Positions 1-59,843 of a stretch of DNA of 59,843 nucleotides are shown here, piece after piece. This DNA comes from Nitrosomonas sp. (GTDB lineage: Bacteria; Pseudomonadota; Gammaproteobacteria; Burkholderiales; Nitrosomonadaceae), in contig JAMWZR010000014.1 of NCBI GenBank assembly GCA_024282035.1, forward strand, positions 1-59,843, read 5' to 3'. The notes under the pieces are model-generated. The model was not told where the DNA came from. It worked only from the letters and a program-made list of their open reading frames with translations, and made no database searches. Position 1 is the stretch's first letter; each line of letters opens with the position of its first letter. The position numbers and the translations under genes were made by a program.

Positions 1-213
1 GAAACACACAAATAAATAAAAAGTATTTCATTTTTATGAACTCCTGTTTCAAGTGAGAAAGTTGTTCTGATATAAATATGATTTATGTCAAATCAATGTT
101 AGTCTCTAAACCTCTAAAGACCACACTCTTAATACCAGAATTAGGAGGGTGTGTCTAGATAATTGTGCCGAGAAATTCGATCATAAATTTACTCGAATGT
201 GCTTAAATATTGC
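1..213. other. AT-rich left edge, no gene seen
   Basis: This stretch lies downstream of the roxA-like gene on the minus strand. It is AT-rich. I see no plausible reading frame, RNA gene or clear terminator in it. Confidence 0.4.
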
Positions 214-1368
214 TCATAAAGAATTATTTTTTACTGTTAAGTAACCGTTAACATACCATTTGTAAAGAATATTTATGGCATTTGAGCTAAGATCTGAAAC
301 AACCAGTTCATAATTATTTGCGAGATTGATCAATTCTCGATAAACGCATTGGTCTACTTTGTAGACTTCTCCATTGATAAAGATTTTGCCAGCGCTAGCC
401 AGTATTCTTGTTTTTAAATTAAGCGCTATTCCTAAATTTTTGCTTTTATGTAAAAAAGTGGCGCTGTCGAGTAACTCGTCAGGTTGCTCGAAGAAAACAT
501 GTGGTTTGGGTTCGGATAAATAGCAACCTAGAAAATCTTCGATATTCTGCTGATTCCACGATATTTTCTTTAATATGGTATGGACTTGCTCGTGCATTTC
601 TAAACTGATCTCGGCGGGATGAATTTGAGCTTTGAGTTCGGGATCGCTGTATCGGCCATCCGTTTTAAGATTATCTTGGAGGTAAACAAGAAACTGAGTG
701 ATTAGCTCCTGATGACTCGGGGCGCGAAATCCTATTGAATAAGTCATGCAATCATCCAATGCGATTCCGTTATGTGCATAGTGTGGAGGAAGGTAAAGCA
801 TATCCCCTGCATTCAGTATCCATTCTTGCTCAGGTTTGAAATTTTTTAAAATTCTTAGCGGAAGATTCGGTATAAATTCATCATCCCGTTGCTCGGAAAT
901 CTGCCAGCATCTGGATCCCAATCCCTGCAACAGAAACACATCGTATGAATCAAAATGTGGTCCTATTCCTCCCCCTTTCGGTGCGAAGCTCACCATCAAA
1001 TCATCCAAACGTGCATGCGGAATAAAACGGAATCGTGACAATAATTTGCGAGCTGAGGGCAGAAAATGATTGATATCTTGTACGAGTAAGGACCAATTCT
1101 GTTGGTGCAATTTCGAGAAATCTCGAGGGGTAAATGGACCATGTTTAAGTTTCCATTGCCCATTTTTTCGAGTCACCAGTCTTGATTCTGCATCATCTTG
1201 ATAAGATAGTTTCTGCAGCGCTCCGGGAGTTAGTAGTCCCTGAAAATCAGGTATTGCTCCCCGAATCAACAATGGTTTCTTTTGCCAGTAATCGCGTAGA
1301 AATAATTCTGGAGTTAATCCACCGAGTGAAATTATCGGGGTTATATCAATTATCGACTCTTGCTTCAT
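214..1368 (-). CDS. roxA: RoxA-type cupin 2-oxoglutarate oxygenase (ribosomal protein arginine hydroxylase)
   Basis: JmjC/cupin-4 Fe(II)/2-oxoglutarate oxygenase. The E. coli relative RoxA (YcfD) hydroxylates an arginine of ribosomal protein L16 in the cytoplasm. The 384-residue product has the family opening (GGLTPELFLRDYW, residues 16-28). The metal-binding facial triad is visible as HFD at H138/D140 and the distal histidine at H199 in PPHYAHNG. The C-terminal ~150 residues match the winged-helix/dimer region of the family. Length is normal (E. coli about 373). The start is an ATG at 1366-1368. It points the same way as nadC 93 bases upstream but no tight coupling is visible. Substrate specificity is inferred from family membership; confidence in the fold and chemistry is high, in the exact ribosomal target moderate. 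Confidence 0.87.
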   Translation of the reverse strand: MKQESIIDITPIISLGGLTPELFLRDYWQKKPLLIRGAIPDFQGLLTPGALQKLSYQDDAESRLVTRKNGQWKLKHGPFTPRDFSKLHQQNWSLLVQDINHFLPSARKLLSRFRFIPHARLDDLMVSFAPKGGGIGPHFDSYDVFLLQGLGSRCWQISEQRDDEFIPNLPLRILKNFKPEQEWILNAGDMLYLPPHYAHNGIALDDCMTYSIGFRAPSHQELITQFLVYLQDNLKTDGRYSDPELKAQIHPAEISLEMHEQVHTILKKISWNQQNIEDFLGCYLSEPKPHVFFEQPDELLDSATFLHKSKNLGIALNLKTRILASAGKIFINGEVYKVDQCVYRELINLANNYELVVSDLSSNAINILYKWYVNGYLTVKNNSL

Positions 1369-1461
1369 TTTGTGTTAGCGCCATTCCTCGGTTCATCAGC
1401 GCACAATTAATACCATTTAGCTGCGGGTATCAGTGTTGAAGATGGTTTTGTATGTTTACGG

Positions 1462-2310
1462 TTAATTGATAAAGCGCATGGACAGATCTATGGCTCTGAC
1501 ATTCTTGGTCAGACTGCCGATCGAAATGCGATTTACCCCTGTTTCTGCCATCGCACGAACATTTTCAAGCGAAATGTTGCCCGATGCTTCGAGTGTGATA
1601 GAGTCTGTTGGGTGTCGACGAGCCAATTCAACTGCAGCCGCTGTGTCAGTGACAGTGAAATTGTCGAGTAAAATCATGCGGGCGTCGTTTATCAACGCTT
1701 CTTGCAATTGCTCTAACGATTCCACCTCGATTTGAATAAATATATCCGGTGGAGCAATTTGCCGTGCTTTTTCCAAGGCTTGTTTGATACCACCCGCTGC
1801 CAGAATATGATTCTCCTTGATGAGAATACCGTCATACAGTCCCACGCGATGATTGACGCCGCCTCCACAAGTTACCGCATATTTTTGCGCCAGCCGTAGT
1901 CCAGGCAATGTTTTGCGTGTATCGACAATAACTGCTTGTGTTCCGGTAATTGCGTCGACAAATTGTCGTGTCTGTGTGGCTACACCGGAGAGTAACTGTA
2001 AAAAATTCAATGCGGAACGTTCGGCAGTCAACAGCACGCGCGCGGAGCCATGAATTTCACATAGTTTCTGTCCCGCATACAGTACATCGCCATCGTGAGC
2101 AAACCAATCAATGATTGGTTCAGGCGCTAATGCTTTGAAGCACAGTTCAAACCACTGTGTTCCACATAAAATGGCCTGGTCGCGACTGATTACCACGGCA
2201 TCCAGTTGCTTGTCAGCAGGTACCAACGATGCTGTCAGGTCACCGCTACCCATATCTTCTCGTAAAGCGCCAGCAACATTGGCGCGAATTTCATCCTGTA
2301 ATGCCCGCAA
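1462..2310 (-). CDS. nadC: Nicotinate-nucleotide pyrophosphorylase (quinolinate phosphoribosyltransferase)
   Basis: Converts quinolinate and PRPP to nicotinate mononucleotide with loss of CO2, in the de novo NAD pathway of the cytoplasm. The 282-residue protein has the expected N-terminal alpha/beta domain and the barrel with substrate-binding motifs (DTRKTLPGLR and CGGGVNHR, roughly residues 130-157; KENH at ~165). The start is a TTG at 2308-2310. An in-frame TAA lies immediately upstream, so no earlier start is possible, and AAGG sits nine bases before it. It is divergent from the GltB-like gene, with about 130 bases between them that must hold both promoters. No other nad genes are in the window. 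Confidence 0.93.
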   Translation of the reverse strand: MRALQDEIRANVAGALREDMGSGDLTASLVPADKQLDAVVISRDQAILCGTQWFELCFKALAPEPIIDWFAHDGDVLYAGQKLCEIHGSARVLLTAERSALNFLQLLSGVATQTRQFVDAITGTQAVIVDTRKTLPGLRLAQKYAVTCGGGVNHRVGLYDGILIKENHILAAGGIKQALEKARQIAPPDIFIQIEVESLEQLQEALINDARMILLDNFTVTDTAAAVELARRHPTDSITLEASGNISLENVRAMAETGVNRISIGSLTKNVRAIDLSMRFIN

Positions 2311-2441
2311 TTATTTTTACCTTAAATATGATCAATAAATAGGATTGGCTTATTTTCTGGTTCATACTTTAGCCAGAACATCGTTCACTAAAGCCTGCTG
2401 AATGGATAGTATATAGTCTAGGCAGCGTAAAAGGAGACTGC

Positions 2442-3935
2442 ATGTCAAGCGCATTTGATTTTATTTTTTTTAGTATTGCCACGATGCTGGGTGTGGCAGT
2501 GGTGGGTCTGATTGTCGTCTGGTTTATTCAGGATATCACGCAGAAAAAGCATTCGATTTTGCGCAATTACCCGGTTGTCGGCCGGTTACGTTATTTCTTT
2601 GAAATTCAGGGCAAGTATTTCCGGCAATACTTTTTCGCTAACGATCGCGACGAAATGCCTTTCAATCGCGCCACCCGGGCTTGGATTTATAAAAATTCGA
2701 AAAACAAGGGTAGTCTCGTTGGTTTTGGTTCAACCAATGATTTGCGCCAGCCCGGCTCGATCATATTTGTAAATGCTGCTTTTCCAATTCAGGAAGAAGA
2801 TCAACTACCGACACCATCGCTTTTAATTGGCAATGGTTATTGCTCTTATCCTTTTGAAGCGAAGTCCATTATCAATATTAGCGGTATGAGCTATGGCGCC
2901 ATCTCCAAACCCGCAGTACGCGCTTTGTCCCTTGGTGCTGCACAAGCCGGGTGCTGGTTGAATACCGGAGAGGGGGGATTGTCGCCCTATCATCTTGAAG
3001 GAAATTGTGATGTGATCATGCAGATCGGAACAGCCAAATACGGCATACGCGACGAGCAGGGAAACTTCTCGCCGCAACGTGCCAAGGAACTGAGTCAGGT
3101 CGTCAAAGCGTTTGAAATCAAGTTATCGCAGGGCGCGAAACCTGGCAAGGGGGGCTTGTTACCTGCTACAAAGGTGGGACCAGAAATTGCTGCTATCCGG
3201 GGTATTCCCGAAAATCAGGACTCCATCAGTCCCAATCGGCACAAGGATATCAACAACATAGATGAGCTGCTCGATAAGATTCACTTCATCCGCGAATTAA
3301 CCGGGCGGCCGGTTGGTATCAAGACCGCGATCGGCGGCTGGAATTTTATTAATGAGTTGTGCGATAGCATCAATCGCCGTGGTCTGGAATATGCTCCGGA
3401 TTTCTTGACTATCGATGGCGGCGAAGGTGGAAGCGGAGCAGCGCCTCAAACATTGATTGATCATGTTAGTTTGCCGATTGCAGAAGCATTGCCTCGTGTG
3501 GTTGATGCATTGATCCAGTCAGGTCTGAGAAGCAGGGTCTATGTCGTGGCTGCCGGCAAGCTGGTGACTTCTGCAGAAGGGGCATGGGCACTCTGTGCCG
3601 GTGCTGATTTTGTCAACTCGGCGCGCGGATTCATGTTCTCGCTTGGCTGCATTCAGGCCATGCGTTGTCATCTCAATACCTGTCCTACAGGCATCACGAC
3701 TCACGATGAACGTTTGCAGAATGGTCTGGTTGTCGAAGAAAAATATGTGCGTGTGGCCAATTACGCCAGAAATGTGAACAAGGAGATCAACATGATCGCT
3801 CATTCATGTGGATTGCAACATGCACGGCAATTCAGACGGGAGCATGTGCGCATCGTCGAGACAGCCGGAAAGAGCGTGGCATTGAATATGCTCTATCCTT
3901 ATCCGGATTCACCCAAGAAAACCGCGATCAGCTGA
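2442..3935 (+). CDS. FMN-binding glutamate synthase-family protein (GltB-like, membrane-anchored)
   Basis: The 497-residue protein carries the FMN/iron-sulfur barrel of glutamate synthase large subunits without the glutaminase domain. An N-terminal membrane segment is visible at about residues 5-28, followed by a basic stretch. Barrel motifs include SGMSYGAIS near 150, GAKPGKGGLLP near 230, DGGEGGSGAAP near 330 and the cysteine-bearing CHLNTCPTGI near 415, which in the family helps hold the 3Fe-4S cluster. Such stand-alone proteins are common in proteobacteria, but their physiological reaction is not settled. Calling it glutamate synthase would go beyond the evidence. The start is well supported by AAAGGAG just upstream. 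It is a single-gene unit, divergent from nadC. Confidence 0.85.
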   Translation: MSSAFDFIFFSIATMLGVAVVGLIVVWFIQDITQKKHSILRNYPVVGRLRYFFEIQGKYFRQYFFANDRDEMPFNRATRAWIYKNSKNKGSLVGFGSTNDLRQPGSIIFVNAAFPIQEEDQLPTPSLLIGNGYCSYPFEAKSIINISGMSYGAISKPAVRALSLGAAQAGCWLNTGEGGLSPYHLEGNCDVIMQIGTAKYGIRDEQGNFSPQRAKELSQVVKAFEIKLSQGAKPGKGGLLPATKVGPEIAAIRGIPENQDSISPNRHKDINNIDELLDKIHFIRELTGRPVGIKTAIGGWNFINELCDSINRRGLEYAPDFLTIDGGEGGSGAAPQTLIDHVSLPIAEALPRVVDALIQSGLRSRVYVVAAGKLVTSAEGAWALCAGADFVNSARGFMFSLGCIQAMRCHLNTCPTGITTHDERLQNGLVVEEKYVRVANYARNVNKEINMIAHSCGLQHARQFRREHVRIVETAGKSVALNMLYPYPDSPKKTAIS

Positions 3936-4055
3936 TTTCGGTTGAACCGAGATCGTTCTTTCCATTCTGTGACTAAAACTAAGTCCAGTCACTGTTACCC
4001 CTTGATTGTATGTGTAGAAAACTGGAATAAGGTATAAAACAACGCCTTATCGCCA

Positions 4056-4082
4056 TTTAAAAAACGTTTGAGCGGCCGATAA
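4056..4082 (+). promoter_or_regulatory. Candidate sigma-28 (FliA) promoter upstream of the PAS-GGDEF-EAL gene
   Basis: A perfect -10 octamer GCCGATAA lies at 4075-4082. The -35 is imperfect: TTTA at exactly 15-base spacing, or TAAA at 13. It lies ~80 bases before the ATG at 4160. The -10 is striking but the -35 compromise keeps this tentative. Confidence 0.35.
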
Positions 4083-4159
4083 TAGTTCGTCATTCATTAC
4101 TTTAGCCTGCAGTCGGGCATATACCGTAAACCTATCCATTACATAGAATATTTTAGACA

Positions 4160-7100
4160 ATGCTCCGTTTTTTTATTCAACGCCATGATCGCAGAATGAT
4201 TTTTATCACCGGTGTGATACTGATCATACTGGTGTTACTGGCTGGACTGTTGGGCTTTGCATTCCGGCAGATGCAGATTCACGATGCGGCAATATCCGGT
4301 ATCCGACTGGCCCTGAATAGTACGGCGCAGCTTATCGATGATCAGTTCAAGCGATCTCGCATCGAAAACCAAGAAATTGCTGCTGATGCCATGTTGAGTC
4401 TAGGATTGGAGAAGGCGGATGTGTTTGAGTCTCGGGCTGAAGGGATAAATTTGCTCGAGCAGTTTACCGGAAAATGGATGAACAAACCGTTTTCGGCGAT
4501 TCGGATTTACGATTCAAGATATGTAGAGCTGCTTGATTTGACGCATTCCGTGCAGCATCAGGATCTGATTGTGCTCGAGAAGGCGCAGGACGCTCACACC
4601 AAGCTGACCTGGAATGGTCAGTTCAATCTGAGCCATGGCATGATGCTTGTGAATGAGCGCAAGCAACCTGTTGGGAGTATCACGACAGAACAGCCGATAC
4701 CGGCGCTGACTTCATTTCTTCACGATGCAGGCTTGTTTGTTGGCTCTGGTCAGGTGCGGCTGTGTGTAACCGAGTCGCAACCAACTCCTAATCCCCGGTG
4801 TTATGGGTATGATCCGGATGTGGGCCAGTTTCGCGCTTTGCAGGCGCCATCAGTTGATGCACCGTTTAAAACGATCTCTATCGTGAATCATGAGCAAGCG
4901 ATGCGCCTGGCTCAAATCCATCCGCATGGAAATCTCGTTTCCAGTCATTTTCCGATAACCGGTGAACTGGATGTCGTCGTCACCATCAATGTATTGAAAC
5001 TGATTGATTCCCTTGTGCAACCGTATCCGGAAGAGTGGTGGTTATATCTGTTGCTTGTTGTGCTATCCGGTGCGATTATCGAACGGTGTTTTATCAAGCT
5101 TCGTAATCGAACACCGACTCATCCTGCTTCGCCCTTTTCTGCGGTGGAACTCGATCAATCCCAGCTTGTATTTCCAATGCCGTTGCACAAGAATCCGCTT
5201 GCAATCGAATGGGAAACTTTCTTCAAGGGCATGAGCCAGGTTGCCATGATGACGGTAATCGATCGTTCTGGAAAAATTGTGCAGGTTAATGAAAAGTGCA
5301 CTGAGATCAGCGGTTTTGCTCAGGAAGAATTGATTGGCAAGAATTACGAGGTGCTCATTCTGGAAAAGTTTTCCGCGTCGCTATTCAGGCATTTCACATC
5401 CACTATCGCAGATGGCGATATCTGGCATCAAGAAATGTGTAATCGCAGCAAGACGGGGGAATCGTATTGGATCGACACGGTAATCATTCCATTCAAACAA
5501 GCATCGGGCGAGATGGATGCCTACTTGCTTATCGGCATAGATATTACTGCCTGCAAACAAAGCGCGCTGAATTCCGATGAGCGTATACGTGAGAGTAATT
5601 GTTTGCAGATGGTGCAAAACTATATGGGACAGGATCTTGGCCTCGAGAGAGTGTGCCAGAACATCCTGAATGCTCTGGTGCTATCCTTGCAGTTTCCCGA
5701 TATGGCGATCGCCATGATTACACTGGGCGACAAGAGAATAACAACCGCAAATTACAGGGATAACCTGTCTAACACCATCAGTTCGATAATTATTGCCAAT
5801 GGTGAATCATGTGGACAAATTCAGATTTCCTACATACGAGATCTTTCATTTACACTGCCCTTCGAACAAAATCTGGTTAACGCGGTAGCACACGATCTGG
5901 GGCTTTGGTACGAACGTAAGCAGGCTGAGTCACGTATTCTTCAAATGGCTACGCACGATTCGCTGACTGGTTTGCCCAACAGGCACTTGCTTCTGGATCG
6001 CATCGAGCAGTCCTTGCTGCAGGATGTGCGCAACAACAAACAGATGGCGGTATTGTTCATCGATCTGGATCATTTCAAAACCATCAATGATTCACTGGGT
6101 CATGACATCGGCGATTTGCTGCTGAAAGGCGTGGCAGAAAGATTGCTGGTTTGCGTGCGCACTGAAGATACCGTGGCGCGTCAGGGCGGAGATGAGTTTA
6201 TTGTCGTGCTCAATACGATTGCTGAATCGCTTGATGCAGCAAAAGTGGCACAGAAGATTCTCGATACATTGACACAACCGTATTACATTCACAGTCATGA
6301 GTTGCATATCGGCGGGAGTATCGGCATTGCGGTGTTTCCGCAGGATGGTGTCAGTGCAGAAACATTGCTTCGGAGTGGCGATGTCGCCATGTACTACGCC
6401 AAGGAAAATGGTCGCAACAATTACCAGTTTTTCACCGATGAATTGAATAAATCGGCACGTGAGAAACATATGTTGGGTCTGGATTTGCGCCATGCGCTCG
6501 AACGTGACGAACTGGTGCTGTATTACCAACCGGTCATGGAAATGCCCAATACCCAACTCAATAGCGTGGAAGCTTTGCTGCGATGGCGCCATCCGCAACA
6601 TAAACTCATTGCTCCGGACAAATTTATCAGCCTGGCGGAAGAAACCGGTTTGATCATTCCCATTGGGGAATGGATTCTGAAAACCGTATGTGCACAAATC
6701 AAGGCCTGGCAGAGCCAGGGCTTCAGCGTGCCGCGGGTAGCCATCAATCTTTCCGGCAGACAGTTCCGAGATCGTGATCTCACAAAGAATATTGCCCGCA
6801 TCCTAAGCGATATGCAGGTCGATGCCAGGTACATTACACTGGAGATCACCGAAAGTATGCTGATCGATGACATCGAGAAAGTGGTTGAGACGCTCAAATG
6901 TCTGAGTGACATGGGTATCCACATTTCTATCGACGACTTTGGTACGGGTTACTCCAGTCTCAGTTATCTAAAACGCTTTCCGATCAATACACTCAAAATC
7001 GATCGCTCATTTGTGCGCGATATCGTTACTGATAAGAATGATCATACGATCGTCGCAGCCATCATCGCCATGGCTCATAGCCTGGAAATCAAGGTGGTCG

Positions 7101-7264
7101 CTGAAGGCATCGAAACCGAAGAACAGCTTCGTATGCTGGAAGCCCAGGGTTGCAATTATTATCAAGGTTATTATTTCAGTAGACCTGTACCGGTTTCCGA
7201 GATCGACCCTTTCCTGAGAAGGCCCAGAATCAATTTGATTCATTCGATGCGCGCCGCAAATTGA
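4160..7264 (+). CDS. Membrane sensor PAS-GGDEF-EAL protein (c-di-GMP turnover)
   Basis: Large 1034-residue bifunctional-type c-di-GMP enzyme. Order: N-terminal membrane segment (~13-36), periplasmic sensor region (~37-288), second membrane segment (~292-310), PAS domain (~345-475), a weakly defined GAF-like stretch (~485-595), GGDEF domain and EAL domain. GGDEF is intact at ~676-680 and is preceded at the right spacing by an RxxD inhibitory site (RTED). EAL at ~803-805 and DDFGTGYSS near 924 are intact, as are the NLSGRQF, LEITES and KIDRSF motifs. Both cyclase and phosphodiesterase activity are therefore possible from sequence, though in such proteins one usually dominates. The periplasmic domain presumably senses an external signal that I cannot identify. 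A sigma-28-like -10 upstream hints at co-regulation with motility. Confidence 0.92.
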   Translation: MLRFFIQRHDRRMIFITGVILIILVLLAGLLGFAFRQMQIHDAAISGIRLALNSTAQLIDDQFKRSRIENQEIAADAMLSLGLEKADVFESRAEGINLLEQFTGKWMNKPFSAIRIYDSRYVELLDLTHSVQHQDLIVLEKAQDAHTKLTWNGQFNLSHGMMLVNERKQPVGSITTEQPIPALTSFLHDAGLFVGSGQVRLCVTESQPTPNPRCYGYDPDVGQFRALQAPSVDAPFKTISIVNHEQAMRLAQIHPHGNLVSSHFPITGELDVVVTINVLKLIDSLVQPYPEEWWLYLLLVVLSGAIIERCFIKLRNRTPTHPASPFSAVELDQSQLVFPMPLHKNPLAIEWETFFKGMSQVAMMTVIDRSGKIVQVNEKCTEISGFAQEELIGKNYEVLILEKFSASLFRHFTSTIADGDIWHQEMCNRSKTGESYWIDTVIIPFKQASGEMDAYLLIGIDITACKQSALNSDERIRESNCLQMVQNYMGQDLGLERVCQNILNALVLSLQFPDMAIAMITLGDKRITTANYRDNLSNTISSIIIANGESCGQIQISYIRDLSFTLPFEQNLVNAVAHDLGLWYERKQAESRILQMATHDSLTGLPNRHLLLDRIEQSLLQDVRNNKQMAVLFIDLDHFKTINDSLGHDIGDLLLKGVAERLLVCVRTEDTVARQGGDEFIVVLNTIAESLDAAKVAQKILDTLTQPYYIHSHELHIGGSIGIAVFPQDGVSAETLLRSGDVAMYYAKENGRNNYQFFTDELNKSAREKHMLGLDLRHALERDELVLYYQPVMEMPNTQLNSVEALLRWRHPQHKLIAPDKFISLAEETGLIIPIGEWILKTVCAQIKAWQSQGFSVPRVAINLSGRQFRDRDLTKNIARILSDMQVDARYITLEITESMLIDDIEKVVETLKCLSDMGIHISIDDFGTGYSSLSYLKRFPINTLKIDRSFVRDIVTDKNDHTIVAAIIAMAHSLEIKVVAEGIETEEQLRMLEAQGCNYYQGYYFSRPVPVSEIDPFLRRPRINLIHSMRAAN

Positions 7265-7270
7265 TCTGCT

Positions 7271-7299
7271 CTTGAAATTACGCAATACTTCCCCCACGT
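7271..7299 (+). promoter_or_regulatory. Sigma-32 (RpoH) heat-shock promoter of clpB
   Basis: CTTGAAA at 7271-7277, a 14-base spacer, then CCCCACGT at 7292-7299. This closely fits the heat-shock consensus CTTGAAA-N(11-16)-CCCCATNT. It lies 31 bases before the clpB ATG, leaving a short leader that contains the GGGGAGGA ribosome site. Confidence 0.8.
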
Positions 7300-7330
7300 T
7301 GGCATCAATTATCAACACGGGGAGGAAGTC

Positions 7331-9928
7331 ATGCGTTTTGACAAGTTAACCACCAAGTTTCAGCAAGCGTTTGCCGACGCACAAAGTATTGCAGTCGGTC
7401 AGGATAATCCCACCATTGAGCCGCAGCATCTGTTGCTGGCATTGTTGCAGCAGGAAGACGGCAGCACGCTGTCGTTATTGCAGCGGTCTGGTGTCAATAC
7501 CGTACCCTTGCTGGAAAACCTCAAACAAAGTGTGCAGCGTCTGCCTAAAGTGGAGAATTCGGGTGGAGAGGTTACGCTTTCGCGAACGCTCAACAATCTG
7601 CTCAATCTTGCTGACAAAGAAGCGCAGAAACGCAACGATCAGTTTATTGCATCGGAAATGTTTCTGTTGGCGTTGGTGCAGGATAAAGGTGAATTCAGTG
7701 CATTACTGAAGCAGTATGGTGCAAATTATGCAGCATTGGAAAAAGCCGTCAACACCATACGCGGCGGCCAGCAAGTTAACAGCGCCGAGGCGGAAGGCAG
7801 TCGTGAAGCACTGAAAAAATTTACGCTGGATCTTACCGATCGCGCCCGGCAGGGCAAGCTGGATCCTGTCATTGGGCGCGATGATGAGATTCGTCGTGCC
7901 ATCCAGGTACTGCAGCGGCGCACTAAAAATAATCCCGTGTTGATCGGTGAGCCCGGTGTCGGTAAAACCGCTATCGTCGAAGGTCTGGCGCAACGCATTG
8001 TCAATGGTGAAGTTCCGGAAAGCCTCAAGGACAAACGTGTTCTCGTACTCGATATGGCGGCACTACTAGCTGGCGCCAAGTATCGTGGAGAATTCGAGGA
8101 ACGGCTCAAATCGGTTTTGAAAGAGCTTGCACAGGATGAATGCAAAACCATCGTCTTCATCGACGAATTGCACACCATGGTCGGTGCAGGCAAAGCCGAG
8201 GGCGCCATGGATGCCGGCAACATGCTCAAACCCGCATTGGCACGCGGTGAACTGCATTGCCTCGGTGCGACCACGCTGGATGAATACCGTAAATATATTG
8301 AAAAGGACGCAGCGCTGGAGCGGCGTTTCCAGAAAGTGTTGGTGGAAGAGCCAAGTGTCGAGGCGACCATTGCCATTTTGCGTGGATTGCAAGAAAAATA
8401 CGAGCTGCATCATGGGGTGGATATTACCGATCCGGCTATTGTTGCGGCAGCAGAACTATCCAACCGCTATATTACCGACCGGTTTTTGCCAGACAAAGCC
8501 ATTGATCTGATCGATGAAGCAGCGGCGCGTATCCGCATGGAAATCGACTCCAAGCCCGAGGTGCTGGACAAACTGGATCGTCGCTTAATCCAACTGAAAA
8601 TCGAACGTGAAGCCATCAGGAAGGAAAAGGACGAAGCTTCGCAAAAACGTCTGCAACTTCTCGAGGAAGAAATCGGACAAAAAGAGCGTGAATATGCCGA
8701 TTTGGCAGAAGTCTGGAAGAGTGAAAAATTCCAGGTTCAAGGTTCACAGCAGATCAAGGAGGAAATGGAAAAAATCAAGCTGGAGATCGAGGCTGCAACG
8801 CGCAAGGGTGACTGGCAAAGGGTATCGGAGCTGCAATATGGTCGTTTGCCGCAACTGGAAGCGCAGCTGCAATCCCAGCCCGGTGATCATAGATCTCGAG
8901 AGGGAGCTGCAACTGCGCCCAAGCTGCTGCGTACCCAAGTGGGTGCAGAGGAAATTGCTGAAGTGGTGTCGCGTGCAACCGGTATTCCGGTTTCTAAGAT
9001 GATGCAGGGTGAACGGGAAAAATTGCTGTTCATGGAACAAAAATTGCACGACCGGGTGGTCGGGCAGGATGAGGCCGTTCGTCTGGTGTCCGATGCCATC
9101 CGCCGTTCGCGGGCTGGACTGGCCGATCCCAATCGTCCATACGGTTCATTTCTGTTTCTGGGACCAACCGGTGTCGGTAAAACCGAATTGTGCAAGGCAT
9201 TGGCCGGATTTCTTTTCGATTCTGAGGATCATCTGATTCGTGTGGATATGTCGGAATTTATGGAAAAGCATTCGGTTGCCCGCCTGATCGGTGCACCACC
9301 CGGATATGTGGGTTATGAAGAGGGAGGGTATCTGACCGAGCTGGTCAGACGCAAACCCTATGCGGTCATATTGCTTGATGAAGTGGAAAAGGCGCATCCG
9401 GATGTCTTCAATGTGTTGCTGCAGGTTCTGGATGATGGTCGAATGACGGATGGACAGGGACGCACGGTTGATTTCAAGAATACAGTCATCGTCATGACGT
9501 CCAATCTGGGGTCGCAGTTGATACAGGAGATGGTGGGCAGTACCTATGAATCGGTCAAGCAGGCGGTCATGGGTGAAGTTAAAACGCACTTCCGTCCAGA
9601 ATTTATCAACCGTATCGATGAAGTCGTGGTCTTTCATGCACTCGACCAACGGCATATTCAGTCTATTGCCAGGATACAGTTGCGTTATCTCGAAGCCAGA
9701 TTGGCCAAACTCGAAATGAAGCTGGATGTGAGTGAGGCAGCGCTGTCACAGATTTCCCAGGTCGGGTTTGATCCGGTTTTTGGAGCGCGGCCTCTCAAAC
9801 GCGCCATTCAGGCTGATATCGAAAATCCGCTCGCGAAAGAGATTCTGGAAGGAAAATTTGTTGCCAAGGATACGATTCGGGTTGATTATCGTGATGGCGT
9901 GATGCATTTTGACAAGGCAACCAAGTAA
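7331..9928 (+). CDS. clpB: ATP-dependent disaggregase ClpB (Hsp104 family)
   Basis: Cytoplasmic hexameric AAA+ chaperone that extracts polypeptides from heat-induced aggregates together with DnaK. The 865-residue product has a Clp_N double repeat (~1-145), AAA-1 with Walker A GEPGVGKT at ~206-213, a coiled-coil middle domain (~410-525, rich in E/K/R) that separates ClpB from ClpA/C, AAA-2 with Walker A GPTGVGKT at ~611-618, and the C-terminal oligomerisation domain. Length matches E. coli (857). No ClpP-binding loop is expected. The gene stands alone with its own heat-shock promoter and a strong Shine-Dalgarno sequence. Confidence 0.98.
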
Positions 9929-10078
9929 GATATTTCACTTTTTAATGGGTGGATAGCATTGCGAATTTGTAGCGAGGACTGGGGTGGCGATTGCAAAATA
10001 TTCCCGGAGGACGGGCTGAATATGCTTAATTGCAGTCAGTTTCGGGTAAAATGTACTTTTTTTACGGGATAGATTGTC

Positions 10079-10954
10079 ATGTTAAAAGGTAGCTTGGTTG
10101 CTATCGTTACTCCAATGCTCGACGATGGCGGTTTAGACTTGGAACGCTTTCGTACTTTGCTGGATTTTCACATATCGCAAGGTAGCGACGGCGTTGTTGT
10201 TGTGGGGACAACTGGCGAATCTCCAACTGTCGATTTCGAAGAACATCATCTATTGATGCGAACGGCGGTGGATCATGTGGCCGGGAGAATACCGGTAATC
10301 GCAGGTACGGGCGCCAATTCTACCCGCGAGGCGATTGATTTATCCATTCACGCAAAAAATGCAGGTGTCGATGCCTGTCTTTCGGTTGCGCCCTATTACA
10401 ACAAGCCCACGCAAGAAGGGCTATACCAGCACTTCAAGGCGATTGCCGAAGCGGTGGATATTCCGCATATTCTGTATAACGTTCCTGGCAGAACCGTTGC
10501 CGATATTCACAACGATACAGCACTACGCCTGGCGCAAGTCCCTAATATTGTCGGGATCAAGGATGCCACTGGAAATATCGGCCGGGGTTCCGAATTGTTG
10601 CGTCTTGCTCCTGCTGATTTTGCCGTTTACAGTGGCGATGATGCCAGTTCTTTGGCGCTTTTGTTGCTTGGCGGGCATGGTGTGATTTCGGTTACTGCCA
10701 ATGTTGCACCCAAACTGATGCATGATCTGTGTGTGGCGGCATTTGCGGGCGATCTGGCCGCTGCTAGGGCAATCAATAACAAACTATTGCCACTACATAC
10801 CGATTTGTTTATCGAAGCCAATCCCATTCCAGTAAAATGGGCTGTGGCCGAAATGGGCCTGATCGGACCGGGCATCCGCTTGCCGCTTACTCCGTTATCC
10901 GGTAAGTTTCACCAGTTGGTCCGGGACGCAATGCAATCAGCACATTCATCATGA
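10079..10954 (+). CDS. dapA: 4-hydroxy-tetrahydrodipicolinate synthase
   Basis: Condenses pyruvate with aspartate semialdehyde, the first committed step to lysine and diaminopimelate for peptidoglycan. The 291-residue product has the Schiff-base lysine at K161 (GIKDATG) and the catalytic tyrosine Y133 in LYNVPGRT. The GTTGE phosphate/pyruvate-binding motif is near residues 43-47. Length equals the family norm (~292). It is followed after 19 bases by bamC, the conserved dapA-bamC pair of beta- and gammaproteobacteria. Confidence 0.97.
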
Positions 10955-10973
10955 ATGAATTTGAAGGAGCAAG

Positions 10974-12137
10974 ATGTCAGCAATGAATTGGCGGAAAGTT
11001 ACGATACCTTCATTAATTCTGTTTTTCTCACTGGCAAATACGGGCTGTAAGTACATACCGCTGTTTCCGGAAACCAAAACCATCGATTACAAATCAGCGG
11101 GAAAACTGCCTCCGCTTGAAATTCCGCCCGATCTGGTCAAGCCTGCCATTGATGAGCGTTACGCCATACCTGATGACGGAAAAACTGGCAGTGCCACTTT
11201 CTCTGCTTACAATAGCGATCGCAGCGGACAGCAAAAGACTTCAACCGCAAACACCTTCATACCCACTTCCATCCAGAATGTTCACATTGAACGTGCCGGG
11301 ACGCAACGTTGGCTGGTCATACCCCAATCACCGGAAGTGGTCTGGCCTGTTGTCAAGGAATTCTGGCAAGAACTGGGATTTCTGATCAAAGTGGAAGTGC
11401 CTGAAGCCGGTATCATGGAAACTGACTGGGCGGAAAACCGTGCCAAGATTCCTCAGGATATTGTTCGTTCCCTGCTTTCCACTTTTCTGGATAGTCTGTA
11501 TTCGACTGCGGAGCGTGACAAGTTCCGCACCCGGCTGGAGCGCAACGAGGCTGGAAGTACAGAGGTCTATATCAGTCATCGCGGTATGTATGAGGTATTG
11601 GAAGGTGGAAGCCTGAATCGCACTATTTGGCAGCCTCGTCCGGCTGATCCCGATCTTGAAGCTGAAATGCTATCGCGTTTGATGTTGCGCTTTGGTGTCC
11701 AGGAAGAAAAAGCCAAATTGGAATTGACTTCCGGCAAGAGTGCACTGCAGGAGCGAGCTTATATCGAGGGGGGGGCAAGCGGCAGTGCTCTGGTGATAAA
11801 CGAGCCTTTCGATCGCTCATGGCGTCGTGTGGGTTTGGCACTGGACCGAATCGGGTTTACCGTGGAAGATCGGAATCGCGTTGAAGGAATTTATTTTGTG
11901 CGCTATCTGAACCCTGATAACGACAGCAAGAAAAAGGGCGACGATGAAGGTATTCTGTCTAGCGTCATGTTCTGGCGGAGTGAGGATAAAGCTGCCAAGG
12001 CAGCAAAATATCGTATTCTGGTGGCAGATAGCGGAACATCCACTAGTAAAGTGACGCTGCTCAATGACGACGGATCAGCAGTGAGTGCCTCCACGAACAG
12101 TCGTATCCTAAAGCTGTTACATGAACAGTTGAAATAA
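10974..12137 (+). CDS. bamC: Outer-membrane assembly lipoprotein BamC (NlpB)
   Basis: Accessory lipoprotein of the BAM beta-barrel assembly machine, anchored in the outer membrane. The 387-residue precursor has a lipoprotein signal ending in ANTGC (Cys ~25). It continues with the unstructured proline-rich segment that wraps BamD (PPLEIPPDL) and then two helix-grip domains (~100-215 and ~255-385). The start ATG at 10974 has AAGGAGC seven bases upstream. It is very probably co-transcribed with dapA, and the strong terminator at ~12.2 kb closes the unit. Confidence 0.92.
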   Translation: MSAMNWRKVTIPSLILFFSLANTGCKYIPLFPETKTIDYKSAGKLPPLEIPPDLVKPAIDERYAIPDDGKTGSATFSAYNSDRSGQQKTSTANTFIPTSIQNVHIERAGTQRWLVIPQSPEVVWPVVKEFWQELGFLIKVEVPEAGIMETDWAENRAKIPQDIVRSLLSTFLDSLYSTAERDKFRTRLERNEAGSTEVYISHRGMYEVLEGGSLNRTIWQPRPADPDLEAEMLSRLMLRFGVQEEKAKLELTSGKSALQERAYIEGGASGSALVINEPFDRSWRRVGLALDRIGFTVEDRNRVEGIYFVRYLNPDNDSKKKGDDEGILSSVMFWRSEDKAAKAAKYRILVADSGTSTSKVTLLNDDGSAVSASTNSRILKLLHEQLK

Positions 12138-12191
12138 CGGGTTAACAAGTTGTCAATTCATTCATCTGCCTTCATTCGCTTGAGCTGGTGC

Positions 12192-12223
12192 AAAAAAAAC
12201 CGCCTGATGAGGCGGTTTTTTTA
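12192..12223. terminator. Rho-independent terminator after bamC, probably bidirectional
   Basis: An A-run, then CCGCC-TGAT-GGCGG and a T-run form a symmetric hairpin flanked by A and T tracts. It can therefore stop transcription from dapA-bamC on the plus strand and from the small lipoprotein genes on the minus strand. Confidence 0.9.
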
Positions 12224-12249
12224 GAAGAAGAAAATCCAGTTATGACTGA

Positions 12250-12357
12250 TTAATGTCCTGGCTTGCTGCTTTCACCATAAGAACGTGGATCAGCATCTTC
12301 TTTCAAGCAATTGCCATTACCATTGAGTCCATGTGGACAGTCAAGGGTATATTTCAC
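12250..12357 (-). CDS. Third frame of the lipoprotein array, 35 residues, no signal peptide
   Basis: A GTG-started frame reading [15 protein letters not shown] and ending in ESSKPGH before a TAA. It begins within the GTGA overlap with the stop of the preceding copy (12354-12497). Its first five codons imitate the start of the two lipoprotein copies, but the rest is unrelated, with two cysteines and many Gly/Asn/Pro. It may be translated by coupling. It may instead be the original C-terminus of the ancestral gene, now out of frame: one extra base at the junction would fuse it to the ...GEAK end. I do not recognise a family. Confidence 0.45.
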
Positions 12358-12497
12358 TTTGCTTCACCTTGTGCTTCACCTTTCATGAGTTTTTCATAAT
12401 TGGCTTTTTCTGTTTCAGGTAAAGCTTGGCTAGGTTTCCCGCCACAAGCAGATAATGATAAAGCGAGCAAGGTTGCTACCAGAAGAGTATATTTCAC
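12354..12497 (-). CDS. Small lipoprotein, tandem copy 2 (47 residues)
   Basis: Second copy of the small lipoprotein, starting at GTG (12495-12497), which overlaps the TGA of copy 1 as GTGA. This is an arrangement typical of translational coupling. It has the same signal and lipobox (SLSACGG) and the tail EAQGEAK, one GEAK tetrapeptide shorter than copy 1. The four base differences from copy 1 within the aligned coding part are all synonymous third-position changes, as expected if both copies are kept functional. Function unknown; location presumably the outer membrane. Confidence 0.6.
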
Positions 12498-12649
12498 TTT
12501 GCTTCACCTTTTGCTTCACCTTGTGCTTCACCTTTCATGAGTTTTTCATAATTGGCTTTTTCTGTTTCAGGTAAAGCTTGACTAGGTTTTCCGCCACAAG
12601 CAGATAATGATAAAGCAAGTAAGGTTGCTACCAGAAGAGTATATTTCAT
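12357..12649 (-). repeat. Tandem duplication, unit 140-152 bp
   Basis: Two direct copies (12497-12649 and 12357-12497) differ by four substitutions, the start codon (ATG/GTG) and one 12-bp GEAK indel. Every junction carries TGAAATATAC, so recombination between this motif at the gene start and its near-copy at the start of the tail frame is a simple origin. Confidence 0.85.
12494..12649 (-). CDS. Small lipoprotein, tandem copy 1 (51 residues)
   Basis: Starts at the ATG 12647-12649, which has AAGGA upstream. A longer in-frame extension to 12733 exists but would bury the signal peptide, so I reject it. The product [20 protein letters not shown] is a compact lipoprotein signal with Cys18, followed by a charged mature part of ~34 residues ending in a [12 protein letters not shown] repeat. 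Small entericidin-like lipoproteins have a similar build, but I see no specific match. It is transcribed toward the bidirectional terminator at 12.2 kb, leftward away from the rfb genes. Confidence 0.7.
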
Positions 12650-12770
12650 TATGTAATTTTCCTTATAAAAAAGTTCTTTAACATTTGATAGAGCAAAAGA
12701 GTATATAACGTTTTTAACCAATCGTTCAAGCAAGTTTTTTCTGTGCTTCTGTATTGAGCTATTCCTAAAG

Positions 12771-13676
12771 CTATGGTTTTTTGAAAATCTCGTGCAGTGT
12801 GCGGGTCACGCCTGATTGCCATGATGGCAGAGTCAAATCAAAGTTTTTTTCAATTTTGCTGGTATTTAAACGTGAATTGAGTGGACGCTGAGCAGGCAAT
12901 CTAAATTCCGCGCTGGCTATGGGCAGGATTTTGCATGTTGCGACTGCCTCGGAAGGGTGGATATGCTGTGCACAGGTGCGGATGAATTGCGCATATTCAT
13001 ACCAGGATGTGTATTGGCTTGCAGCCAGATGGTATATCCCGGAGTACTCTGGATGGTGCCTGTATAAACGTAATGCATGAGCGCTTACATCGGCAATGAG
13101 TTCTGCACCGGTTGGTGAACCGATCTGGTCGTTGACGATGGTGAGTTCATTTTTCTGCGGCATCAGCCGCAGTATCGTTTTGATGAAATTACTGCCATAA
13201 GTCGCATAAACCCAACTGGTTCGGAAGATGAAATGTGCGCATCCACTATCGATAATGGCTTTTTCACCTGCCAGTTTGGATTGTCCATATACATTCAGCG
13301 GACTGGGTTGGTCTGTTTCGACAAACGCCTGATTTCCAGCACCATCGAACACATAATCGGTTGAGTAATGAATGAGTAAGGCATCACCGTTCTTGGCCTC
13401 CTGCGCCATGACACCGGGAGCTTCAGCATTCAATCGATGTGCCAGTGCGGACTCGGCCGCAGTTTCGGCTTTGTCGACAGCGGTGTATGCTGCGGCGTTG
13501 ACAATGATGTCTGGAGCCAGATTGCGGATAGTTTGCCGGACGCCGGATAAGTCTGCCAGATTACCGCAGTGTTCGGTATCGCTCGAGCTTAATGCGATCA
13601 ATTCTCCCAACGGAGCCAGACTACGCTGTAATTCCCAGCCAACCTGCCCGTTTTTGCCGAAAAGCAGGATTTTCAT
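12771..13676 (-). CDS. rfbD: dTDP-4-dehydrorhamnose reductase
   Basis: NADPH-dependent last step of dTDP-L-rhamnose synthesis for LPS or exopolysaccharide. The product of 301 residues starts [15 protein letters not shown], with the Rossmann GxxGxxG at 7-13 and the short-chain dehydrogenase YGQSK motif at ~128. I chose the ATG at 13674-13676 because it overlaps the rfbB stop codon as ATGA. The 30 further upstream residues of the open frame lie within rfbB and do not look like protein. rfbA and rfbC are not next to it, so the pathway must be completed elsewhere. Confidence 0.95.
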
Positions 13677-14731
13677 GGTCGGCGACCTGCATAATTGCGT
13701 TCGATCCATTCCCGATAGGTACCGGTTTGTACTTCGGTTACCCACGTCTGATGATTCAAATACCACTGAATGGTTTTTTTGATGCCAGTGGCAAACGTTT
13801 CTACGGGACGCCAGCCCAGTTCGTGCTCCATGCGGGTAGCGTCGATGGCATAGCGGCGATCATGGCCGGGTCGATCCTTGACGAAGGTGATCAGTCGCTG
13901 GTAATCCGCTCCTGGATAGAGTTCTTCCAACAAGGTGCAGATGGTTTGCACGATTTCCAGATTGGTTTTTTCGTTCCAGCCACCAATGTTATAGGTTTCA
14001 CCGGGGATTCCGGCATCCAGCACGCGGCGTATGGCACGGCAGTGATCGGTTACATATAACCAGTCCCTGATTTGCTGACCGTCACCGTAGACTGGCAGGG
14101 GCTTCTGGGCCAGGGCGTTGACGACCATCAGCGGAATCAGCTTTTCCGGAAACTGGTATGGGCCGTAATTGTTGGAGCAATTGGTTGTCAGGACAGGCAG
14201 ACCATACGTATGGTGGTAGGCGCGTACCAGATGATCGCTCGCTGCCTTACTGGCTGAATAAGGGCTATTCGGTTCGTAGCGATGCAATTCGGTGAATGCA
14301 GGGGCTTGCGGCAGGAGCGAACCATATACCTCATCAGTTGAGACATGAAGAAAGCGAAATACTTGTTGTGACGATGCGCTTGAATCTTGCCAATAACACC
14401 GCACGGTTTCCAGTAAATGAAAGGTGCCGACGATATTGGTTTGAATGAAATCCGCCGGGCCATGTATGGAACGATCGACATGACTTTCGGCTGCCAGATG
14501 AATCACGGCACGGGGTTGGTAACGATATAGTAGCTGCGACACCAACGTGGCATCCGCAATGTCGCCTTCCACAAAAATATGTTTGGGATTATCGACTAAC
14601 GAAGACAAGTTGTGCATGTTACCGGCATAAGTGAGCTTGTCCAGATTAATGACTGCTTCGTCCGATTGCGATAACCAGTCCAGTACAAAGTTACTTCCGA
14701 TAAATCCAGCGCCGCCAGTGACTAGAATCAT
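13673..14731 (-). CDS. rfbB: dTDP-glucose 4,6-dehydratase
   Basis: Extended short-chain dehydrogenase that converts dTDP-glucose to dTDP-4-keto-6-deoxyglucose. The 352-residue product shows the NAD-binding [10 protein letters not shown] at 6-15, the STDEVYG motif near 135 and YSASK near 165, all intact. Length matches RfbB/RmlB. The stop overlaps the rfbD start (ATGA), so the two are translationally coupled. Confidence 0.97.
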
Positions 14732-14797
14732 GCTTGGTTCCTAAAAAAATATGAAAAATCACATCAGGATAATTTAACGCTTGCCTGAAGCTCTGCC

Positions 14798-16159
14798 TCA
14801 TGGTTTGTTCGGTATCCATATGGGCAAAATCCCGGGTTGGTCGGATTTTACTTGAAAATCACAGTCGATACCGATTCCAGGAACCCAGATCAGTTGCTCG
14901 CCACAGAATAACAAAGGCAGAGTGTCGCGATTCCAGGAGGGAATAGCAGCTTCCTGCATCAAGTTTTTCAGGCTTCTGCGTGGTCGATTGCACGTGGGCC
15001 TGAACCGTTCTCCGCCCTGTCGAAAACGTACGGTAACGGAATCAGCTGACAATTTCACGGAGCACAGTCCTGTTCCAGTGGTTTTTTCAAAGCGGATGGC
15101 GCCATTTGCTGGTGGTAAAAACAGTTCGGTTTCGCTATGCCAGGGGTATGTCGCGTCGGCCTGGTCTGGTGTTGTCCGGTCGATCAGAATGTGCATTAGT
15201 CCCTTGAAACAACGAATTTCGGTATTGCCGAATCGGACCTGCAAGTGGTTATCGGCTTGCACTGAGAATAATTGTTTCAATAAGTCTTCCAGTTTGACGC
15301 TGCTGGGCAGAGCTGCGCCTTGTTTGAGCAGCATGTGACGTAAAAGGTTTTTGGCTCTGGGGATACTCAATGACCTTAATTGATTGATGATCAGTTTGTC
15401 CGATTGCAGACAGCGAGCGCTATCCATGAGAGCCAGTTCGTCTAAAAGTAGTAGCGACTCGGATAAATGTTCACTGGTACGCTGCAATGTTGTTGAATAA
15501 TTCGGATAGCGCTGGGATAGCTTTGGAAAGATTTCGTGTCGTAGAAAATTCCGGTTGTAAGCGATGCTGTCATTGCTTTCATCGACAATCCAGTTCAAAT
15601 GATTGTGCCGGGCGTATGTCTCAATATTGTGCCGGGAAGCGTGCAACAGTGGGCGCAGGATTTGTGGTGCAAGCTGCCGTGATTGCTTGCGAATGACCGG
15701 CATGCTGCTCAAACCCCGGACACCCGCACCTCTGAGTAATTGCAACATCAGCGTTTCCGCCTGATCGTCTCGATGTTGAGCAAGCACCACGAAATCAGCG
15801 TAAAGGCGACTGAATACCTGGTAGCGCTGTTCCCGGGCAACGGCTTCCAGGCTTTGGCCCCTTTCCTTGCCAATTTGCAGGTAGGCTACGTAAATCGGCA
15901 CATCAAGGGTATGACACAGATTGCAGCAAAACTGGCTCCACAGCCCGGCATTGCGGCTGATGCCATGGTGCACATGGACCGCTGACAATGAAAATGGCAT
16001 GGTGTGGGATAGCTGGACCAATATATGCAAAAGCACGACGGAGTCGACGCCGCCACTCAATGCGACGGTTAGATGCTGCCCAGGCTGGATATGGGTTTGC
16101 AGTACCTGCTGTGCAACGTTGAACGGATTATTCGGCTTTGACTTCCTTGAATGACCCAT
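14798..16159 (-). CDS. tilS: tRNA(Ile)-lysidine synthase
   Basis: Modifies C34 of the CAU-anticodon tRNA-Ile to lysidine so that it reads AUA; essential. The 453-residue protein has the N-type PP-loop SGGVDS at ~35-40, [11 protein letters not shown] near 65, and [15 protein letters not shown]-like core around 130, here as [11 protein letters not shown]. It also has the C-terminal TilS domains with [11 protein letters not shown]. The ATG at 16159 overlaps the end of accA by 32 bases. No convincing start lies between it and the PP-loop, so I keep the overlap. The accA-tilS pairing is common in proteobacteria. Confidence 0.95.
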
Positions 16160-17096
16160 GAGCCATCAGTCGCTGTAAGCGTTTTTCCAAAAGTATTTCG
16201 ATCGAGTGTTCCTGCAGTTTGCGCAAGGATTGCTGTAGCGTGGATTTAACGGACTGCATGGTGGCAGGATAATCCCGATGGGCTCCACCAATGGGTTCTG
16301 CAATGATGCTATCAATCAGATTCACCGATTTTAAGCGCTCTGCGGTGATTCCCATGATTTCGGCTGCTTCGGGTGCCTTATCGGCGCTTTTCCACAGTAT
16401 GGACGCACAGCCCTCCGGGGATATCACCGAATAGGTGGCATACTGCAGCATATGGATGACGTCACCGACGGCTATCGCCAGCGCACCGCCTGATCCACCT
16501 TCGCCAATGATGATGCAAATGATCGGTACGCGCAGTTCCGCCAGAATATACAGGTTCTTGCCAATGGCTTCGGATTGTCCCCGCTCCTCGGCATCGATAC
16601 CGGGGTAAGCGCCAGGCGTGTCGATGAATGTGATCAGTGGAATGGAAAATTTCTCTGCCAGTTTCATCAGCCGCATGGCTTTGCGATAACCTTCCGGTTT
16701 AGGCATACCGAAATTGCGATAAATTTTTTCTCGCGTATCGCGCCCTTTCTGATGTCCGATGACCATGACAGTCTGACCATTGAATCGTGCCAAGCCACCT
16801 ACAATCGCATGATCGTCGGCAAAATTCCGGTCGCCATGCAGTTCTTCAAAATCGGTGAACAAGTGCTCGATATAATCCAGTGTGTAAGGGCGTTGCGGAT
16901 GCCGTGCTACTTGTGAAATCTGCCACGGTGTGAGTTTGGCGTAGACATTCTTGGTCAATGACTGACTCTTGGCTTGCAAACGAGCGATTTCTGATGAAAT
17001 GTCCAGAGCGGAATCATCCTGCGCATAACGCAGCTCTTCTATTTTGGATTCAAATTCTGCAATGTTTTGCTCAAATTCCAGAAACGTTATTTTCAT
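16128..17096 (-). CDS. accA: Acetyl-CoA carboxylase carboxyltransferase subunit alpha
   Basis: Forms the carboxyltransferase with AccD and makes malonyl-CoA for fatty-acid synthesis. The 322-residue length is standard. Recognisable features are the N-terminal coiled segment, [12 protein letters not shown] near 71, [11 protein letters not shown] near 120, the [17 protein letters not shown] segment near 160 and the [10 protein letters not shown] oxyanion/CoA region near 200. It is co-directional with, and overlaps, tilS downstream. Confidence 0.97.
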
Positions 17097-17253
17097 GAGA
17101 ACCAGGAATTATTCTTAAAATAGCGATGATACAGGATTTGCCGGCAAATCGGCATGACCCGATCTATTTCTACTTAGTCATGACGCCAGGCAATATGACC
17201 CGGTTACAGGCTTGGTGCGGTAGGAAGATCAGTAAAATTACAAGGAAAATTCG

Positions 17254-17775
17254 ATGAATCGGCGTATTTTTTTACAGAGTGTGGCAGTGATTCTGGGTGT
17301 GCCAGGGGGATTCGTACCGATATCTGCACTGCTGGCGGCCGGAGAGGGGGCATTGAACGTGGAGCCATTGCACAAGTCGCATCAGCAATGGAAAGCACTC
17401 TTGTCTGCTGCTGCTTTCGAAATCCTATTCGAGGAACAGACGGAAGAACCTGGAAGCAGTGAGTTGAATCAGGAGCAACGGCAGGGCACTTACATTTGTG
17501 CGGCGTGCTATCTGCCATTATTCGAGAGTCAGTACAAGTATGAGAGTGGTACCGGATGGCCCAGTTTTACCCAGCCGATTGCTGGACATGTGGCTACCAG
17601 ACCCGACTATTCGTTGCTGTTCCGGCGAACCGAGTATCACTGCGCGCGATGCGGCGGTCATCAGGGTCATGTTTTTGGAGATGGACCGCTACCGCGCAAG
17701 GAACGCTGGTGCAACAACGGGCTGGCGCTGCAGTTCGTGGCACATCCGGATGCATTGCCCCAGCTCAGATCGTGA
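17254..17775 (+). CDS. msrB: MsrB-type methionine-(R)-sulfoxide reductase with Tat-like leader
   Basis: Reduces methionine-R-sulfoxide in oxidised proteins. The 173-residue protein has an N-terminal NRRIFLQS followed by a hydrophobic stretch to ~30, close to the twin-arginine SRRxFLK pattern, so export to the periplasm is likely. The MsrB domain starts near 45. It has two zinc CxxC pairs (CAAC ~87 and CARC ~133), GTGWPSF near 103, GGHQGHVFGDGP near 136 and the catalytic Cys in RWCNNGLALQF near 154. The usual NS after that Cys is NN here. The ATG at 17254 has AAGGAAA upstream. It is divergent from accA and convergent with the CBS gene. Confidence 0.88.
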   Translation: MNRRIFLQSVAVILGVPGGFVPISALLAAGEGALNVEPLHKSHQQWKALLSAAAFEILFEEQTEEPGSSELNQEQRQGTYICAACYLPLFESQYKYESGTGWPSFTQPIAGHVATRPDYSLLFRRTEYHCARCGGHQGHVFGDGPLPRKERWCNNGLALQFVAHPDALPQLRS

Positions 17776-17791
17776 TCGAACTAATCTACGT

Positions 17792-18208
17792 TCAGCCAGT
17801 CTGCATTTTCTGGTTCAAGGCGTGAATGATGTCCCGGGTCGTAATGATACCGATCGGTTTTTGTGCGTGATCCACGACAGGCACGCAGGAGACGGGATGT
17901 GTGTCGAAAATGTCGATTGCCTGCTTCAGTGGTACTGCGGGCGTCAGTGTGATTGGATGTCGGCTTACAATCTGGTGGACGCGCTTGTTGAGCGTGGCTA
18001 CATCCTTGCCGGTTTCGGAGAGGGTGCCGATATGTGGACTCAATGCCCTGAACAAATCACGGTCCGACACGACACCGAATACCTTGTTGTTTTCGATCAC
18101 CACCAGATGATGAATAAGCATGTGATCGAATATTTCTTTGACCACCGATAATCGATCATCCAGTTCGACCGTGACCAGTTTTGTGCTCATCAAATCGCCG
18201 ACCAGCAT
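17792..18208 (-). CDS. Tandem CBS-domain protein
   Basis: A 138-residue protein consisting of one Bateman module: two CBS motifs, at ~7-62 (LVGDLMSTKLVTVELDD, GVVSDRDLF) and ~76-133 (RHPITLTPAVPLKQA, GIITTRDIIHAL). Such modules bind adenosine nucleotides or similar ligands and usually regulate a partner. No fused effector domain is present. It is the last gene of the long leftward block, 89 bases after the DUF2959 gene, and is convergent with msrB. The partner is unknown. Confidence 0.85.
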   Translation of the reverse strand: MLVGDLMSTKLVTVELDDRLSVVKEIFDHMLIHHLVVIENNKVFGVVSDRDLFRALSPHIGTLSETGKDVATLNKRVHQIVSRHPITLTPAVPLKQAIDIFDTHPVSCVPVVDHAQKPIGIITTRDIIHALNQKMQTG

Positions 18209-18297
18209 TTTTCCATCCCACCATTGATTACCAACCTGGCTGACAGTATAGAAAATTCCTGAACCGGCAATGCTGCAATAAAACCAGCAAAGAGGTT

Positions 18298-18945
18298 TTA
18301 TTTGTTCTCCATCGTACTAATGAAGGCATTGGCTTCATTGATGGATTTTTCCATGGAAGCCACCAGGGCGGACACATCGGACTGGATGTTGCCCAGTTCG
18401 CCCTTCAGCGAGGCAATGGCCCGTGCGTTGAGGTTGTGCTTGAGGTACATGACCTGATCGTGGAATACGGTCAGAACCGGCTGAATCTTGGCTTCCGCCT
18501 GCTTCATCGAGGTGATCAGTTGGCGGTAATGCACTTGCGTGGCATCCAGCTTTTTCTGACTGTTCTGTTTCATCGTCGGATTGCTGTATTGCGTGATTTC
18601 CTGTTTCCATTCGTTAAATAGCGCTTCGGATACGCTCTCGATGTCGGCGATACGGCTTTTGACTTCCTCTGCCTTGCTCAGACTGGCTTCATAGCTGTCG
18701 TTCAGGCGCTTGTAAGTGGCTTCCAGATCACCACCGTCAAAACGTGTGGCAGCGGTAAACTGCTCCAGTGCCGATTTGAACTGTTCTTTGGTTTCCTGTT
18801 GCGTATCGCGTGCTTTTTCCACGCGGTAGACCATTACATCCCGCTTGGGAATACCCACCTTTTCCAGCCCCTCGAGATACATCGTGGAACAGGCGCCGAG
18901 CAGCAGGATCAATGAAAGCATGATGAAACGATAGGCAGTATTCAT
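18298..18945 (-). CDS. DUF2959-family lipoprotein
   Basis: A 215-residue precursor with a lipoprotein signal whose lipobox is LLGAC (Cys19). The mature part is almost wholly helical and coiled-coil, beginning MYLEGLEKVGIPKRDVM, the DUF2959 hallmark. Function unknown; envelope-located. A Shine-Dalgarno GGGAGA precedes the ATG. It follows the Tam41-like gene by 72 bases in the same direction, so it may belong to the lipid cluster, though DUF2959 genes also occur alone. Confidence 0.82.
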   Translation of the reverse strand: MNTAYRFIMLSLILLLGACSTMYLEGLEKVGIPKRDVMVYRVEKARDTQQETKEQFKSALEQFTAATRFDGGDLEATYKRLNDSYEASLSKAEEVKSRIADIESVSEALFNEWKQEITQYSNPTMKQNSQKKLDATQVHYRQLITSMKQAEAKIQPVLTVFHDQVMYLKHNLNARAIASLKGELGNIQSDVSALVASMEKSINEANAFISTMENK

Positions 18946-19017
18946 GGTTGTCTCCCGTTGAAAAAACTTTTCTGAAATTTAAGAATGTTGGAATGGCTGA
19001 AGTCAGTTGATGCTGGA

Positions 19018-19998
19018 TCAGCGTATTGCACCGCGGCGGAATAATTGCCAAATGATCTTGTAACCCCCTAAAAAAGGATGCTGGCGCAATTCCGGTGTAA
19101 CTTCGATGTGAAAACCGGTGTGGCGTTCGATCTTCCAGGCTGCGTAGTCGACGCTGTTTGCAAATGTGAAGGTAGCTTTGAACAAGCGCAGTATCGATAG
19201 AATGCGACCTTGCCAGCGACGCATGCGCCATTGCCACAATGCCTGCTGCTGTACTTCCGGGTGGGTCAGGCATTGATATTTGCCATTTTCCAGTCTTTCC
19301 AGGCTACCTTGCAGCATCGGTGCGGCAACTTCAGTCAGACGGATCAGCGCATCACGGTTGACTTGGGCCAGATGGGCCGCGCGCGTTTCCCGTTCGGCAC
19401 GCAGTTCGGACGCATAGGTCAGCGTCAAGCAGCGGGTCCAGATCTCTTCCACGGTGTACACGCCGGCCTCCAGAGCCGCAGCACCTCTTTTCAGAAAAGT
19501 GACGACAGCATGACCCAGTGCAGTATGGATGCGTTCGCGGATCAGGTCGTTGCGGGCATATAAAAGTCGTGATGGCTGAGCAAAACGTGCCCAGATGTAG
19601 GAGTGAAACCAGTATTGCGCACCATTGGTAAAGTCATCGGTTGAAATGACGGCATATTTTGCCCGCAGTGTTCTGTTTTGGTGAGGTACTTCCAGATAAA
19701 ACACATTGGGGGCCAGCCATTTGTTCATAAAGGCCAGATGGCGTTGCGGATAGGCACGGAAATAATTGTCGACGATGACATACAGATCGACGATGCCTTC
19801 ATCCAGGCTGCTTGCGGAATGCAGGCAAGATCCATACAGCATGACGGCATCGAGTGATTCGCCAAAGCGCATGATCAACGCATCGACCAAGGGAACGAAG
19901 TCGGGGGATACTGGCTTGTTGCATTCCCAAGCGACTTCATTGGTCAAGCGGATCGGCAATGATTCACCGGATGTGGAAGAGATAATGGAGTCTGTCAT
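19018..19998 (-). CDS. Tam41-like nucleotidyltransferase (putative CTP:phospholipid cytidylyltransferase)
   Basis: The 326-residue protein resembles the Tam41/Mmp37 family, which in mitochondria makes CDP-diacylglycerol from phosphatidic acid and CTP. The nucleotidyltransferase signature is visible as LYGSCLHSASSLDEG (~54-68) followed by the acidic VDLYVIVDN (~70-78). Further family-like stretches are RAKYAVIS near 126 and WARFAQPSRLLYA near 150. It begins 13 bases after the lipid-kinase gene and is surely co-transcribed. In this context it may cytidylylate the phospholipid made by that kinase. The assignment is from pattern recognition; the substrate is unknown. Confidence 0.65.
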   Translation of the reverse strand: MTDSIISSTSGESLPIRLTNEVAWECNKPVSPDFVPLVDALIMRFGESLDAVMLYGSCLHSASSLDEGIVDLYVIVDNYFRAYPQRHLAFMNKWLAPNVFYLEVPHQNRTLRAKYAVISTDDFTNGAQYWFHSYIWARFAQPSRLLYARNDLIRERIHTALGHAVVTFLKRGAAALEAGVYTVEEIWTRCLTLTYASELRAERETRAAHLAQVNRDALIRLTEVAAPMLQGSLERLENGKYQCLTHPEVQQQALWQWRMRRWQGRILSILRLFKATFTFANSVDYAAWKIERHTGFHIEVTPELRQHPFLGGYKIIWQLFRRGAIR

Positions 19999-20011
19999 GA
20001 TAATTCGTGTC

Positions 20012-21016
20012 CTATAGCACTAAAAAAGTTACAAGATCAGTCGCGCTGACTTGTAAGGGAATATTCGGGCCGAGCGAACGGTATAGTTCGCCATCGACTA
20101 TGTATTCATCGTCCAGATGCAGGGTAATCGATTGGGTGTTGTGGCTGTGGTAGCCATCCTGTTCCAATAATGCCTGACCATTTCCTGTGAGCAGCGGCCA
20201 CAGTGATCGCCACAGATGCTTGGGTTGCTGATCGGCCCAGGTCACATGCAGGGGAGCCGATTCTCGTCCCCAGTAGGGGCGTATGTTCAGCAACAGACAA
20301 TCCAGTGCACTGATCAATGCAAACAGGTAAGTTCCTTGATTTATGTGACCATTGTCTTGTGTCATGGTCATGGTAACGGGCGCCCATTCATCGTGTTGAC
20401 GCCCCGTCATCATACCGCTAATCATGCCCACGAGCGATCGCAACATGATCAGAAAGGTGAAGATGCCACCGGTAATTCCCAGTTGTTTGACTGGGCTGCG
20501 GGAAAATTTTACCCCCCGCGCTACCAGACCAACGGCGAAAAACATGCCATAGAGTGTATCCATGCCCGGTTGTTCGATCCGGAGTACCGGGCGCTGTCGC
20601 AACTGCAATGCTTCAGGCTTGACCAGCATCGATCGTAACCGGCGCAGGATCTGTTCCGGCTTGCCACGCATGCCGAGATCCAGTGGCGTCATGTTGGTGG
20701 TGCCACCGGGCACGATCATCAATGCTGGCCAGTTTTCCACGGATATGGCATTGAACAGGTGGCCCAGTACGGCATGGGTGGTGCCGTCGCCGGCGATGAT
20801 GACCAGCAAATCGAGATCGGCTTGCAATAAGCGTTTCATCGCTGACTGGAATGTATTGGTATCATTGGCTTCGCAGACCAGCAAATCGGGCATGCTGGTC
20901 AGAACCTGCCGGATTGCAGTACCGCGTTTGCGGACCTGGCCGCTGTTCGGATTCAGCAGACAGCCGACCTTGGCTGATCCGGTCCGGAGGCGATCGATCC
21001 GTGTGGTTGACGTCAT
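20012..21016 (-). CDS. Diacylglycerol/ceramide-kinase-type lipid kinase
   Basis: A DAGK-catalytic-domain protein that phosphorylates a lipid hydroxyl with ATP. From the ATG at 21014-21016 it has 334 residues: GCLLNPNSGQVRKRG (18-32), the nucleotide loop IIAGDGTTHAVLGHL (73-87) and PGGTTNMT (103-110), all intact. The open frame runs 37 codons further upstream but overlaps the preceding gene. The chosen ATG lies 16 bases after that gene's stop, although no strong Shine-Dalgarno is visible. Neighbours (CDP-alcohol transferase upstream, Tam41-like downstream) suggest that it makes the phospholipid acceptor or precursor of a special membrane lipid. Diacylglycerol, ceramide or another lipid alcohol are all possible substrates. 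Confidence 0.82.
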   Translation of the reverse strand: MTSTTRIDRLRTGSAKVGCLLNPNSGQVRKRGTAIRQVLTSMPDLLVCEANDTNTFQSAMKRLLQADLDLLVIIAGDGTTHAVLGHLFNAISVENWPALMIVPGGTTNMTPLDLGMRGKPEQILRRLRSMLVKPEALQLRQRPVLRIEQPGMDTLYGMFFAVGLVARGVKFSRSPVKQLGITGGIFTFLIMLRSLVGMISGMMTGRQHDEWAPVTMTMTQDNGHINQGTYLFALISALDCLLLNIRPYWGRESAPLHVTWADQQPKHLWRSLWPLLTGNGQALLEQDGYHSHNTQSITLHLDDEYIVDGELYRSLGPNIPLQVSATDLVTFLVL

Positions 21017-21032
21017 GGGGTGCGGAAGATTG

Positions 21033-22271
21033 TCAAGAGTTATGCGAGCGATGGGAGGTGCCGAGTTGGATGGGCGCACGGGTAAAGATCCGCACCGCCA
21101 GAATGTCGCGATCGCGTGCCGGATCAATGTCCTGCAACCAGGATGTCAGCGTGCCACCGCTTTGCTTGATGCGCCAGGCCAGTAACAGTCTCCAGCAGAG
21201 AAAACCGGTGGAAAACAGATGCCACACCACCACCAGGATGAGTGCAAATGCAGGCCGATCGGTCAGCCAGCCATACGTCAGTATCAGCAAATTGGGATTG
21301 CGCCGTGCCGTGATGAGACGATTGAATGAATCCATTTTGCGCCAGATGAACAGATCGAAGGTGGCTAGCCAGTAATTGAAGGCGCCTTCGCACAGTCGAC
21401 CGCCGACGTACCCGATGAGCATCAGCGTCATCAGGAATCCCTGCGCAAAGATGGGTGTCGCCGTGCTGGACAGACCTACGCCCCAGGCAATATACCAGAG
21501 CGGGGGATGCACGATGTCCAGACCATGATCCATGACATCGCCGAAACGACTGGATGTGACCGTGACGCGAGCCAGCTTGCCATCGACGGTATCGAGGAAA
21601 GTCATGAACCAGCCCATCAGCAGACCCATGCCAAAAAAGCCATACCAGAATGCCATACCGGCCAGTACTGCAAGGACTACGCTCAGATAGGTGACGTGAT
21701 TCGGTTGCCAGCCGTAGCGCACGCACCAATGCGTGACTCGGTAAGCTGGCCAGGGCCAAACCCATTTGGTCACCAGATCGGTGACGCCCTTATAGGAGCC
21801 CGAAAATAGTTCCTGCTCCAGCGCAGTCTGGTTGGCTGCTGTGACCGGCAAGATATAGGGTGGATCTTTCTTTTTCAGGTTTTGCTGGAAATCGATATTG
21901 AGATCGGCCAGGGTAATGTGCGGGATGGTCAACAGGGCAAACTTGTAGTTCTGGTCCGGATTGTTGTTCAGGCTGCGCAGTACCTGCGTGGCCAGACTGC
22001 CATCGGTACGGATGGCGGCAGGGAAACCTTCCTGGCTATACAGTGCCACTTTTCTGTCGATACCCAGCATGGCGGTCAGTACGCGTGCATCGAACAGCAT
22101 GTTGGCATTGAGGAATAGCACCGTGGCATCGACCGGGATGCTTTCCACGTCATCAATCAGCTTGATGCTGATGTGGGCGGCCAGCATGCGCAGCAAGCGT
22201 TCGCGACCGGTCAATCCCCAGATCGTGATGGTGCTGTCACCAAAAATATGAATATAGGTAGATGTCGGCAT
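21033..22271 (-). CDS. Two-domain CDP-alcohol phosphatidyltransferase with degenerate nucleotidyltransferase domain
   Basis: A 412-residue protein numbered from the ATG at 22269-22271. A TTG two codons earlier is possible. The N-terminal ~155 residues look like a nucleotidyltransferase fold (GLTGRERLLRML, ATVLFLNANMLFDARVL) lacking the usual LAAGxGxR loop, so probably inactive. The C-terminal membrane domain carries the complete CDP-alcohol phosphotransferase signature DTVDGKLAR-x8-GDVMDHGLD, with the four metal aspartates at D227, D230, D248 and D252, and about six membrane segments. This order resembles fused cytidylyltransferase/di-myo-inositol-phosphate-phosphate synthases. The product is unknown; it should join a CDP-activated alcohol to a polar or lipid alcohol. 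Confidence 0.8.
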   Translation of the reverse strand: MPTSTYIHIFGDSTITIWGLTGRERLLRMLAAHISIKLIDDVESIPVDATVLFLNANMLFDARVLTAMLGIDRKVALYSQEGFPAAIRTDGSLATQVLRSLNNNPDQNYKFALLTIPHITLADLNIDFQQNLKKKDPPYILPVTAANQTALEQELFSGSYKGVTDLVTKWVWPWPAYRVTHWCVRYGWQPNHVTYLSVVLAVLAGMAFWYGFFGMGLLMGWFMTFLDTVDGKLARVTVTSSRFGDVMDHGLDIVHPPLWYIAWGVGLSSTATPIFAQGFLMTLMLIGYVGGRLCEGAFNYWLATFDLFIWRKMDSFNRLITARRNPNLLILTYGWLTDRPAFALILVVVWHLFSTGFLCWRLLLAWRIKQSGGTLTSWLQDIDPARDRDILAVRIFTRAPIQLGTSHRSHNS

Positions 22272-22387
22272 GTGCAAAAAATTGGGTTGTGTCAGCGTGA
22301 ATCAACTCGTGTGATCAGGATATGCACGCATTTTCGTTGCGTACTTCGCGATTGTAGTGTTTTTAGGACTCCATTGACAGATAAAGA

Positions 22388-23449
22388 CTAAAAAGTTCGG
22401 CTCAGCCACAAGTTTGCCAGTAGGATCATGGTTAAACCGGGCGCCAGGGCAACGAGTGCCGGGTTGAGGTGAAGAATCAGTCCAGCATTGGCAATGATCT
22501 GATCCAGTAAATACACCGCCATGCCGATCAATGTGGCCAGAATCAGCTTGTTGCTCAGACCGGAGCGGATCGAACCGAACACGAACGGAATGGATAGCAA
22601 CAACATGGCGATCGTCATCAGCGCACTACCCACCTTGCGCCAAAGTGCCAGAGCATAGGAATCCGCATCCTGCCCAGTGCTGCGCAGAAATTCGACATGC
22701 CGGGCCAATTCCAGTGGAGAAAGGCTTTCAGGGGGTTTGGTCAGGGTCAGGATATCTTCCGGATTCAGGAACGACTGCCATTCATACGTGTCATGACGAG
22801 ACAAGGTAATCTGGTCATTCTCGAATGTGCGGATGGTCACTTGACTGAGTCTCCAGTCATCGTCACTGATGATGTCTGCGGATTGCGCCAGAATATGCGA
22901 TTGCAGAAAACCTTGCGGATCGAGTTTCAGGATCTCGATATCGACGGCGTGCTTACTATGCGACATGCGCCCGATACGTAAAATGTTATGTTCGTTGCGT
23001 GTCCAGATTCCCAGGTTACGGCCTAGCTCCGCGCTCAGTTCCAGGGCGATGGCACGGTTGGTGATAGCCAGCTGCTGGAGTTGGGGTGCCACAAACTGCT
23101 CGAGTAGGGCGATACCCAATAACATCATGATACCGATGCTCAAAGGCGCCCAGCTGATGCGGAGGGGAGAAAGCCCGGCTACACGCATGGCGACGAGTTC
23201 CGAGTGAACGGCCAGCTTACCCAGGGCAAAAACCGTACCCAACAAGGCCACAAAAGGTGCGATCTGGATGAACCGTCGCGGCATCAGCATCGCTGTATAT
23301 AGAAAGGCATCGACAGCGCGATACGTGCCTTTGCCGACATCTTCCAGTTGATCCAGCAGATCAAAGAAGCTAAAGAGCGGCAGCAGGATGGCTGTGGAAA
23401 TCAGAAAACCGATAGTGACCTGATAGGCAAGATAACGATAAATAATCAT
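22388..23449 (-). CDS. lptG: LptG-type permease of the lipid cluster
   Basis: A YjgP/YjgQ-family protein of 353 residues with six predicted membrane segments around a periplasmic beta-jellyroll (~140-270). It starts MIIYRYLAYQVTIGF at the ATG 23447-23449, which overlaps the LptF stop as ATGA. The 26 residues upstream in the open frame lie inside lptF. The family forms, with LptF and the LptB ATPase, the inner-membrane LPS extractor. FFDLLDQLEDVG and MRVAGLSPLRI match LptG more than LptF. Because it sits inside a lipid-biosynthesis cluster, it may be a paralogue that handles another lipid. Confidence 0.8.
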   Translation of the reverse strand: MIIYRYLAYQVTIGFLISTAILLPLFSFFDLLDQLEDVGKGTYRAVDAFLYTAMLMPRRFIQIAPFVALLGTVFALGKLAVHSELVAMRVAGLSPLRISWAPLSIGIMMLLGIALLEQFVAPQLQQLAITNRAIALELSAELGRNLGIWTRNEHNILRIGRMSHSKHAVDIEILKLDPQGFLQSHILAQSADIISDDDWRLSQVTIRTFENDQITLSRHDTYEWQSFLNPEDILTLTKPPESLSPLELARHVEFLRSTGQDADSYALALWRKVGSALMTIAMLLLSIPFVFGSIRSGLSNKLILATLIGMAVYLLDQIIANAGLILHLNPALVALAPGLTMILLANLWLSRTF

Positions 23450-24525
23450 GTTGCGCGGGGCGTTCGTTTGTAGTGAGTGAGCCAGGCGTATGTTATCAAT
23501 ACCAGGATCATCAGCAGTTCCAGCCACCAGACACCAGGTATTCTGCCGATGGCACCCTGTTCGACCCAGGTTTTGGCCAGTCCGGCTAGATTATAGTAGG
23601 CGGCAAAGACCAGTGCGGCGAAGACATAGGTTCTGTCGGTTTTGTCCTGGCGTGGGGCAATACGGATGAATGTGACGGCGATCAGAGCCAGTAGAATGGT
23701 TGCCAGAGGGCGGGAAATCCGCCACTGTAGTTCCGCAATGTCGCGTGGTTGGTCGGATTCCCACAATGTTCGCGTTGCCGCAGCTTTGCGGCGGTAATTA
23801 GTCACATAATCGTTATCGATGAAATAGATCATGCTTTTGAACTGAATGATATCGTCGACATTGGCCGCGCTGGCCAATTGATACGCTATGCCATCGGAAA
23901 GCTGGATGTGAGGACGTGGTTCGGTGGTGGTCGGCTGAATCTGATGCGCTTCCTTGGCGATGACGATCTCGCTGCCATCAGGCTTTCTGATGTAATGAAA
24001 GATGTGCTGCATTTCCTTGTTCAAATCGTTTTTGCTGCGCACGTAAACGACTCTGCCGCTGCGTTCGCTGCCATAGAAGCGACCTGCCTGGAACCGATTG
24101 GTGTTCAACTCTGCTTCCGCCTGCGCATCCAGAACGTAGCTTTCTGCATAAGCCCAGGGACGGACATACGAGGACAGCATGCCACTGACGATGCCGATTG
24201 GGATCGCGATCGTCAGTACCGCAAGAACTATGCGGGTTCCACTGATGCCGAGTGAACGGATGACGTTCAGTTCCTGGTCTTTGTTGAGTCTGCCCAAACC
24301 CATGATGATGGATATGTATAGGGCGATGGGAATAAGCACTTCCAGCGCGATCAGGGTTTTCAGAAAAACCAGTTTCAGTAGCGCAGCCAAACCCAGTGTT
24401 TCGGTCACTGCGCCCGCCAGCAATCTGGCACTGACGAAACTAGCGTACAGGCCGACCAGAATCAGGATGACCACCGTGAAAGGCAGCATGATTTCGCGGG
24501 CGATATAGCGCTCTATCAGTCTCAT
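23446..24525 (-). CDS. lptF: LptF-type permease of the lipid cluster
   Basis: A YjgP/YjgQ-family protein of 359 residues: N-terminal membrane segments (~13-33 and ~50-75), the coupling region LNVIRSLGISGTRIVL near 87, a periplasmic jellyroll (~125-245) and three C-terminal membrane segments. It is coupled to the lptG-type gene by an ATGA overlap. The opening MRLIERYIAREIMLPF differs from what I recall of housekeeping betaproteobacterial LptF (MIF-R-L-RE type), which is why I suspect a specialised copy. Assignment as F rather than G rests on order and size. The ATP-binding partner LptB is not in the window. Confidence 0.75.
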   Translation of the reverse strand: MRLIERYIAREIMLPFTVVILILVGLYASFVSARLLAGAVTETLGLAALLKLVFLKTLIALEVLIPIALYISIIMGLGRLNKDQELNVIRSLGISGTRIVLAVLTIAIPIGIVSGMLSSYVRPWAYAESYVLDAQAEAELNTNRFQAGRFYGSERSGRVVYVRSKNDLNKEMQHIFHYIRKPDGSEIVIAKEAHQIQPTTTEPRPHIQLSDGIAYQLASAANVDDIIQFKSMIYFIDNDYVTNYRRKAAATRTLWESDQPRDIAELQWRISRPLATILLALIAVTFIRIAPRQDKTDRTYVFAALVFAAYYNLAGLAKTWVEQGAIGRIPGVWWLELLMILVLITYAWLTHYKRTPRAT

Positions 24526-24589
24526 GGATTTATGGACTCACCGGTATGAATATGTTCAAGAATAGCATTGATGATGAACTGCGAGGGTA

Positions 24590-25435
24590 TTACCTGGTGA
24601 AGGATGTGTCAGATTTGGCGGGATGATGTGGGTCGCCGAGAATGGATTCCGCCAGTTGCAGGTCTTCCGCTTTGTCAACATCCACCCCGGCGCGAGGGTC
24701 GTCGAGAACGACGATACGTATCAGGATTCCGGCTTTTTTTGAAACAGCATCCAGCCCTTGGTGTACTGTCAACGATCCAAACAGATACGACCACACCGTC
24801 CCGAATCCGAGCACTCGTGCGATCAGTCGCCAAGGCCGCTTGCGCAGTACTTCCGCTTGCCGCCAGAAACCGACTAAAGAGCGTCCTTGCGGTTTGAACA
24901 TGAACAAGTTGCAACCACAGAAACCGCCTTCACGCAGGCGGATGACCGTGCGTTTGGAGCCCGGAAACGCTGCAGCGATGTCCTGCTCCCTGACTGTTGC
25001 CACGACGGCATCGCCATCTTGTGCCATGGCAGCGCCTAAAAAATTGCGTACGATTTCGGGTGTCAGCAGGGCATGATCGGCTGTGGTCAACAGTACCGGA
25101 ACATCGGCGGGAATCTGCTGCAAACCGCTTTCCGCGCTGCGACTCGGCGAGTCCAGATTGGGTATCCAGGTGACCTGCTTGGCAGCGATGCGCCGTTGGA
25201 GTTCGGAGCAGTGCGTATGCAGTGATTCCGGTGGGCCGCACAAGACGATGGTGTCGATCATTTCACATGCCGCCAGTGCATCCAGAACGCGAATCACCAT
25301 CGGTGTACCCGCAACCGGCGCAAATGCTTTGCAGGCTGCACCGGTATGCAATGTGATCGGGTCTTTTCCGGTGCGATCAGCAGCCAGCACGATGGCGGCA
25401 AAACGAGGAAGAGTGGATAGCGGAGCTTGACTCAC
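24590..25435 (-). CDS. MobA-like NTP transferase (nucleotidyltransferase) of the lipid cluster
   Basis: A 281-residue GT-A-type nucleotidyltransferase. FAAIVLAADRTGKDP (12-26) is a modified form of the LAAGxGxRMG loop. It is followed by CKAFAPVAGTPMVIRVLDAL, the lysine and dimer segment typical of the MobA/IspD/sugar-NTP group, and a metal-binding TTADHALL near 117. It probably makes a nucleotide-activated small alcohol or sugar phosphate, a possible donor for the CDP-alcohol transferase downstream. The start is GTG (25433-25435), overlapping the stop of the GNAT gene as GTGA, so the two are coupled. Which nucleotide and substrate cannot be told from sequence. Confidence 0.7.
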   Translation of the reverse strand: MSQAPLSTLPRFAAIVLAADRTGKDPITLHTGAACKAFAPVAGTPMVIRVLDALAACEMIDTIVLCGPPESLHTHCSELQRRIAAKQVTWIPNLDSPSRSAESGLQQIPADVPVLLTTADHALLTPEIVRNFLGAAMAQDGDAVVATVREQDIAAAFPGSKRTVIRLREGGFCGCNLFMFKPQGRSLVGFWRQAEVLRKRPWRLIARVLGFGTVWSYLFGSLTVHQGLDAVSKKAGILIRIVVLDDPRAGVDVDKAEDLQLAESILGDPHHPAKSDTSFTR

Positions 25436-26586
25436 AGTGTTTTTCCAAAGATGCGATAGCGTTTGTACTGCTGGCAGCCGATGTTATCCAGAATGGCGCG
25501 CATGGACTTGTTGTCTTCAAGAATCCAGGACAATTCGACCTCCTTGAAGCCTTGCGCCATGCCTGCCTCACGAGGTGCATCAATGACCAGGCACGCCAGA
25601 ACCAGCCCGATAGGGCGATTATGATATTGCTTGCGAACGCCCATCAACGGGACACGACCCATGCGAATCTCGTGATTCCTGATGCTTCGAACTAGTTTGA
25701 GCCAGCCTAGTGGAAACAGGCTGCCATCCAGTTCCTTCAGTACTTCATTGAGATTGGGGAGCCCCACCATGAAAGCTGCCGGTTTGCCGTCCACTTCTGC
25801 GATCTGGATAAACTCATCGGAAACCAGCAGGCGCAAACTGCTGCCCAGTTCAGCAAATTCTTCCCGGGTGAAGGGGATGAATCCCCAGTTTTCCGACCAG
25901 GCATCGTTGAAGATATCGCGCAGGATTTCCATCTCTTCGGCGAATCGATCCCGGCGAAGGGTGCGCAGGGTGATTTGCGGAGAAAATCGCTTGATCAGCA
26001 TCTGCATGACGGGTGGAATTTCAAAATCGATTCTGACTTTGTAAGCCAGCAGATCCTTGAGTGGCAGATAGCCATGCTGTTCCAGCAGGCGACCATACCA
26101 GGGTGCTGAATGCGGCATCATGACTACCGGCGGTGTATCGAATCCTTCTACAAGAATTCCGCATTCCTGATTGATCGAAAGATTGAAGGGGCCACTGATT
26201 TTGTGGATTTGTCTGGAGCCAAGCCATGCTTCGACATGCAGCATCAAAGCCGAGAAGACGTCATCATCGTCGATACATTCCAGCAGGCCAAAATGCCCGC
26301 TGTCGGTGCCATAACGCTCCTGATGCAAGGAATCGATTTGCGCGCTGATCCGCCCCACCGGTTGTTCGTTGCGATAGGCCACCCAGGCTTGCCACTCACC
26401 ATGTTTGAAAAAAGGATTGAAACGGGAAAAATGTAAGCGTCGTTCCAGACGTAAAGGCGGTACCCACATGGGGTCATTGGCATAAATGTGCCATGGCACA
26501 TCGATGAATTTTCCCATGTCGCGGTAGGACATCACTGGACGCACGACAACGCTACCTAAGCCGACCGTATTACTTTGTGTGTTCAT
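25432..26586 (-). CDS. GNAT-fold N-acyltransferase (YghO / bacterial ceramide-synthase-like)
   Basis: A 384-residue protein with a duplicated GNAT-like architecture: an N-terminal half with YANDPMWVPPLRLER (~35-49) and PVGRISAQID, and a C-terminal half with VDGKPAAFMVGLPN and VELSWILEDNKSM. The opening 'VPWHIYANDPMWVPPL' is characteristic of the YghO-like group. My recollection is that bacterial ceramide synthase of Caulobacter belongs near this group, which would fit a sphingolipid-type pathway. That is inference, not shown here. It is the first gene of the leftward lipid cluster and is coupled by GTGA to the NTP transferase. Confidence 0.65.
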   Translation of the reverse strand: MNTQSNTVGLGSVVVRPVMSYRDMGKFIDVPWHIYANDPMWVPPLRLERRLHFSRFNPFFKHGEWQAWVAYRNEQPVGRISAQIDSLHQERYGTDSGHFGLLECIDDDDVFSALMLHVEAWLGSRQIHKISGPFNLSINQECGILVEGFDTPPVVMMPHSAPWYGRLLEQHGYLPLKDLLAYKVRIDFEIPPVMQMLIKRFSPQITLRTLRRDRFAEEMEILRDIFNDAWSENWGFIPFTREEFAELGSSLRLLVSDEFIQIAEVDGKPAAFMVGLPNLNEVLKELDGSLFPLGWLKLVRSIRNHEIRMGRVPLMGVRKQYHNRPIGLVLACLVIDAPREAGMAQGFKEVELSWILEDNKSMRAILDNIGCQQYKRYRIFGKTL

Positions 26587-26746
26587 GGCAAATGAGTGGA
26601 TGGAAGATCATATGCTGCAAGACATCGTTGCATCATGAACGGACATGTCATGATTGTTGCGATCGGAAATATGATGAATCGCTGCTGTACGAGGGCAGCC
26701 TATTTTAGTATCGGTCGACCGGACACCAGCGATTCATCAACACAGT

Positions 26747-27223
26747 TTAAATTTCGGTATGTTTCAGTAGTTTTTCAATCAAACCATGCAGTACCACTTT
26801 CGGGTCGGGTTCCTGGCTTGCTGCGTTTGCGCCATCACCCGATGCCGGTTGTTCTGCAGCGGCACATTTTTCATCGGTGATGTTGCGACAGAAATCGCAA
26901 AAATTATTCCAATCCGTGTTGTAGCTGAGCAGTCGATTCTGTGGAATGAATACGCGCAGAATTTCAAAATTTTGCTGCATTTCAGGCAGGCGTGAGCACA
27001 GATAGGAATTGATGTTTCTTGGCCAACCCTTGTGTTGTGGATACATCAGTGCCAGTTCGGTTTCGATGGTGTTGCGGAAGTCTTCGATGGCTAGGGTGCG
27101 GCGCTTGCGATTCAACAGGTCAATCGCCAAGGCCACCAATCCGAGGAATCCAAAGAAAATGAAAGGCCACAAGGGTACATTTTCGAAGTAGGCAGCTATT
27201 TGGTTAAGGTTTTCGTCGTTCAA
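26747..27223 (-). CDS. Hypothetical protein, one membrane segment
   Basis: A 158-residue protein that I do not recognise. A single membrane segment (~18-37, WPFIFFGFLGLVALAIDLL) is followed by a basic NRKRR and a cytoplasmic-looking domain with two CDFC/C residues (~110) and an Ala/Glu-rich linker before a C-terminal helix. The start is TTG (27221-27223). An in-frame TAA two codons upstream excludes any earlier start, and GGGGT lies near the ribosome-binding position. It is in the same direction as the lipid cluster but 160 bases upstream of it, so it may have its own promoter. Confidence 0.6.
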   Translation of the reverse strand: MNDENLNQIAAYFENVPLWPFIFFGFLGLVALAIDLLNRKRRTLAIEDFRNTIETELALMYPQHKGWPRNINSYLCSRLPEMQQNFEILRVFIPQNRLLSYNTDWNNFCDFCRNITDEKCAAAEQPASGDGANAASQEPDPKVVLHGLIEKLLKHTEI

Positions 27224-27625
27224 GGTTTACCCCGATCTGAAATGGATGAGAAAATGCCCAGATGTGCCGAGCAAGCTATAGAGCCGGAAATAATCCCGAC
27301 AGCAGATCATGAGTAACATGAGATTTGGTATGGATCAATACGATTTTTCGTTAACTCATTTTTCTGCGTGCTGCGTAATGTTGCCATAGGAGCAAGCGTG
27401 GATCAATATCGTCATTCCGCCCCTGTTTTAGTTGCAACGAAAATGGAGGACGAGAACATAATGTGATGTAGGTTCGATGGATGAAGGATTTTGCCATGCT
27501 TTTGGCTACAGGATTTGGAGTAATCATATTCGATTTGCCAAATTTGCATTGACCTGAGACGCCTAATTGCGCTATTTTTACCCCTTTATTAACAGATAAA
27601 CCGTAAATTTATTTTTCGGCTATTT
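27224..27625. other. 402-base intergenic region between divergent genes
   Basis: This separates the leftward hypothetical gene from the rightward xseB. The right end contains a candidate promoter (27549-27578). I see no convincing gene, RNA or repeat in the rest. A 23-codon frame at 27481 is too short and unsupported. Confidence 0.4.
27549..27578 (+). promoter_or_regulatory. Candidate sigma-70 promoter of xseB-ispA-dxs
   Basis: TTGACC at 27549-27554 and TATTTT at 27573-27578 with an 18-base spacer, about 50 bases before the xseB ATG. A reasonable but unproven match. Confidence 0.35.
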
Positions 27626-27883
27626 ATGGTACCCAAAACTTCAAGCAAGTCAGTCAAGGCTGAGCCTGAAAGTTTCGAAGCGGCATCGGCGGAGTTGGAA
27701 AAAATTGTGGGAGCCATGGAAGCAGGACAAATGTCACTCGAGGATTCCTTGGCTGCATACCAGCGAGGAGCCGAGCTGTTGCAATACTGTCAGAACAAGC
27801 TGCAAAGCGCGCAACAACAGGTAAAAATACTTGAAGCCGATATGTTGAAAAACTTTACAAGACCTGACGTCAATGATTGCTGA
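27626..27883 (+). CDS. xseB: Exodeoxyribonuclease VII small subunit
   Basis: An 85-residue all-helical protein (SFEAASAELEKIVGAME, SLEDSLAAYQRGAELL) typical of XseB, which binds the long helix of XseA in the single-strand-specific nuclease. Length is normal. The end overlaps the start of ispA by 11 bases, giving the conserved xseB-ispA-dxs operon. xseA is not in the window. Confidence 0.95.
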   Translation: MVPKTSSKSVKAEPESFEAASAELEKIVGAMEAGQMSLEDSLAAYQRGAELLQYCQNKLQSAQQQVKILEADMLKNFTRPDVNDC

Positions 27884-28766
27884 TTTTCAGAGTTGGACCA
27901 GTCATTGTCAGGCGAATATAGAAACTTTCCTGGAATCCCGATTACCCGCAACTGATTGTGTGCCTGTGCGTTTGCACCAGGCCATGCGTTACTCTGTGTT
28001 GGGTGGAGGAAAGCGGGTTAGGCCGCTGCTTTCATTCGCTGCAGGTGAACTGGCGCAAGCTGATGTTGAACGGGTTACTGTGGTCGCTGCTGCGGTCGAG
28101 CTCATTCATGCCTATTCTTTGGTGCATGACGATTTGCCTTGTATGGATGACGATATACTGCGTCGAGGCAAACCAACTTGTCACATTGAGTTTGATGAAG
28201 CGACTGCACTGTTGACGGGCGATAGTCTGCAAACCCTGGCATTCGAGTTGCTGGCGGAAAAGCGTTTGTCGGATGACCCCAGGATTCAGCTCGAAATGAT
28301 TGTTCAGCTTGCTCAGGCAGCCGGCTCACGGGGCATGGCGGGCGGGCAGGCCTATGATCTGGATAGTGTGGGCAAGACTCTCAGTTTACCCGAACTCGAA
28401 TTTATGCATATTCACAAGACGGGCGCTCTGATTCGTGCTGCAGTGATGCTGGGAGCACGTTGCAGTGGTGACTTGGGTGCGGAACAGCTGAGTCAACTGG
28501 ATCATTTTGCCAAGTGCATCGGACTGGCATTCCAGGTTGTAGATGATTTGCTCGATACTGAGGCGACAACGGCGACGCTGGGTAAGACGGCTGGCAAAGA
28601 TGCGGAAAACAACAAACCCACATACGTCAGTATCCTTGGCATCAGTGCAGCAAGGGAGCTGGCCCAAAAGTTACAGCACGATGCAGATCAGGCATTGCAA
28701 GGTTTTGGTGATGCGGCAATGCGATTGCGTCAGGTAACCGACTTTATAGTGAAACGTAAATTCTAA
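27873..28766 (+). CDS. ispA: Farnesyl diphosphate synthase
   Basis: A short-chain E-prenyltransferase that builds geranyl and farnesyl diphosphate from IPP and DMAPP for quinones, undecaprenyl phosphate and hopanoids. The 297-residue product has both aspartate-rich motifs (DDLPCMDDD near 87-95 and DDLLDTEATT near 226) and GGGKRVRPLL near 48. It is embedded in the xseB-ispA-dxs operon with an 11-base overlap upstream, so methylerythritol-phosphate flux and chain elongation are expressed together. Confidence 0.96.
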   Translation: MIADFQSWTSHCQANIETFLESRLPATDCVPVRLHQAMRYSVLGGGKRVRPLLSFAAGELAQADVERVTVVAAAVELIHAYSLVHDDLPCMDDDILRRGKPTCHIEFDEATALLTGDSLQTLAFELLAEKRLSDDPRIQLEMIVQLAQAAGSRGMAGGQAYDLDSVGKTLSLPELEFMHIHKTGALIRAAVMLGARCSGDLGAEQLSQLDHFAKCIGLAFQVVDDLLDTEATTATLGKTAGKDAENNKPTYVSILGISAARELAQKLQHDADQALQGFGDAAMRLRQVTDFIVKRKF

Positions 28767-28801
28767 GTTTTATTTCCCACAATCTTTTTTTCAGGTTTTG
28801 A

Positions 28802-30643
28802 ATGTATCCATTGCTCGATACCGTAAATTCACCCACCCAGCTTCGTGAACTGGATCAAAAAAAATTACCGCAGTTTGCCAAGGAGTTGCGTGGTTTTCTG
28901 ATTGAATCTGTAGCCAGAACCGGTGGGCATCTGTCATCCAATCTGGGCACGGTAGAACTGACGATCGCTTTGCATTACGTTTTCAATACACCGCATGATC
29001 AACTGGTATGGGATGTGGGGCACCAAACTTACGCGCATAAAGTGCTGACCGGTCGCCGTGGCGGTATGGACAAGCTACGCATGCAGGGGGGAGTTGCCGG
29101 TTTTCCGCGTCGCGATGAAAGTGAATATGATGCTTTTGGCACCGCGCACTCCAGTACTTCGATCAGTGCTGCGCTGGGCATGGCGGTTGCTGCTCGCCTG
29201 AATCATTCGGATCGGCGTGCCATTGCCATTATTGGCGATGGTGCCATGAGTGCTGGCATGGCATTCGAGGCATTGAACAACGCGGGAGTCATGGATGCCA
29301 ATCTGCTCGTCATACTGAACGATAATGACATGTCGATTTCGCGTCCTGTCGGAGCATTGAACAATTACCTGGCGAAGTTGATGTCGGGCAGGTTTTATGC
29401 CACAGCGCGACGTGCTGGCGAAAAGGTGCTGGGGGTCGTGCCACCGGTGTTGGAACTGGCCAAGCGAGCGGAAGAGCATGTCAAGGGTATGGTAACGCCA
29501 GGGACTCTGTTCGAGGAATTTGGATTTAATTATATCGGTCCGATCGACGGACATGATCTGGATGTTCTGATAACCACGCTGAGCAATATCAAACAGCTGG
29601 AAGGGCCACAGTTTCTGCATGTGGTGACTCGCAAGGGAGCCGGATACAAAGTCGCAGAAGAAGATCCTATTCTGTATCACGGTGTGGGCAAGTTCGATCC
29701 CAAGAAGGGCATTGTCGGCAAAGCTGCTGGCAAACCGGCTTACACGCAAGTTTTTGGGGACTGGTTATGTGATATGGCGGCTCAGGATTCTCGCCTGATT
29801 GGCATTACTCCTGCAATGCGCGAAGGATCCGGACTAGTGCGTTTTTCCGAGGAATATCCCGATCGCTATTTCGATGTCGGTATTGCCGAACAGCATGCGG
29901 TGACTTTTGCCGCGGGGGTTGCCTGCGATGGCCTGAAACCGGTCGTGGCGATTTATTCGACATTTTTGCAACGTGCTTATGATCAATTGATTCACGATGT
30001 GGCCATCCAGAATCTGCCAGTGGTATTTGCAATTGACCGTGCCGGATTGGTTGGTGCGGATGGACCCACGCATGCAGGTAGCTTCGATCTGTCTTATCTG
30101 CGCTGTGTGCCCAATATGACCATCATGGCCCCTGCGGATGAAAATGAATGCCGGCAGATGTTGTATACCGCTTTCAAGTTGGATTCACCGACCGCGGTTC
30201 GTTACCCGAGGGGAACCGGGCCGGGTGTTCAAGTTCAAAAGAAAATGCATGCTCTTCCCATTGGCCGAGGTGAGCTTCGGCGACAAGGCGAAAAGATTGC
30301 ATTACTGGCTTTTGGTAGCATGCTGGCACCCTGTCTGGAAGCAGCGGAAGAACTGAATGCGAGCGTGGCAAACATGCGATTTGTCAAGCCCCTGGATGAT
30401 GAACTGGTGGCGTCGCTGGCAGCCAGTCACGACTTACTGGTGACAGTGGAAGAAAATACAGTGCTGGGTGGGGCTGGCAGCGCGGTAACCGAATCATTGA
30501 ATAATCAGCGGATCGTGGTCAAGGTGTTGCAACTCGGCTTGCCCGATGTCTTTATCGATCAGGGCGATCATGCACAGATGCTTGCTGATTGCGGTTTGGA
30601 CAAAAATGGAATTATTCGGTCGGTACGTTCTCTTATGGATTGA
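28802..30643 (+). CDS. dxs: 1-deoxy-D-xylulose-5-phosphate synthase
   Basis: A thiamine-diphosphate enzyme that condenses pyruvate with glyceraldehyde-3-phosphate, the entry step of the methylerythritol phosphate pathway. The 613-residue product shows GGHLSSNLG near 41, the ThDP motif [18 protein letters not shown] near 146, the transketolase-like pyrimidine domain with [15 protein letters not shown] near 417 and the C-terminal transketolase domain. Length matches E. coli (620). It follows ispA by 35 bases. Confidence 0.97.
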
Positions 30644-30682
30644 TTCGGATAAAACGAGAGTCGTACCGATTTGAAGATGACC

Positions 30683-30704
30683 TGCAGCGCTTGCTGCACA
30701 GGAG
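30683..30704 (+). promoter_or_regulatory. Hairpin directly before the folE2 ribosome-binding site
   Basis: TGCAGC-GCTT-GCTGCA forms a perfect six-pair stem with a four-base loop (30683-30698), followed at once by the AGGAG Shine-Dalgarno of folE2. Its position suggests translational control, but this is speculative. Confidence 0.3.
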
Positions 30705-30710
30705 ATAAAT

Positions 30711-31520
30711 ATGAATAAACAGATAGATTTACCCATTGCTGATGTGCAGAGTACGCCCGATACCCGGCGTATCGCCATCGACAGAGTGGGAATCAAGGCC
30801 ATCCGTCATCCGGTGATTGTGGCCGACAAGGATGGCGGTATTCAGCATACGATTGCCGTATTCAATATGTATGTGAATCTGCCGCATAATTTCAAGGGCA
30901 CGCATATGTCCCGCTTTGTCGAGATACTCAATAGTCATGAGCGTGAGATTTCTGTGGAGTCATTCCAGATCATTCTGCGCGAAATGATCGAAAAGCTGGG
31001 TACGGATTCAGGTCATATCGAAATGACCTTTCCTTATTTCATCAATAAGTCCGCACCGGTTTCTCAAGTCAGGAGCCTGTTGGATTATGAGGTGACATTC
31101 ATTGGTGAAATTAAAAGTAACGAGTATTTTTTTACCATGAAAGTAGTGGTTCCCGTTACCAGTTTATGCCCTTGCTCCAAGGAAATATCCAGTTACGGCG
31201 CACACAACCAGCGTTCCCATGTCACGCTGTCAGTCCGAACCAACAGCTTTGTGTGGATAGAGGATGTCATCAGGATTGCGGAAGAAAAGGCTTCGTGCGA
31301 ACTGTACGGATTGCTGAAACGGCCGGATGAAAAATATGTCACTGAGAAGGCATACGATAATCCCAAATTTGTTGAGGATATCGTGCGTGATATTGCGGAA
31401 GTGCTCAATAAGGATGAGCGAATCGATGCTTATGTCGTGGAATCGGAGAATTTCGAGTCGATTCACAATCACTCTGCTTATGCCTTGATCGAAAACGACA
31501 AAACCCTTAAAAAGAAGTAA
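30711..31520 (+). CDS. folE2: GTP cyclohydrolase FolE2 (GTP cyclohydrolase IB)
   Basis: Makes 7,8-dihydroneopterin triphosphate from GTP, the first step of tetrahydrofolate and queuosine synthesis. It belongs to the zinc-independent FolE2 (COG1469) family. The 269-residue protein carries the signature [20 protein letters not shown] (~150-170), including the catalytic/metal cysteine, and EIEHMTFPYFI-like [16 protein letters not shown] near 102. Length and start (AGGAG before the ATG) fit. It lies 67 bases after dxs and may be partly co-transcribed. In other bacteria folE2 is often zinc-regulated, but I see no Zur-like site here. Confidence 0.95.
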
Positions 31521-31599
31521 AACCTGTTTTCTTGACTGAGACGAGTGAGAAGCAGCACCGCTTGCCGCTCTGTAAATGGATCTGGTTTCTCCGGCTCGT

Positions 31600-33138
31600 T
31601 TAAATGGCTTGCTGCTTGGTGAAATCCTTCAAGCGGAACCCCAGTATCCAGAGTGCTGCAAAATAACTTGCAGCGCCGGCCACAACGATCCAGCTTAACC
31701 GGATGGCGCGAGCCCAGGTGGATTCGCTTAACCAGGAAGCATCACTTCCGGATGTAAACCACAACACCAGTCCCATGACTACCAACGCAGCTAGTATTTT
31801 TGCAAGGAAAACCAGCCATCCAGGCTGTGGCGCATAGATATTCAGGCTGAGCAGTTTGTGATAGAGCAATCCTGCATTGAAACAGGCGCCCAGTCCAATG
31901 GCTAAGGCAAGTCCGGCGTGCTGGAACGGTGCGATGAAAGCCAGATTCAGTAGTTGTGTGATTATTAGCGTGATGATGGCAATCTTGACGGGGGTTTTGA
32001 TATCCTGTCGCGCGTAGAATCCAGGAGCCAGCACCTTAACCAGAATCAAGCCAATTAAACCAATGCTATAAGCAATGAGCGCTTCGCGTGTCATCCACAC
32101 ATCGTGCGCACTGAATGCGCCATGATGAAACAGCGTCGCAATCAGTGGCGTTGCTAACAGCGCCAGTGCCAGTGCCGCTGGCAAAGTGAGTAGCATGGTT
32201 ATGCGTAATCCCCAATCGAGCAGGCGCGAATATTCATCGTTGCTGTTGGTGTTGTAGTGTCGTGCCAGAGACGGTAACAGGATTGTACCTAGCGCAGCAC
32301 CCAGCATTCCGGCGGGGAATTCCATCAGGCGATCAGCGTAGTAAAGCCAGGACACGCTACCAGAGACCAGTAACGATGCAAAAATGGTATTGATCAACAA
32401 ACTGACTTGACTGACCGATACGCCAAATATGGCTGGTCCCATGAGTCTGATGACACGCCAGGCGCCAATGTCCGGGTTCCTGAAATGTAAGCGAGGGAAT
32501 AAACGAAGTTGCATTAAAAAGGGAATTTGGAAAGCCAGTTGTAATACGCCACCCAAAAAAACCGCCCAAGCCAGCGCCAGAATCGGAGGATCGAAAAATG
32601 GAGTCAGCCATAAGGCACAACCGATAAACGAAAGATTCAGCAACGCCGGGGTAATCGCAGGTACATTGAATTTGCCGTAAGTATTCAGAATGCTCCCTGC
32701 CAGGGCTACCAGCGAGATAAATAGGATATAGGGAAATGTAATACGTAATAACGAGACAGTGAGCTCGAATTTTTCCGTGTCCGCCGAAAATCCAGGTGCA
32801 CTGATATAGATGATCAAAGGTGATGCTATGATCCCGATGACAGTAATGATAAGGAGTGCAATCCCTAGAATCAGCGTGATGTGGTCGATCAGATCGCGAG
32901 TTTCTTCCGGAGAGCGAGTGTTTTTATATTCGGCTAGAATCGGGACAAAGGCTTGTGAGAATGCACCTTCGGCAAATAATCGTCGTAGCAGATTGGGAAT
33001 GCGGAAAGCAACAAAAAAAGCGTCCGTGACCATTCCGGCACCAAAAATTCGCGCAATGATCATGTCACGCAGGAATCCAAGAATTCGCGAAATGAATGTC
33101 ATGCTGCTCATCGCAGCGAGAGCTTTAAGTAGATTCAA
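31600..33138 (-). CDS. murJ: Lipid II flippase MurJ
   Basis: Translocates lipid II across the inner membrane for peptidoglycan synthesis; MOP exporter fold with 14 membrane segments. I place the start at the TTG 33136-33138, giving [18 protein letters not shown], which matches the E. coli start MNLLKSLAAVSSMT. The product is 512 residues (E. coli 511). The open frame extends 55 codons further but those codons run into the upstream gene and do not resemble MurJ. Conserved residues [12 protein letters not shown] and [18 protein letters not shown] are present. It is convergent with folE2. Confidence 0.95.
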
Positions 33139-33242
33139 TCGTGTGTCAAGTTTTTTACGGATAGGAAAGAAAAATTTGGGCTGGCGACTCCATAGCGCGC
33201 AGCCCGATAGTGTATGAAAATGGTAAAAACTATTTCTATTTT

Positions 33243-33968
33243 TTAAAAGATCTGGCCAATTTTTTTCATCAGGCTTTCTTTTTCCCAATTCCACTGCAAA
33301 CAATATTCGGCATCGCGTTTGGGGTGTCTGATGTCAGCCTCGATGCGGGTGTGACCAGAAATGGTCGGAGGCAATAGTGCTTCCTCATGACCATTCCGAA
33401 TGCAATAAAAACGTGCGGAGGTAACTGCACGTCCTTCCGGTATCTCAACAATCAGATGTAATCGATCGGTATCGCAATCGACGATATGTGACAATATGCC
33501 CTGGTTGGGGTGTGTATATGCGCCTTCATATTGATAGGACAGGGTCAAATCGGTACCGCTGGTCATTTTCAGTTCAGGTGTTAACGTCATACACACTTGA
33601 TAATTGCCATTATCAATTTTCTGTACTTCGGCACGACCATGGTTGACCGTGAAGTTACTGATACTGCCAATTGCGGAAATGTGTCTGAACCAATATTCGG
33701 TATTATCAACATGGCACGCCGTGGTCACTTGTGATTGCGTTAGGGTGGCCTTGTTTCCACTGGTGTCATGAAGGGTCAATATCTTTTTCAGATCGCCAAT
33801 AGTAAATGTTGATTTATTTTGTCTGAACTGATCCCAAATGAGCAGTATTGCACAAATCGCTATTATGAGCCCAATCACAACATACCCTGTCAACAGTGCA
33901 ACTAAGGCACCGAAAATGGTAAGTGCCACATTGATATAAAAAATAAGTTGGTTGGGTTTGTCAAACAT
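33243..33968 (-). CDS. Hypothetical protein with two N-terminal membrane segments
   Basis: A 241-residue protein of no family that I recognise. I start it at the ATG 33966-33968 ([14 protein letters not shown]) because GAGGAG lies seven bases upstream; the frame stays open 12 codons further. Two adjacent membrane segments (~8-28 and ~30-48) precede a long soluble region of predicted beta strands ([46 protein letters not shown]). It may be a membrane-tethered beta-sandwich domain. It is followed after ~100 bases by murJ in the same direction. Confidence 0.65.
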
Positions 33969-34255
33969 TCTGAAACTCCTCATTAACAAGCATTTCTGAT
34001 GCATTATCGAAGCGCTGAGTGTATCAGAGAGCCGTTCGCAACAAAAGAAAGATGGTCGAAGAAAAGAATGAACGCAGAAATACTAACGATCTGAATGTAT
34101 TCCAGCAGAGATAAAGCATTATTTTCAGGTTTTTTTAAAGAAAAAAGTAATGACAGGCTAAAGTTTGACGGTTCTAAGTCGTTAAAAACAAAAAATAGCA
34201 CAACTGAAAAGTGTCGAGTGAGTTCTTTCAATAACCGTTTATCTGGAAAAGTACG

Positions 34256-34462
34256 ATGAAAATTCTTGTTAATTTCAAATCTGGATATAAGCAAACCTTT
34301 ATTGTTCCAAAAAATATGTTGGCTGTGGAATTCAGAAACATGGCCAGAGCGATTGGTGGTCAAATTGAAAGTATAGAATTTTCTTTGCCTTCTCGGCGCG
34401 TATCAAGCGGTATGGGAACAGAATTACGAGAAGGTGTTTTTCAGTTGCCCGAAAAAGGTTGA
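34256..34462 (+). CDS. Small hypothetical protein (68 residues)
   Basis: The frame MKILVNFKSGYKQTF... has a balanced composition, with alternating strand-like and amphipathic segments and a GGQIESIEF stretch, which reads like a small globular protein. A weak GGAAAAG lies upstream. An overlapping 119-codon frame on the other strand looks like a shadow. It is convergent with ssb. No family recognised. Confidence 0.4.
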   Translation: MKILVNFKSGYKQTFIVPKNMLAVEFRNMARAIGGQIESIEFSLPSRRVSSGMGTELREGVFQLPEKG

Positions 34463-34488
34463 TGAGTTACATGGCATGACTGATAGCG

Positions 34489-34938
34489 TCAAAATGGAAT
34501 ATCATCATCCATGTCATCAAATGCGCTTCCACTTTTCGTCGGAGTAGATCGAGTCGTAGTAGAGTGATCTTCATCAGGCTCGGGAGCATCAAAACTTCCA
34601 CTGCTGGATCGGTTACCCAGCATTTTCATATCCGTAGCAATAATATCAGTTGTATAACGCTCTACACCATTTTTGTCCGTCCACTTGCGTGTTTCCAATC
34701 GACCTTCGATATAGACCGAACGGCCTTTCTTCAAATATTCACCTGCGATCTCGGCAAGTTTGCGGTAAAAAGTGACCCGATGCCACTCGGTTTTTTCCTG
34801 TTTTTCACCGTTCTTATCCTTCCAGGCATCTGTGGTAGCCAGGGTAATATTGGTAACGGCTTCGCCGCTGGACATATACCGTGTCTCGGGATCTTTGCCT
34901 AAGTTACCGATGAGAATGACTTTATTGACTGATGCCAT
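34489..34938 (-). CDS. ssb: Single-stranded DNA-binding protein
   Basis: Binds single-stranded DNA as a tetramer in replication, recombination and repair. The 149-residue protein has the OB fold ([18 protein letters not shown] at the N-terminus, [18 protein letters not shown] near 52-69), a flexible linker and the acidic recruitment tail ending DDDIPF. Its ATG directly follows the TAA of the transporter gene, and the Shine-Dalgarno GGAGGA lies within that gene's last codons, so translation is coupled. It is near uvrA, as in many proteobacteria. Confidence 0.98.
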
Positions 34939-36324
34939 TTATGTTTCCTCCGCAAGTAGTTTAATGACTTTGTCTTCATCAAATCCTTTCATGTCAACCT
35001 TCAGATAGGCAACCTGTTCGTCCATCAACACCAGAGCTTCGTGCACTCCAGGTATCGCTGCCAGTTGCTGCGAAAGTTGTTTGGATTTATCACTATCCAG
35101 TTTTTGCACAGAATACATTTTGGAACGGACGGCTGCAGGCGCTTGCATTGTCACGGCCAGTACTAACCAAATGGATAAGAGTACGCCACAGAAAGCGTAC
35201 AGTGCAGTCGTGCCATAGGTTTCGAGTAAATACCCTCCTGCCGCGGCTCCAGCAAACGCACCCAAAAATTGTGTACTGCTGTAGATGCCGATTGCAGTTC
35301 CCTTGGCACCCACTGGCGCAATTTTGGAGATTAGTGAAGGCAAGCTGGCTTCCAGCAGATTGAATGCGGCAAAAAAAACCAACAGCGCTATGGCGGTACC
35401 CCAGATCGAATTCGCAGTCATGGCCAGAAGGACTTGACCTAATAACAATATGGCAATGGCAGCGATGAAAACATTCTTTAATTTTGCCTTTTTCTCTCCA
35501 TAAATAATGGCGGGAATAATTAGCACGACTGAAAGTACAAGTACAGGGAAATAAATCTGCCAGTGATCACTGGTTGCCATGCCTGCTTGCCGCAGGGTAG
35601 GAGGAACTACCAGCCATAACGCCATCAATGTGGCATGCAGGGCAAAAATACCATAATCCAGCCGCAACAGTTGCGGGTTGCGGAGGACACTGGCAAAACT
35701 GTCGGCAGAGGTTTCCGTATCCGAGTGGAAACGGCTGATCTGTGGATCCGGTATGATTTTTCTGATGACCAGCATGGCCAGTAGCGCCAGTATGCCGGTC
35801 ATGGCAAAAATGCCTGGTACACCGATCCATTGATACAGAATCGGTGCTGCAATCAACGATAGCGCAAAGACTGTCCCTATGGTCATGCCTATCGTTGCCA
35901 TGGCTTTAGTGCGGTGTTCTTCGCGTGTCAGATCGGCGGCGAGTGCCATGATAGCACCGGAAATGGCGCCTGCTCCCTGGATGATGCGTCCAGCAATTAC
36001 CCAGTAAATGTCAGTTGCAGTGGCTGCAATCAGGCTGCCAGCCGCAAATAGAATCAGGCCTAGATAGATGACAGGTTTGCGTCCGATGCGGTCTGATAAC
36101 CATCCAAAAGGGATTTGCAGCAGTGCCTGCGTCAAGCCATAAGCTCCTAAAGCAATACCGATGAGTGTGTAGTTGTCGCCACCGGGCAGCTTTTCTGCAT
36201 AAAAAGCGAATACTGGCAGGATAATGAATAACCCAAACATGCGCAGACCATATACGCCAGCTAGGCCAATAGTGGCGCGTCGTTCTACCGGGGACATTTT
36301 TTCAGAAGAAGATGAAGCAGACAT
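34939..36324 (-). CDS. yajR: YajR-like major facilitator transporter
   Basis: A 461-residue inner-membrane MFS protein with twelve membrane segments and the family A motif (GWLSDRIGRKPVIYLG, ~78-93). Unusually, it ends in a ~60-residue soluble domain (SVQKLDSDKSKQLSQQL to the end) that resembles the ferredoxin-like C-terminal domain of E. coli YajR. The substrate is unknown; proton-driven drug efflux is often assumed. It is adjacent to ssb with no spacer and divergent from uvrA, a conserved arrangement in betaproteobacteria. Confidence 0.85.
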   Translation of the reverse strand: MSASSSSEKMSPVERRATIGLAGVYGLRMFGLFIILPVFAFYAEKLPGGDNYTLIGIALGAYGLTQALLQIPFGWLSDRIGRKPVIYLGLILFAAGSLIAATATDIYWVIAGRIIQGAGAISGAIMALAADLTREEHRTKAMATIGMTIGTVFALSLIAAPILYQWIGVPGIFAMTGILALLAMLVIRKIIPDPQISRFHSDTETSADSFASVLRNPQLLRLDYGIFALHATLMALWLVVPPTLRQAGMATSDHWQIYFPVLVLSVVLIIPAIIYGEKKAKLKNVFIAAIAILLLGQVLLAMTANSIWGTAIALLVFFAAFNLLEASLPSLISKIAPVGAKGTAIGIYSSTQFLGAFAGAAAGGYLLETYGTTALYAFCGVLLSIWLVLAVTMQAPAAVRSKMYSVQKLDSDKSKQLSQQLAAIPGVHEALVLMDEQVAYLKVDMKGFDEDKVIKLLAEET

Positions 36325-36337
36325 GAATCAGGTTGTG

Positions 36338-36361
36338 ATATTCCCAAAAAGTTGGGTATAT
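36338..36361. promoter_or_regulatory. Palindrome between the divergent MFS and uvrA genes
   Basis: ATAT-T-CCCAA-AAAG-TTGGG-T-ATAT is an interrupted palindrome with nine pairable positions per arm and one T-T mismatch, located midway in the 66-base divergent gap. It could be an operator serving both genes. It does not match a LexA box. Confidence 0.35.
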
Positions 36362-36390
36362 TAACAGGTTGACTCATACATAGATAGTTC

Positions 36391-39207
36391 ATGGAATCGA
36401 TACGAATTCGGGGCGCACGAACCCACAATCTTAAAAATATTCAGCTTGATCTGCCTAGGAACAAGCTGGTTGTCATAACCGGACTATCGGGATCGGGCAA
36501 GTCCTCTCTGGCATTTGATACGCTATACGCCGAAGGACAGCGCCGTTATGTTGAATCGCTTTCAGCCTATGCGCGACAGTTTTTGCAGTTGATGGAAAAG
36601 CCCGATGTGGATTTGATCGAAGGACTTTCACCTGCGATTGCCATTGAACAGAAAGCGACCTCTCACAATCCGCGCTCAACCGTGGGTACGGTAACCGAAA
36701 TTCATGATTATCTGAGACTGCTGTTTGCCCGCGTTGGTGATCCTTTCTGTCCGGAACACAATATCGTGCTGTCTGCACAGAGTGTTTCACAAATGGTCGA
36801 CCATGTTTTGCAACTGCCATCAGAGACGCGACTGATGATTTTGTCTCCGCTGATTGTGGAACGTAAGGGTGAACAGGCAGATTTGATCGACGAATTGCGA
36901 GCGCAGGGATTCGTGCGACTAAGAATCGATGGCGAAGTTTATGAAATCGATGCATTGCCAAAGCTGCAAAAAACCAAGAAGCACACCATCGAAGTGGTGA
37001 TTGATCGCATCAAGGTATCAATGGAAGTCAAACAGCGGTTGGCAGAATCTTTCGAGGTGGCTCTGCGGCATTCGGAAGGGCGTGCCATTGCAGTAGAAAT
37101 GGATACAGGACAGGAACATCTATTTTCTGCGAAATTCAGTTGCCCGGTGTGTAGCTACGCTTTGTCCGAACTGGAGCCAAGGTTGTTTTCTTTCAATAAT
37201 CCGATGGGCGCCTGTCAAAAGTGTGATGGATTGGGGCAGATTACGTTTTTTGACCCCGCGCGCGTGGTCGCATTTCCTCATTTGTCTTTGGCAGCCGGTG
37301 CAGTGAAGAACTGGGACCGGCGCAATCAGTTCTATTTCCAGTTATTGACCAGTCTGGCCGAGCATTATCAGTTTGATCTGGAAACACCCTTTGAGCATTT
37401 GAGCGAGTCGATTCGAAACATCATTCTGCATGGTTCGGGAAAGGAAAAAATTCATTTTACTTATCTGACCGAGAGTGGTCGCAAGCAGCAGGAAACGCAT
37501 GCTTTCGAAGGCATCATCCCGAATCTGACGCGACGATACAAAGAAACCGAATCGCAAACGGTTCGTGAAGAACTGGCCAAGTATCTCAATGCGCAAACAT
37601 GCCCGGAATGTCAAGGTACGCGTTTATGCAAGGCGGCTCGGCATGTGCATGTTGCCGGGCAGGCAATCTATCAGATCAGCGCGCTTCCGCTTAAAACGGC
37701 CAAGCAGTTTTTTGATCAGCTGGAACTGCCGGGACATAAGCAATCCATTGCAGAGCGCATAGTCAAAGAGATCTCAAGCCGGTTGCAATTTCTGAATAAT
37801 GTCGGTCTGGATTATCTTTCACTCGATCGTTCCGCCGATACCCTGTCGGGGGGGGAGGCGCAGCGAATCCGTCTGGCCAGTCAAATCGGTTCGGGCTTGA
37901 CCGGCGTGATGTATGTGCTCGACGAACCCTCAATTGGTTTGCATCAGCGGGATAATGGCCGTTTGCTGGATACGCTCAAAAATTTGCGTGATCTGGGCAA
38001 TAGCGTCATTGTCGTCGAACACGATCAAGATGCCATTCAAATCGCGGATTATGTCGTCGATATGGGGCCTGGGGCGGGTGAGCATGGCGGATTTGTGGTG
38101 GCTCAGGGCACACCGCTGGCAATTCAGGAAGATGACAATTCGCTGACGGGACAATATCTGTCCGGAAAGATGGCAATTCATGTGCCCGACAAACGCCATG
38201 CGCCCAATCCAGATCGATTGCTACAAATTTCTGGGGCGTCGGGAAATAATCTCAAACATGTCACGCTCAATTTGCCAGTGGGGCTTTTTATCTGCGTAAC
38301 TGGAGTCTCGGGTTCCGGCAAATCGACATTGATCAACGAGACCCTGCACCGAGCAGTGGCCAAGCATTTATATGCCAGTAACGCTGAACCGGCGCCATAC
38401 CAGCAGATCGAAGGGTTGGCATTTTTTGATAAGGTGATCAACATGGATCAGAGTCCGATCGGTCGCACGCCGCGCTCCAATCCGGCAACTTATACGGGAC
38501 TGTTCACGCCCATTCGCGAGCTGTTTGCCGGCGTACCGCAAGCACGCGAGCGAGGTTATGCGCCAGGCCGTTTTTCCTTCAATGTCAAGGGTGGGCGATG
38601 TGAGGCCTGTCAGGGAGACGGCGTCATCAAGGTGGAAATGCATTTTCTGCCGGATATCTATGTCACCTGCGATGTTTGTCATGGACGACGCTACAATCGC
38701 GAGACGCTGGAAATTCTATATAAGGGTAAGAATATCAATGAGGTATTGAACATGACCGTGGAGCATGCCCATGAATTCTTTTCTGCAGTACCGGTCGTGG
38801 CGCGCAAGCTGCAAACCCTGCTCGAGGTGGGGCTTGGTTACATTACACTGGGGCAGTCTGCGACCACATTGTCCGGTGGTGAAGCGCAACGCGTGAAGCT
38901 GTCGTTGGAGTTATCCAAACGTGATACCGGGCGTACTCTGTACATTCTGGATGAGCCGACAACCGGTTTGCATTTTCACGATATCGATCTACTGCTGAAG
39001 GTGCTGCACCGATTGCGGGATCATGGCAATACCGTGGTGGTTATCGAACACAATCTGGATGTCATCAAAACGGCTGACTGGATCATCGATCTTGGTCCGG
39101 AAGGTGGCGACGGTGGCGGGCAAATCATTGCCGAGGGTGCTCCTGAAGATGTAGCACGTAATGAGAACAGTTTTACCGGTCATTATTTGCAGCCCATGTT
39201 GAGCTGA
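36391..39207 (+). CDS. uvrA: Excinuclease ABC subunit A
   Basis: Damage-recognition ATPase of nucleotide excision repair. The 938-residue product has two ABC modules with Walker [15 protein letters not shown] (~31-44) and [10 protein letters not shown] (~640), and two LSGGEAQR signatures (~485 and ~827). Zinc sites are CPVC...CQKC (~250-277) and CEAC...CDVC (~737-764). All residues that I checked are intact. Overlap TGATG joins its stop to the next gene. I see no clear LexA box upstream. Confidence 0.98.
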
Positions 39208-40478
39208 TGAATCCGAATGAACTTTTGTTGGAGAGTTTTTACAGTGCAGTGAGGGCTGCAGATCCTATCCATGTTGTGCCGTATCATTTGCCTGATCCTC
39301 CCAAAGGAAGAACATGTGTGGTCGGGGCTGGCAAGGCTGCAGCAGCAATGGCGCAGGCTGTTGAGCAAGCGTGGCCGCCGCACGCCGAATTGGATGGCCT
39401 GGTGATTACAAGGTATGGGCATCAACTACCCACTCAGAGGATCAAGGTAATCGAGGCCGGACATCCTGTTCCAGACGGAAATGGTGAAGCGGCATCGCAA
39501 CAGATTTTATCCATGGTGCAGGCACTGGGGCCGGAAGATTTATTGTTATGCCTGTTGAGCGGTGGAGGGTCGAGTCTATTATCGTTGCCGGTTGCCGGAG
39601 TGCCGTTGCTGGATTTGCAGGAGCTAACACGCCAGTTGTTGCGTTGTGGGGCGAGTATTCAGGAAATCAATACTATCCGGAAGCATGTTTCGGCAATTCA
39701 GGGGGGGAGACTGGCGGCGGCATGTGAAGCGCCATTGCTGGCATTGATCATATCGGATGTGACCGGCGATGCCGTGACACATATCGCATCGGGGCCCTGT
39801 GCACCGGATCCCACTACTTTTGTCGATGCACTTGCCTTGCTGGAACGATATCGAATCGAAGTGCCTTTTTCCATCAAAAACGTCTTGTTGGCAGGCCTGA
39901 AAGACCCTGCTCTGGAAACGCCCAAACCTGGTTCGCGCGTATTCAGGCGTGTCACTAATAAGGTTATTGCTCACGCCCATGAGTCCTTGGTTGCGGCTGC
40001 CGGTTACTTTCAGAATCGACAAATCCAGACATTGATTCTGGGCGACAGTGTGACCGGTGAGGCGCGGGAAATTGCCAAGAGCTATGCAGCGCTGGTCAGG
40101 GAAATTCGGCATTATCCGCAGATATTGCGTGCACCGATCGCGTTATTGTCGGGTGGTGAAACCTCCGTTACCGTGAAAGGACACGGACGTGGTGGTCGTA
40201 ATACCGAATTCTTGTTGTCATTGCTCATTGAGCTTGACGGTGCCGAGAATGTCTATGCATTGGCGTGCGATACCGATGGATTGGATGGGAGTGAAAGCAA
40301 CGCCGGCGCTATTATCACACCGGATTCCTTTGCTCGGGCAAAAGAGCTGGAGCTAAACGGATTGAATTACTTGCATGATAACGATGCCTTTACCTTTTTC
40401 AATCGACTGGAGGGCTTGATTTCTACAGGGCCGACATTTACCAATGTTAACGATTACCGTGTCATTCTGGTTTTGTAA
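39207..40478 (+). CDS. Glycerate 2-kinase (MOFRL / GckA-TtuD family)
   Basis: A 423-residue protein of the DUF4147-MOFRL type, which phosphorylates glycerate to 2-phosphoglycerate in the glycerate/serine or hydroxypyruvate routes. Motifs: CVVGAGKAAAAMAQAVE (~33-49), LLSGGGSSLLSLP (~115), INTIRKHVSAIQGGRLA (~154) and the C-terminal GPTFTNVNDYRV. The ATG overlaps the uvrA stop as TGATG, implying coupled translation. The 3' end overlaps the convergent gene at 40462 by 17 bases. The substrate is inferred from the family. Confidence 0.88.
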   Translation: MNPNELLLESFYSAVRAADPIHVVPYHLPDPPKGRTCVVGAGKAAAAMAQAVEQAWPPHAELDGLVITRYGHQLPTQRIKVIEAGHPVPDGNGEAASQQILSMVQALGPEDLLLCLLSGGGSSLLSLPVAGVPLLDLQELTRQLLRCGASIQEINTIRKHVSAIQGGRLAAACEAPLLALIISDVTGDAVTHIASGPCAPDPTTFVDALALLERYRIEVPFSIKNVLLAGLKDPALETPKPGSRVFRRVTNKVIAHAHESLVAAAGYFQNRQIQTLILGDSVTGEAREIAKSYAALVREIRHYPQILRAPIALLSGGETSVTVKGHGRGGRNTEFLLSLLIELDGAENVYALACDTDGLDGSESNAGAIITPDSFARAKELELNGLNYLHDNDAFTFFNRLEGLISTGPTFTNVNDYRVILVL

Positions 40479-41028
40479 GAGAGCAAACGTTATGACTGGG
40501 AATGGTTTTCCAATCTTTGTTGAGTTGAATCGAGGAGAGTAGCAACCCTTCTTGAAACCAGCGGTTGATTACATATTCATAGAATTGCTGATTTCTGAGG
40601 GAGTGAATAGTGAGAGCCAATTCTTTACCCTGATTCGTGAGTAGTACGTGGCCTAGGTCAAGTGAATTGTCTGCATCCTGTGGAAACCCGATTTTTGTGG
40701 GTTTGCCACAATAAAATAATCGCGTGTGTTTGCCAAATCCTCTTTTGATAAATCCTGATTCGTTCAATTGTACTAAACCGATTGCTTCGAGTTGCTGGAG
40801 TGCATCCAGAGTAATGCCTTGCTCAGTGTAGATTGCATCTTGGACATCAAGAATCAGTGGTAGAGGGTCGCCCTGGAACCAGATGAACTGACAGAAAGTT
40901 TCAAAAATTATGCGATCTTCGGAACGGAGCACTAGATCAAATCCTAGATTTTCTTGGGGTAAAGTATCTTGTCGGTGATTGATTCCTGACGAGATAAATC
41001 GCAGCATTCTTGATAATAATTTATCCAT
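40462..41028 (-). CDS. Hypothetical soluble protein with possible winged-helix core
   Basis: A 188-residue protein that I do not recognise with certainty; it may resemble the C-terminal part of DUF2806/TIGR03899-type proteins. The segment YTEQGITLDALQQLEAIGLVQ followed by a beta-hairpin-like GFGKHTRLFYCGKP, then LLTNQGKELALTIHS, reads like a winged-helix wing and recognition region. No membrane segments or signal peptide. The last 17 bases overlap the end of the convergent kinase gene. The next gene upstream (41055) is in the same direction 26 bases away, so the two probably form an operon. Confidence 0.65.
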   Translation of the reverse strand: MDKLLSRMLRFISSGINHRQDTLPQENLGFDLVLRSEDRIIFETFCQFIWFQGDPLPLILDVQDAIYTEQGITLDALQQLEAIGLVQLNESGFIKRGFGKHTRLFYCGKPTKIGFPQDADNSLDLGHVLLTNQGKELALTIHSLRNQQFYEYVINRWFQEGLLLSSIQLNKDWKTIPSHNVCSLTKPE

Positions 41029-41054
41029 TCGTACTTGAAAGGTTTTGGGTTAAA

Positions 41055-41444
41055 TCATTCCTTCGTGCTTTCGGATTCTTTGGGGTCATTTGATGTCCGC
41101 AGTGTCTCTACATCATTTTTGTCCTCTGACTGAGTACTAGGCTTCAATTTCCTGGATTTGATTTCTTTGTTGATTTCAGCCAAATATGCGATATTGTCTT
41201 TTCGCCTTTTATCACTCATATACCAAGAAGCACAGGTGATCGTGCCCATGATAATCAATGCAATATTCATGATATCTACGCCATCGAAAAACATGAAAGC
41301 AAAGCCAGTAGATATGGCAAATGCGCCTAGAAATGCTGTAAAGAGCCATAGCTTTGAACCGGCGGAACCAACCTGCTTGTTCCATGCTTCCAGTTTCTCA
41401 TGCGTCATCATCAGCTCATCGTCAGTCCATTTTTTCATACTCAT
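41055..41444 (-). CDS. Hypothetical small membrane protein (two segments)
   Basis: A 129-residue protein with a charged N-terminal helix (~1-28), two membrane segments (~33-52 and ~56-75) and a hydrophilic Lys/Glu/Ser-rich tail ending SESTKE. Family unknown. Start at ATG 41442-41444 with GGAG upstream. It probably precedes 40462 in the same transcript. The two share no recognisable domain with phage or toxin systems. Confidence 0.6.
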   Translation of the reverse strand: MSMKKWTDDELMMTHEKLEAWNKQVGSAGSKLWLFTAFLGAFAISTGFAFMFFDGVDIMNIALIIMGTITCASWYMSDKRRKDNIAYLAEINKEIKSRKLKPSTQSEDKNDVETLRTSNDPKESESTKE

Positions 41445-41510
41445 TATTATGTGATCTCCATTGAATTAAGTTTTGTGATGATTGGACTTATTATATTTCT
41501 TTCTGGCAAT

Positions 41511-41540
41511 AAAAAAGGCACCTTGCGGTGCCTTTTTTAT
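41511..41540 (-). terminator. Rho-independent terminator of the porin gene
   Basis: AAAAAAGGCACC-TTGC-GGTGCCTTTTTT is a perfect hairpin flanked by A and T runs, located ~20 bases after the porin stop. The A-run makes it usable from the opposite strand too. Confidence 0.9.
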
Positions 41541-41559
41541 TAATACTTGATTTTCTTGA

Positions 41560-42756
41560 TTAGAAATTGTGACGCATACCAATAGACCATGTATTGGAAT
41601 CTTGGAATGTTGCGTTTCTATCGTTAACCATCGCACGTTGGTAACCACCAAACAAGCTCGAACGTTTGCTCAGGTTATGAATTGCACCGACTGTGAAGCT
41701 GCTGACTTCACGTTTCTGTGCTAAACCAGTTCCATGTGCATGAGTTTGTCCACCTTGAGCGATAAAGCTGGTATTGCCCCAGTCATATTGACCGCTTGCG
41801 AACCAGATATTGCCATCACCGCCAAGATTCATGGCTGAATTACATTGTCCGCGAGTATCTGGTAAGCCTGTGGCTGGGTTACCCAGTGCGGCGGCATTGG
41901 TACAGGTTGCTGCACCTACTGCATTGTTGATATTTTCATATTGACCACTCAATTTGAAGCTTTGGAAACTCCACATTGCACCACCACGCCAAACATGCTC
42001 ATTGTTGTTCAGACCAAAGTTTGTTCTTTGGCGAGTGCTGAGATTGTCACGAGAATAGCCGCCGAATACTGCTAAATTGTGACCTTGGTACTGAGCATCA
42101 TATTTGCCGGCAACTTGGAAATCCCATTCACCATCTTCACCACCGGCATTGGATTGACTGCCCTGAAAGCCGCTTGTGGGAGAGATAAAGTTTGCTGCAT
42201 CAAGTCTGTTTGAGTCTCCTGGCATCAATATACCTGCAAAGCTGAAGCCTTCAACTTTTGGAGAGTCATAGCGAACCGCGCTATTAACAAAACCTTGTGC
42301 GCCTGAACCATAGCCATTAGCAGATGCCATCATGGTGCCACCGCTACCGCCAGCTTGCAGGGTTGTATATGCGAATGGATCAATGGTCATACCACCTGCG
42401 AAATCCTTGAATGGTGATTGAACACGACCAAATTTCACTTCACCCCAGCTATCATTGGCCAATCCAACCCATCTTTCGCGTGCAACACCTAGAGCGCCGC
42501 TACCGGTATTAAAACCATACTCGATATGAGCTTTTGCCTTGAAGCCGGCACCCAGGTTTTCGGTGATATGAGCTCCCCATCTTGAACGACCGGTGTCATC
42601 ACCAATGTGTGCTTGGCTACTTTGGTTTTCTTTGTTAACAGTAGCGTATTCAGCTTGTACACTACCGAAAAGTGTTACGTTTGTTCCTTGTGCTGATGCA
42701 ACCATTGGAGCAGCGAGTGCACCGGCGATTGCCAGCGAAATAAGTTTCTTTTTCAT
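41560..42756 (-). CDS. General outer-membrane porin (OmpC/PhoE-like, betaproteobacterial type)
   Basis: A 398-residue precursor with a cleavable signal (MKKKLISLAIAGALAAPMVASAQ) and a 16-strand-type barrel. It begins TNVTLFGSVQAEYAT and ends with the terminal phenylalanine in WSIGMRHNF, the BAM recognition signal. FKDFAGGMTIDPFAY belongs to the constriction loop of the family. It is preceded by AAGGAGAAC and closed by a strong terminator, suggesting high monocistronic expression. The pore selectivity cannot be told from sequence. Confidence 0.9.
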   Translation of the reverse strand: MKKKLISLAIAGALAAPMVASAQGTNVTLFGSVQAEYATVNKENQSSQAHIGDDTGRSRWGAHITENLGAGFKAKAHIEYGFNTGSGALGVARERWVGLANDSWGEVKFGRVQSPFKDFAGGMTIDPFAYTTLQAGGSGGTMMASANGYGSGAQGFVNSAVRYDSPKVEGFSFAGILMPGDSNRLDAANFISPTSGFQGSQSNAGGEDGEWDFQVAGKYDAQYQGHNLAVFGGYSRDNLSTRQRTNFGLNNNEHVWRGGAMWSFQSFKLSGQYENINNAVGAATCTNAAALGNPATGLPDTRGQCNSAMNLGGDGNIWFASGQYDWGNTSFIAQGGQTHAHGTGLAQKREVSSFTVGAIHNLSKRSSLFGGYQRAMVNDRNATFQDSNTWSIGMRHNF

Positions 42757-43178
42757 ACCGAAGTTCTCCTTTAATTAAAGATAATTGGGGCATCTAACAT
42801 TTACTGGGTACTACGCTCCATTGACGAAATGCACCCGATAATCGGACCTTCTATAATCTGAAGGTTTGGATCGATTGTGCACAACGCAGTTGTAAACTGC
42901 AAGAAAAAGTCGAGGATTTTGAGTTTTAAATTGCTTTTTTGTTGTATATTGGCAACATCATTGTTGTTTTTATAGCTATAGGCTTATTCATATGCTTATT
43001 TTTTCAATTAAAAATGAGAAAATGAATGACGAAATTGTTCGGTATATGTCAATTTTTTGTTTGGTTAGCAAATTGAATTTGGATAGGATGGCTTTTTCAC
43101 CAATAACGTTTGAATCGATTGTTGTTAAAGGCATATTGCGGAAACTCACTCACATACATACGGCTTTGTGCATACATA
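42757..43178. other. Divergent intergenic region between porin and L,D-transpeptidase
   Basis: This 422-base AT-rich stretch must hold the porin promoter (leftward) and the transpeptidase promoter (rightward). An imperfect inverted repeat CAACATCATTGTTG lies near 42953. A 64-codon frame at 42992 has no ribosome site or protein-like pattern and is not called. Confidence 0.4.
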
Positions 43179-44132
43179 ATGTGTAGATTTACTTTTTATT
43201 TGCTGTGTGGATTTTTTTATTTGTCTTCGACTTGTGCGGAAACGTGGATTCTCCCGCCCCCGAGTATCGATGTCTTTGGTCAGATTAAATCTGTTCAAAT
43301 CAGTCGAGAGGAGACTTTGTTGGATATTGCCCGCCGATACGATATTGGGCAAATCGAGATCTTGCTGGCCAATCCAACTGTTGATCGTTGGTTGCCGGAA
43401 GATGGTGCAACAGTTGTGCTTCCCAGTCGGTATATCATTCCGAATGCCGAGCGAAGCGGGTTAGTGCTCAATCTTCCGGAAATGAGAATTTATTATTTCC
43501 CCGATACGAAGAAAGGGGAAAAACCCGAGGTCATTACCTACCCGGTTGGTATAGGCAGGATGGATTGGGTGACTCCATTGGGAGTCTCCAAGATCGTGGA
43601 GAAAAAAAAGGATCCCACTTGGATACCACCTAAGTCACTACAGTTGGACAGGATTGCTAACGGTGAACAACCGTATCCGAGTATCGTGCCTCCCGGACCA
43701 ACTAACCCATTAGGTCGCCATGCCATGCGCTTAAGTATTCCCGGTGGGAGTTACTTGATTCATGGCACCATTAAACCTTTTGGTGTGGGAATGCGCGTGT
43801 CGTCGGGGTGCATAAGAATGTACCCTGAAGACATCGAAAAACTATTTGACAAGATTCCAGTTGGAACAAAAGTGCAGGTTGTCAATCAACCGATCAAACT
43901 GGGTTGGTTGCTGGATTCGCTTTTTATTGAACTGCATCCACCGTTGGAAGAGGATGAATCGAAGTATGCCGATTACGGTAATATGGTCGTAAATGCAATT
44001 AACGATTTTCTCGCCACGAGAGGGAATAGAGGTAAGCTCTTGTCCGATTTTAAGATTGACGAGGAGGCATTGAGGCAAGCGATCAGAGAGAAAAGCGGGG
44101 TGCCGGTCATGATTTCTCTTTCCGAATCCTAG
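43179..44132 (+). CDS. L,D-transpeptidase, ErfK/YbiS type
   Basis: A periplasmic cross-linking or lipoprotein-attaching enzyme of peptidoglycan. I start at the ATG 43179-43181, which gives a good signal peptide (MCRFTFYLLCGFFYLSSTCAE). The 23-codon upstream extension is not needed. A LysM-like segment (EETLLDIARRYDIGQIEILL, ~40-60) precedes the YkuD domain, with the catalytic set H195 and C211 in RVSSGCIRM. This SSGCIRM form is typical of the ErfK/YbiS/YcfS group, which in E. coli anchors Braun lipoprotein. Product about 317 residues. It is monocistronic, followed by the decamer repeats. Confidence 0.88.
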   Translation: MCRFTFYLLCGFFYLSSTCAETWILPPPSIDVFGQIKSVQISREETLLDIARRYDIGQIEILLANPTVDRWLPEDGATVVLPSRYIIPNAERSGLVLNLPEMRIYYFPDTKKGEKPEVITYPVGIGRMDWVTPLGVSKIVEKKKDPTWIPPKSLQLDRIANGEQPYPSIVPPGPTNPLGRHAMRLSIPGGSYLIHGTIKPFGVGMRVSSGCIRMYPEDIEKLFDKIPVGTKVQVVNQPIKLGWLLDSLFIELHPPLEEDESKYADYGNMVVNAINDFLATRGNRGKLLSDFKIDEEALRQAIREKSGVPVMISLSES

Positions 44133-44180
44133 TTGTTTTTTGCTCATATACTTCGCATGCAACATGCAGTCGAATCTTTA

Positions 44181-44245
44181 ATTCACAACAATTCACAACA
44201 ATTCACAACAATTCACAACAATTCACAACAATTCACAACAATTCA
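44181..44245. repeat. Six perfect 10-bp tandem repeats plus a half copy
   Basis: ATTCACAACA occurs six times in a row without mismatch (44181-44240), then ATTCA. The period equals about one DNA helical turn. The array lies between the L,D-transpeptidase stop and the start of the beta-barrel gene at 44314. Confidence 0.97.
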
Positions 44246-44313
44246 GTACTTGCTTAACGCTTAAACATTAACTGCTTGCAGTTTTTCGGATAAGTAAACT
44301 GTCGATCATCAAG

Positions 44314-45654
44314 ATGAATCCCAAATATAGTTTTTTGCTACTTGCCAAGTTGCTTGGCATCGTCTTTTCATTAGCTTTTTCAATGACAATTTATGCGAAC
44401 AATTTTAAAAAATTCATTGAAAATAATCGTATAGAGACAGGTGGTTGGATCAATGGCGGCGCAACTTTCAATCCTAGACAGACCGATGGCTTCAATGGTC
44501 CGGTAGTTTTTGCTGATCAGGCAAATCGTTTCCAGCTCAATCAGTTCAACCTGTATGTGCAGCGTTCGGTGCTATCAGAGACCAAATCATGGGATATAGG
44601 TGGGCGTTTTGATTTCCTGTTTGGCACGGATGCCATTTTTACCCAGGCATTTGGTGTGCCGCTGGCAGATGTTCATACCGGAGAATCGCTTAAGAGAAAT
44701 AACTGGGATCTTGATATTTGTTGCGCATCGACGAGAACCTACAACATTGCACTGCCACAAGCTTATCTGGAAATGCATATACCTGTTATTGGCAAGAATG
44801 GTCTCAATCTGAAAGTAGGGCATTTTTATTCCCCCACTGGATTTGAAACCGTACCTGCGCCGGATAACTTTTTTTACACGCGTGCCTATTCGTTTAATGC
44901 AGGTGAGCCTTTTACGCATACTGGTGTGCAAGCCAACTATATGATCAATAAGAATTGGTCTGTTTCAGGTAGCGCTGTTACCGGAAGTGCGACAGGAGGC
45001 TGGGATGGGGGGTGGAATCGACAGCTGGGCAACTGGGGTGGAATTTTTGGGGTCATGTGGACCAGTGATGACCAAGCGACCACGCTCAATGTGACAGGGA
45101 CATATGGTGAGATTTCTACTCGAAGCAACGAAATCTGGGCCATGTACAACACGGTCTTCAAACATAAGATCAATTCCAAAACACAATTGGTGTTGCATCA
45201 TGTTCATGGTTTTGCAAATGGTATTGCAATAGACAATCCAAAGTATCATGGAGTTAAGGATACGCAGTGGATGGGTGTCGTGACGCATCTGTATTATGAA
45301 TTGACGCATGATTTGTCAATTGGATTGCGAGGGGAGTGGTTTCGTGATCGTGATGGGTTTCGTAATCCATCCCCATTCAGGGTGTCTGCAGCAATGACAG
45401 GTCCAGATTTTAGCTATGCTGGAGATAAGCGTAGTATCACGATAATGCCTGCAGATTACTATGCGGTTACAGCGGGGTTGAACTGGAGTGCAGCAAAAGC
45501 GTTAAACATCCGATGGAATGCCATCAAGAAGCTCAGTATCCGACCCAATATCCGATATGACCGAGTCGATGCATATCATGCACCGGTCTATCGCCCATAT
45601 GGGGGCAATAAGGATCAGATTCTGCTTTCACTAGACTTTGTTCTACCTTTTTAA
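44314..45654 (+). CDS. Outer-membrane beta-barrel protein (BBP2/OmpL-like porin)
   Basis: A 446-residue precursor with a signal peptide to ~30 (LLGIVFSLAFSMTIYANN) and a mature chain of amphipathic strands rich in aromatic and Gly/Asn residues. It ends LLSLDFVLPF, with a terminal Phe. IETGGWINGGATFNP, FNLYVQRSV, LKVGHFYSPTGFETVPAP and the D-GLRGEWFRDRDGFR stretch fit the putative beta-barrel porin-2 family, often linked to uptake of unknown solutes. It is preceded by the 10-bp repeat array, which may bear on its expression. It is convergent with ycgR. Confidence 0.82.
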   Translation: MNPKYSFLLLAKLLGIVFSLAFSMTIYANNFKKFIENNRIETGGWINGGATFNPRQTDGFNGPVVFADQANRFQLNQFNLYVQRSVLSETKSWDIGGRFDFLFGTDAIFTQAFGVPLADVHTGESLKRNNWDLDICCASTRTYNIALPQAYLEMHIPVIGKNGLNLKVGHFYSPTGFETVPAPDNFFYTRAYSFNAGEPFTHTGVQANYMINKNWSVSGSAVTGSATGGWDGGWNRQLGNWGGIFGVMWTSDDQATTLNVTGTYGEISTRSNEIWAMYNTVFKHKINSKTQLVLHHVHGFANGIAIDNPKYHGVKDTQWMGVVTHLYYELTHDLSIGLRGEWFRDRDGFRNPSPFRVSAAMTGPDFSYAGDKRSITIMPADYYAVTAGLNWSAAKALNIRWNAIKKLSIRPNIRYDRVDAYHAPVYRPYGGNKDQILLSLDFVLPF

Positions 45655-45706
45655 TTTCTCAATGAGGCGGCAATGCTTAGCTTGTTGCCATCGCAATTTG
45701 AAGTGA

Positions 45707-46501
45707 TCATGCGGCATTCTGCTTTTTAAGTTGCTCCTGCTTGACGATATAGCGTTGTATCATTGCTTCCGTTTTAGCAGGTAATCCGATGAATTGGCAA
45801 CCTATGCGGTGATAGGTATCACCACTATGAGATTTGATCGTGCAGGAATTTCTGATAGTTATCGACGTGTTGATGACGCCGATATCGGGTAAGTTAATCT
45901 GGCAATTGTCAAAAACGGTTCCGGGAGCAAGATCCAGACTGGTTTCAACCTGGCGATCTACAGCGCCAATACCGCCGCAACTAATGTCCAATACGGTGAT
46001 CTCGGTTTGGGCAGAAATGTTGTTCGTCGAGGTTGGAATGACGCATTTCAGGGGTTTGGTAATCGGTGTAGTAACACGGAAATTGTCCCGTCTTTGGATT
46101 CTTAGTAATGAACTGGGAATGGCAACGGAGAATGCAGGTTTGCTTTCAAATTCGGTTTTCTTTGGAGGGTTGCAAACGAACTCAATCTTTACTTTGTTGT
46201 GTGAGGTTACGTAAATCAAGTCTTTGGTCTCTAACGCGAGTTGATTGAGTTTGTCGTTGGCGCCAAAATCGATGATCATGGTTTTATGATTGGGATCGAT
46301 GGACAGAATAGTCGTCAGGAAAAAACTCCCGCTGGTTCCCAGATAAACGCTTAACAGCGTTTTGGTTTGCATGATGTCTCGCAGGATATAAATAATGTCC
46401 TTTTCGGAATGAACGCGAAATTCTTCATTTTTATCTTCTGCGGAAACTGGGGTGGATTCGGATATTTGAGGTGTTTCCATTTTCGAAATCGACTTTTGCA
46501 T
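45707..46501 (-). CDS. ycgR: YcgR-type PilZ flagellar brake protein
   Basis: A c-di-GMP receptor that slows the flagellar motor in enteric bacteria. The 264-residue protein has an N-terminal YcgR-like domain (~30-125) and a C-terminal PilZ domain with the ligand motifs RRDNFR (~136-141) and DISCGGIG (~171-178). Both are intact, so c-di-GMP binding is expected. It is the distal gene of the leftward flagellar series, which links the filament genes to the cyclases encoded at the right of the window. Confidence 0.9.
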   Translation of the reverse strand: MQKSISKMETPQISESTPVSAEDKNEEFRVHSEKDIIYILRDIMQTKTLLSVYLGTSGSFFLTTILSIDPNHKTMIIDFGANDKLNQLALETKDLIYVTSHNKVKIEFVCNPPKKTEFESKPAFSVAIPSSLLRIQRRDNFRVTTPITKPLKCVIPTSTNNISAQTEITVLDISCGGIGAVDRQVETSLDLAPGTVFDNCQINLPDIGVINTSITIRNSCTIKSHSGDTYHRIGCQFIGLPAKTEAMIQRYIVKQEQLKKQNAA

Positions 46502-46532
46502 TATTCATTCTCCCAAAATTGGATAATTCATT

Positions 46533-46832
46533 CTATTTAGTAATATCACCATTGATTTCAGGTGGATACTTGCTATGTTCCAGTTTATATAACCAGGCAA
46601 GAAGCTCGGCGACAGCAACATAAAGCTGCGGAGGAATGCGATCATCAAGATCAACCTGCATCAACAATGCGACCAGGTCTCTTGATTCATGCACATAAAT
46701 TCCGGCTTCTTTGGCACGATGGATAATTTCCTCAGCGATCAATCCCCTTCCTTTGGCAACCACTTTGGGAGCAATTTGACCCTCCCGATAAGCGAGCGCT
46801 ACAGCTGTGGGTAAAGGTTCATTATTCTTCAT
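46533..46832 (-). CDS. FlhB C-terminal-domain-like protein
   Basis: A 99-residue soluble protein resembling the cytoplasmic export-switch domain of FlhB (PTAVALAYREGQIAPKVVAKG, then ELLAWLYKLE). It has no membrane part and no NPTH autocleavage site, as in the FhlX/FlhB2 proteins found next to fliK-like genes. I choose the ATG 46830-46832. A TTG five codons earlier is possible. It overlaps the fliK-like stop by 11 bases, implying coupled translation. Confidence 0.85.
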   Translation of the reverse strand: MKNNEPLPTAVALAYREGQIAPKVVAKGRGLIAEEIIHRAKEAGIYVHESRDLVALLMQVDLDDRIPPQLYVAVAELLAWLYKLEHSKYPPEINGDITK

Positions 46833-47838
46833 GCTGATGGATTTCAACAGACTGAATATTCAAGCCAGTTGCTTGTATTTGCGAGGTGAGAGGCTGTTGG
46901 TTATTTTTCAGCAGATCTACGGTGTCCATATCGATGGCATCCAGTTTGATCGTTAATCCATGAGGTCCGAATGCAATTCTGGCTGTGATCTCACCCAGGT
47001 TTGGCATTGTGAGATGTAACCTCGTATGCCATTGAGCTGTTTGTTCATGCTCATTTTTCCCGTGATCTTCAGGTTGCTCATAGATTTCCCACTCCATGGG
47101 TTGGTTGTGCCATATCTCACCGCGCCAAACAACCTGTCCGGTTTCCAGAGTAGAGAGTTGCTGCGTCACCAAAGTAGTAACCTGGTTATTCACTGCAACT
47201 TCCATAGTATTGGAACTTGCTGCAACTGCTCTCGTTGCGGATTGATCCATTGCCATCACTGTTGAATTCATTTTGTTCTGGGGTTCTTGGTGAAGACTTT
47301 GCAGTGTCTTCTCTCCATTAATCCATTGTGCTTGATGAGATTCATAGAATAATCCACTTTGAGAAATTGCTTTCTGCAATAAACTTGGTAATTCGGGGCT
47401 ATTTATGGAAGACCCTGCTGAGATGGGAGGGGATATCTGATTATTTTGAGGGGTAGGTGTTGATTGCTTTTGTGCGCCATTTAGTAGAGTGCTGATCAAT
47501 TTGCCGGTGGAACTGATTGTTGCTGGTTGATCGCTTGCTTGCTCTTGAACCGAATTAACAATTTGAAACTGGAGATCGGGCAATCGAGATGTGACTGACA
47601 ACTCTATTTTTGTACCCGCTTGGAAATTTTCGGGTAATTGCATCTGGAACCACTGATTGGCAATCAGGACACGTGCATTGCCGTTCGCTAAACGTGAATC
47701 AACGAGTGCTTGGTATTTCTGCCCGGGCAGGAATTCAGAATTGTTTTTTTGTGAATCGAGATCAGTTGAAACAGGTGTGATTGATTTGATTTGAGTTAAG
47801 GGGGTAACCAGATCTGGTTTTGCAGTAATCGGAATCAT
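46822..47838 (-). CDS. fliK: Flagellar hook-length control FliK-like protein
   Basis: A 338-residue protein with a Gln/Ser-rich N-terminal ruler-like region and a C-terminal domain (~225-335) that matches FliK_C: MEWEIYEQPED, WHTRLHLTMPNLGEITARI and the LLKNNQQPLTSQIQATGLNIQSVEIH ending. Family members tell the export gate to switch from hook to filament substrates. Its pairing with the soluble FlhB-domain gene supports an export-control role. It may be an accessory copy, as the main fliK usually lies with the hook-basal-body genes. Confidence 0.75.
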   Translation of the reverse strand: MIPITAKPDLVTPLTQIKSITPVSTDLDSQKNNSEFLPGQKYQALVDSRLANGNARVLIANQWFQMQLPENFQAGTKIELSVTSRLPDLQFQIVNSVQEQASDQPATISSTGKLISTLLNGAQKQSTPTPQNNQISPPISAGSSINSPELPSLLQKAISQSGLFYESHQAQWINGEKTLQSLHQEPQNKMNSTVMAMDQSATRAVAASSNTMEVAVNNQVTTLVTQQLSTLETGQVVWRGEIWHNQPMEWEIYEQPEDHGKNEHEQTAQWHTRLHLTMPNLGEITARIAFGPHGLTIKLDAIDMDTVDLLKNNQQPLTSQIQATGLNIQSVEIHQHEE

Positions 47839-47905
47839 GATTACTTTCCCCCCTCAACTTACATCTTTTTTCGCTACAAAGATGCATCTATTCGGATCGA
47901 AACGA

Positions 47906-48241
47906 TTAGATGTTCTCGAACGATTGATAGGTTTGCTGGAGATTTCTAGTGTATCCATTGGCACACAGAATTTCTTGAAGTCTTATCATCCATGGTTCAG
48001 TAATGGCCCTGATTTGAGCGTCGTCTTCCAGGATTTGATGAATGATTTCGATTTTCTCTTGTAATAATTCATCACTTAAGTTTGGCTCTGGCTTTTTCTC
48101 TTTTAGTAAATCGGTTAAATGTTTGCATTCTTTTTCTAATGATATGAGTAAATCCCATTCACCATTTTTAGCAGCAACCAGCATTTTCCCCGTTGTTTCT
48201 AAAATAGCTTTATATGTCAGAATTGTATGTAAGCCATCCAT
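47906..48241 (-). CDS. fliT: FliT-like flagellar export chaperone
   Basis: A 111-residue all-helical protein (YKAILETTGKMLVAAKNGEW, SLEKECKHL, LQEKIEIIHQILEDDAQIR) with the pattern and size of FliT, the chaperone of the cap protein FliD. The position downstream of fliD-fliS supports this. Sequence identity in this family is low, so context carries much of the weight. Confidence 0.78.
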   Translation of the reverse strand: MDGLHTILTYKAILETTGKMLVAAKNGEWDLLISLEKECKHLTDLLKEKKPEPNLSDELLQEKIEIIHQILEDDAQIRAITEPWMIRLQEILCANGYTRNLQQTYQSFENI

Positions 48242-48366
48242 TGTTTTTGTCCGCCTTTAATATAGTTTTGTTCAAATAGGGTTGGGATTTTTTCTATTTA
48301 TTCTTGGAGAATGCTTAGAAGACGATTTCAAACGGGAAGCGTACGAAGCTTGCTAGAAATCATGAA

Positions 48367-48792
48367 TTAATACCCTGTTTTATTCGGAATCTGGTGATTT
48401 GCCGGTTCCCCAATTTCCTTCCATGCACCATATAACTCTGAAAGCAGGTTATAGACTTCGGTAATCATTTCCTGGTCATTCTGGATATTGGCTGTCAATA
48501 AGCGATGAGTCATGTACTCGTAGAGACTCTGGAGTTTTAGGGCCAGATCGCCACCCGCTTTCATGTCAAGGCTATCTTTCAGGCCATGATCAATGATCAT
48601 GATGGCTTTCGAGATCATTTGTCCTTTTTCGGGAATCTCGTTTTTTTGCATGTGTACTTTGGCTCTGGTCAGCGCTTCCTGTGCGCCTTCGAACAACATC
48701 AGAATCAGTTTGTGAGGATTAGCCGATTCGATACCTGTTTCTACGCCCACGCGTTGATATGTGGATATTGCTTTATTCATGACTGGGAACAT
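48367..48792 (-). CDS. fliS: Flagellar export chaperone FliS
   Basis: Binds the C-terminal disordered region of flagellin and prevents premature polymerisation in the cytoplasm. The 141-residue product has the family opening (AISTYQRVGVETGIESANPHKL) and LILMLFEGAQEALTRAK. It lies 31 bases after fliD in the same direction. Confidence 0.94.
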   Translation of the reverse strand: MFPVMNKAISTYQRVGVETGIESANPHKLILMLFEGAQEALTRAKVHMQKNEIPEKGQMISKAIMIIDHGLKDSLDMKAGGDLALKLQSLYEYMTHRLLTANIQNDQEMITEVYNLLSELYGAWKEIGEPANHQIPNKTGY

Positions 48793-48823
48793 TGCTTGTA
48801 CCTTTGGGAATTTTTACAAATGT

Positions 48824-50251
48824 CTAATTACTGCTAGAGCCGGGTAGCTTGGCTAACTGTTGTGTCAAAAAACTGCTGGTCTGATTCATGCTGGCAATCA
48901 TCGTGTCAAGAGCCGTGAATTGAGCACGGTAACGTGTTTCCACATCCTGTAAGCGGTTTGTCAACATTTCCTGGTCTTTCCCGAGAGTCTTGATGGAAGC
49001 GTTGATTCCATCCATGCGGCCATCGAGCAAACCATTATTCTGAAGCATATCCGTGACTACTTTGTTGAGCTTTGTGGCAAGGCCATTATTGGAAAATAGC
49101 CCGGCAACGTTTTTGGTTGGATCGGCCAGTGCAGCAGTCAATTTGCTGCTATCCACAGTCAACGTACCGTCTTTCTGGAAAGTCACCCCAACCTGGGATA
49201 GAGAACTCAACTCTCCTACTGCTCTGTCGGGAAGTATGGAGCCTAATGCATTTCGCAACTGGGTTTGAATGGCACGGACTGTAGAATCACCAGTTAAGAT
49301 CGATGCTTGTTTATTGTCTTTATCATAGTTGGAGACACTGGTGATCGTTTTTTGCAATTCATTATAAGAAGTGACCAAAGTACCGACAGCAGTCTGTATG
49401 CTTGTTGTGTCTTGTGCAACCGTCAAACTTGTGGCTGTGCCAACTTTGGCTGTCAGCAGATTAATAGTGACACCTTCCAGTGCGTCCTTGATCGTATTGG
49501 ATGATTTGCTGATACTGATCCCATCCAGGACGATAGCCGCATCCTTGGCTGCCACGGTTTCACTCATGTTGCTGGTGCCACCGGTCGATGCATCGTAGAT
49601 GAGCTTGGATAAACCGGCATTGTTAGTATTATTTCCATCGTCATCGGAGGCCGTGATTTTGAGAGCATAGCTTAGCCCTGTTTCATTGGAAGCAATGACC
49701 AATCGATTGCCGCTACCTTCATTGACGATGCTGGCAGTGACGCCAATGTTTGCCTTGTTGATACTGTCGCGAATACCCGACAAAGTAGATTGATCCGATC
49801 CTATTGTGACGGTTTTCGGTAAAGTCTTGGGGTTGCTTGTAAAAGTTCCATCTCCGTTGTAAGTACCGAACTCGATAGTTAATGTTCCGCTACCGATTGT
49901 GTCGGTAACGGATGGAATGGACTCGGATTTGATTTTCTGCGCCTGTGCTAGAGCTTGCACTTCAATCTGATGTGAACCAACAGTTGCTTTCGATGTTGCA
50001 CTAACCGTCGCCAGCGAAGTGTCGACAACGGAAGCTTTGACACCGGTAAACAGCGACGCATTATCCAGTGTTTTGGTAGCACTCTGAAATGTTGATAGAG
50101 CGCTTTTCAGATTGCCATAAGCAGAGAGCTGCGCTTGATATGAGGCTTCCTTCTGGGCCAAGTTCACCAAGGGCTGTTGCTCAATAGTCATGAGCTTGCT
50201 AATGATTCCGTTGACATCGAGTCCTGAACCTAAACCTGGAGATGAAATCAT
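48824..50251 (-). CDS. fliD: Flagellar filament capping protein FliD
   Basis: Forms the cap at the filament tip that folds flagellin subunits. The 475-residue product has FliD_N (SSPGLGSGLDVNGIISKLM at the start, ~1-100), a variable central part with a D2-D3 region, and FliD_C (~240-465) ending in an amphipathic helix. Length is in the normal range. flaG precedes it by 31 bases. Confidence 0.95.
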   Translation of the reverse strand: MISSPGLGSGLDVNGIISKLMTIEQQPLVNLAQKEASYQAQLSAYGNLKSALSTFQSATKTLDNASLFTGVKASVVDTSLATVSATSKATVGSHQIEVQALAQAQKIKSESIPSVTDTIGSGTLTIEFGTYNGDGTFTSNPKTLPKTVTIGSDQSTLSGIRDSINKANIGVTASIVNEGSGNRLVIASNETGLSYALKITASDDDGNNTNNAGLSKLIYDASTGGTSNMSETVAAKDAAIVLDGISISKSSNTIKDALEGVTINLLTAKVGTATSLTVAQDTTSIQTAVGTLVTSYNELQKTITSVSNYDKDNKQASILTGDSTVRAIQTQLRNALGSILPDRAVGELSSLSQVGVTFQKDGTLTVDSSKLTAALADPTKNVAGLFSNNGLATKLNKVVTDMLQNNGLLDGRMDGINASIKTLGKDQEMLTNRLQDVETRYRAQFTALDTMIASMNQTSSFLTQQLAKLPGSSSN

Positions 50252-50282
50252 TTTTCCTCCTCTTTTCAGAGTCTATTACTGG

Positions 50283-50633
50283 TTAAGCTTTATCGTTAAA
50301 CAAGGTGCCCTGAATTTTGCCGATGGTGCGGGCAATGTCGATTGCTTCAGCTGAAGGGATCTGCCGAATGACTTCATTGGTTTGAGTATCCATGACCTTG
50401 ACTACAGTTTTTCCGGTTTCTTCATCGATGGAGAAATTCAGATTCTGAGCTAAGGTTTGCGTGAATTTCTGAATCTGGTCAATGGCCTCTTGAACTTGTT
50501 CGGGTTTGGCGGGTTGAGTTACGGCATTGGCAACGTCGCCAGTCTTGTTGACCCCAATCATGTTTGCTGGACTGGCCGGAACCGGTACGGGTTGATATGA
50601 TCCCTCCTTGCCTGCAATTGAGTTAGTAATCAT
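50283..50633 (-). CDS. flaG: FlaG-family flagellar protein
   Basis: A 116-residue protein with a disordered N-terminus and a C-terminal FlaG domain (NFSIDEETGKTVVKVMD, EVIRQIPSAEAIDIARTIG). It affects filament length in other bacteria. I choose the ATG 50631-50633 because AAGGAG lies seven bases upstream; the frame extends eight codons further. It lies between fliC and fliD. Confidence 0.9.
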   Translation of the reverse strand: MITNSIAGKEGSYQPVPVPASPANMIGVNKTGDVANAVTQPAKPEQVQEAIDQIQKFTQTLAQNLNFSIDEETGKTVVKVMDTQTNEVIRQIPSAEAIDIARTIGKIQGTLFNDKA

Positions 50634-50654
50634 GTTAATTCTCCTTAAAAGTGA

Positions 50655-50698
50655 CAAAACGGGGTGGCTGATCAGTTGTGATTAGATAGCCGCCCCGC
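50655..50698 (-). terminator. Terminator after fliC
   Basis: Read on the minus strand, CGGGGCGGCT ... AGCCACCCCG forms a ten-pair stem with one C-A mismatch, followed by TTTT. It should reduce transcription from the strong fliC promoter into flaG-fliD while allowing some read-through. Confidence 0.75.
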
Positions 50699-50716
50699 AT
50701 CTTTCTGGTTAATTAA

Positions 50717-52426
50717 TTATCTCAACAGAGACAATACATTTTGTGGTAATTGATTAGCTTGCGACAGCATTGCCGTACCAGCTTGTTGCAGAATCTGAGC
50801 ACGAGTCAGATTGGCCGATTCGGCTGCGAAATCTGCATCCCTAATACGAGAACGTGAAGCGGACAGATTTTCCGATGATGATTGCAGATTGCTGATCGTG
50901 CTTTGCAGTCTGTTTTGCATCGCACCGAAACGTGCACGCTGATCGTTTACTGTGGTCAAAGCCGAATCCACGATTGCCAATGTCCTTTGTGCAGAATCAA
51001 ATGTGGATACGTCCATTGCACTGACTTGTTGCAGTTGTGCGCCATACGTGCCTGCTACTGCAGTTCCTGGGGTTCCAGCATCTTGGAAGACATCGGCAAC
51101 GGCTGTCGTAACACTGAAGGATTTGGCCGAATCAAGGGTAACCTTGCCTGTCAACCAGGCACCATTTCCATTGGTCCATGCACCAGTCGTTGTATCCAAG
51201 CCACCTCCGGTGAGATCGAGTGCCAGACTATCAGCCGTGTTTGTATCACCATCAAGTACAGCGATATCTGAAACGAGTACGTTCTGAGCAGTTCCGGTAT
51301 TGTCATAGGAGTTGTTTAGAATGCGAAGGTCCTCACCATTTGAATTCGTTAATTTGAGGGCCCAGTAACCATCTTCAGTCAACACAGCTTCGGCGGTAAA
51401 TCCGGTTTTTGCGGAAGCATCATTGAATGCTTGAACCGCTGTGCTCAGGTAATTGCCAGAGTCGACATCGGAGGCGTCGTCCGATCCACCTGTTTTAAAA
51501 GAAACGGTGGTGTATTTCGGATCAACAGTATTGGCATTAGTTGGATCCGAATAATCAGTTGATATGGCGAACGAGTACGTGGTGTTTTGTTCAAAACCGA
51601 CACCAGCACCAGTTCCGGCGCCCAGTACCACTTCAGTCGTGGCGTTGGCTTTAACACCGCTACCGGTGCCATTAATGGCTGCGGCGATCTCCTTGGCGCT
51701 GGCGCCGGCGCGATAATACACATCGAAGTTGCCAGAACCGGTTGAGATTCTGAAATCACCTTGTTGAGCAGCGCCATTCACACCAGATGCGTCACCGATA
51801 GCACCGCTCAGCAATACTGAGTTACCGAATGCATCACTGTTTGCGCCGATGGTTCCGGCAACCAGATCACCAGCACCACCAGGATTGAAAGCGGCCAAGC
51901 CACCAATACGATAGTTACCGAATGAATTGGTTTGGAAGTTACCTGAAGATGCGGAGATGGTTTGACCAGCATTCGCGCCTACCTGGAAATTGAGTGTGCT
52001 GAATGAACCATCTAGCAAATTCAATCCATTGAATTGGGTTTGGGTAGCAACGCGTTGAATCTCTGCAGTCAGCTGTGTCACCTCAGCTTGCAGTGCAGCA
52101 CGATCGCTGGCTGTGTTGCTGGCATTGGAAGCTTGAACAGACAGTTCACGAATACGTTGCAAGTTGTTGCCCATTTCGCTCAATGCGCTTTCAGCCGTTT
52201 GTGACATCGAGATACCGTCATTGGCATTACGAGCAGCCTGGTTCAAACCGCGGACTTGTGCGGTCATACGCTCGGAAATCGCCAGACCGGCAGCATCATC
52301 TTTTGCGCTGTTAATTCTCAAGCCTGAAGATAAGCGCTCCAGAGAAGTGCTCAGTGAGCTTTGTGAACTATTCAGATTACGTTGTGCTGATAACGAAGCA
52401 ATGTTCGTATTAATGATTTGTGGCAT
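50717..52426 (-). CDS. fliC: Flagellin
   Basis: The filament subunit, exported by the flagellar type III system. The 569-residue product has conserved D0/D1 ends ([18 protein letters not shown]..., and ...[17 protein letters not shown], ending NVLSLLR) and a variable Gly/Ala/Thr-rich centre of ~270 residues exposed on the filament. AAAGGAG precedes the ATG. It is driven by the sigma-28 promoter at 52.5 kb and followed by its own terminator. No second flagellin gene is in the window. Confidence 0.97.
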
Positions 52427-52524
52427 TTGGGTTCTCCTTTTTAATAACTATGATTTGGCACGATTGCCAGTTCCGTTGGTTTTCCCTGCAATCCAAGAAG
52501 GTATGTAACCGCCGTTGTTTGCAG

Positions 52525-52551
52525 TTATCGGACTGCGTTTTGAAAAGTTTA
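52525..52551 (-). promoter_or_regulatory. Sigma-28 (FliA) promoter of fliC
   Basis: On the minus strand TAAA (52548-52551), a 15-base spacer and TCCGATAA (52525-52532) match the consensus TAAA-N15-GCCGATAA at all but one position. It lies about 100 bases before the flagellin ATG. Confidence 0.88.
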
Positions 52552-52723
52552 GGATTGATGTCACTGGTTGCTATTCCAATTTGTCGTGATCTGTGATAGC
52601 AGAAAACACATGAATTCTTTTTTCTTATGAATTTATCTTGTAAAATAAAAGAAATTCAGTCGGTTAATTGTGTGTATTTCTTTAAGTCCGAGATATATCG
52701 GCTGCAACCTGTAAGGTGCTGAG

Positions 52724-54298
52724 ATGATCCATGATGAAAAATTGAAAGTACTGATGGTGGAACAGTGTGAGGAAGATGCAAATCAGATCGTGCTTGTCCT
52801 CGCGCAAGGCGGGTTTAAGTCCGAAATTGTGCGTGTTTCTTCGCAGGATGGTTTGTTGGATGCACTGCTGAATGGTGAGTGGGATGTCGTACTGACTGAT
52901 TATGATCTGCCATCGCTTGATGCGCAGACCGTATTGCAAACCATCAGAAGCCAGGGAGTGGATATCCCTGTGATTGTCGTATCCGGACAAACAGGTGAAG
53001 AAGCGGCAGAACATATCATGTCGCTGGGAGCATATGATTTTGTACTGAAAAATAATCCTGCGAGACTGGTGCCTGCCATACGGCGTAGTTTGCGTGAGGT
53101 AAAGAATTATCAGCATTTCATTTCCATCCAAAGCGCACTGCAGAAAAGCGAAGTATTGTTTCAAGCCATTACATCGAATTTGCCAGGAGTGGTTTTTCAG
53201 TTTTTATTGACGCACAATAATCGCACAAGCTTTCCATACGTGAGTGATGCCAGCGAAACATTGCTAGGCTTGTCTCCCAAGGTGCTGATGGCGCATCCAG
53301 AATTATTTCCGGATCTGGTTTTGCCCGATGATCGCAAGTCTTACCATCAACTCATGATCACTTCTGCAGAACAGTTGTCAACGTGGAACTGGGAAGGTTG
53401 CATTCAGGTAAAAGGTGACAATGACATCAAATGGATCAGTTTGCGGGCTACCCCGCGTAAGCTGGTAGATGGAACAACCATCTGGGATGGAATCATGATC
53501 AACATTACCCGGAACAAATTGGCTGAGCGTGAAATAGCGCGTTCACGCGAACAATTGGCCGAACTTTCCTCTTATTTGCAGAAAATCAAGGAACAAGAGC
53601 GCGCACGAATTGCCCGGGAAATTCATGATGACATTGGGGGTACGCTGACAGCCATCAAGTGCGAGTTATTTCCTTGTATCGACGGAACCGCCAAAAAGCC
53701 GGAGTTTTACCAGCAAAAAGCCCGTTCAATCGACTGCCTGGTTGACAGGGTGATGGAGAGTACTCGGCGTATTTCATTGGATTTGCGCCCAGGCATTCTG
53801 GATTGCGGCATCGTTGCAGCCGTGCAGTGGCAGGCAAAGGAATTTAGTGACCGTACCGGTATCGCTTGCAAGGTGTCGTGTGGAGAAGAGGAAATTCCAC
53901 TGGATTCCGACTTGGCTATTGCCATTTTCAGAATTTTTCAGGAGACACTGACTAACATTGCCAAACATTCACGTGCAACACGCATTCAAGTTAAACTGTT
54001 CGAACTTGATAAGCTGGTTCTGTTGGAAGTGTCCGATAATGGTTGCGGAATCAAGCCCGGTGACTTGGATAAGCATGAGTCTTTCGGGATTAGAGGTATG
54101 CGCGAACGGTGTCAGCAGCTCAAGGGTAATTTTCATGTATCTGGTGATTCCGACAAGGGAACAAAGGTGACGATTCTGATTCCGACCGACAATCTAGATC
54201 AGCAAGCGGGAAATATTGTTGATCTGGAAAACAAAATTGGCAAGAAACCGAGACTTGAAACAATACCCAGGAAAAAAAAGCTTCGTGGAACCAAATAG
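52724..54298 (+). CDS. Receiver-PAS-NarX-type histidine kinase
   Basis: A 524-residue cytoplasmic sensor kinase with an unusual N-terminal receiver. Order: REC domain (~8-125, phosphoacceptor D59 in LTDYDLP), a PAS-like domain (~145-275), a HisKA_3 dimerisation domain with H301 in REIHDDIGG and a HATPase_c domain (~400-490) with the N-box TNIAKHS and DNGCGI. No membrane segments. It should be controlled through its own receiver by another kinase and pass phosphate to the NarL-type regulator encoded 12 bases downstream. It is divergent from fliC. The signal is unknown. Confidence 0.92.
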   Translation: MIHDEKLKVLMVEQCEEDANQIVLVLAQGGFKSEIVRVSSQDGLLDALLNGEWDVVLTDYDLPSLDAQTVLQTIRSQGVDIPVIVVSGQTGEEAAEHIMSLGAYDFVLKNNPARLVPAIRRSLREVKNYQHFISIQSALQKSEVLFQAITSNLPGVVFQFLLTHNNRTSFPYVSDASETLLGLSPKVLMAHPELFPDLVLPDDRKSYHQLMITSAEQLSTWNWEGCIQVKGDNDIKWISLRATPRKLVDGTTIWDGIMINITRNKLAEREIARSREQLAELSSYLQKIKEQERARIAREIHDDIGGTLTAIKCELFPCIDGTAKKPEFYQQKARSIDCLVDRVMESTRRISLDLRPGILDCGIVAAVQWQAKEFSDRTGIACKVSCGEEEIPLDSDLAIAIFRIFQETLTNIAKHSRATRIQVKLFELDKLVLLEVSDNGCGIKPGDLDKHESFGIRGMRERCQQLKGNFHVSGDSDKGTKVTILIPTDNLDQQAGNIVDLENKIGKKPRLETIPRKKKLRGTK

Positions 54299-54310
54299 CG
54301 GGGGCGATGC

Positions 54311-54943
54311 ATGATAAATGTAATGATCGCCGATGATCATGCTATTGTTCGTCAAGGCCTGAAACAGATATTGAGTGAGACTTCGGATATCAAAGTGACA
54401 GGCGAGGCGGAGACTGGTTTTCAAGCCATCAAGGTTGCGCGTCAGCAAAAATTCGATGTGATGTTGCTAGATATCTCTTTGCCTGACCGTAATGGTATCG
54501 ATGTGTTGAAGCAGATCAAGAAAGATAAGCCTAGTCTCGCAGTGCTGATGCTGAGCATGCACAATGAACATGAATTTGCGATAAGGGCCTTGAAGGCTGG
54601 TGCAGCAGGTTATCTGAATAAACAAAGTGCACCGGCACAACTCGTGGTGGCCATTCGGCAGGTTGCCGCAGGAGACAAGTATGTCAGCCCTGCCGTAGCG
54701 CAGGAGCTAGCCAATACAATCAATAGCGATGCCGACAAGCCTCTGTATACCACGCTATCCGATCGGGAATATCAAACGCTATGTTTTATTGCTGCAGGAA
54801 AGACGCTATCCGAGATTTCGTCAGAAATGTTTCTGAGCCCCAAGACTGTCAGTGTTTACCGATCACGTTTGTTGGAAAAATTGAAGCTTTCCAATAACTC
54901 TGAACTCATTCGCTATGCGATTATAAATAAACTAATCGACTAG
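54311..54943 (+). CDS. NarL/FixJ-type response regulator
   Basis: A 210-residue transcription regulator with a receiver (~1-120; acidic pocket D8-D9, phosphoacceptor D54 in LLDISLP, conserved K104 in YLNKQS) and a C-terminal LuxR-type helix-turn-helix (~145-205, LSDREYQTLCFIAAGKTLSEIS, KTVSVYRSRLLEKL). It is the cognate partner of the preceding kinase by adjacency. Regulatory targets are unknown but the flagellar and c-di-GMP genes on both sides are obvious candidates. Confidence 0.94.
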   Translation: MINVMIADDHAIVRQGLKQILSETSDIKVTGEAETGFQAIKVARQQKFDVMLLDISLPDRNGIDVLKQIKKDKPSLAVLMLSMHNEHEFAIRALKAGAAGYLNKQSAPAQLVVAIRQVAAGDKYVSPAVAQELANTINSDADKPLYTTLSDREYQTLCFIAAGKTLSEISSEMFLSPKTVSVYRSRLLEKLKLSNNSELIRYAIINKLID

Positions 54944-55078
54944 CAAGTAAAGTAGCGACTATTTAAGATGTGATTTTCCTTGCCGATTGGCGAGATAAGA
55001 TTAAAATACCAATCCCTACTGCTAATCGGGTTCTTCTTGCGCTGGTGACTGAATCGCAAAATGGCAAATCGGTAATCT

Positions 55079-56773
55079 ATGAAGCAATCGAGAAATATCA
55101 ATCCAACTTTTGTTGCACGAGAAACGCTAAAGCAGCTTGCCACGCTCAAAATTCCTCCGACTCCTGATAATTATCATCGATTGTATGTGCAGATTGCTGG
55201 AATTTCTACTTCTGATCCAGAGCCCGCGAAAGTCATTTCAACATCCCTGACAGAGACACGGGAAGGGGGAGATTCGGAAGAGTGGGGGGGGACGCTGGGC
55301 TTGCTGCTGCGCCAACTCGAGAACAAGCAAGGGCGATTGACTGTGGCCAAGAAGCGTGAGAGCGTTCATCGCGTACTCTCCAAATATGCGAAAGATTCGC
55401 AACTCTTGCATCTCAAGCTCAAGGCCTTGATCGACTCATGGGGCGAATTGGTTACTGTATCCCAGCAAACTGAAAGTATGACCAATGAAGACTCGGTTTC
55501 TTCAAGGAATCCATATCGATTGGAGAAAACAGAAACATCGGTAGATGCCCAATTGGATGATAACGATGTCATTCCTTTTTCGGAGCCAATTCTGAAAGGA
55601 TTTGTTCAAGTTCTGGAAAATGTTGTGGCTATCCAGATTGACGATGAAGTGTTATCTGGGATGGCGAGGTCGTTGGCATTGCAAGCGCTGAATATTCAGG
55701 ACGAATCGGAAATACAACCTTACATCAGGGCATTACGGCAGTTTTATGTTGAATTGACGCAATATGAGGAGAGGGATGCCGCCTTGAGTGCAGGGTTGCT
55801 CAGGCTATTTCATATGCTGATGGATAGCACTGGGGAGATTCTGTCAGAAGATCAGTGGATTGAAGGAAGAATCACCAAATTGCGTGAAACCATATCAAAA
55901 CCTTTAAATTCGGCGATTATCGAGCAGGCATCCGGCTATCTGGAAGAGATTGCGCAACGTCAGATGCAGGTCAGACGTAGTCTGAGTGAAGCAAAAAATA
56001 CGTTGAAACGCATGGTTACCTCGTTAATTAACAATATAGAGGAACTGACCGATACCACCGGGGAATACCAGGATAAGCTGGAACAATATGCCGAGAAAAT
56101 CAGTAACACCGACGATATCAAGGAACTCAATTTGCTGCTGGTGCAGATTATGGAAGATACCCAGGCAATGCAAAAAAGCACACTGAATTATCGCAACGAT
56201 TTTCTTGCAGCACGTGCTGAAGTGAGTATGGCGCAGCACAAAATCACCGAACTGGAACATGAGTTACTGGAGATGGGTGAGAAAGTTCACGAGGACCACC
56301 TAACCGGTATTCTGAATCGGCGAGGCCTGGACAGCGTGTTTGAGCGAGAGACATCCCGTTCAGTGCGTCATAACGCGCCGTTATGTTTCGCTTTACTCGA
56401 TATTGACAACTTCAAGCTACTTAACGATACGCACGGCCACAAGGCTGGGGATGATGCGTTGATCTATATGGTTGAGTCGATCAAAGAAACGACCCGCCCC
56501 GAAGATGTGGTTTCGCGTTATGGGGGGGAAGAATTCGTTATTTTGCTTCCCAATACAGGCTTGAAAGAAGCTGTGCTGATATTATCCAGAGTGCGTCGGA
56601 GTTTAACCAAGAAATTTTTCTTGCATGAAAACAATCGTTTGTTAATAACATTCAGTGCGGGTGTCGCACAATTCAAGGCTGGCGAATCGCAAGAAAGTCT
56701 TTTTAAACGTGCCGATGCAGCTCTGTATCGTGCTAAGAAGAATGGAAAAAATCAGATTTTAGTTGCAGACTAA
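55079..56773 (+). CDS. Diguanylate cyclase with long helical N-terminal region
   Basis: A 564-residue soluble protein. The first ~390 residues are mostly helical, without a family that I can name (NPTFVARETLKQLATLKIPPTPDNYHRLY at the start, written here as a description of the segment 5-33), and end in a coiled coil. The GGDEF domain (~395-562) has the active site GGEEF at ~482-486 and the RxxD inhibitory site (RPED) nine residues before it, so it should be an active, feedback-inhibited cyclase. The opening resembles other flagella- or motility-linked cyclases of betaproteobacteria. Confidence 0.92.
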   Translation: MKQSRNINPTFVARETLKQLATLKIPPTPDNYHRLYVQIAGISTSDPEPAKVISTSLTETREGGDSEEWGGTLGLLLRQLENKQGRLTVAKKRESVHRVLSKYAKDSQLLHLKLKALIDSWGELVTVSQQTESMTNEDSVSSRNPYRLEKTETSVDAQLDDNDVIPFSEPILKGFVQVLENVVAIQIDDEVLSGMARSLALQALNIQDESEIQPYIRALRQFYVELTQYEERDAALSAGLLRLFHMLMDSTGEILSEDQWIEGRITKLRETISKPLNSAIIEQASGYLEEIAQRQMQVRRSLSEAKNTLKRMVTSLINNIEELTDTTGEYQDKLEQYAEKISNTDDIKELNLLLVQIMEDTQAMQKSTLNYRNDFLAARAEVSMAQHKITELEHELLEMGEKVHEDHLTGILNRRGLDSVFERETSRSVRHNAPLCFALLDIDNFKLLNDTHGHKAGDDALIYMVESIKETTRPEDVVSRYGGEEFVILLPNTGLKEAVLILSRVRRSLTKKFFLHENNRLLITFSAGVAQFKAGESQESLFKRADAALYRAKKNGKNQILVAD

Positions 56774-56784
56774 AATGCTTTAGT

Positions 56785-56806
56785 GATCTGTTTTTAAAAA
56801 CAAATC
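56785..56806. other. 22-base near-perfect palindrome between the two cyclase genes
   Basis: GATCTGTTTTT-AAAAACAAATC is palindromic with one mismatched pair and no loop, 12 bases after the first cyclase stop. It could act as a weak terminator or as a protein-binding site. Confidence 0.35.
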
Positions 56807-56988
56807 AAAATCTTTTTCAAGAAATAATGCCTGTTTTCCCCGCTATTCATTTAATCCCCTTTTGAATCAATCTGCTAATTTTGCATCCGTGGCAGTTTAA
56901 GCTGTAACGGGTTCTCCTTCGCAATCCAACGAATTCCCCCAGAACAGTTTAACTGGCTTATGAAGAGGCCAAGTGAGGAGAATAGCAA

Positions 56989-57783
56989 ATGCACGATGCT
57001 ATCAAGCAAAGAAGAATGTTACGGTTAGTAAAATCATCTGCAGGCATGAAAGATGAACGGAAGACTATAGTGAATTCGGAAAGCTATTTTAAACAAGTCG
57101 AACGCTACGCAGATCAGATTCGCAAGACCAGAAATGCTGATGAAATTATCCGAATACTGGATGTTGTACTGTCCGAGACCAGGGGTTTGCGATTCAGCGA
57201 TGAAATTTTCAGCGCCAAGGAGCAAGTCAAACATGCTGAAGACAAAATAGAATCGCTGAAGAATGAGCTGGAGCAACTCAAAGGGCTTGTACAAACCGAT
57301 CAGATGACCGGTGCCTACAATCGGCGCGGACTTGATGAGATCTTCAAGCGGGAAGCTGCGCGGGCTGATCGAAACGGCCAGTCGATGGGTATTGCGTTGA
57401 TCGATCTGGATGATTTCAAACAGATCAACGATAGTCTGGGACATCCTTATGGCGACAGTGTGTTGATTAATCTGGTAACCGTGGCTAAAGAGGTTTTGCG
57501 GCCATCGGATACGGTGGCTCGGTATGGTGGTGAGGAGTTTGTCATCATGCTTCCCGATATCGAGATGGAACAGGCGCTGACGGTGATGTACAGGTTGCAG
57601 AACAGCTTAAGTAAGCATTCCTTGATCCGGGGTGATGATCTGGTACTTCCCATAACATTTAGCGCAGGTGTGGCAATACGTTCGTTTGGCGAACCACTGA
57701 ATTCAGTGATTGGTCGTGCCGATAAGGCGCTTTATCAAGCGAAACGCACGGGTAAGAGTCGGGCCATTCCGGCATTGACCTAG
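56989..57783 (+). CDS. Short diguanylate cyclase, paralogue of the preceding gene
   Basis: A 264-residue soluble protein: ~85 residues of helical and coiled-coil sequence (FSAKEQVKHAEDKIESLKNE) followed by a GGDEF domain. The active site GGEEF is at ~180-184 with RPSD as the RxxD inhibitory site, both intact. The coiled coil and the GGDEF entry (QMTGAYNRRGLDEIF versus HLTGILNRRGLDSVF) match the preceding cyclase, so the pair looks like a duplication with loss of the N-terminal region. AGGAG precedes the start. Confidence 0.92.
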   Translation: MHDAIKQRRMLRLVKSSAGMKDERKTIVNSESYFKQVERYADQIRKTRNADEIIRILDVVLSETRGLRFSDEIFSAKEQVKHAEDKIESLKNELEQLKGLVQTDQMTGAYNRRGLDEIFKREAARADRNGQSMGIALIDLDDFKQINDSLGHPYGDSVLINLVTVAKEVLRPSDTVARYGGEEFVIMLPDIEMEQALTVMYRLQNSLSKHSLIRGDDLVLPITFSAGVAIRSFGEPLNSVIGRADKALYQAKRTGKSRAIPALT

Positions 57784-57917
57784 TTGGTTGTGCGAATTGC
57801 TCTACTGAGTTTTCTGGCAAGCATGCCGATCAGTGCAGTTGCATAATGATTTATTTCGGGAGAAGTGTGGTGATATTGATCGAGCAGGATGCTTTGCAGA
57901 TGGAAATGGAGAAATAG

Positions 57918-59156
57918 ATGGGCGGTTTCTTTCTGGGACGGCAGCCAATTCTGGATCGTAGCCAGAATCTAGTTGCTTACGAGTTGCTTTTCAGGCAAGA
58001 GGAATCTGAGGAAGCGGTGCAGGTTACCGATAATTTATCGGCTTCAGCGAGTGTGATCGTAAATGCTTACGGGCAATTCGGTATCCAGAACGTGTTGGGT
58101 AGACAGCGAGGGTTCATCAACGCCGATCCTGATCTTGTCATGAGCGATATCATCAGTTTGTTGCCGTGTAAGCATGTCGTGCTTGAAATCAAGGAATCGG
58201 TTGAGATAACCCCAGAGTTCATGCAGCACTGTAATGAGCTTAAGCAAAAAGGCTATCAGTTTGCACTCGATAATGTCGTTGCCATGAATGATCGTGTGCA
58301 AGAGCTATTGCCACTGGTCAGCGTGGTAAAAGTAGATGTGCTGGATATGGATGAAGTGCATTTGACGCAATTGGTTATCGAGCTGAATCGCTGGCCAGTG
58401 TTGTTGCTGGCGTTGAAAGTGGAAAATCGTGAACTCGAGATGCGCTGCATGAAACTGGGTTTTCAGATGTTTCAGGGCTACTATTTTGCTAAGCCTGAAG
58501 TCATGACGGTTAAACGAGCCGATCCCGGGAAACTGTCATTACTGAAGTTGCTAACATTGATCATGGGTGATAGTGATGTCGAAGAAATAGAAAGGGAATT
58601 CAAACATCAGCCTGGATTGAGTTACAACCTGATGCGCATGGTTAATTCGGTTGCCAATGGCTTGCCGCAGAAAATAAATTCAATCAAGCATGCAATCGTT
58701 ATTCTGGGAAGAAAGCAGCTGCAGAAATGGATTCAGTTACTGCTCTACACGGCCAATAAGTCCAATGACAATATGTCCAACGCGCTCATGCAAACGGCTG
58801 CGGCACGCGGGAAACTGATGGAGCTTATCGCCATGGCGGAAAGGCCGCATGACAAGAATCATCAGGAAAGAGCATTTATGGTAGGAATTTTGTCCCTGCT
58901 AGATGTGCTGCTGGGGATAGAGATGAAACAGATCATCGATAAATTGGGTATTCCAGACGATATGAGTCAGGCATTGCTGTCGCGAGATGGTCGAATGGGA
59001 AAAGAATTAAAGTTGATCGAAGCGAATGAGAAAGGTGACATATCGGCCGTCCAGTTGTTGCAACAAGAGTTGGGTTTTTTTAGCTTGAGTGAGCTGGCAG
59101 ACATGGAAATACAAGCTATCGGATGGGCGAATCGAATCGGTGAGGCTGCTGGTTGA
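57918..59156 (+). CDS. Degenerate EAL-HDOD signalling protein (YuxH type)
   Basis: A 412-residue protein with an EAL-like domain (~1-200: LGRQPILDRSQNLVAYELLF) and an HDOD domain (~205-395: LSLLKLLTLIMGD, HQPGLSYNLMRMVNS, IVILGRKQLQKW). Of the phosphodiesterase residues, the first Glu (YELL) and the Glu of LEIKES remain. The DDFGTG loop is replaced by LDNVV and the metal Asn region is altered, so hydrolysis is unlikely. A c-di-GMP-binding or purely scaffolding role fits such proteins, which in other species influence motility. GGAGA lies upstream. Confidence 0.9.
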   Translation: MGGFFLGRQPILDRSQNLVAYELLFRQEESEEAVQVTDNLSASASVIVNAYGQFGIQNVLGRQRGFINADPDLVMSDIISLLPCKHVVLEIKESVEITPEFMQHCNELKQKGYQFALDNVVAMNDRVQELLPLVSVVKVDVLDMDEVHLTQLVIELNRWPVLLLALKVENRELEMRCMKLGFQMFQGYYFAKPEVMTVKRADPGKLSLLKLLTLIMGDSDVEEIEREFKHQPGLSYNLMRMVNSVANGLPQKINSIKHAIVILGRKQLQKWIQLLLYTANKSNDNMSNALMQTAAARGKLMELIAMAERPHDKNHQERAFMVGILSLLDVLLGIEMKQIIDKLGIPDDMSQALLSRDGRMGKELKLIEANEKGDISAVQLLQQELGFFSLSELADMEIQAIGWANRIGEAAG

Positions 59157-59287
59157 GGTTACAAATACTGAGTCAAGGGATGTAGGAAAAACCTGAATTA
59201 CAGGATCATCCCAAAAGAAAATGGCGGTAATGCCGTTCTAGCTCCAGGTTACAACATATAAGAATAACAACCTGGACAATTGTGGAA

Positions 59288-59542
59288 ATGAGCACATTAT
59301 TACCACCTGAAATCGCCATGCCCTTGCGAGAAGCCAAAAAAGAGGGCTATCACTACGTTGTGGCAATTCATCGGGACTGCCCATTGGGCAAGTCCATGGC
59401 ATTGGTTTCATTCCATCAGGATATACTCAATGCACAAGAAGCTATCATCAAGTCCCCTTATAGGGATTTTCTGACTTTTCACTCTATCAGCATTATTCTG
59501 GATTATCCCCATTGCTTTCTTCGAGTAAGGCATAACGAATAG
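59288..59542 (+). CDS. Small hypothetical protein (84 residues)
   Basis: The frame starting at ATG 59288 (or GTG 59282) reads MSTLLPPEIAMPLREAKKEG and continues with a plausible mixed alpha/beta pattern (YHYVVAIHRDCPLGKSMALV). No Shine-Dalgarno is clear and no family is recognised. Its end abuts the IS debris, so it could be truncated at the 3' side. Confidence 0.4.
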   Translation: MSTLLPPEIAMPLREAKKEGYHYVVAIHRDCPLGKSMALVSFHQDILNAQEAIIKSPYRDFLTFHSISIILDYPHCFLRVRHNE

Positions 59543-59559
59543 ATTTACGATGCTGAGCC

Positions 59560-59733
59560 ACATAACGTGTTTGATAATGACACCAATGGATTCGCTCCTG
59601 TTTGAGGCTGCCAAAAAAAGCTTTCTGCCACAGCATTATCGAAACAATCACCAGTGCGGCTCATACTACCCGCAAAGCCGTGTATTTCCAGAAGCTGCTC
59701 CCTGCTGGCACATTGGGTGGATTCAACCGGTCG
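59560..59733 (-). pseudogene. Fragment of an IS3-family transposase (orfB)
   Basis: On the minus strand the sequence reads CASREQLLEIHGF, GSMSRTGDCFDNAVAESFF and, after a one-base frameshift in a T-run, GSLKQERIHWCHYQTRY. These are consecutive parts of an IS3-type integrase core including its catalytic Glu. The matching stops at both ends, so only ~58 codons survive. It is neither intact nor mobile. Confidence 0.8.
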
Positions 59734-59843
59734 TCGCAACACTAGGTTGTTGAATAGATTTTAGATAATCATTTAGTGCTTCTGCTGGTGTTTTCCATCC
59801 AAGTGTTTTTCAAGGCCTGGTGTTCAGGGTATGAGCTACTGCC
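59723..59843 (-). pseudogene. 3' remnant of an IS30-family transposase with a nonsense codon
   Basis: On the minus strand the frame reads LNTRP-stop-KTLGWKTPAEALNDYL and ends SVATTG before a TGA. This is the C-terminal pattern of IS30-type transposases (RPRKTLGWKTP), with the usual Arg codon CGA turned to TGA. It continues beyond the window's right edge. It overlaps or abuts the IS3 fragment, so one element probably inserted into or recombined with the other. Confidence 0.72.

What the first reader, a model, noticed from the sequence alone, without database searches (positions are those of the whole stretch)
19018..26586. Co-directional cluster that looks like a complete pathway for an unusual membrane lipid
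Seen: a leftward series with GTGA/ATGA overlaps and short gaps encodes a GNAT-fold acyltransferase, an NTP transferase, an LptF/LptG-type pair, a CDP-alcohol transferase with intact DG-AR-G-D-D, a lipid kinase with GDGTT and PGGTTN, and a Tam41-like nucleotidyltransferase. Known: each family acts on lipids or nucleotide-activated head groups. My recollection is that Caulobacter makes anionic ceramide lipids using a GNAT-like ceramide synthase and a DAG-kinase-type ceramide kinase. Inference: N-acylation, phosphorylation, cytidylylation, head-group transfer and export of a sphingo- or phospholipid. I know of no described pathway with exactly this gene set. Serine palmitoyltransferase and a ceramide reductase are not in the window.
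Basis: partly seen in the sequence, partly recalled or inferred. Interest (0 to 1): 0.78.

Follow-up and report, generated by a model that had tools for sequence, protein, structure and literature searches.

The report
Sphingolipid cluster in LPS-less Nitrosomonas
A block of seven genes in an ammonia-oxidising Nitrosomonas bacterium looks like the machinery to finish and export a charged sphingolipid, in a genus that appears to have lost the usual outer-membrane lipid (LPS), so the exporter that normally carries LPS probably carries this sphingolipid instead.

Summary
The cluster is real. Its seven genes (19018-26586, minus strand) match a GNAT-fold ceramide synthase, a CofC/MobA-like NTP transferase, LptF, LptG, a CDP-alcohol transferase, a ceramide-kinase-like DAGK and a Tam41-fold cytidylyltransferase. 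The genome is a Nitrosomonas. Spt, AcpR, CerR and AasR form an operon on another contig. The pathway is not new: it is the Caulobacter ceramide-phosphoglycerate (CPG/CPG2) pathway, with orthologues in N. eutropha in print (PMC11324152).

New here: (1) LpxC is absent from 37 of 37 genomes of the genus but present in 24 of 24 genomes of other genera in the order, while LptD is kept in 36 of 37. N. europaea's missing lipid A genes were published in 2010. (2) The window's LptF and LptG are this genome's only pair. By phylogeny they belong to a sphingolipid-linked type, not the order's LPS type (p-AU 8e-5). (3) Of 397 sampled Pseudomonadota, 30 of 34 LpxC-lacking genomes carry this ceramide synthase; 27 of those 30 have LptF/LptG within 20 kb of it. 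(4) In 19 of 80 related loci the kinase and the Tam41-like enzyme are one protein, supporting CDP-ceramide as the unknown CpgC product.

No lipid was measured; head group and export cargo are inferred.

The parts
25432..26586 (-). Ceramide synthase-like GNAT protein (CerS; CC_1154 type by gene order), 384 aa
   Evidence: Tandem GNAT fold by AF2; 35 of 37 genomes of the genus; 80 named loci kept of 576 candidates, most titled Nitrosomonas, Nitrosospira or Nitrosovibrio
24590..25435 (-). MobA/CofC-like NTP transferase; CC_1153-like by position directly after cerS, probably not CpgD (CC_1152); GTGA overlap with cerS
   Evidence: NTP_transf_3 1.4e-16; its profile hits the gene after cerS in three loci with the published Caulobacter order (L206, L208, L210); a different NTP-transferase ORF, identified by eye, lies further on in two of these (L206, L208)
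23446..24525 (-). LptF, sphingolipid-linked type; one of only two LptF/LptG genes in this genome
   Evidence: TIGR04407 8e-93; only pair in genome; tree and AU test
22388..23449 (-). LptG, sphingolipid-linked type; ATG start at 23449 (ATGA overlap with lptF), not the listed GTG 23527
   Evidence: TIGR04408 4.1e-94 from residue 28 of the longer ORF; sequence; tree
21033..22277 (-). CDP-alcohol phosphotransferase with an N-terminal extension of about 180 aa; CpgA/CC_1159-like; motif DxxDGxxAR...GxxxDxxxD intact
   Evidence: CDP-OH_P_transf 5.6e-7 at residues 192-281; motif read by eye in the translation; same neighbourhood as the kinase
20012..21016 (-). DAGK-family ceramide-kinase-like protein (CpgB/CC_1160-like); ATG start at 21016
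   Evidence: DAGK_cat 2.8e-14; GDGT and GGTTNM invariant in 12 aligned sequences; start
19018..19998 (-). Tam41-fold CTP:lipid-phosphate cytidylyltransferase (CpgC/CC_1161-like); fused to the kinase in 19 of 80 related loci
18298..18945 (-). DUF2959 protein with a lipobox read by eye, conserved co-directional neighbour in Nitrosomonas; possible accessory
   Evidence: PF11172 7e-83; adjacent in 19 of 19 genus loci; 34 of 80 named loci, none of those titled Nitrosospira or Nitrosovibrio
26747..27223 (-). 158-aa ORF with a hydrophobic N-terminal segment (read by eye), upstream of cerS in many Nitrosomonas; unknown
   Evidence: No Pfam or NCBIfam match; 44 of 80 loci

Best explanation
This is the late half of a phosphosphingolipid pathway of the Caulobacter ceramide-phosphoglycerate type, together with its own inner-membrane exporter, in an LPS-less Nitrosomonas. 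AasR, AcpR, Spt and CerR on another contig make the sphingoid backbone. CerS acylates it. The DAGK-like kinase makes ceramide 1-phosphate. The Tam41-fold enzyme makes CDP-ceramide from it. The CDP-alcohol transferase, with the NTP transferase supplying an activated head group (probably glycerate-type), builds the anionic head. LptF and LptG, with LptB, LptC and LptA and the retained LptD, carry the lipid to the outer leaflet in place of LPS. Shown by computation: gene content, order, folds, kinship, absence of LpxC, presence of LptD, a single LptF/LptG pair. Inferred: every enzyme reaction, the head group, and the export cargo. LptA, LptB and LptC were not searched for.
For: Gene set and conserved order. 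Spt/AcpR/CerR/AasR-like operon. Tam41 fold and kinase fusion. Caulobacter genetics and biochemistry of the orthologue families (PMC11324152; PMC12275187). LpxC 0 of 37 in the genus against 24 of 24 genomes of other genera. LptD 36 of 37 in the genus, own copy beside surA, pdxA and ksgA. Only one LptF/LptG pair in the genome. LptFG nested in the CerS-linked clade of its class, native origin rejected. 30 of 48 CerS+ genomes lack LpxC against 4 of 349 CerS- genomes.
Against: No lipid has been measured. Only LpxC of the lipid A genes was searched in these genomes; loss of the others rests on one published N. europaea analysis (PMC3087551). A separate CpgD (CC_1152) was not located, so CPG2 rather than CPG is not assured. 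Some Nitrosospira and Nitrosovibrio loci lack the CDP-alcohol transferase in the cluster. Caulobacter genetics assigns the CDP-alcohol transferase to the second, not the first, head-group addition. 2 of 37 genus genomes (G003, 76% complete; G019, 91% complete) show neither CerS nor LptF/LptG. 13 of 18 LpxC-bearing CerS+ genomes have no LptF/LptG pair within 20 kb of CerS, and nine of the 18 have one pair only, so CerS does not always travel with its own exporter. Six of 20 same-class CerS loci fetched showed no LptF/LptG in the stretch. Genome counts are not phylogenetically independent.
Confidence: 0.77

Rival explanations
1. Same cluster, but the head group is not glycerate-type: the CDP-alcohol transferase makes a ceramide phosphoinositol-like or other lipid.
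For: The best NCBIfam matches of the transferase are archaetidylinositol phosphate synthase (8.9e-13, 48.5 bits against a cut-off of 180) and phosphatidylinositol phosphate synthase (8e-9, 35.5 against 170). No dedicated CpgD was found beside it.
Against: Families in the same positions act in CPG/CPG2 synthesis in Caulobacter; PMC11324152 predicts that N. eutropha forms CPG and CPG2.
Confidence: 0.13
2. The enzymes act on glycerolipid (diacylglycerol, phosphatidate), with the Tam41-like protein a second CDP-diacylglycerol synthase.
For: DAGK, Tam41 and CDP-alcohol transferase families act on diacylglycerol lipids elsewhere (Pfam descriptions).
Against: Linkage to the CerS family here, and to Spt/AcpR/CerR/AasR-like genes in other lineages; Caulobacter CpgB is a ceramide kinase (PMC12275187, outline and abstract).
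Confidence: 0.07
3. LptF and LptG merely sit here and still export an LPS-like or other glycolipid made without LpxC.
For: They pass the NCBIfam LPS-export equivalog cut-offs, and LptD is retained.
Against: The native LPS-type pair of the order is missing and this pair is of the CerS-linked type. 27 of 30 LpxC-lacking CerS+ genomes have their pair within 20 kb of CerS. N. europaea has only lpxK of nine lipid A genes (PMC3087551).
Confidence: 0.1

Closest known systems
Caulobacter crescentus ceramide-phosphoglycerate locus CC_1152-CC_1168 (CpgA-D, LptF2/LptG2, CerS, Spt)
   Same: Same families: CerS, NTP transferase, LptF2/LptG2, CDP-alcohol transferase, ceramide kinase, CDP-DAG-synthase-like CpgC, and Spt/AcpR/CerR/AasR (PMC11324152).
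   Different: Split over at least two contigs; LptF/LptG are the only pair here, whereas Caulobacter's are described as second versions; no LpxC; kinase and Tam41-like enzyme adjacent, fused in relatives; LptF/LptG belong to the linked clade of its own class, not to the linked clade of the other-class genomes. No named Caulobacter sequence was compared.
Nitrosomonas eutropha sphingolipid orthologues (PMC11324152 Fig 7 legend and text; PMC9386255 Neut_0458-0461)
   Same: Same genus, same orthologue set, genes in three regions.
   Different: In what I read (PMC11324152 sections 4, 8, 9, 13, 22 and find; PMC9386255 passages) neither paper connects this with the missing lipid A pathway, the single LptF/LptG pair or the fusion.
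Sphingomonas-type LPS replacement by sphingolipid
   Same: LPS absent and sphingolipid present (PMC11324152 introduction; PMC10964400 passages).
   Different: Separate lineage with its own origin of the linked LptF/LptG if family f70 and its allies are Sphingomonads (my guess; genomes unnamed); phospho- rather than glyco-sphingolipid enzymes in the cluster.
Tam41 (mitochondrial and bacterial CDP-DAG synthase)
   Different: Context and fusion point to ceramide 1-phosphate, not phosphatidate, as substrate (inferred).

Membership tests
Caulobacter-type phosphosphingolipid (CPG/CPG2) pathway | Spt, AcpR, CerR, AasR and CerS in the genome | tested here: met
   Operon on contig C5, L011 8138-12341; CerS in window. 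Assigned by family, order and gene context, not by comparison with a named Caulobacter sequence.
Caulobacter-type phosphosphingolipid (CPG/CPG2) pathway | Kinase, CDP-DAG-synthase-like protein and CDP-alcohol transferase (CC_1160, 1161, 1159) beside each other | tested here: met
   the same three genes lie beside spt in L206, L208, L210 in the order published for Caulobacter.
Caulobacter-type phosphosphingolipid (CPG/CPG2) pathway | CpgD (CC_1152) CTP:phosphoglycerate cytidylyltransferase | not tested
PMC11324152 reports at least 13 of 17 orthologues in N. eutropha, naming only CC_1168, 1167, 1166 and 1158 as lacking.
Caulobacter-type phosphosphingolipid (CPG/CPG2) pathway | CPG or CPG2 present in the cell | not testable with these tools
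   Needs LC-MS.
LPS export LptB2FGC (canonical) | LptF and LptG over the equivalog cut-offs | tested here: met
   310.9 against 230 and 315.1 against 240 bits.
LPS export LptB2FGC (canonical) | Kinship with the order's LPS-type LptF/LptG | tested here: not met
   Nested in the CerS-linked clade; monophyly with native pairs rejected, delta lnL 96, p-AU 8e-5.
LPS export LptB2FGC (canonical) | Genome makes lipid A (LpxC) | tested here: not met
   LpxC not found in this genome nor in any of 37 genomes of the genus.
Tam41 cytidylyltransferase family | Pfam PF09139 gathering score | tested here: not met
   21 against 24 bits for the window protein; 16 of the 21 aligned members, the window's included, match at E <= 0.01.
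Tam41 cytidylyltransferase family | Tam41 fold | tested here: met
Bacterial ceramide synthase (GNAT type) | GNAT fold | tested here: met
Bacterial ceramide synthase (GNAT type) | Acylation of a sphingoid base | not testable with these tools
   Needs an assay.

The most novel reading that the evidence does not exclude
The whole Nitrosomonas lineage has exchanged LPS for an anionic ceramide phospholipid. It lost lipid A synthesis and its native LPS-type LptF/LptG, and kept only a sphingolipid-type LptF/LptG that feeds the old LptD gate, so here the Lpt bridge is a sphingolipid exporter. The lipid is built through CDP-ceramide, a nucleotide-activated ceramide made by a Tam41-type enzyme that some species fuse to the ceramide kinase.
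Probability: 0.5. Interest if true: 0.8.

Novelty: new variant of a known kind. Interest (0 to 1): 0.6.

Why it matters
How sphingolipids reach the bacterial outer membrane is stated to be unknown (PMC11324152, section 4), and the CpgC step is called 'an unidentified mechanism' in a May 2026 preprint (PMC13228409, figure legend). A genus with no LpxC, one LptF/LptG pair of the sphingolipid-linked type and a retained LptD is a natural experiment in which the lipid cargo of the Lpt bridge cannot be ordinary LPS. The kinase-cytidylyltransferase fusion gives a direct assay for CDP-ceramide. It would also help define the outer-membrane lipid of well-known ammonia oxidisers.

Tried and rejected
First I labelled the NTP transferase CpgD; gene order in Caulobacter-like loci puts it in the CC_1153 place instead. 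The label CpgD remains in my script outputs.

I considered that LptF/LptG are the order's native pair that moved into the cluster; rejected by the tree and AU test. I also considered one single origin of all CerS-linked pairs in the two classes; rejected at p-AU 0.0056, so recruitment seems independent (fast-mode trees, and only 2000 resamplings, which the program flags as too few for reliable AU values).

I considered that LpxC absence is an assembly gap; rejected because single-contig genomes of the genus also lack it (G006, G020, G028, G029).

Rows dropped from the second tree against what I held: L225 because LptF was not recovered; L262 and L273, near-duplicates of L261 and L271; L200, L202, L214, L218, L220, L221, L224 and L078. 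All of these last eight were offered to the first tree, which kept 60 sequences; L078, which has no LptG, does not appear in it. In that first tree the unlinked pairs of L218, L220 and L224 fell with the linked pairs of the other class.

The promoter and terminator scan gave no more hits than shuffles. tRNA scan: none. The PDB sequence search with the CerS profile found nothing at E <= 0.1.

Not done: search for LpxA/B/D/K, LptA, LptB, LptC or CpgD in the genome (12 of 12 genome searches used); LpxC in the class sample.

The single fused gene in a Nitrosospira multiformis MAG (L147) among unfused sisters may be a second fusion or a sequencing error. The window's own pair is unfused, although its nearest relative L083 sits among fused sequences on a long branch.
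Full report

WHERE IT COMES FROM. The window is contig C80 of a 2.93 Mb, 97-contig genome, 98% complete. Most titles are Nitrosomonas, Nitrosospira or Nitrosovibrio; a few are family-level or higher names. CerS identity is 61-97%, nearest Nitrosomonas sp. LK110. Below, 'same class' and 'other class' are the tool's kinship labels; that they mean Gamma- and Alphaproteobacteria is my inference.

THE MISSING HALF. On contig C5 there is an operon of an AMP-binding enzyme (607 aa, AasR-like), a NAD-dependent epimerase-family protein (303 aa, CerR-like), an acyl carrier protein (85 aa, AcpR-like) and an aminotransferase-family protein (394 aa, Spt-like). AasR, AcpR and Spt of N. eutropha C91 are published as Neut_0458, 0460 and 0461 (PMC9386255, passages).

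CONSERVATION. Within the genus 35 of 37 genomes have CerS; G003 (76% complete) and G019 (91%) do not. None of the 24 genomes from other genera of the order in the same call has it, but one further genome of the order (G365) does, without LptF/LptG nearby. In 19 of 19 cluster-bearing genus loci read out, the block stands in the same order; the NTP transferase was not found in 3 of them (L048, L054, L056), unassigned ORFs interrupt the block in 3 (L046, L050, L055), and one ends inside cerS at a contig edge (L062). In the 80 named loci: CerS 80, NTP transferase 76, LptF 74, LptG 72, CDP-alcohol transferase 53, kinase 63, Tam41-like 61, counting fused genes for both; some loci are cut by contig ends. 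Several Nitrosospira and Nitrosovibrio loci lack the CDP-alcohol transferase at this place. In a sample of the class 31 of 370 genomes have a CerS match. Of 20 of these loci fetched, 14 show LptF and LptG in the stretch.

PRIOR ART. The pathway is known. In Caulobacter eleven genes, five for ceramide and six for decoration, make ceramide phosphoglycerate (CPG) and CPG2. A second LptF and LptG in the locus are suggested to move the lipid. Orthologues of at least 13 of 17 genes are listed in N. eutropha, spread over three regions (PMC11324152, abstract and sections 4, 8, 9, 13 and 22 read). CpgB is a ceramide kinase and CpgD a CTP:phosphoglycerate cytidylyltransferase (PMC12275187, outline and discussion). 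What CpgC does is called unidentified in a May 2026 preprint (PMC13228409, passages); PMC11324152 suggested from an InterPro hint that it makes an activated ceramide. That N. europaea has only lpxK of nine lipid A genes, and Nitrosospira multiformis only lpxA, was reported in 2010 (PMC3087551, passages and section 14).

NEW POINT 1: LPS LOST, LPT KEPT. LpxC is found in 0 of 37 genomes of the genus and in 24 of 24 genomes of other genera in the order. Four of the 37 are single contigs. LptD is found in 36 of 37, missing only in a 75%-complete genome and weak (a fragment) in G019. In this genome it sits beside surA, pdxA and ksgA; the NCBIfam scores of LptD and SurA are below those models' cut-offs, that of Pfam LptD is above. 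This genome has exactly two LptF/LptG genes, those in the window. In the genus most genomes have two. G003 and G019 have none and G015 one; some have fragments or weak third matches. G020 has a third full gene, part of a second NTP transferase-LptF piece.

NEW POINT 2: THE PAIR IS OF THE SPHINGOLIPID-LINKED TYPE. In a 65-sequence tree of LptF plus LptG (696 columns), the 10 Nitrosomonadaceae pairs lie inside a clade of CerS-linked pairs from 13 same-class loci (support 1.0), apart from the clade of the order's LPS-type pairs (0.998). G173, an LpxC-bearing genome with two pairs, has one pair in each group. Forcing Nitrosomonadaceae with the native pairs costs 96 log-likelihood units (p-AU 8e-5). 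Forcing all CerS-linked pairs together costs 87 (p-AU 0.0056), so the two classes seem to have recruited LptF/LptG independently. In two of the 13 'linked' loci (L275, L276) the pair is 6 to 7 kb from CerS. LpxC was not tested in the genomes. Rows left out are listed under Tried and rejected.

NEW POINT 3: THE PATTERN IS WIDE. In a sample of 397 Pseudomonadota genomes 48 carry this CerS family and 34 lack LpxC (I take the two draws to be the same 397). Thirty of the 34 are CerS carriers: 30 of 48 CerS+ genomes lack LpxC against 4 of 349 CerS- genomes. The 30 fall in eight families by my reading of the tables, 20 of them in one family (f70) and two in Nitrosomonas itself. The Fisher p of 2e-28 therefore overstates independence. 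Of the 30, 27 have LptF/LptG within 20 kb of CerS, two have the pair elsewhere (G331, G351) and one has none (G193); none has two full pairs. Of the 18 CerS+ genomes with LpxC, nine have four or more LptF/LptG genes and nine have two; in five of the 18 a pair is within 20 kb of CerS. So a CerS gene does not always come with its own exporter pair.

NEW POINT 4: A FUSION. In 19 of 80 named loci (19 of the 61 in which both domains were found) the kinase and the Tam41-like protein are a single ORF of 664-708 aa. Ten or eleven residues separate the domain matches in 18 of them and 19 residues in L147. Seventeen are titled Nitrosomonas (including isolates N. ureae Nm13, Nm84, JL21 and N. supralitoralis APG5), one 'uncultured beta proteobacterium', and one is a Nitrosospira multiformis MAG. 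A fusion of neighbouring enzymes usually means consecutive steps. With the Tam41 fold this points to ceramide 1-phosphate + CTP giving CDP-ceramide. This is an inference; a library search for 'CDP-ceramide' with 'bacteri' found 0 papers.

HOW IT MOST LIKELY WORKS. Backbone by AasR, AcpR, Spt and CerR; acylation by CerS; phosphorylation by the kinase; activation by the Tam41-like enzyme; head-group transfer by the CDP-alcohol transferase with the NTP transferase; extraction by LptF/LptG and delivery through LptD. The weakest links are the head group and the division of labour between the nucleotidyltransferases: the NTP transferase here sits where CC_1153 sits, and the genome was not searched for a CpgD. 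In Caulobacter the CDP-alcohol transferase is needed for CPG2, not CPG, so the acceptor of CDP-ceramide is not settled.

WHAT IS NOT IN PRINT, AS FAR AS SEARCHED. Searches joining Nitrosomonas with sphingolipid, ceramide and LPS terms and sphingolipid with LptF/LptG gave PMC11324152, PMC9386255 and PMC3087551 as the relevant papers. Searches had long result lists of which only 20 and 15 rows were shown. None of the parts I read joins the missing lipid A pathway, the single sphingolipid-type LptF/LptG and the cluster. Only open-licence papers were searched, and supplementary files could not be opened.

VERDICT. Observation confirmed; interpretation right in kind but already described in outline. 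The added value is the LPS-less setting, the exporter's kinship and the fusion.

Noticed in passing
window 18298-18945 (-): A DUF2959 protein with a lipobox (read by eye) directly follows the cluster in all 19 genus loci read out but was not found in loci titled Nitrosospira or Nitrosovibrio; a candidate envelope partner of unknown role.
   Followed up: partly
window 26747-27223 (-): A 158-aa ORF upstream of cerS, conserved in many Nitrosomonas (33-96% identity) with no Pfam or NCBIfam match.
   Followed up: no
L199 (G193:C1:1499000-1517000): A genome with Spt, AcpR, CerR, AasR and CerS together that lacks LpxC and also any LptF/LptG match: how its sphingolipid reaches the outer membrane is open.
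   Followed up: no
L078 (G020:C1:1620000-1628000): A second copy of the NTP transferase-LptF gene pair without the rest of the cluster.
   Followed up: no
L053:1046-2194 (G026:C18): A second, distant CerS paralogue (35% identity) in a Nitrosomonas genome, without recognised cluster partners in the 10 kb fetched.
   Followed up: no
L193 (G068): A locus with two CDP-alcohol transferases of this type on opposite strands, which might be one for each phosphoglycerate addition.
   Followed up: no
L218, L220, L224: In LpxC-bearing genomes with two LptF/LptG pairs the second pair can lie beside the CC_1153-like NTP transferase instead of CerS, and these pairs fall with the linked ones in the first tree: a further sign of a dedicated pair.
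   Followed up: partly
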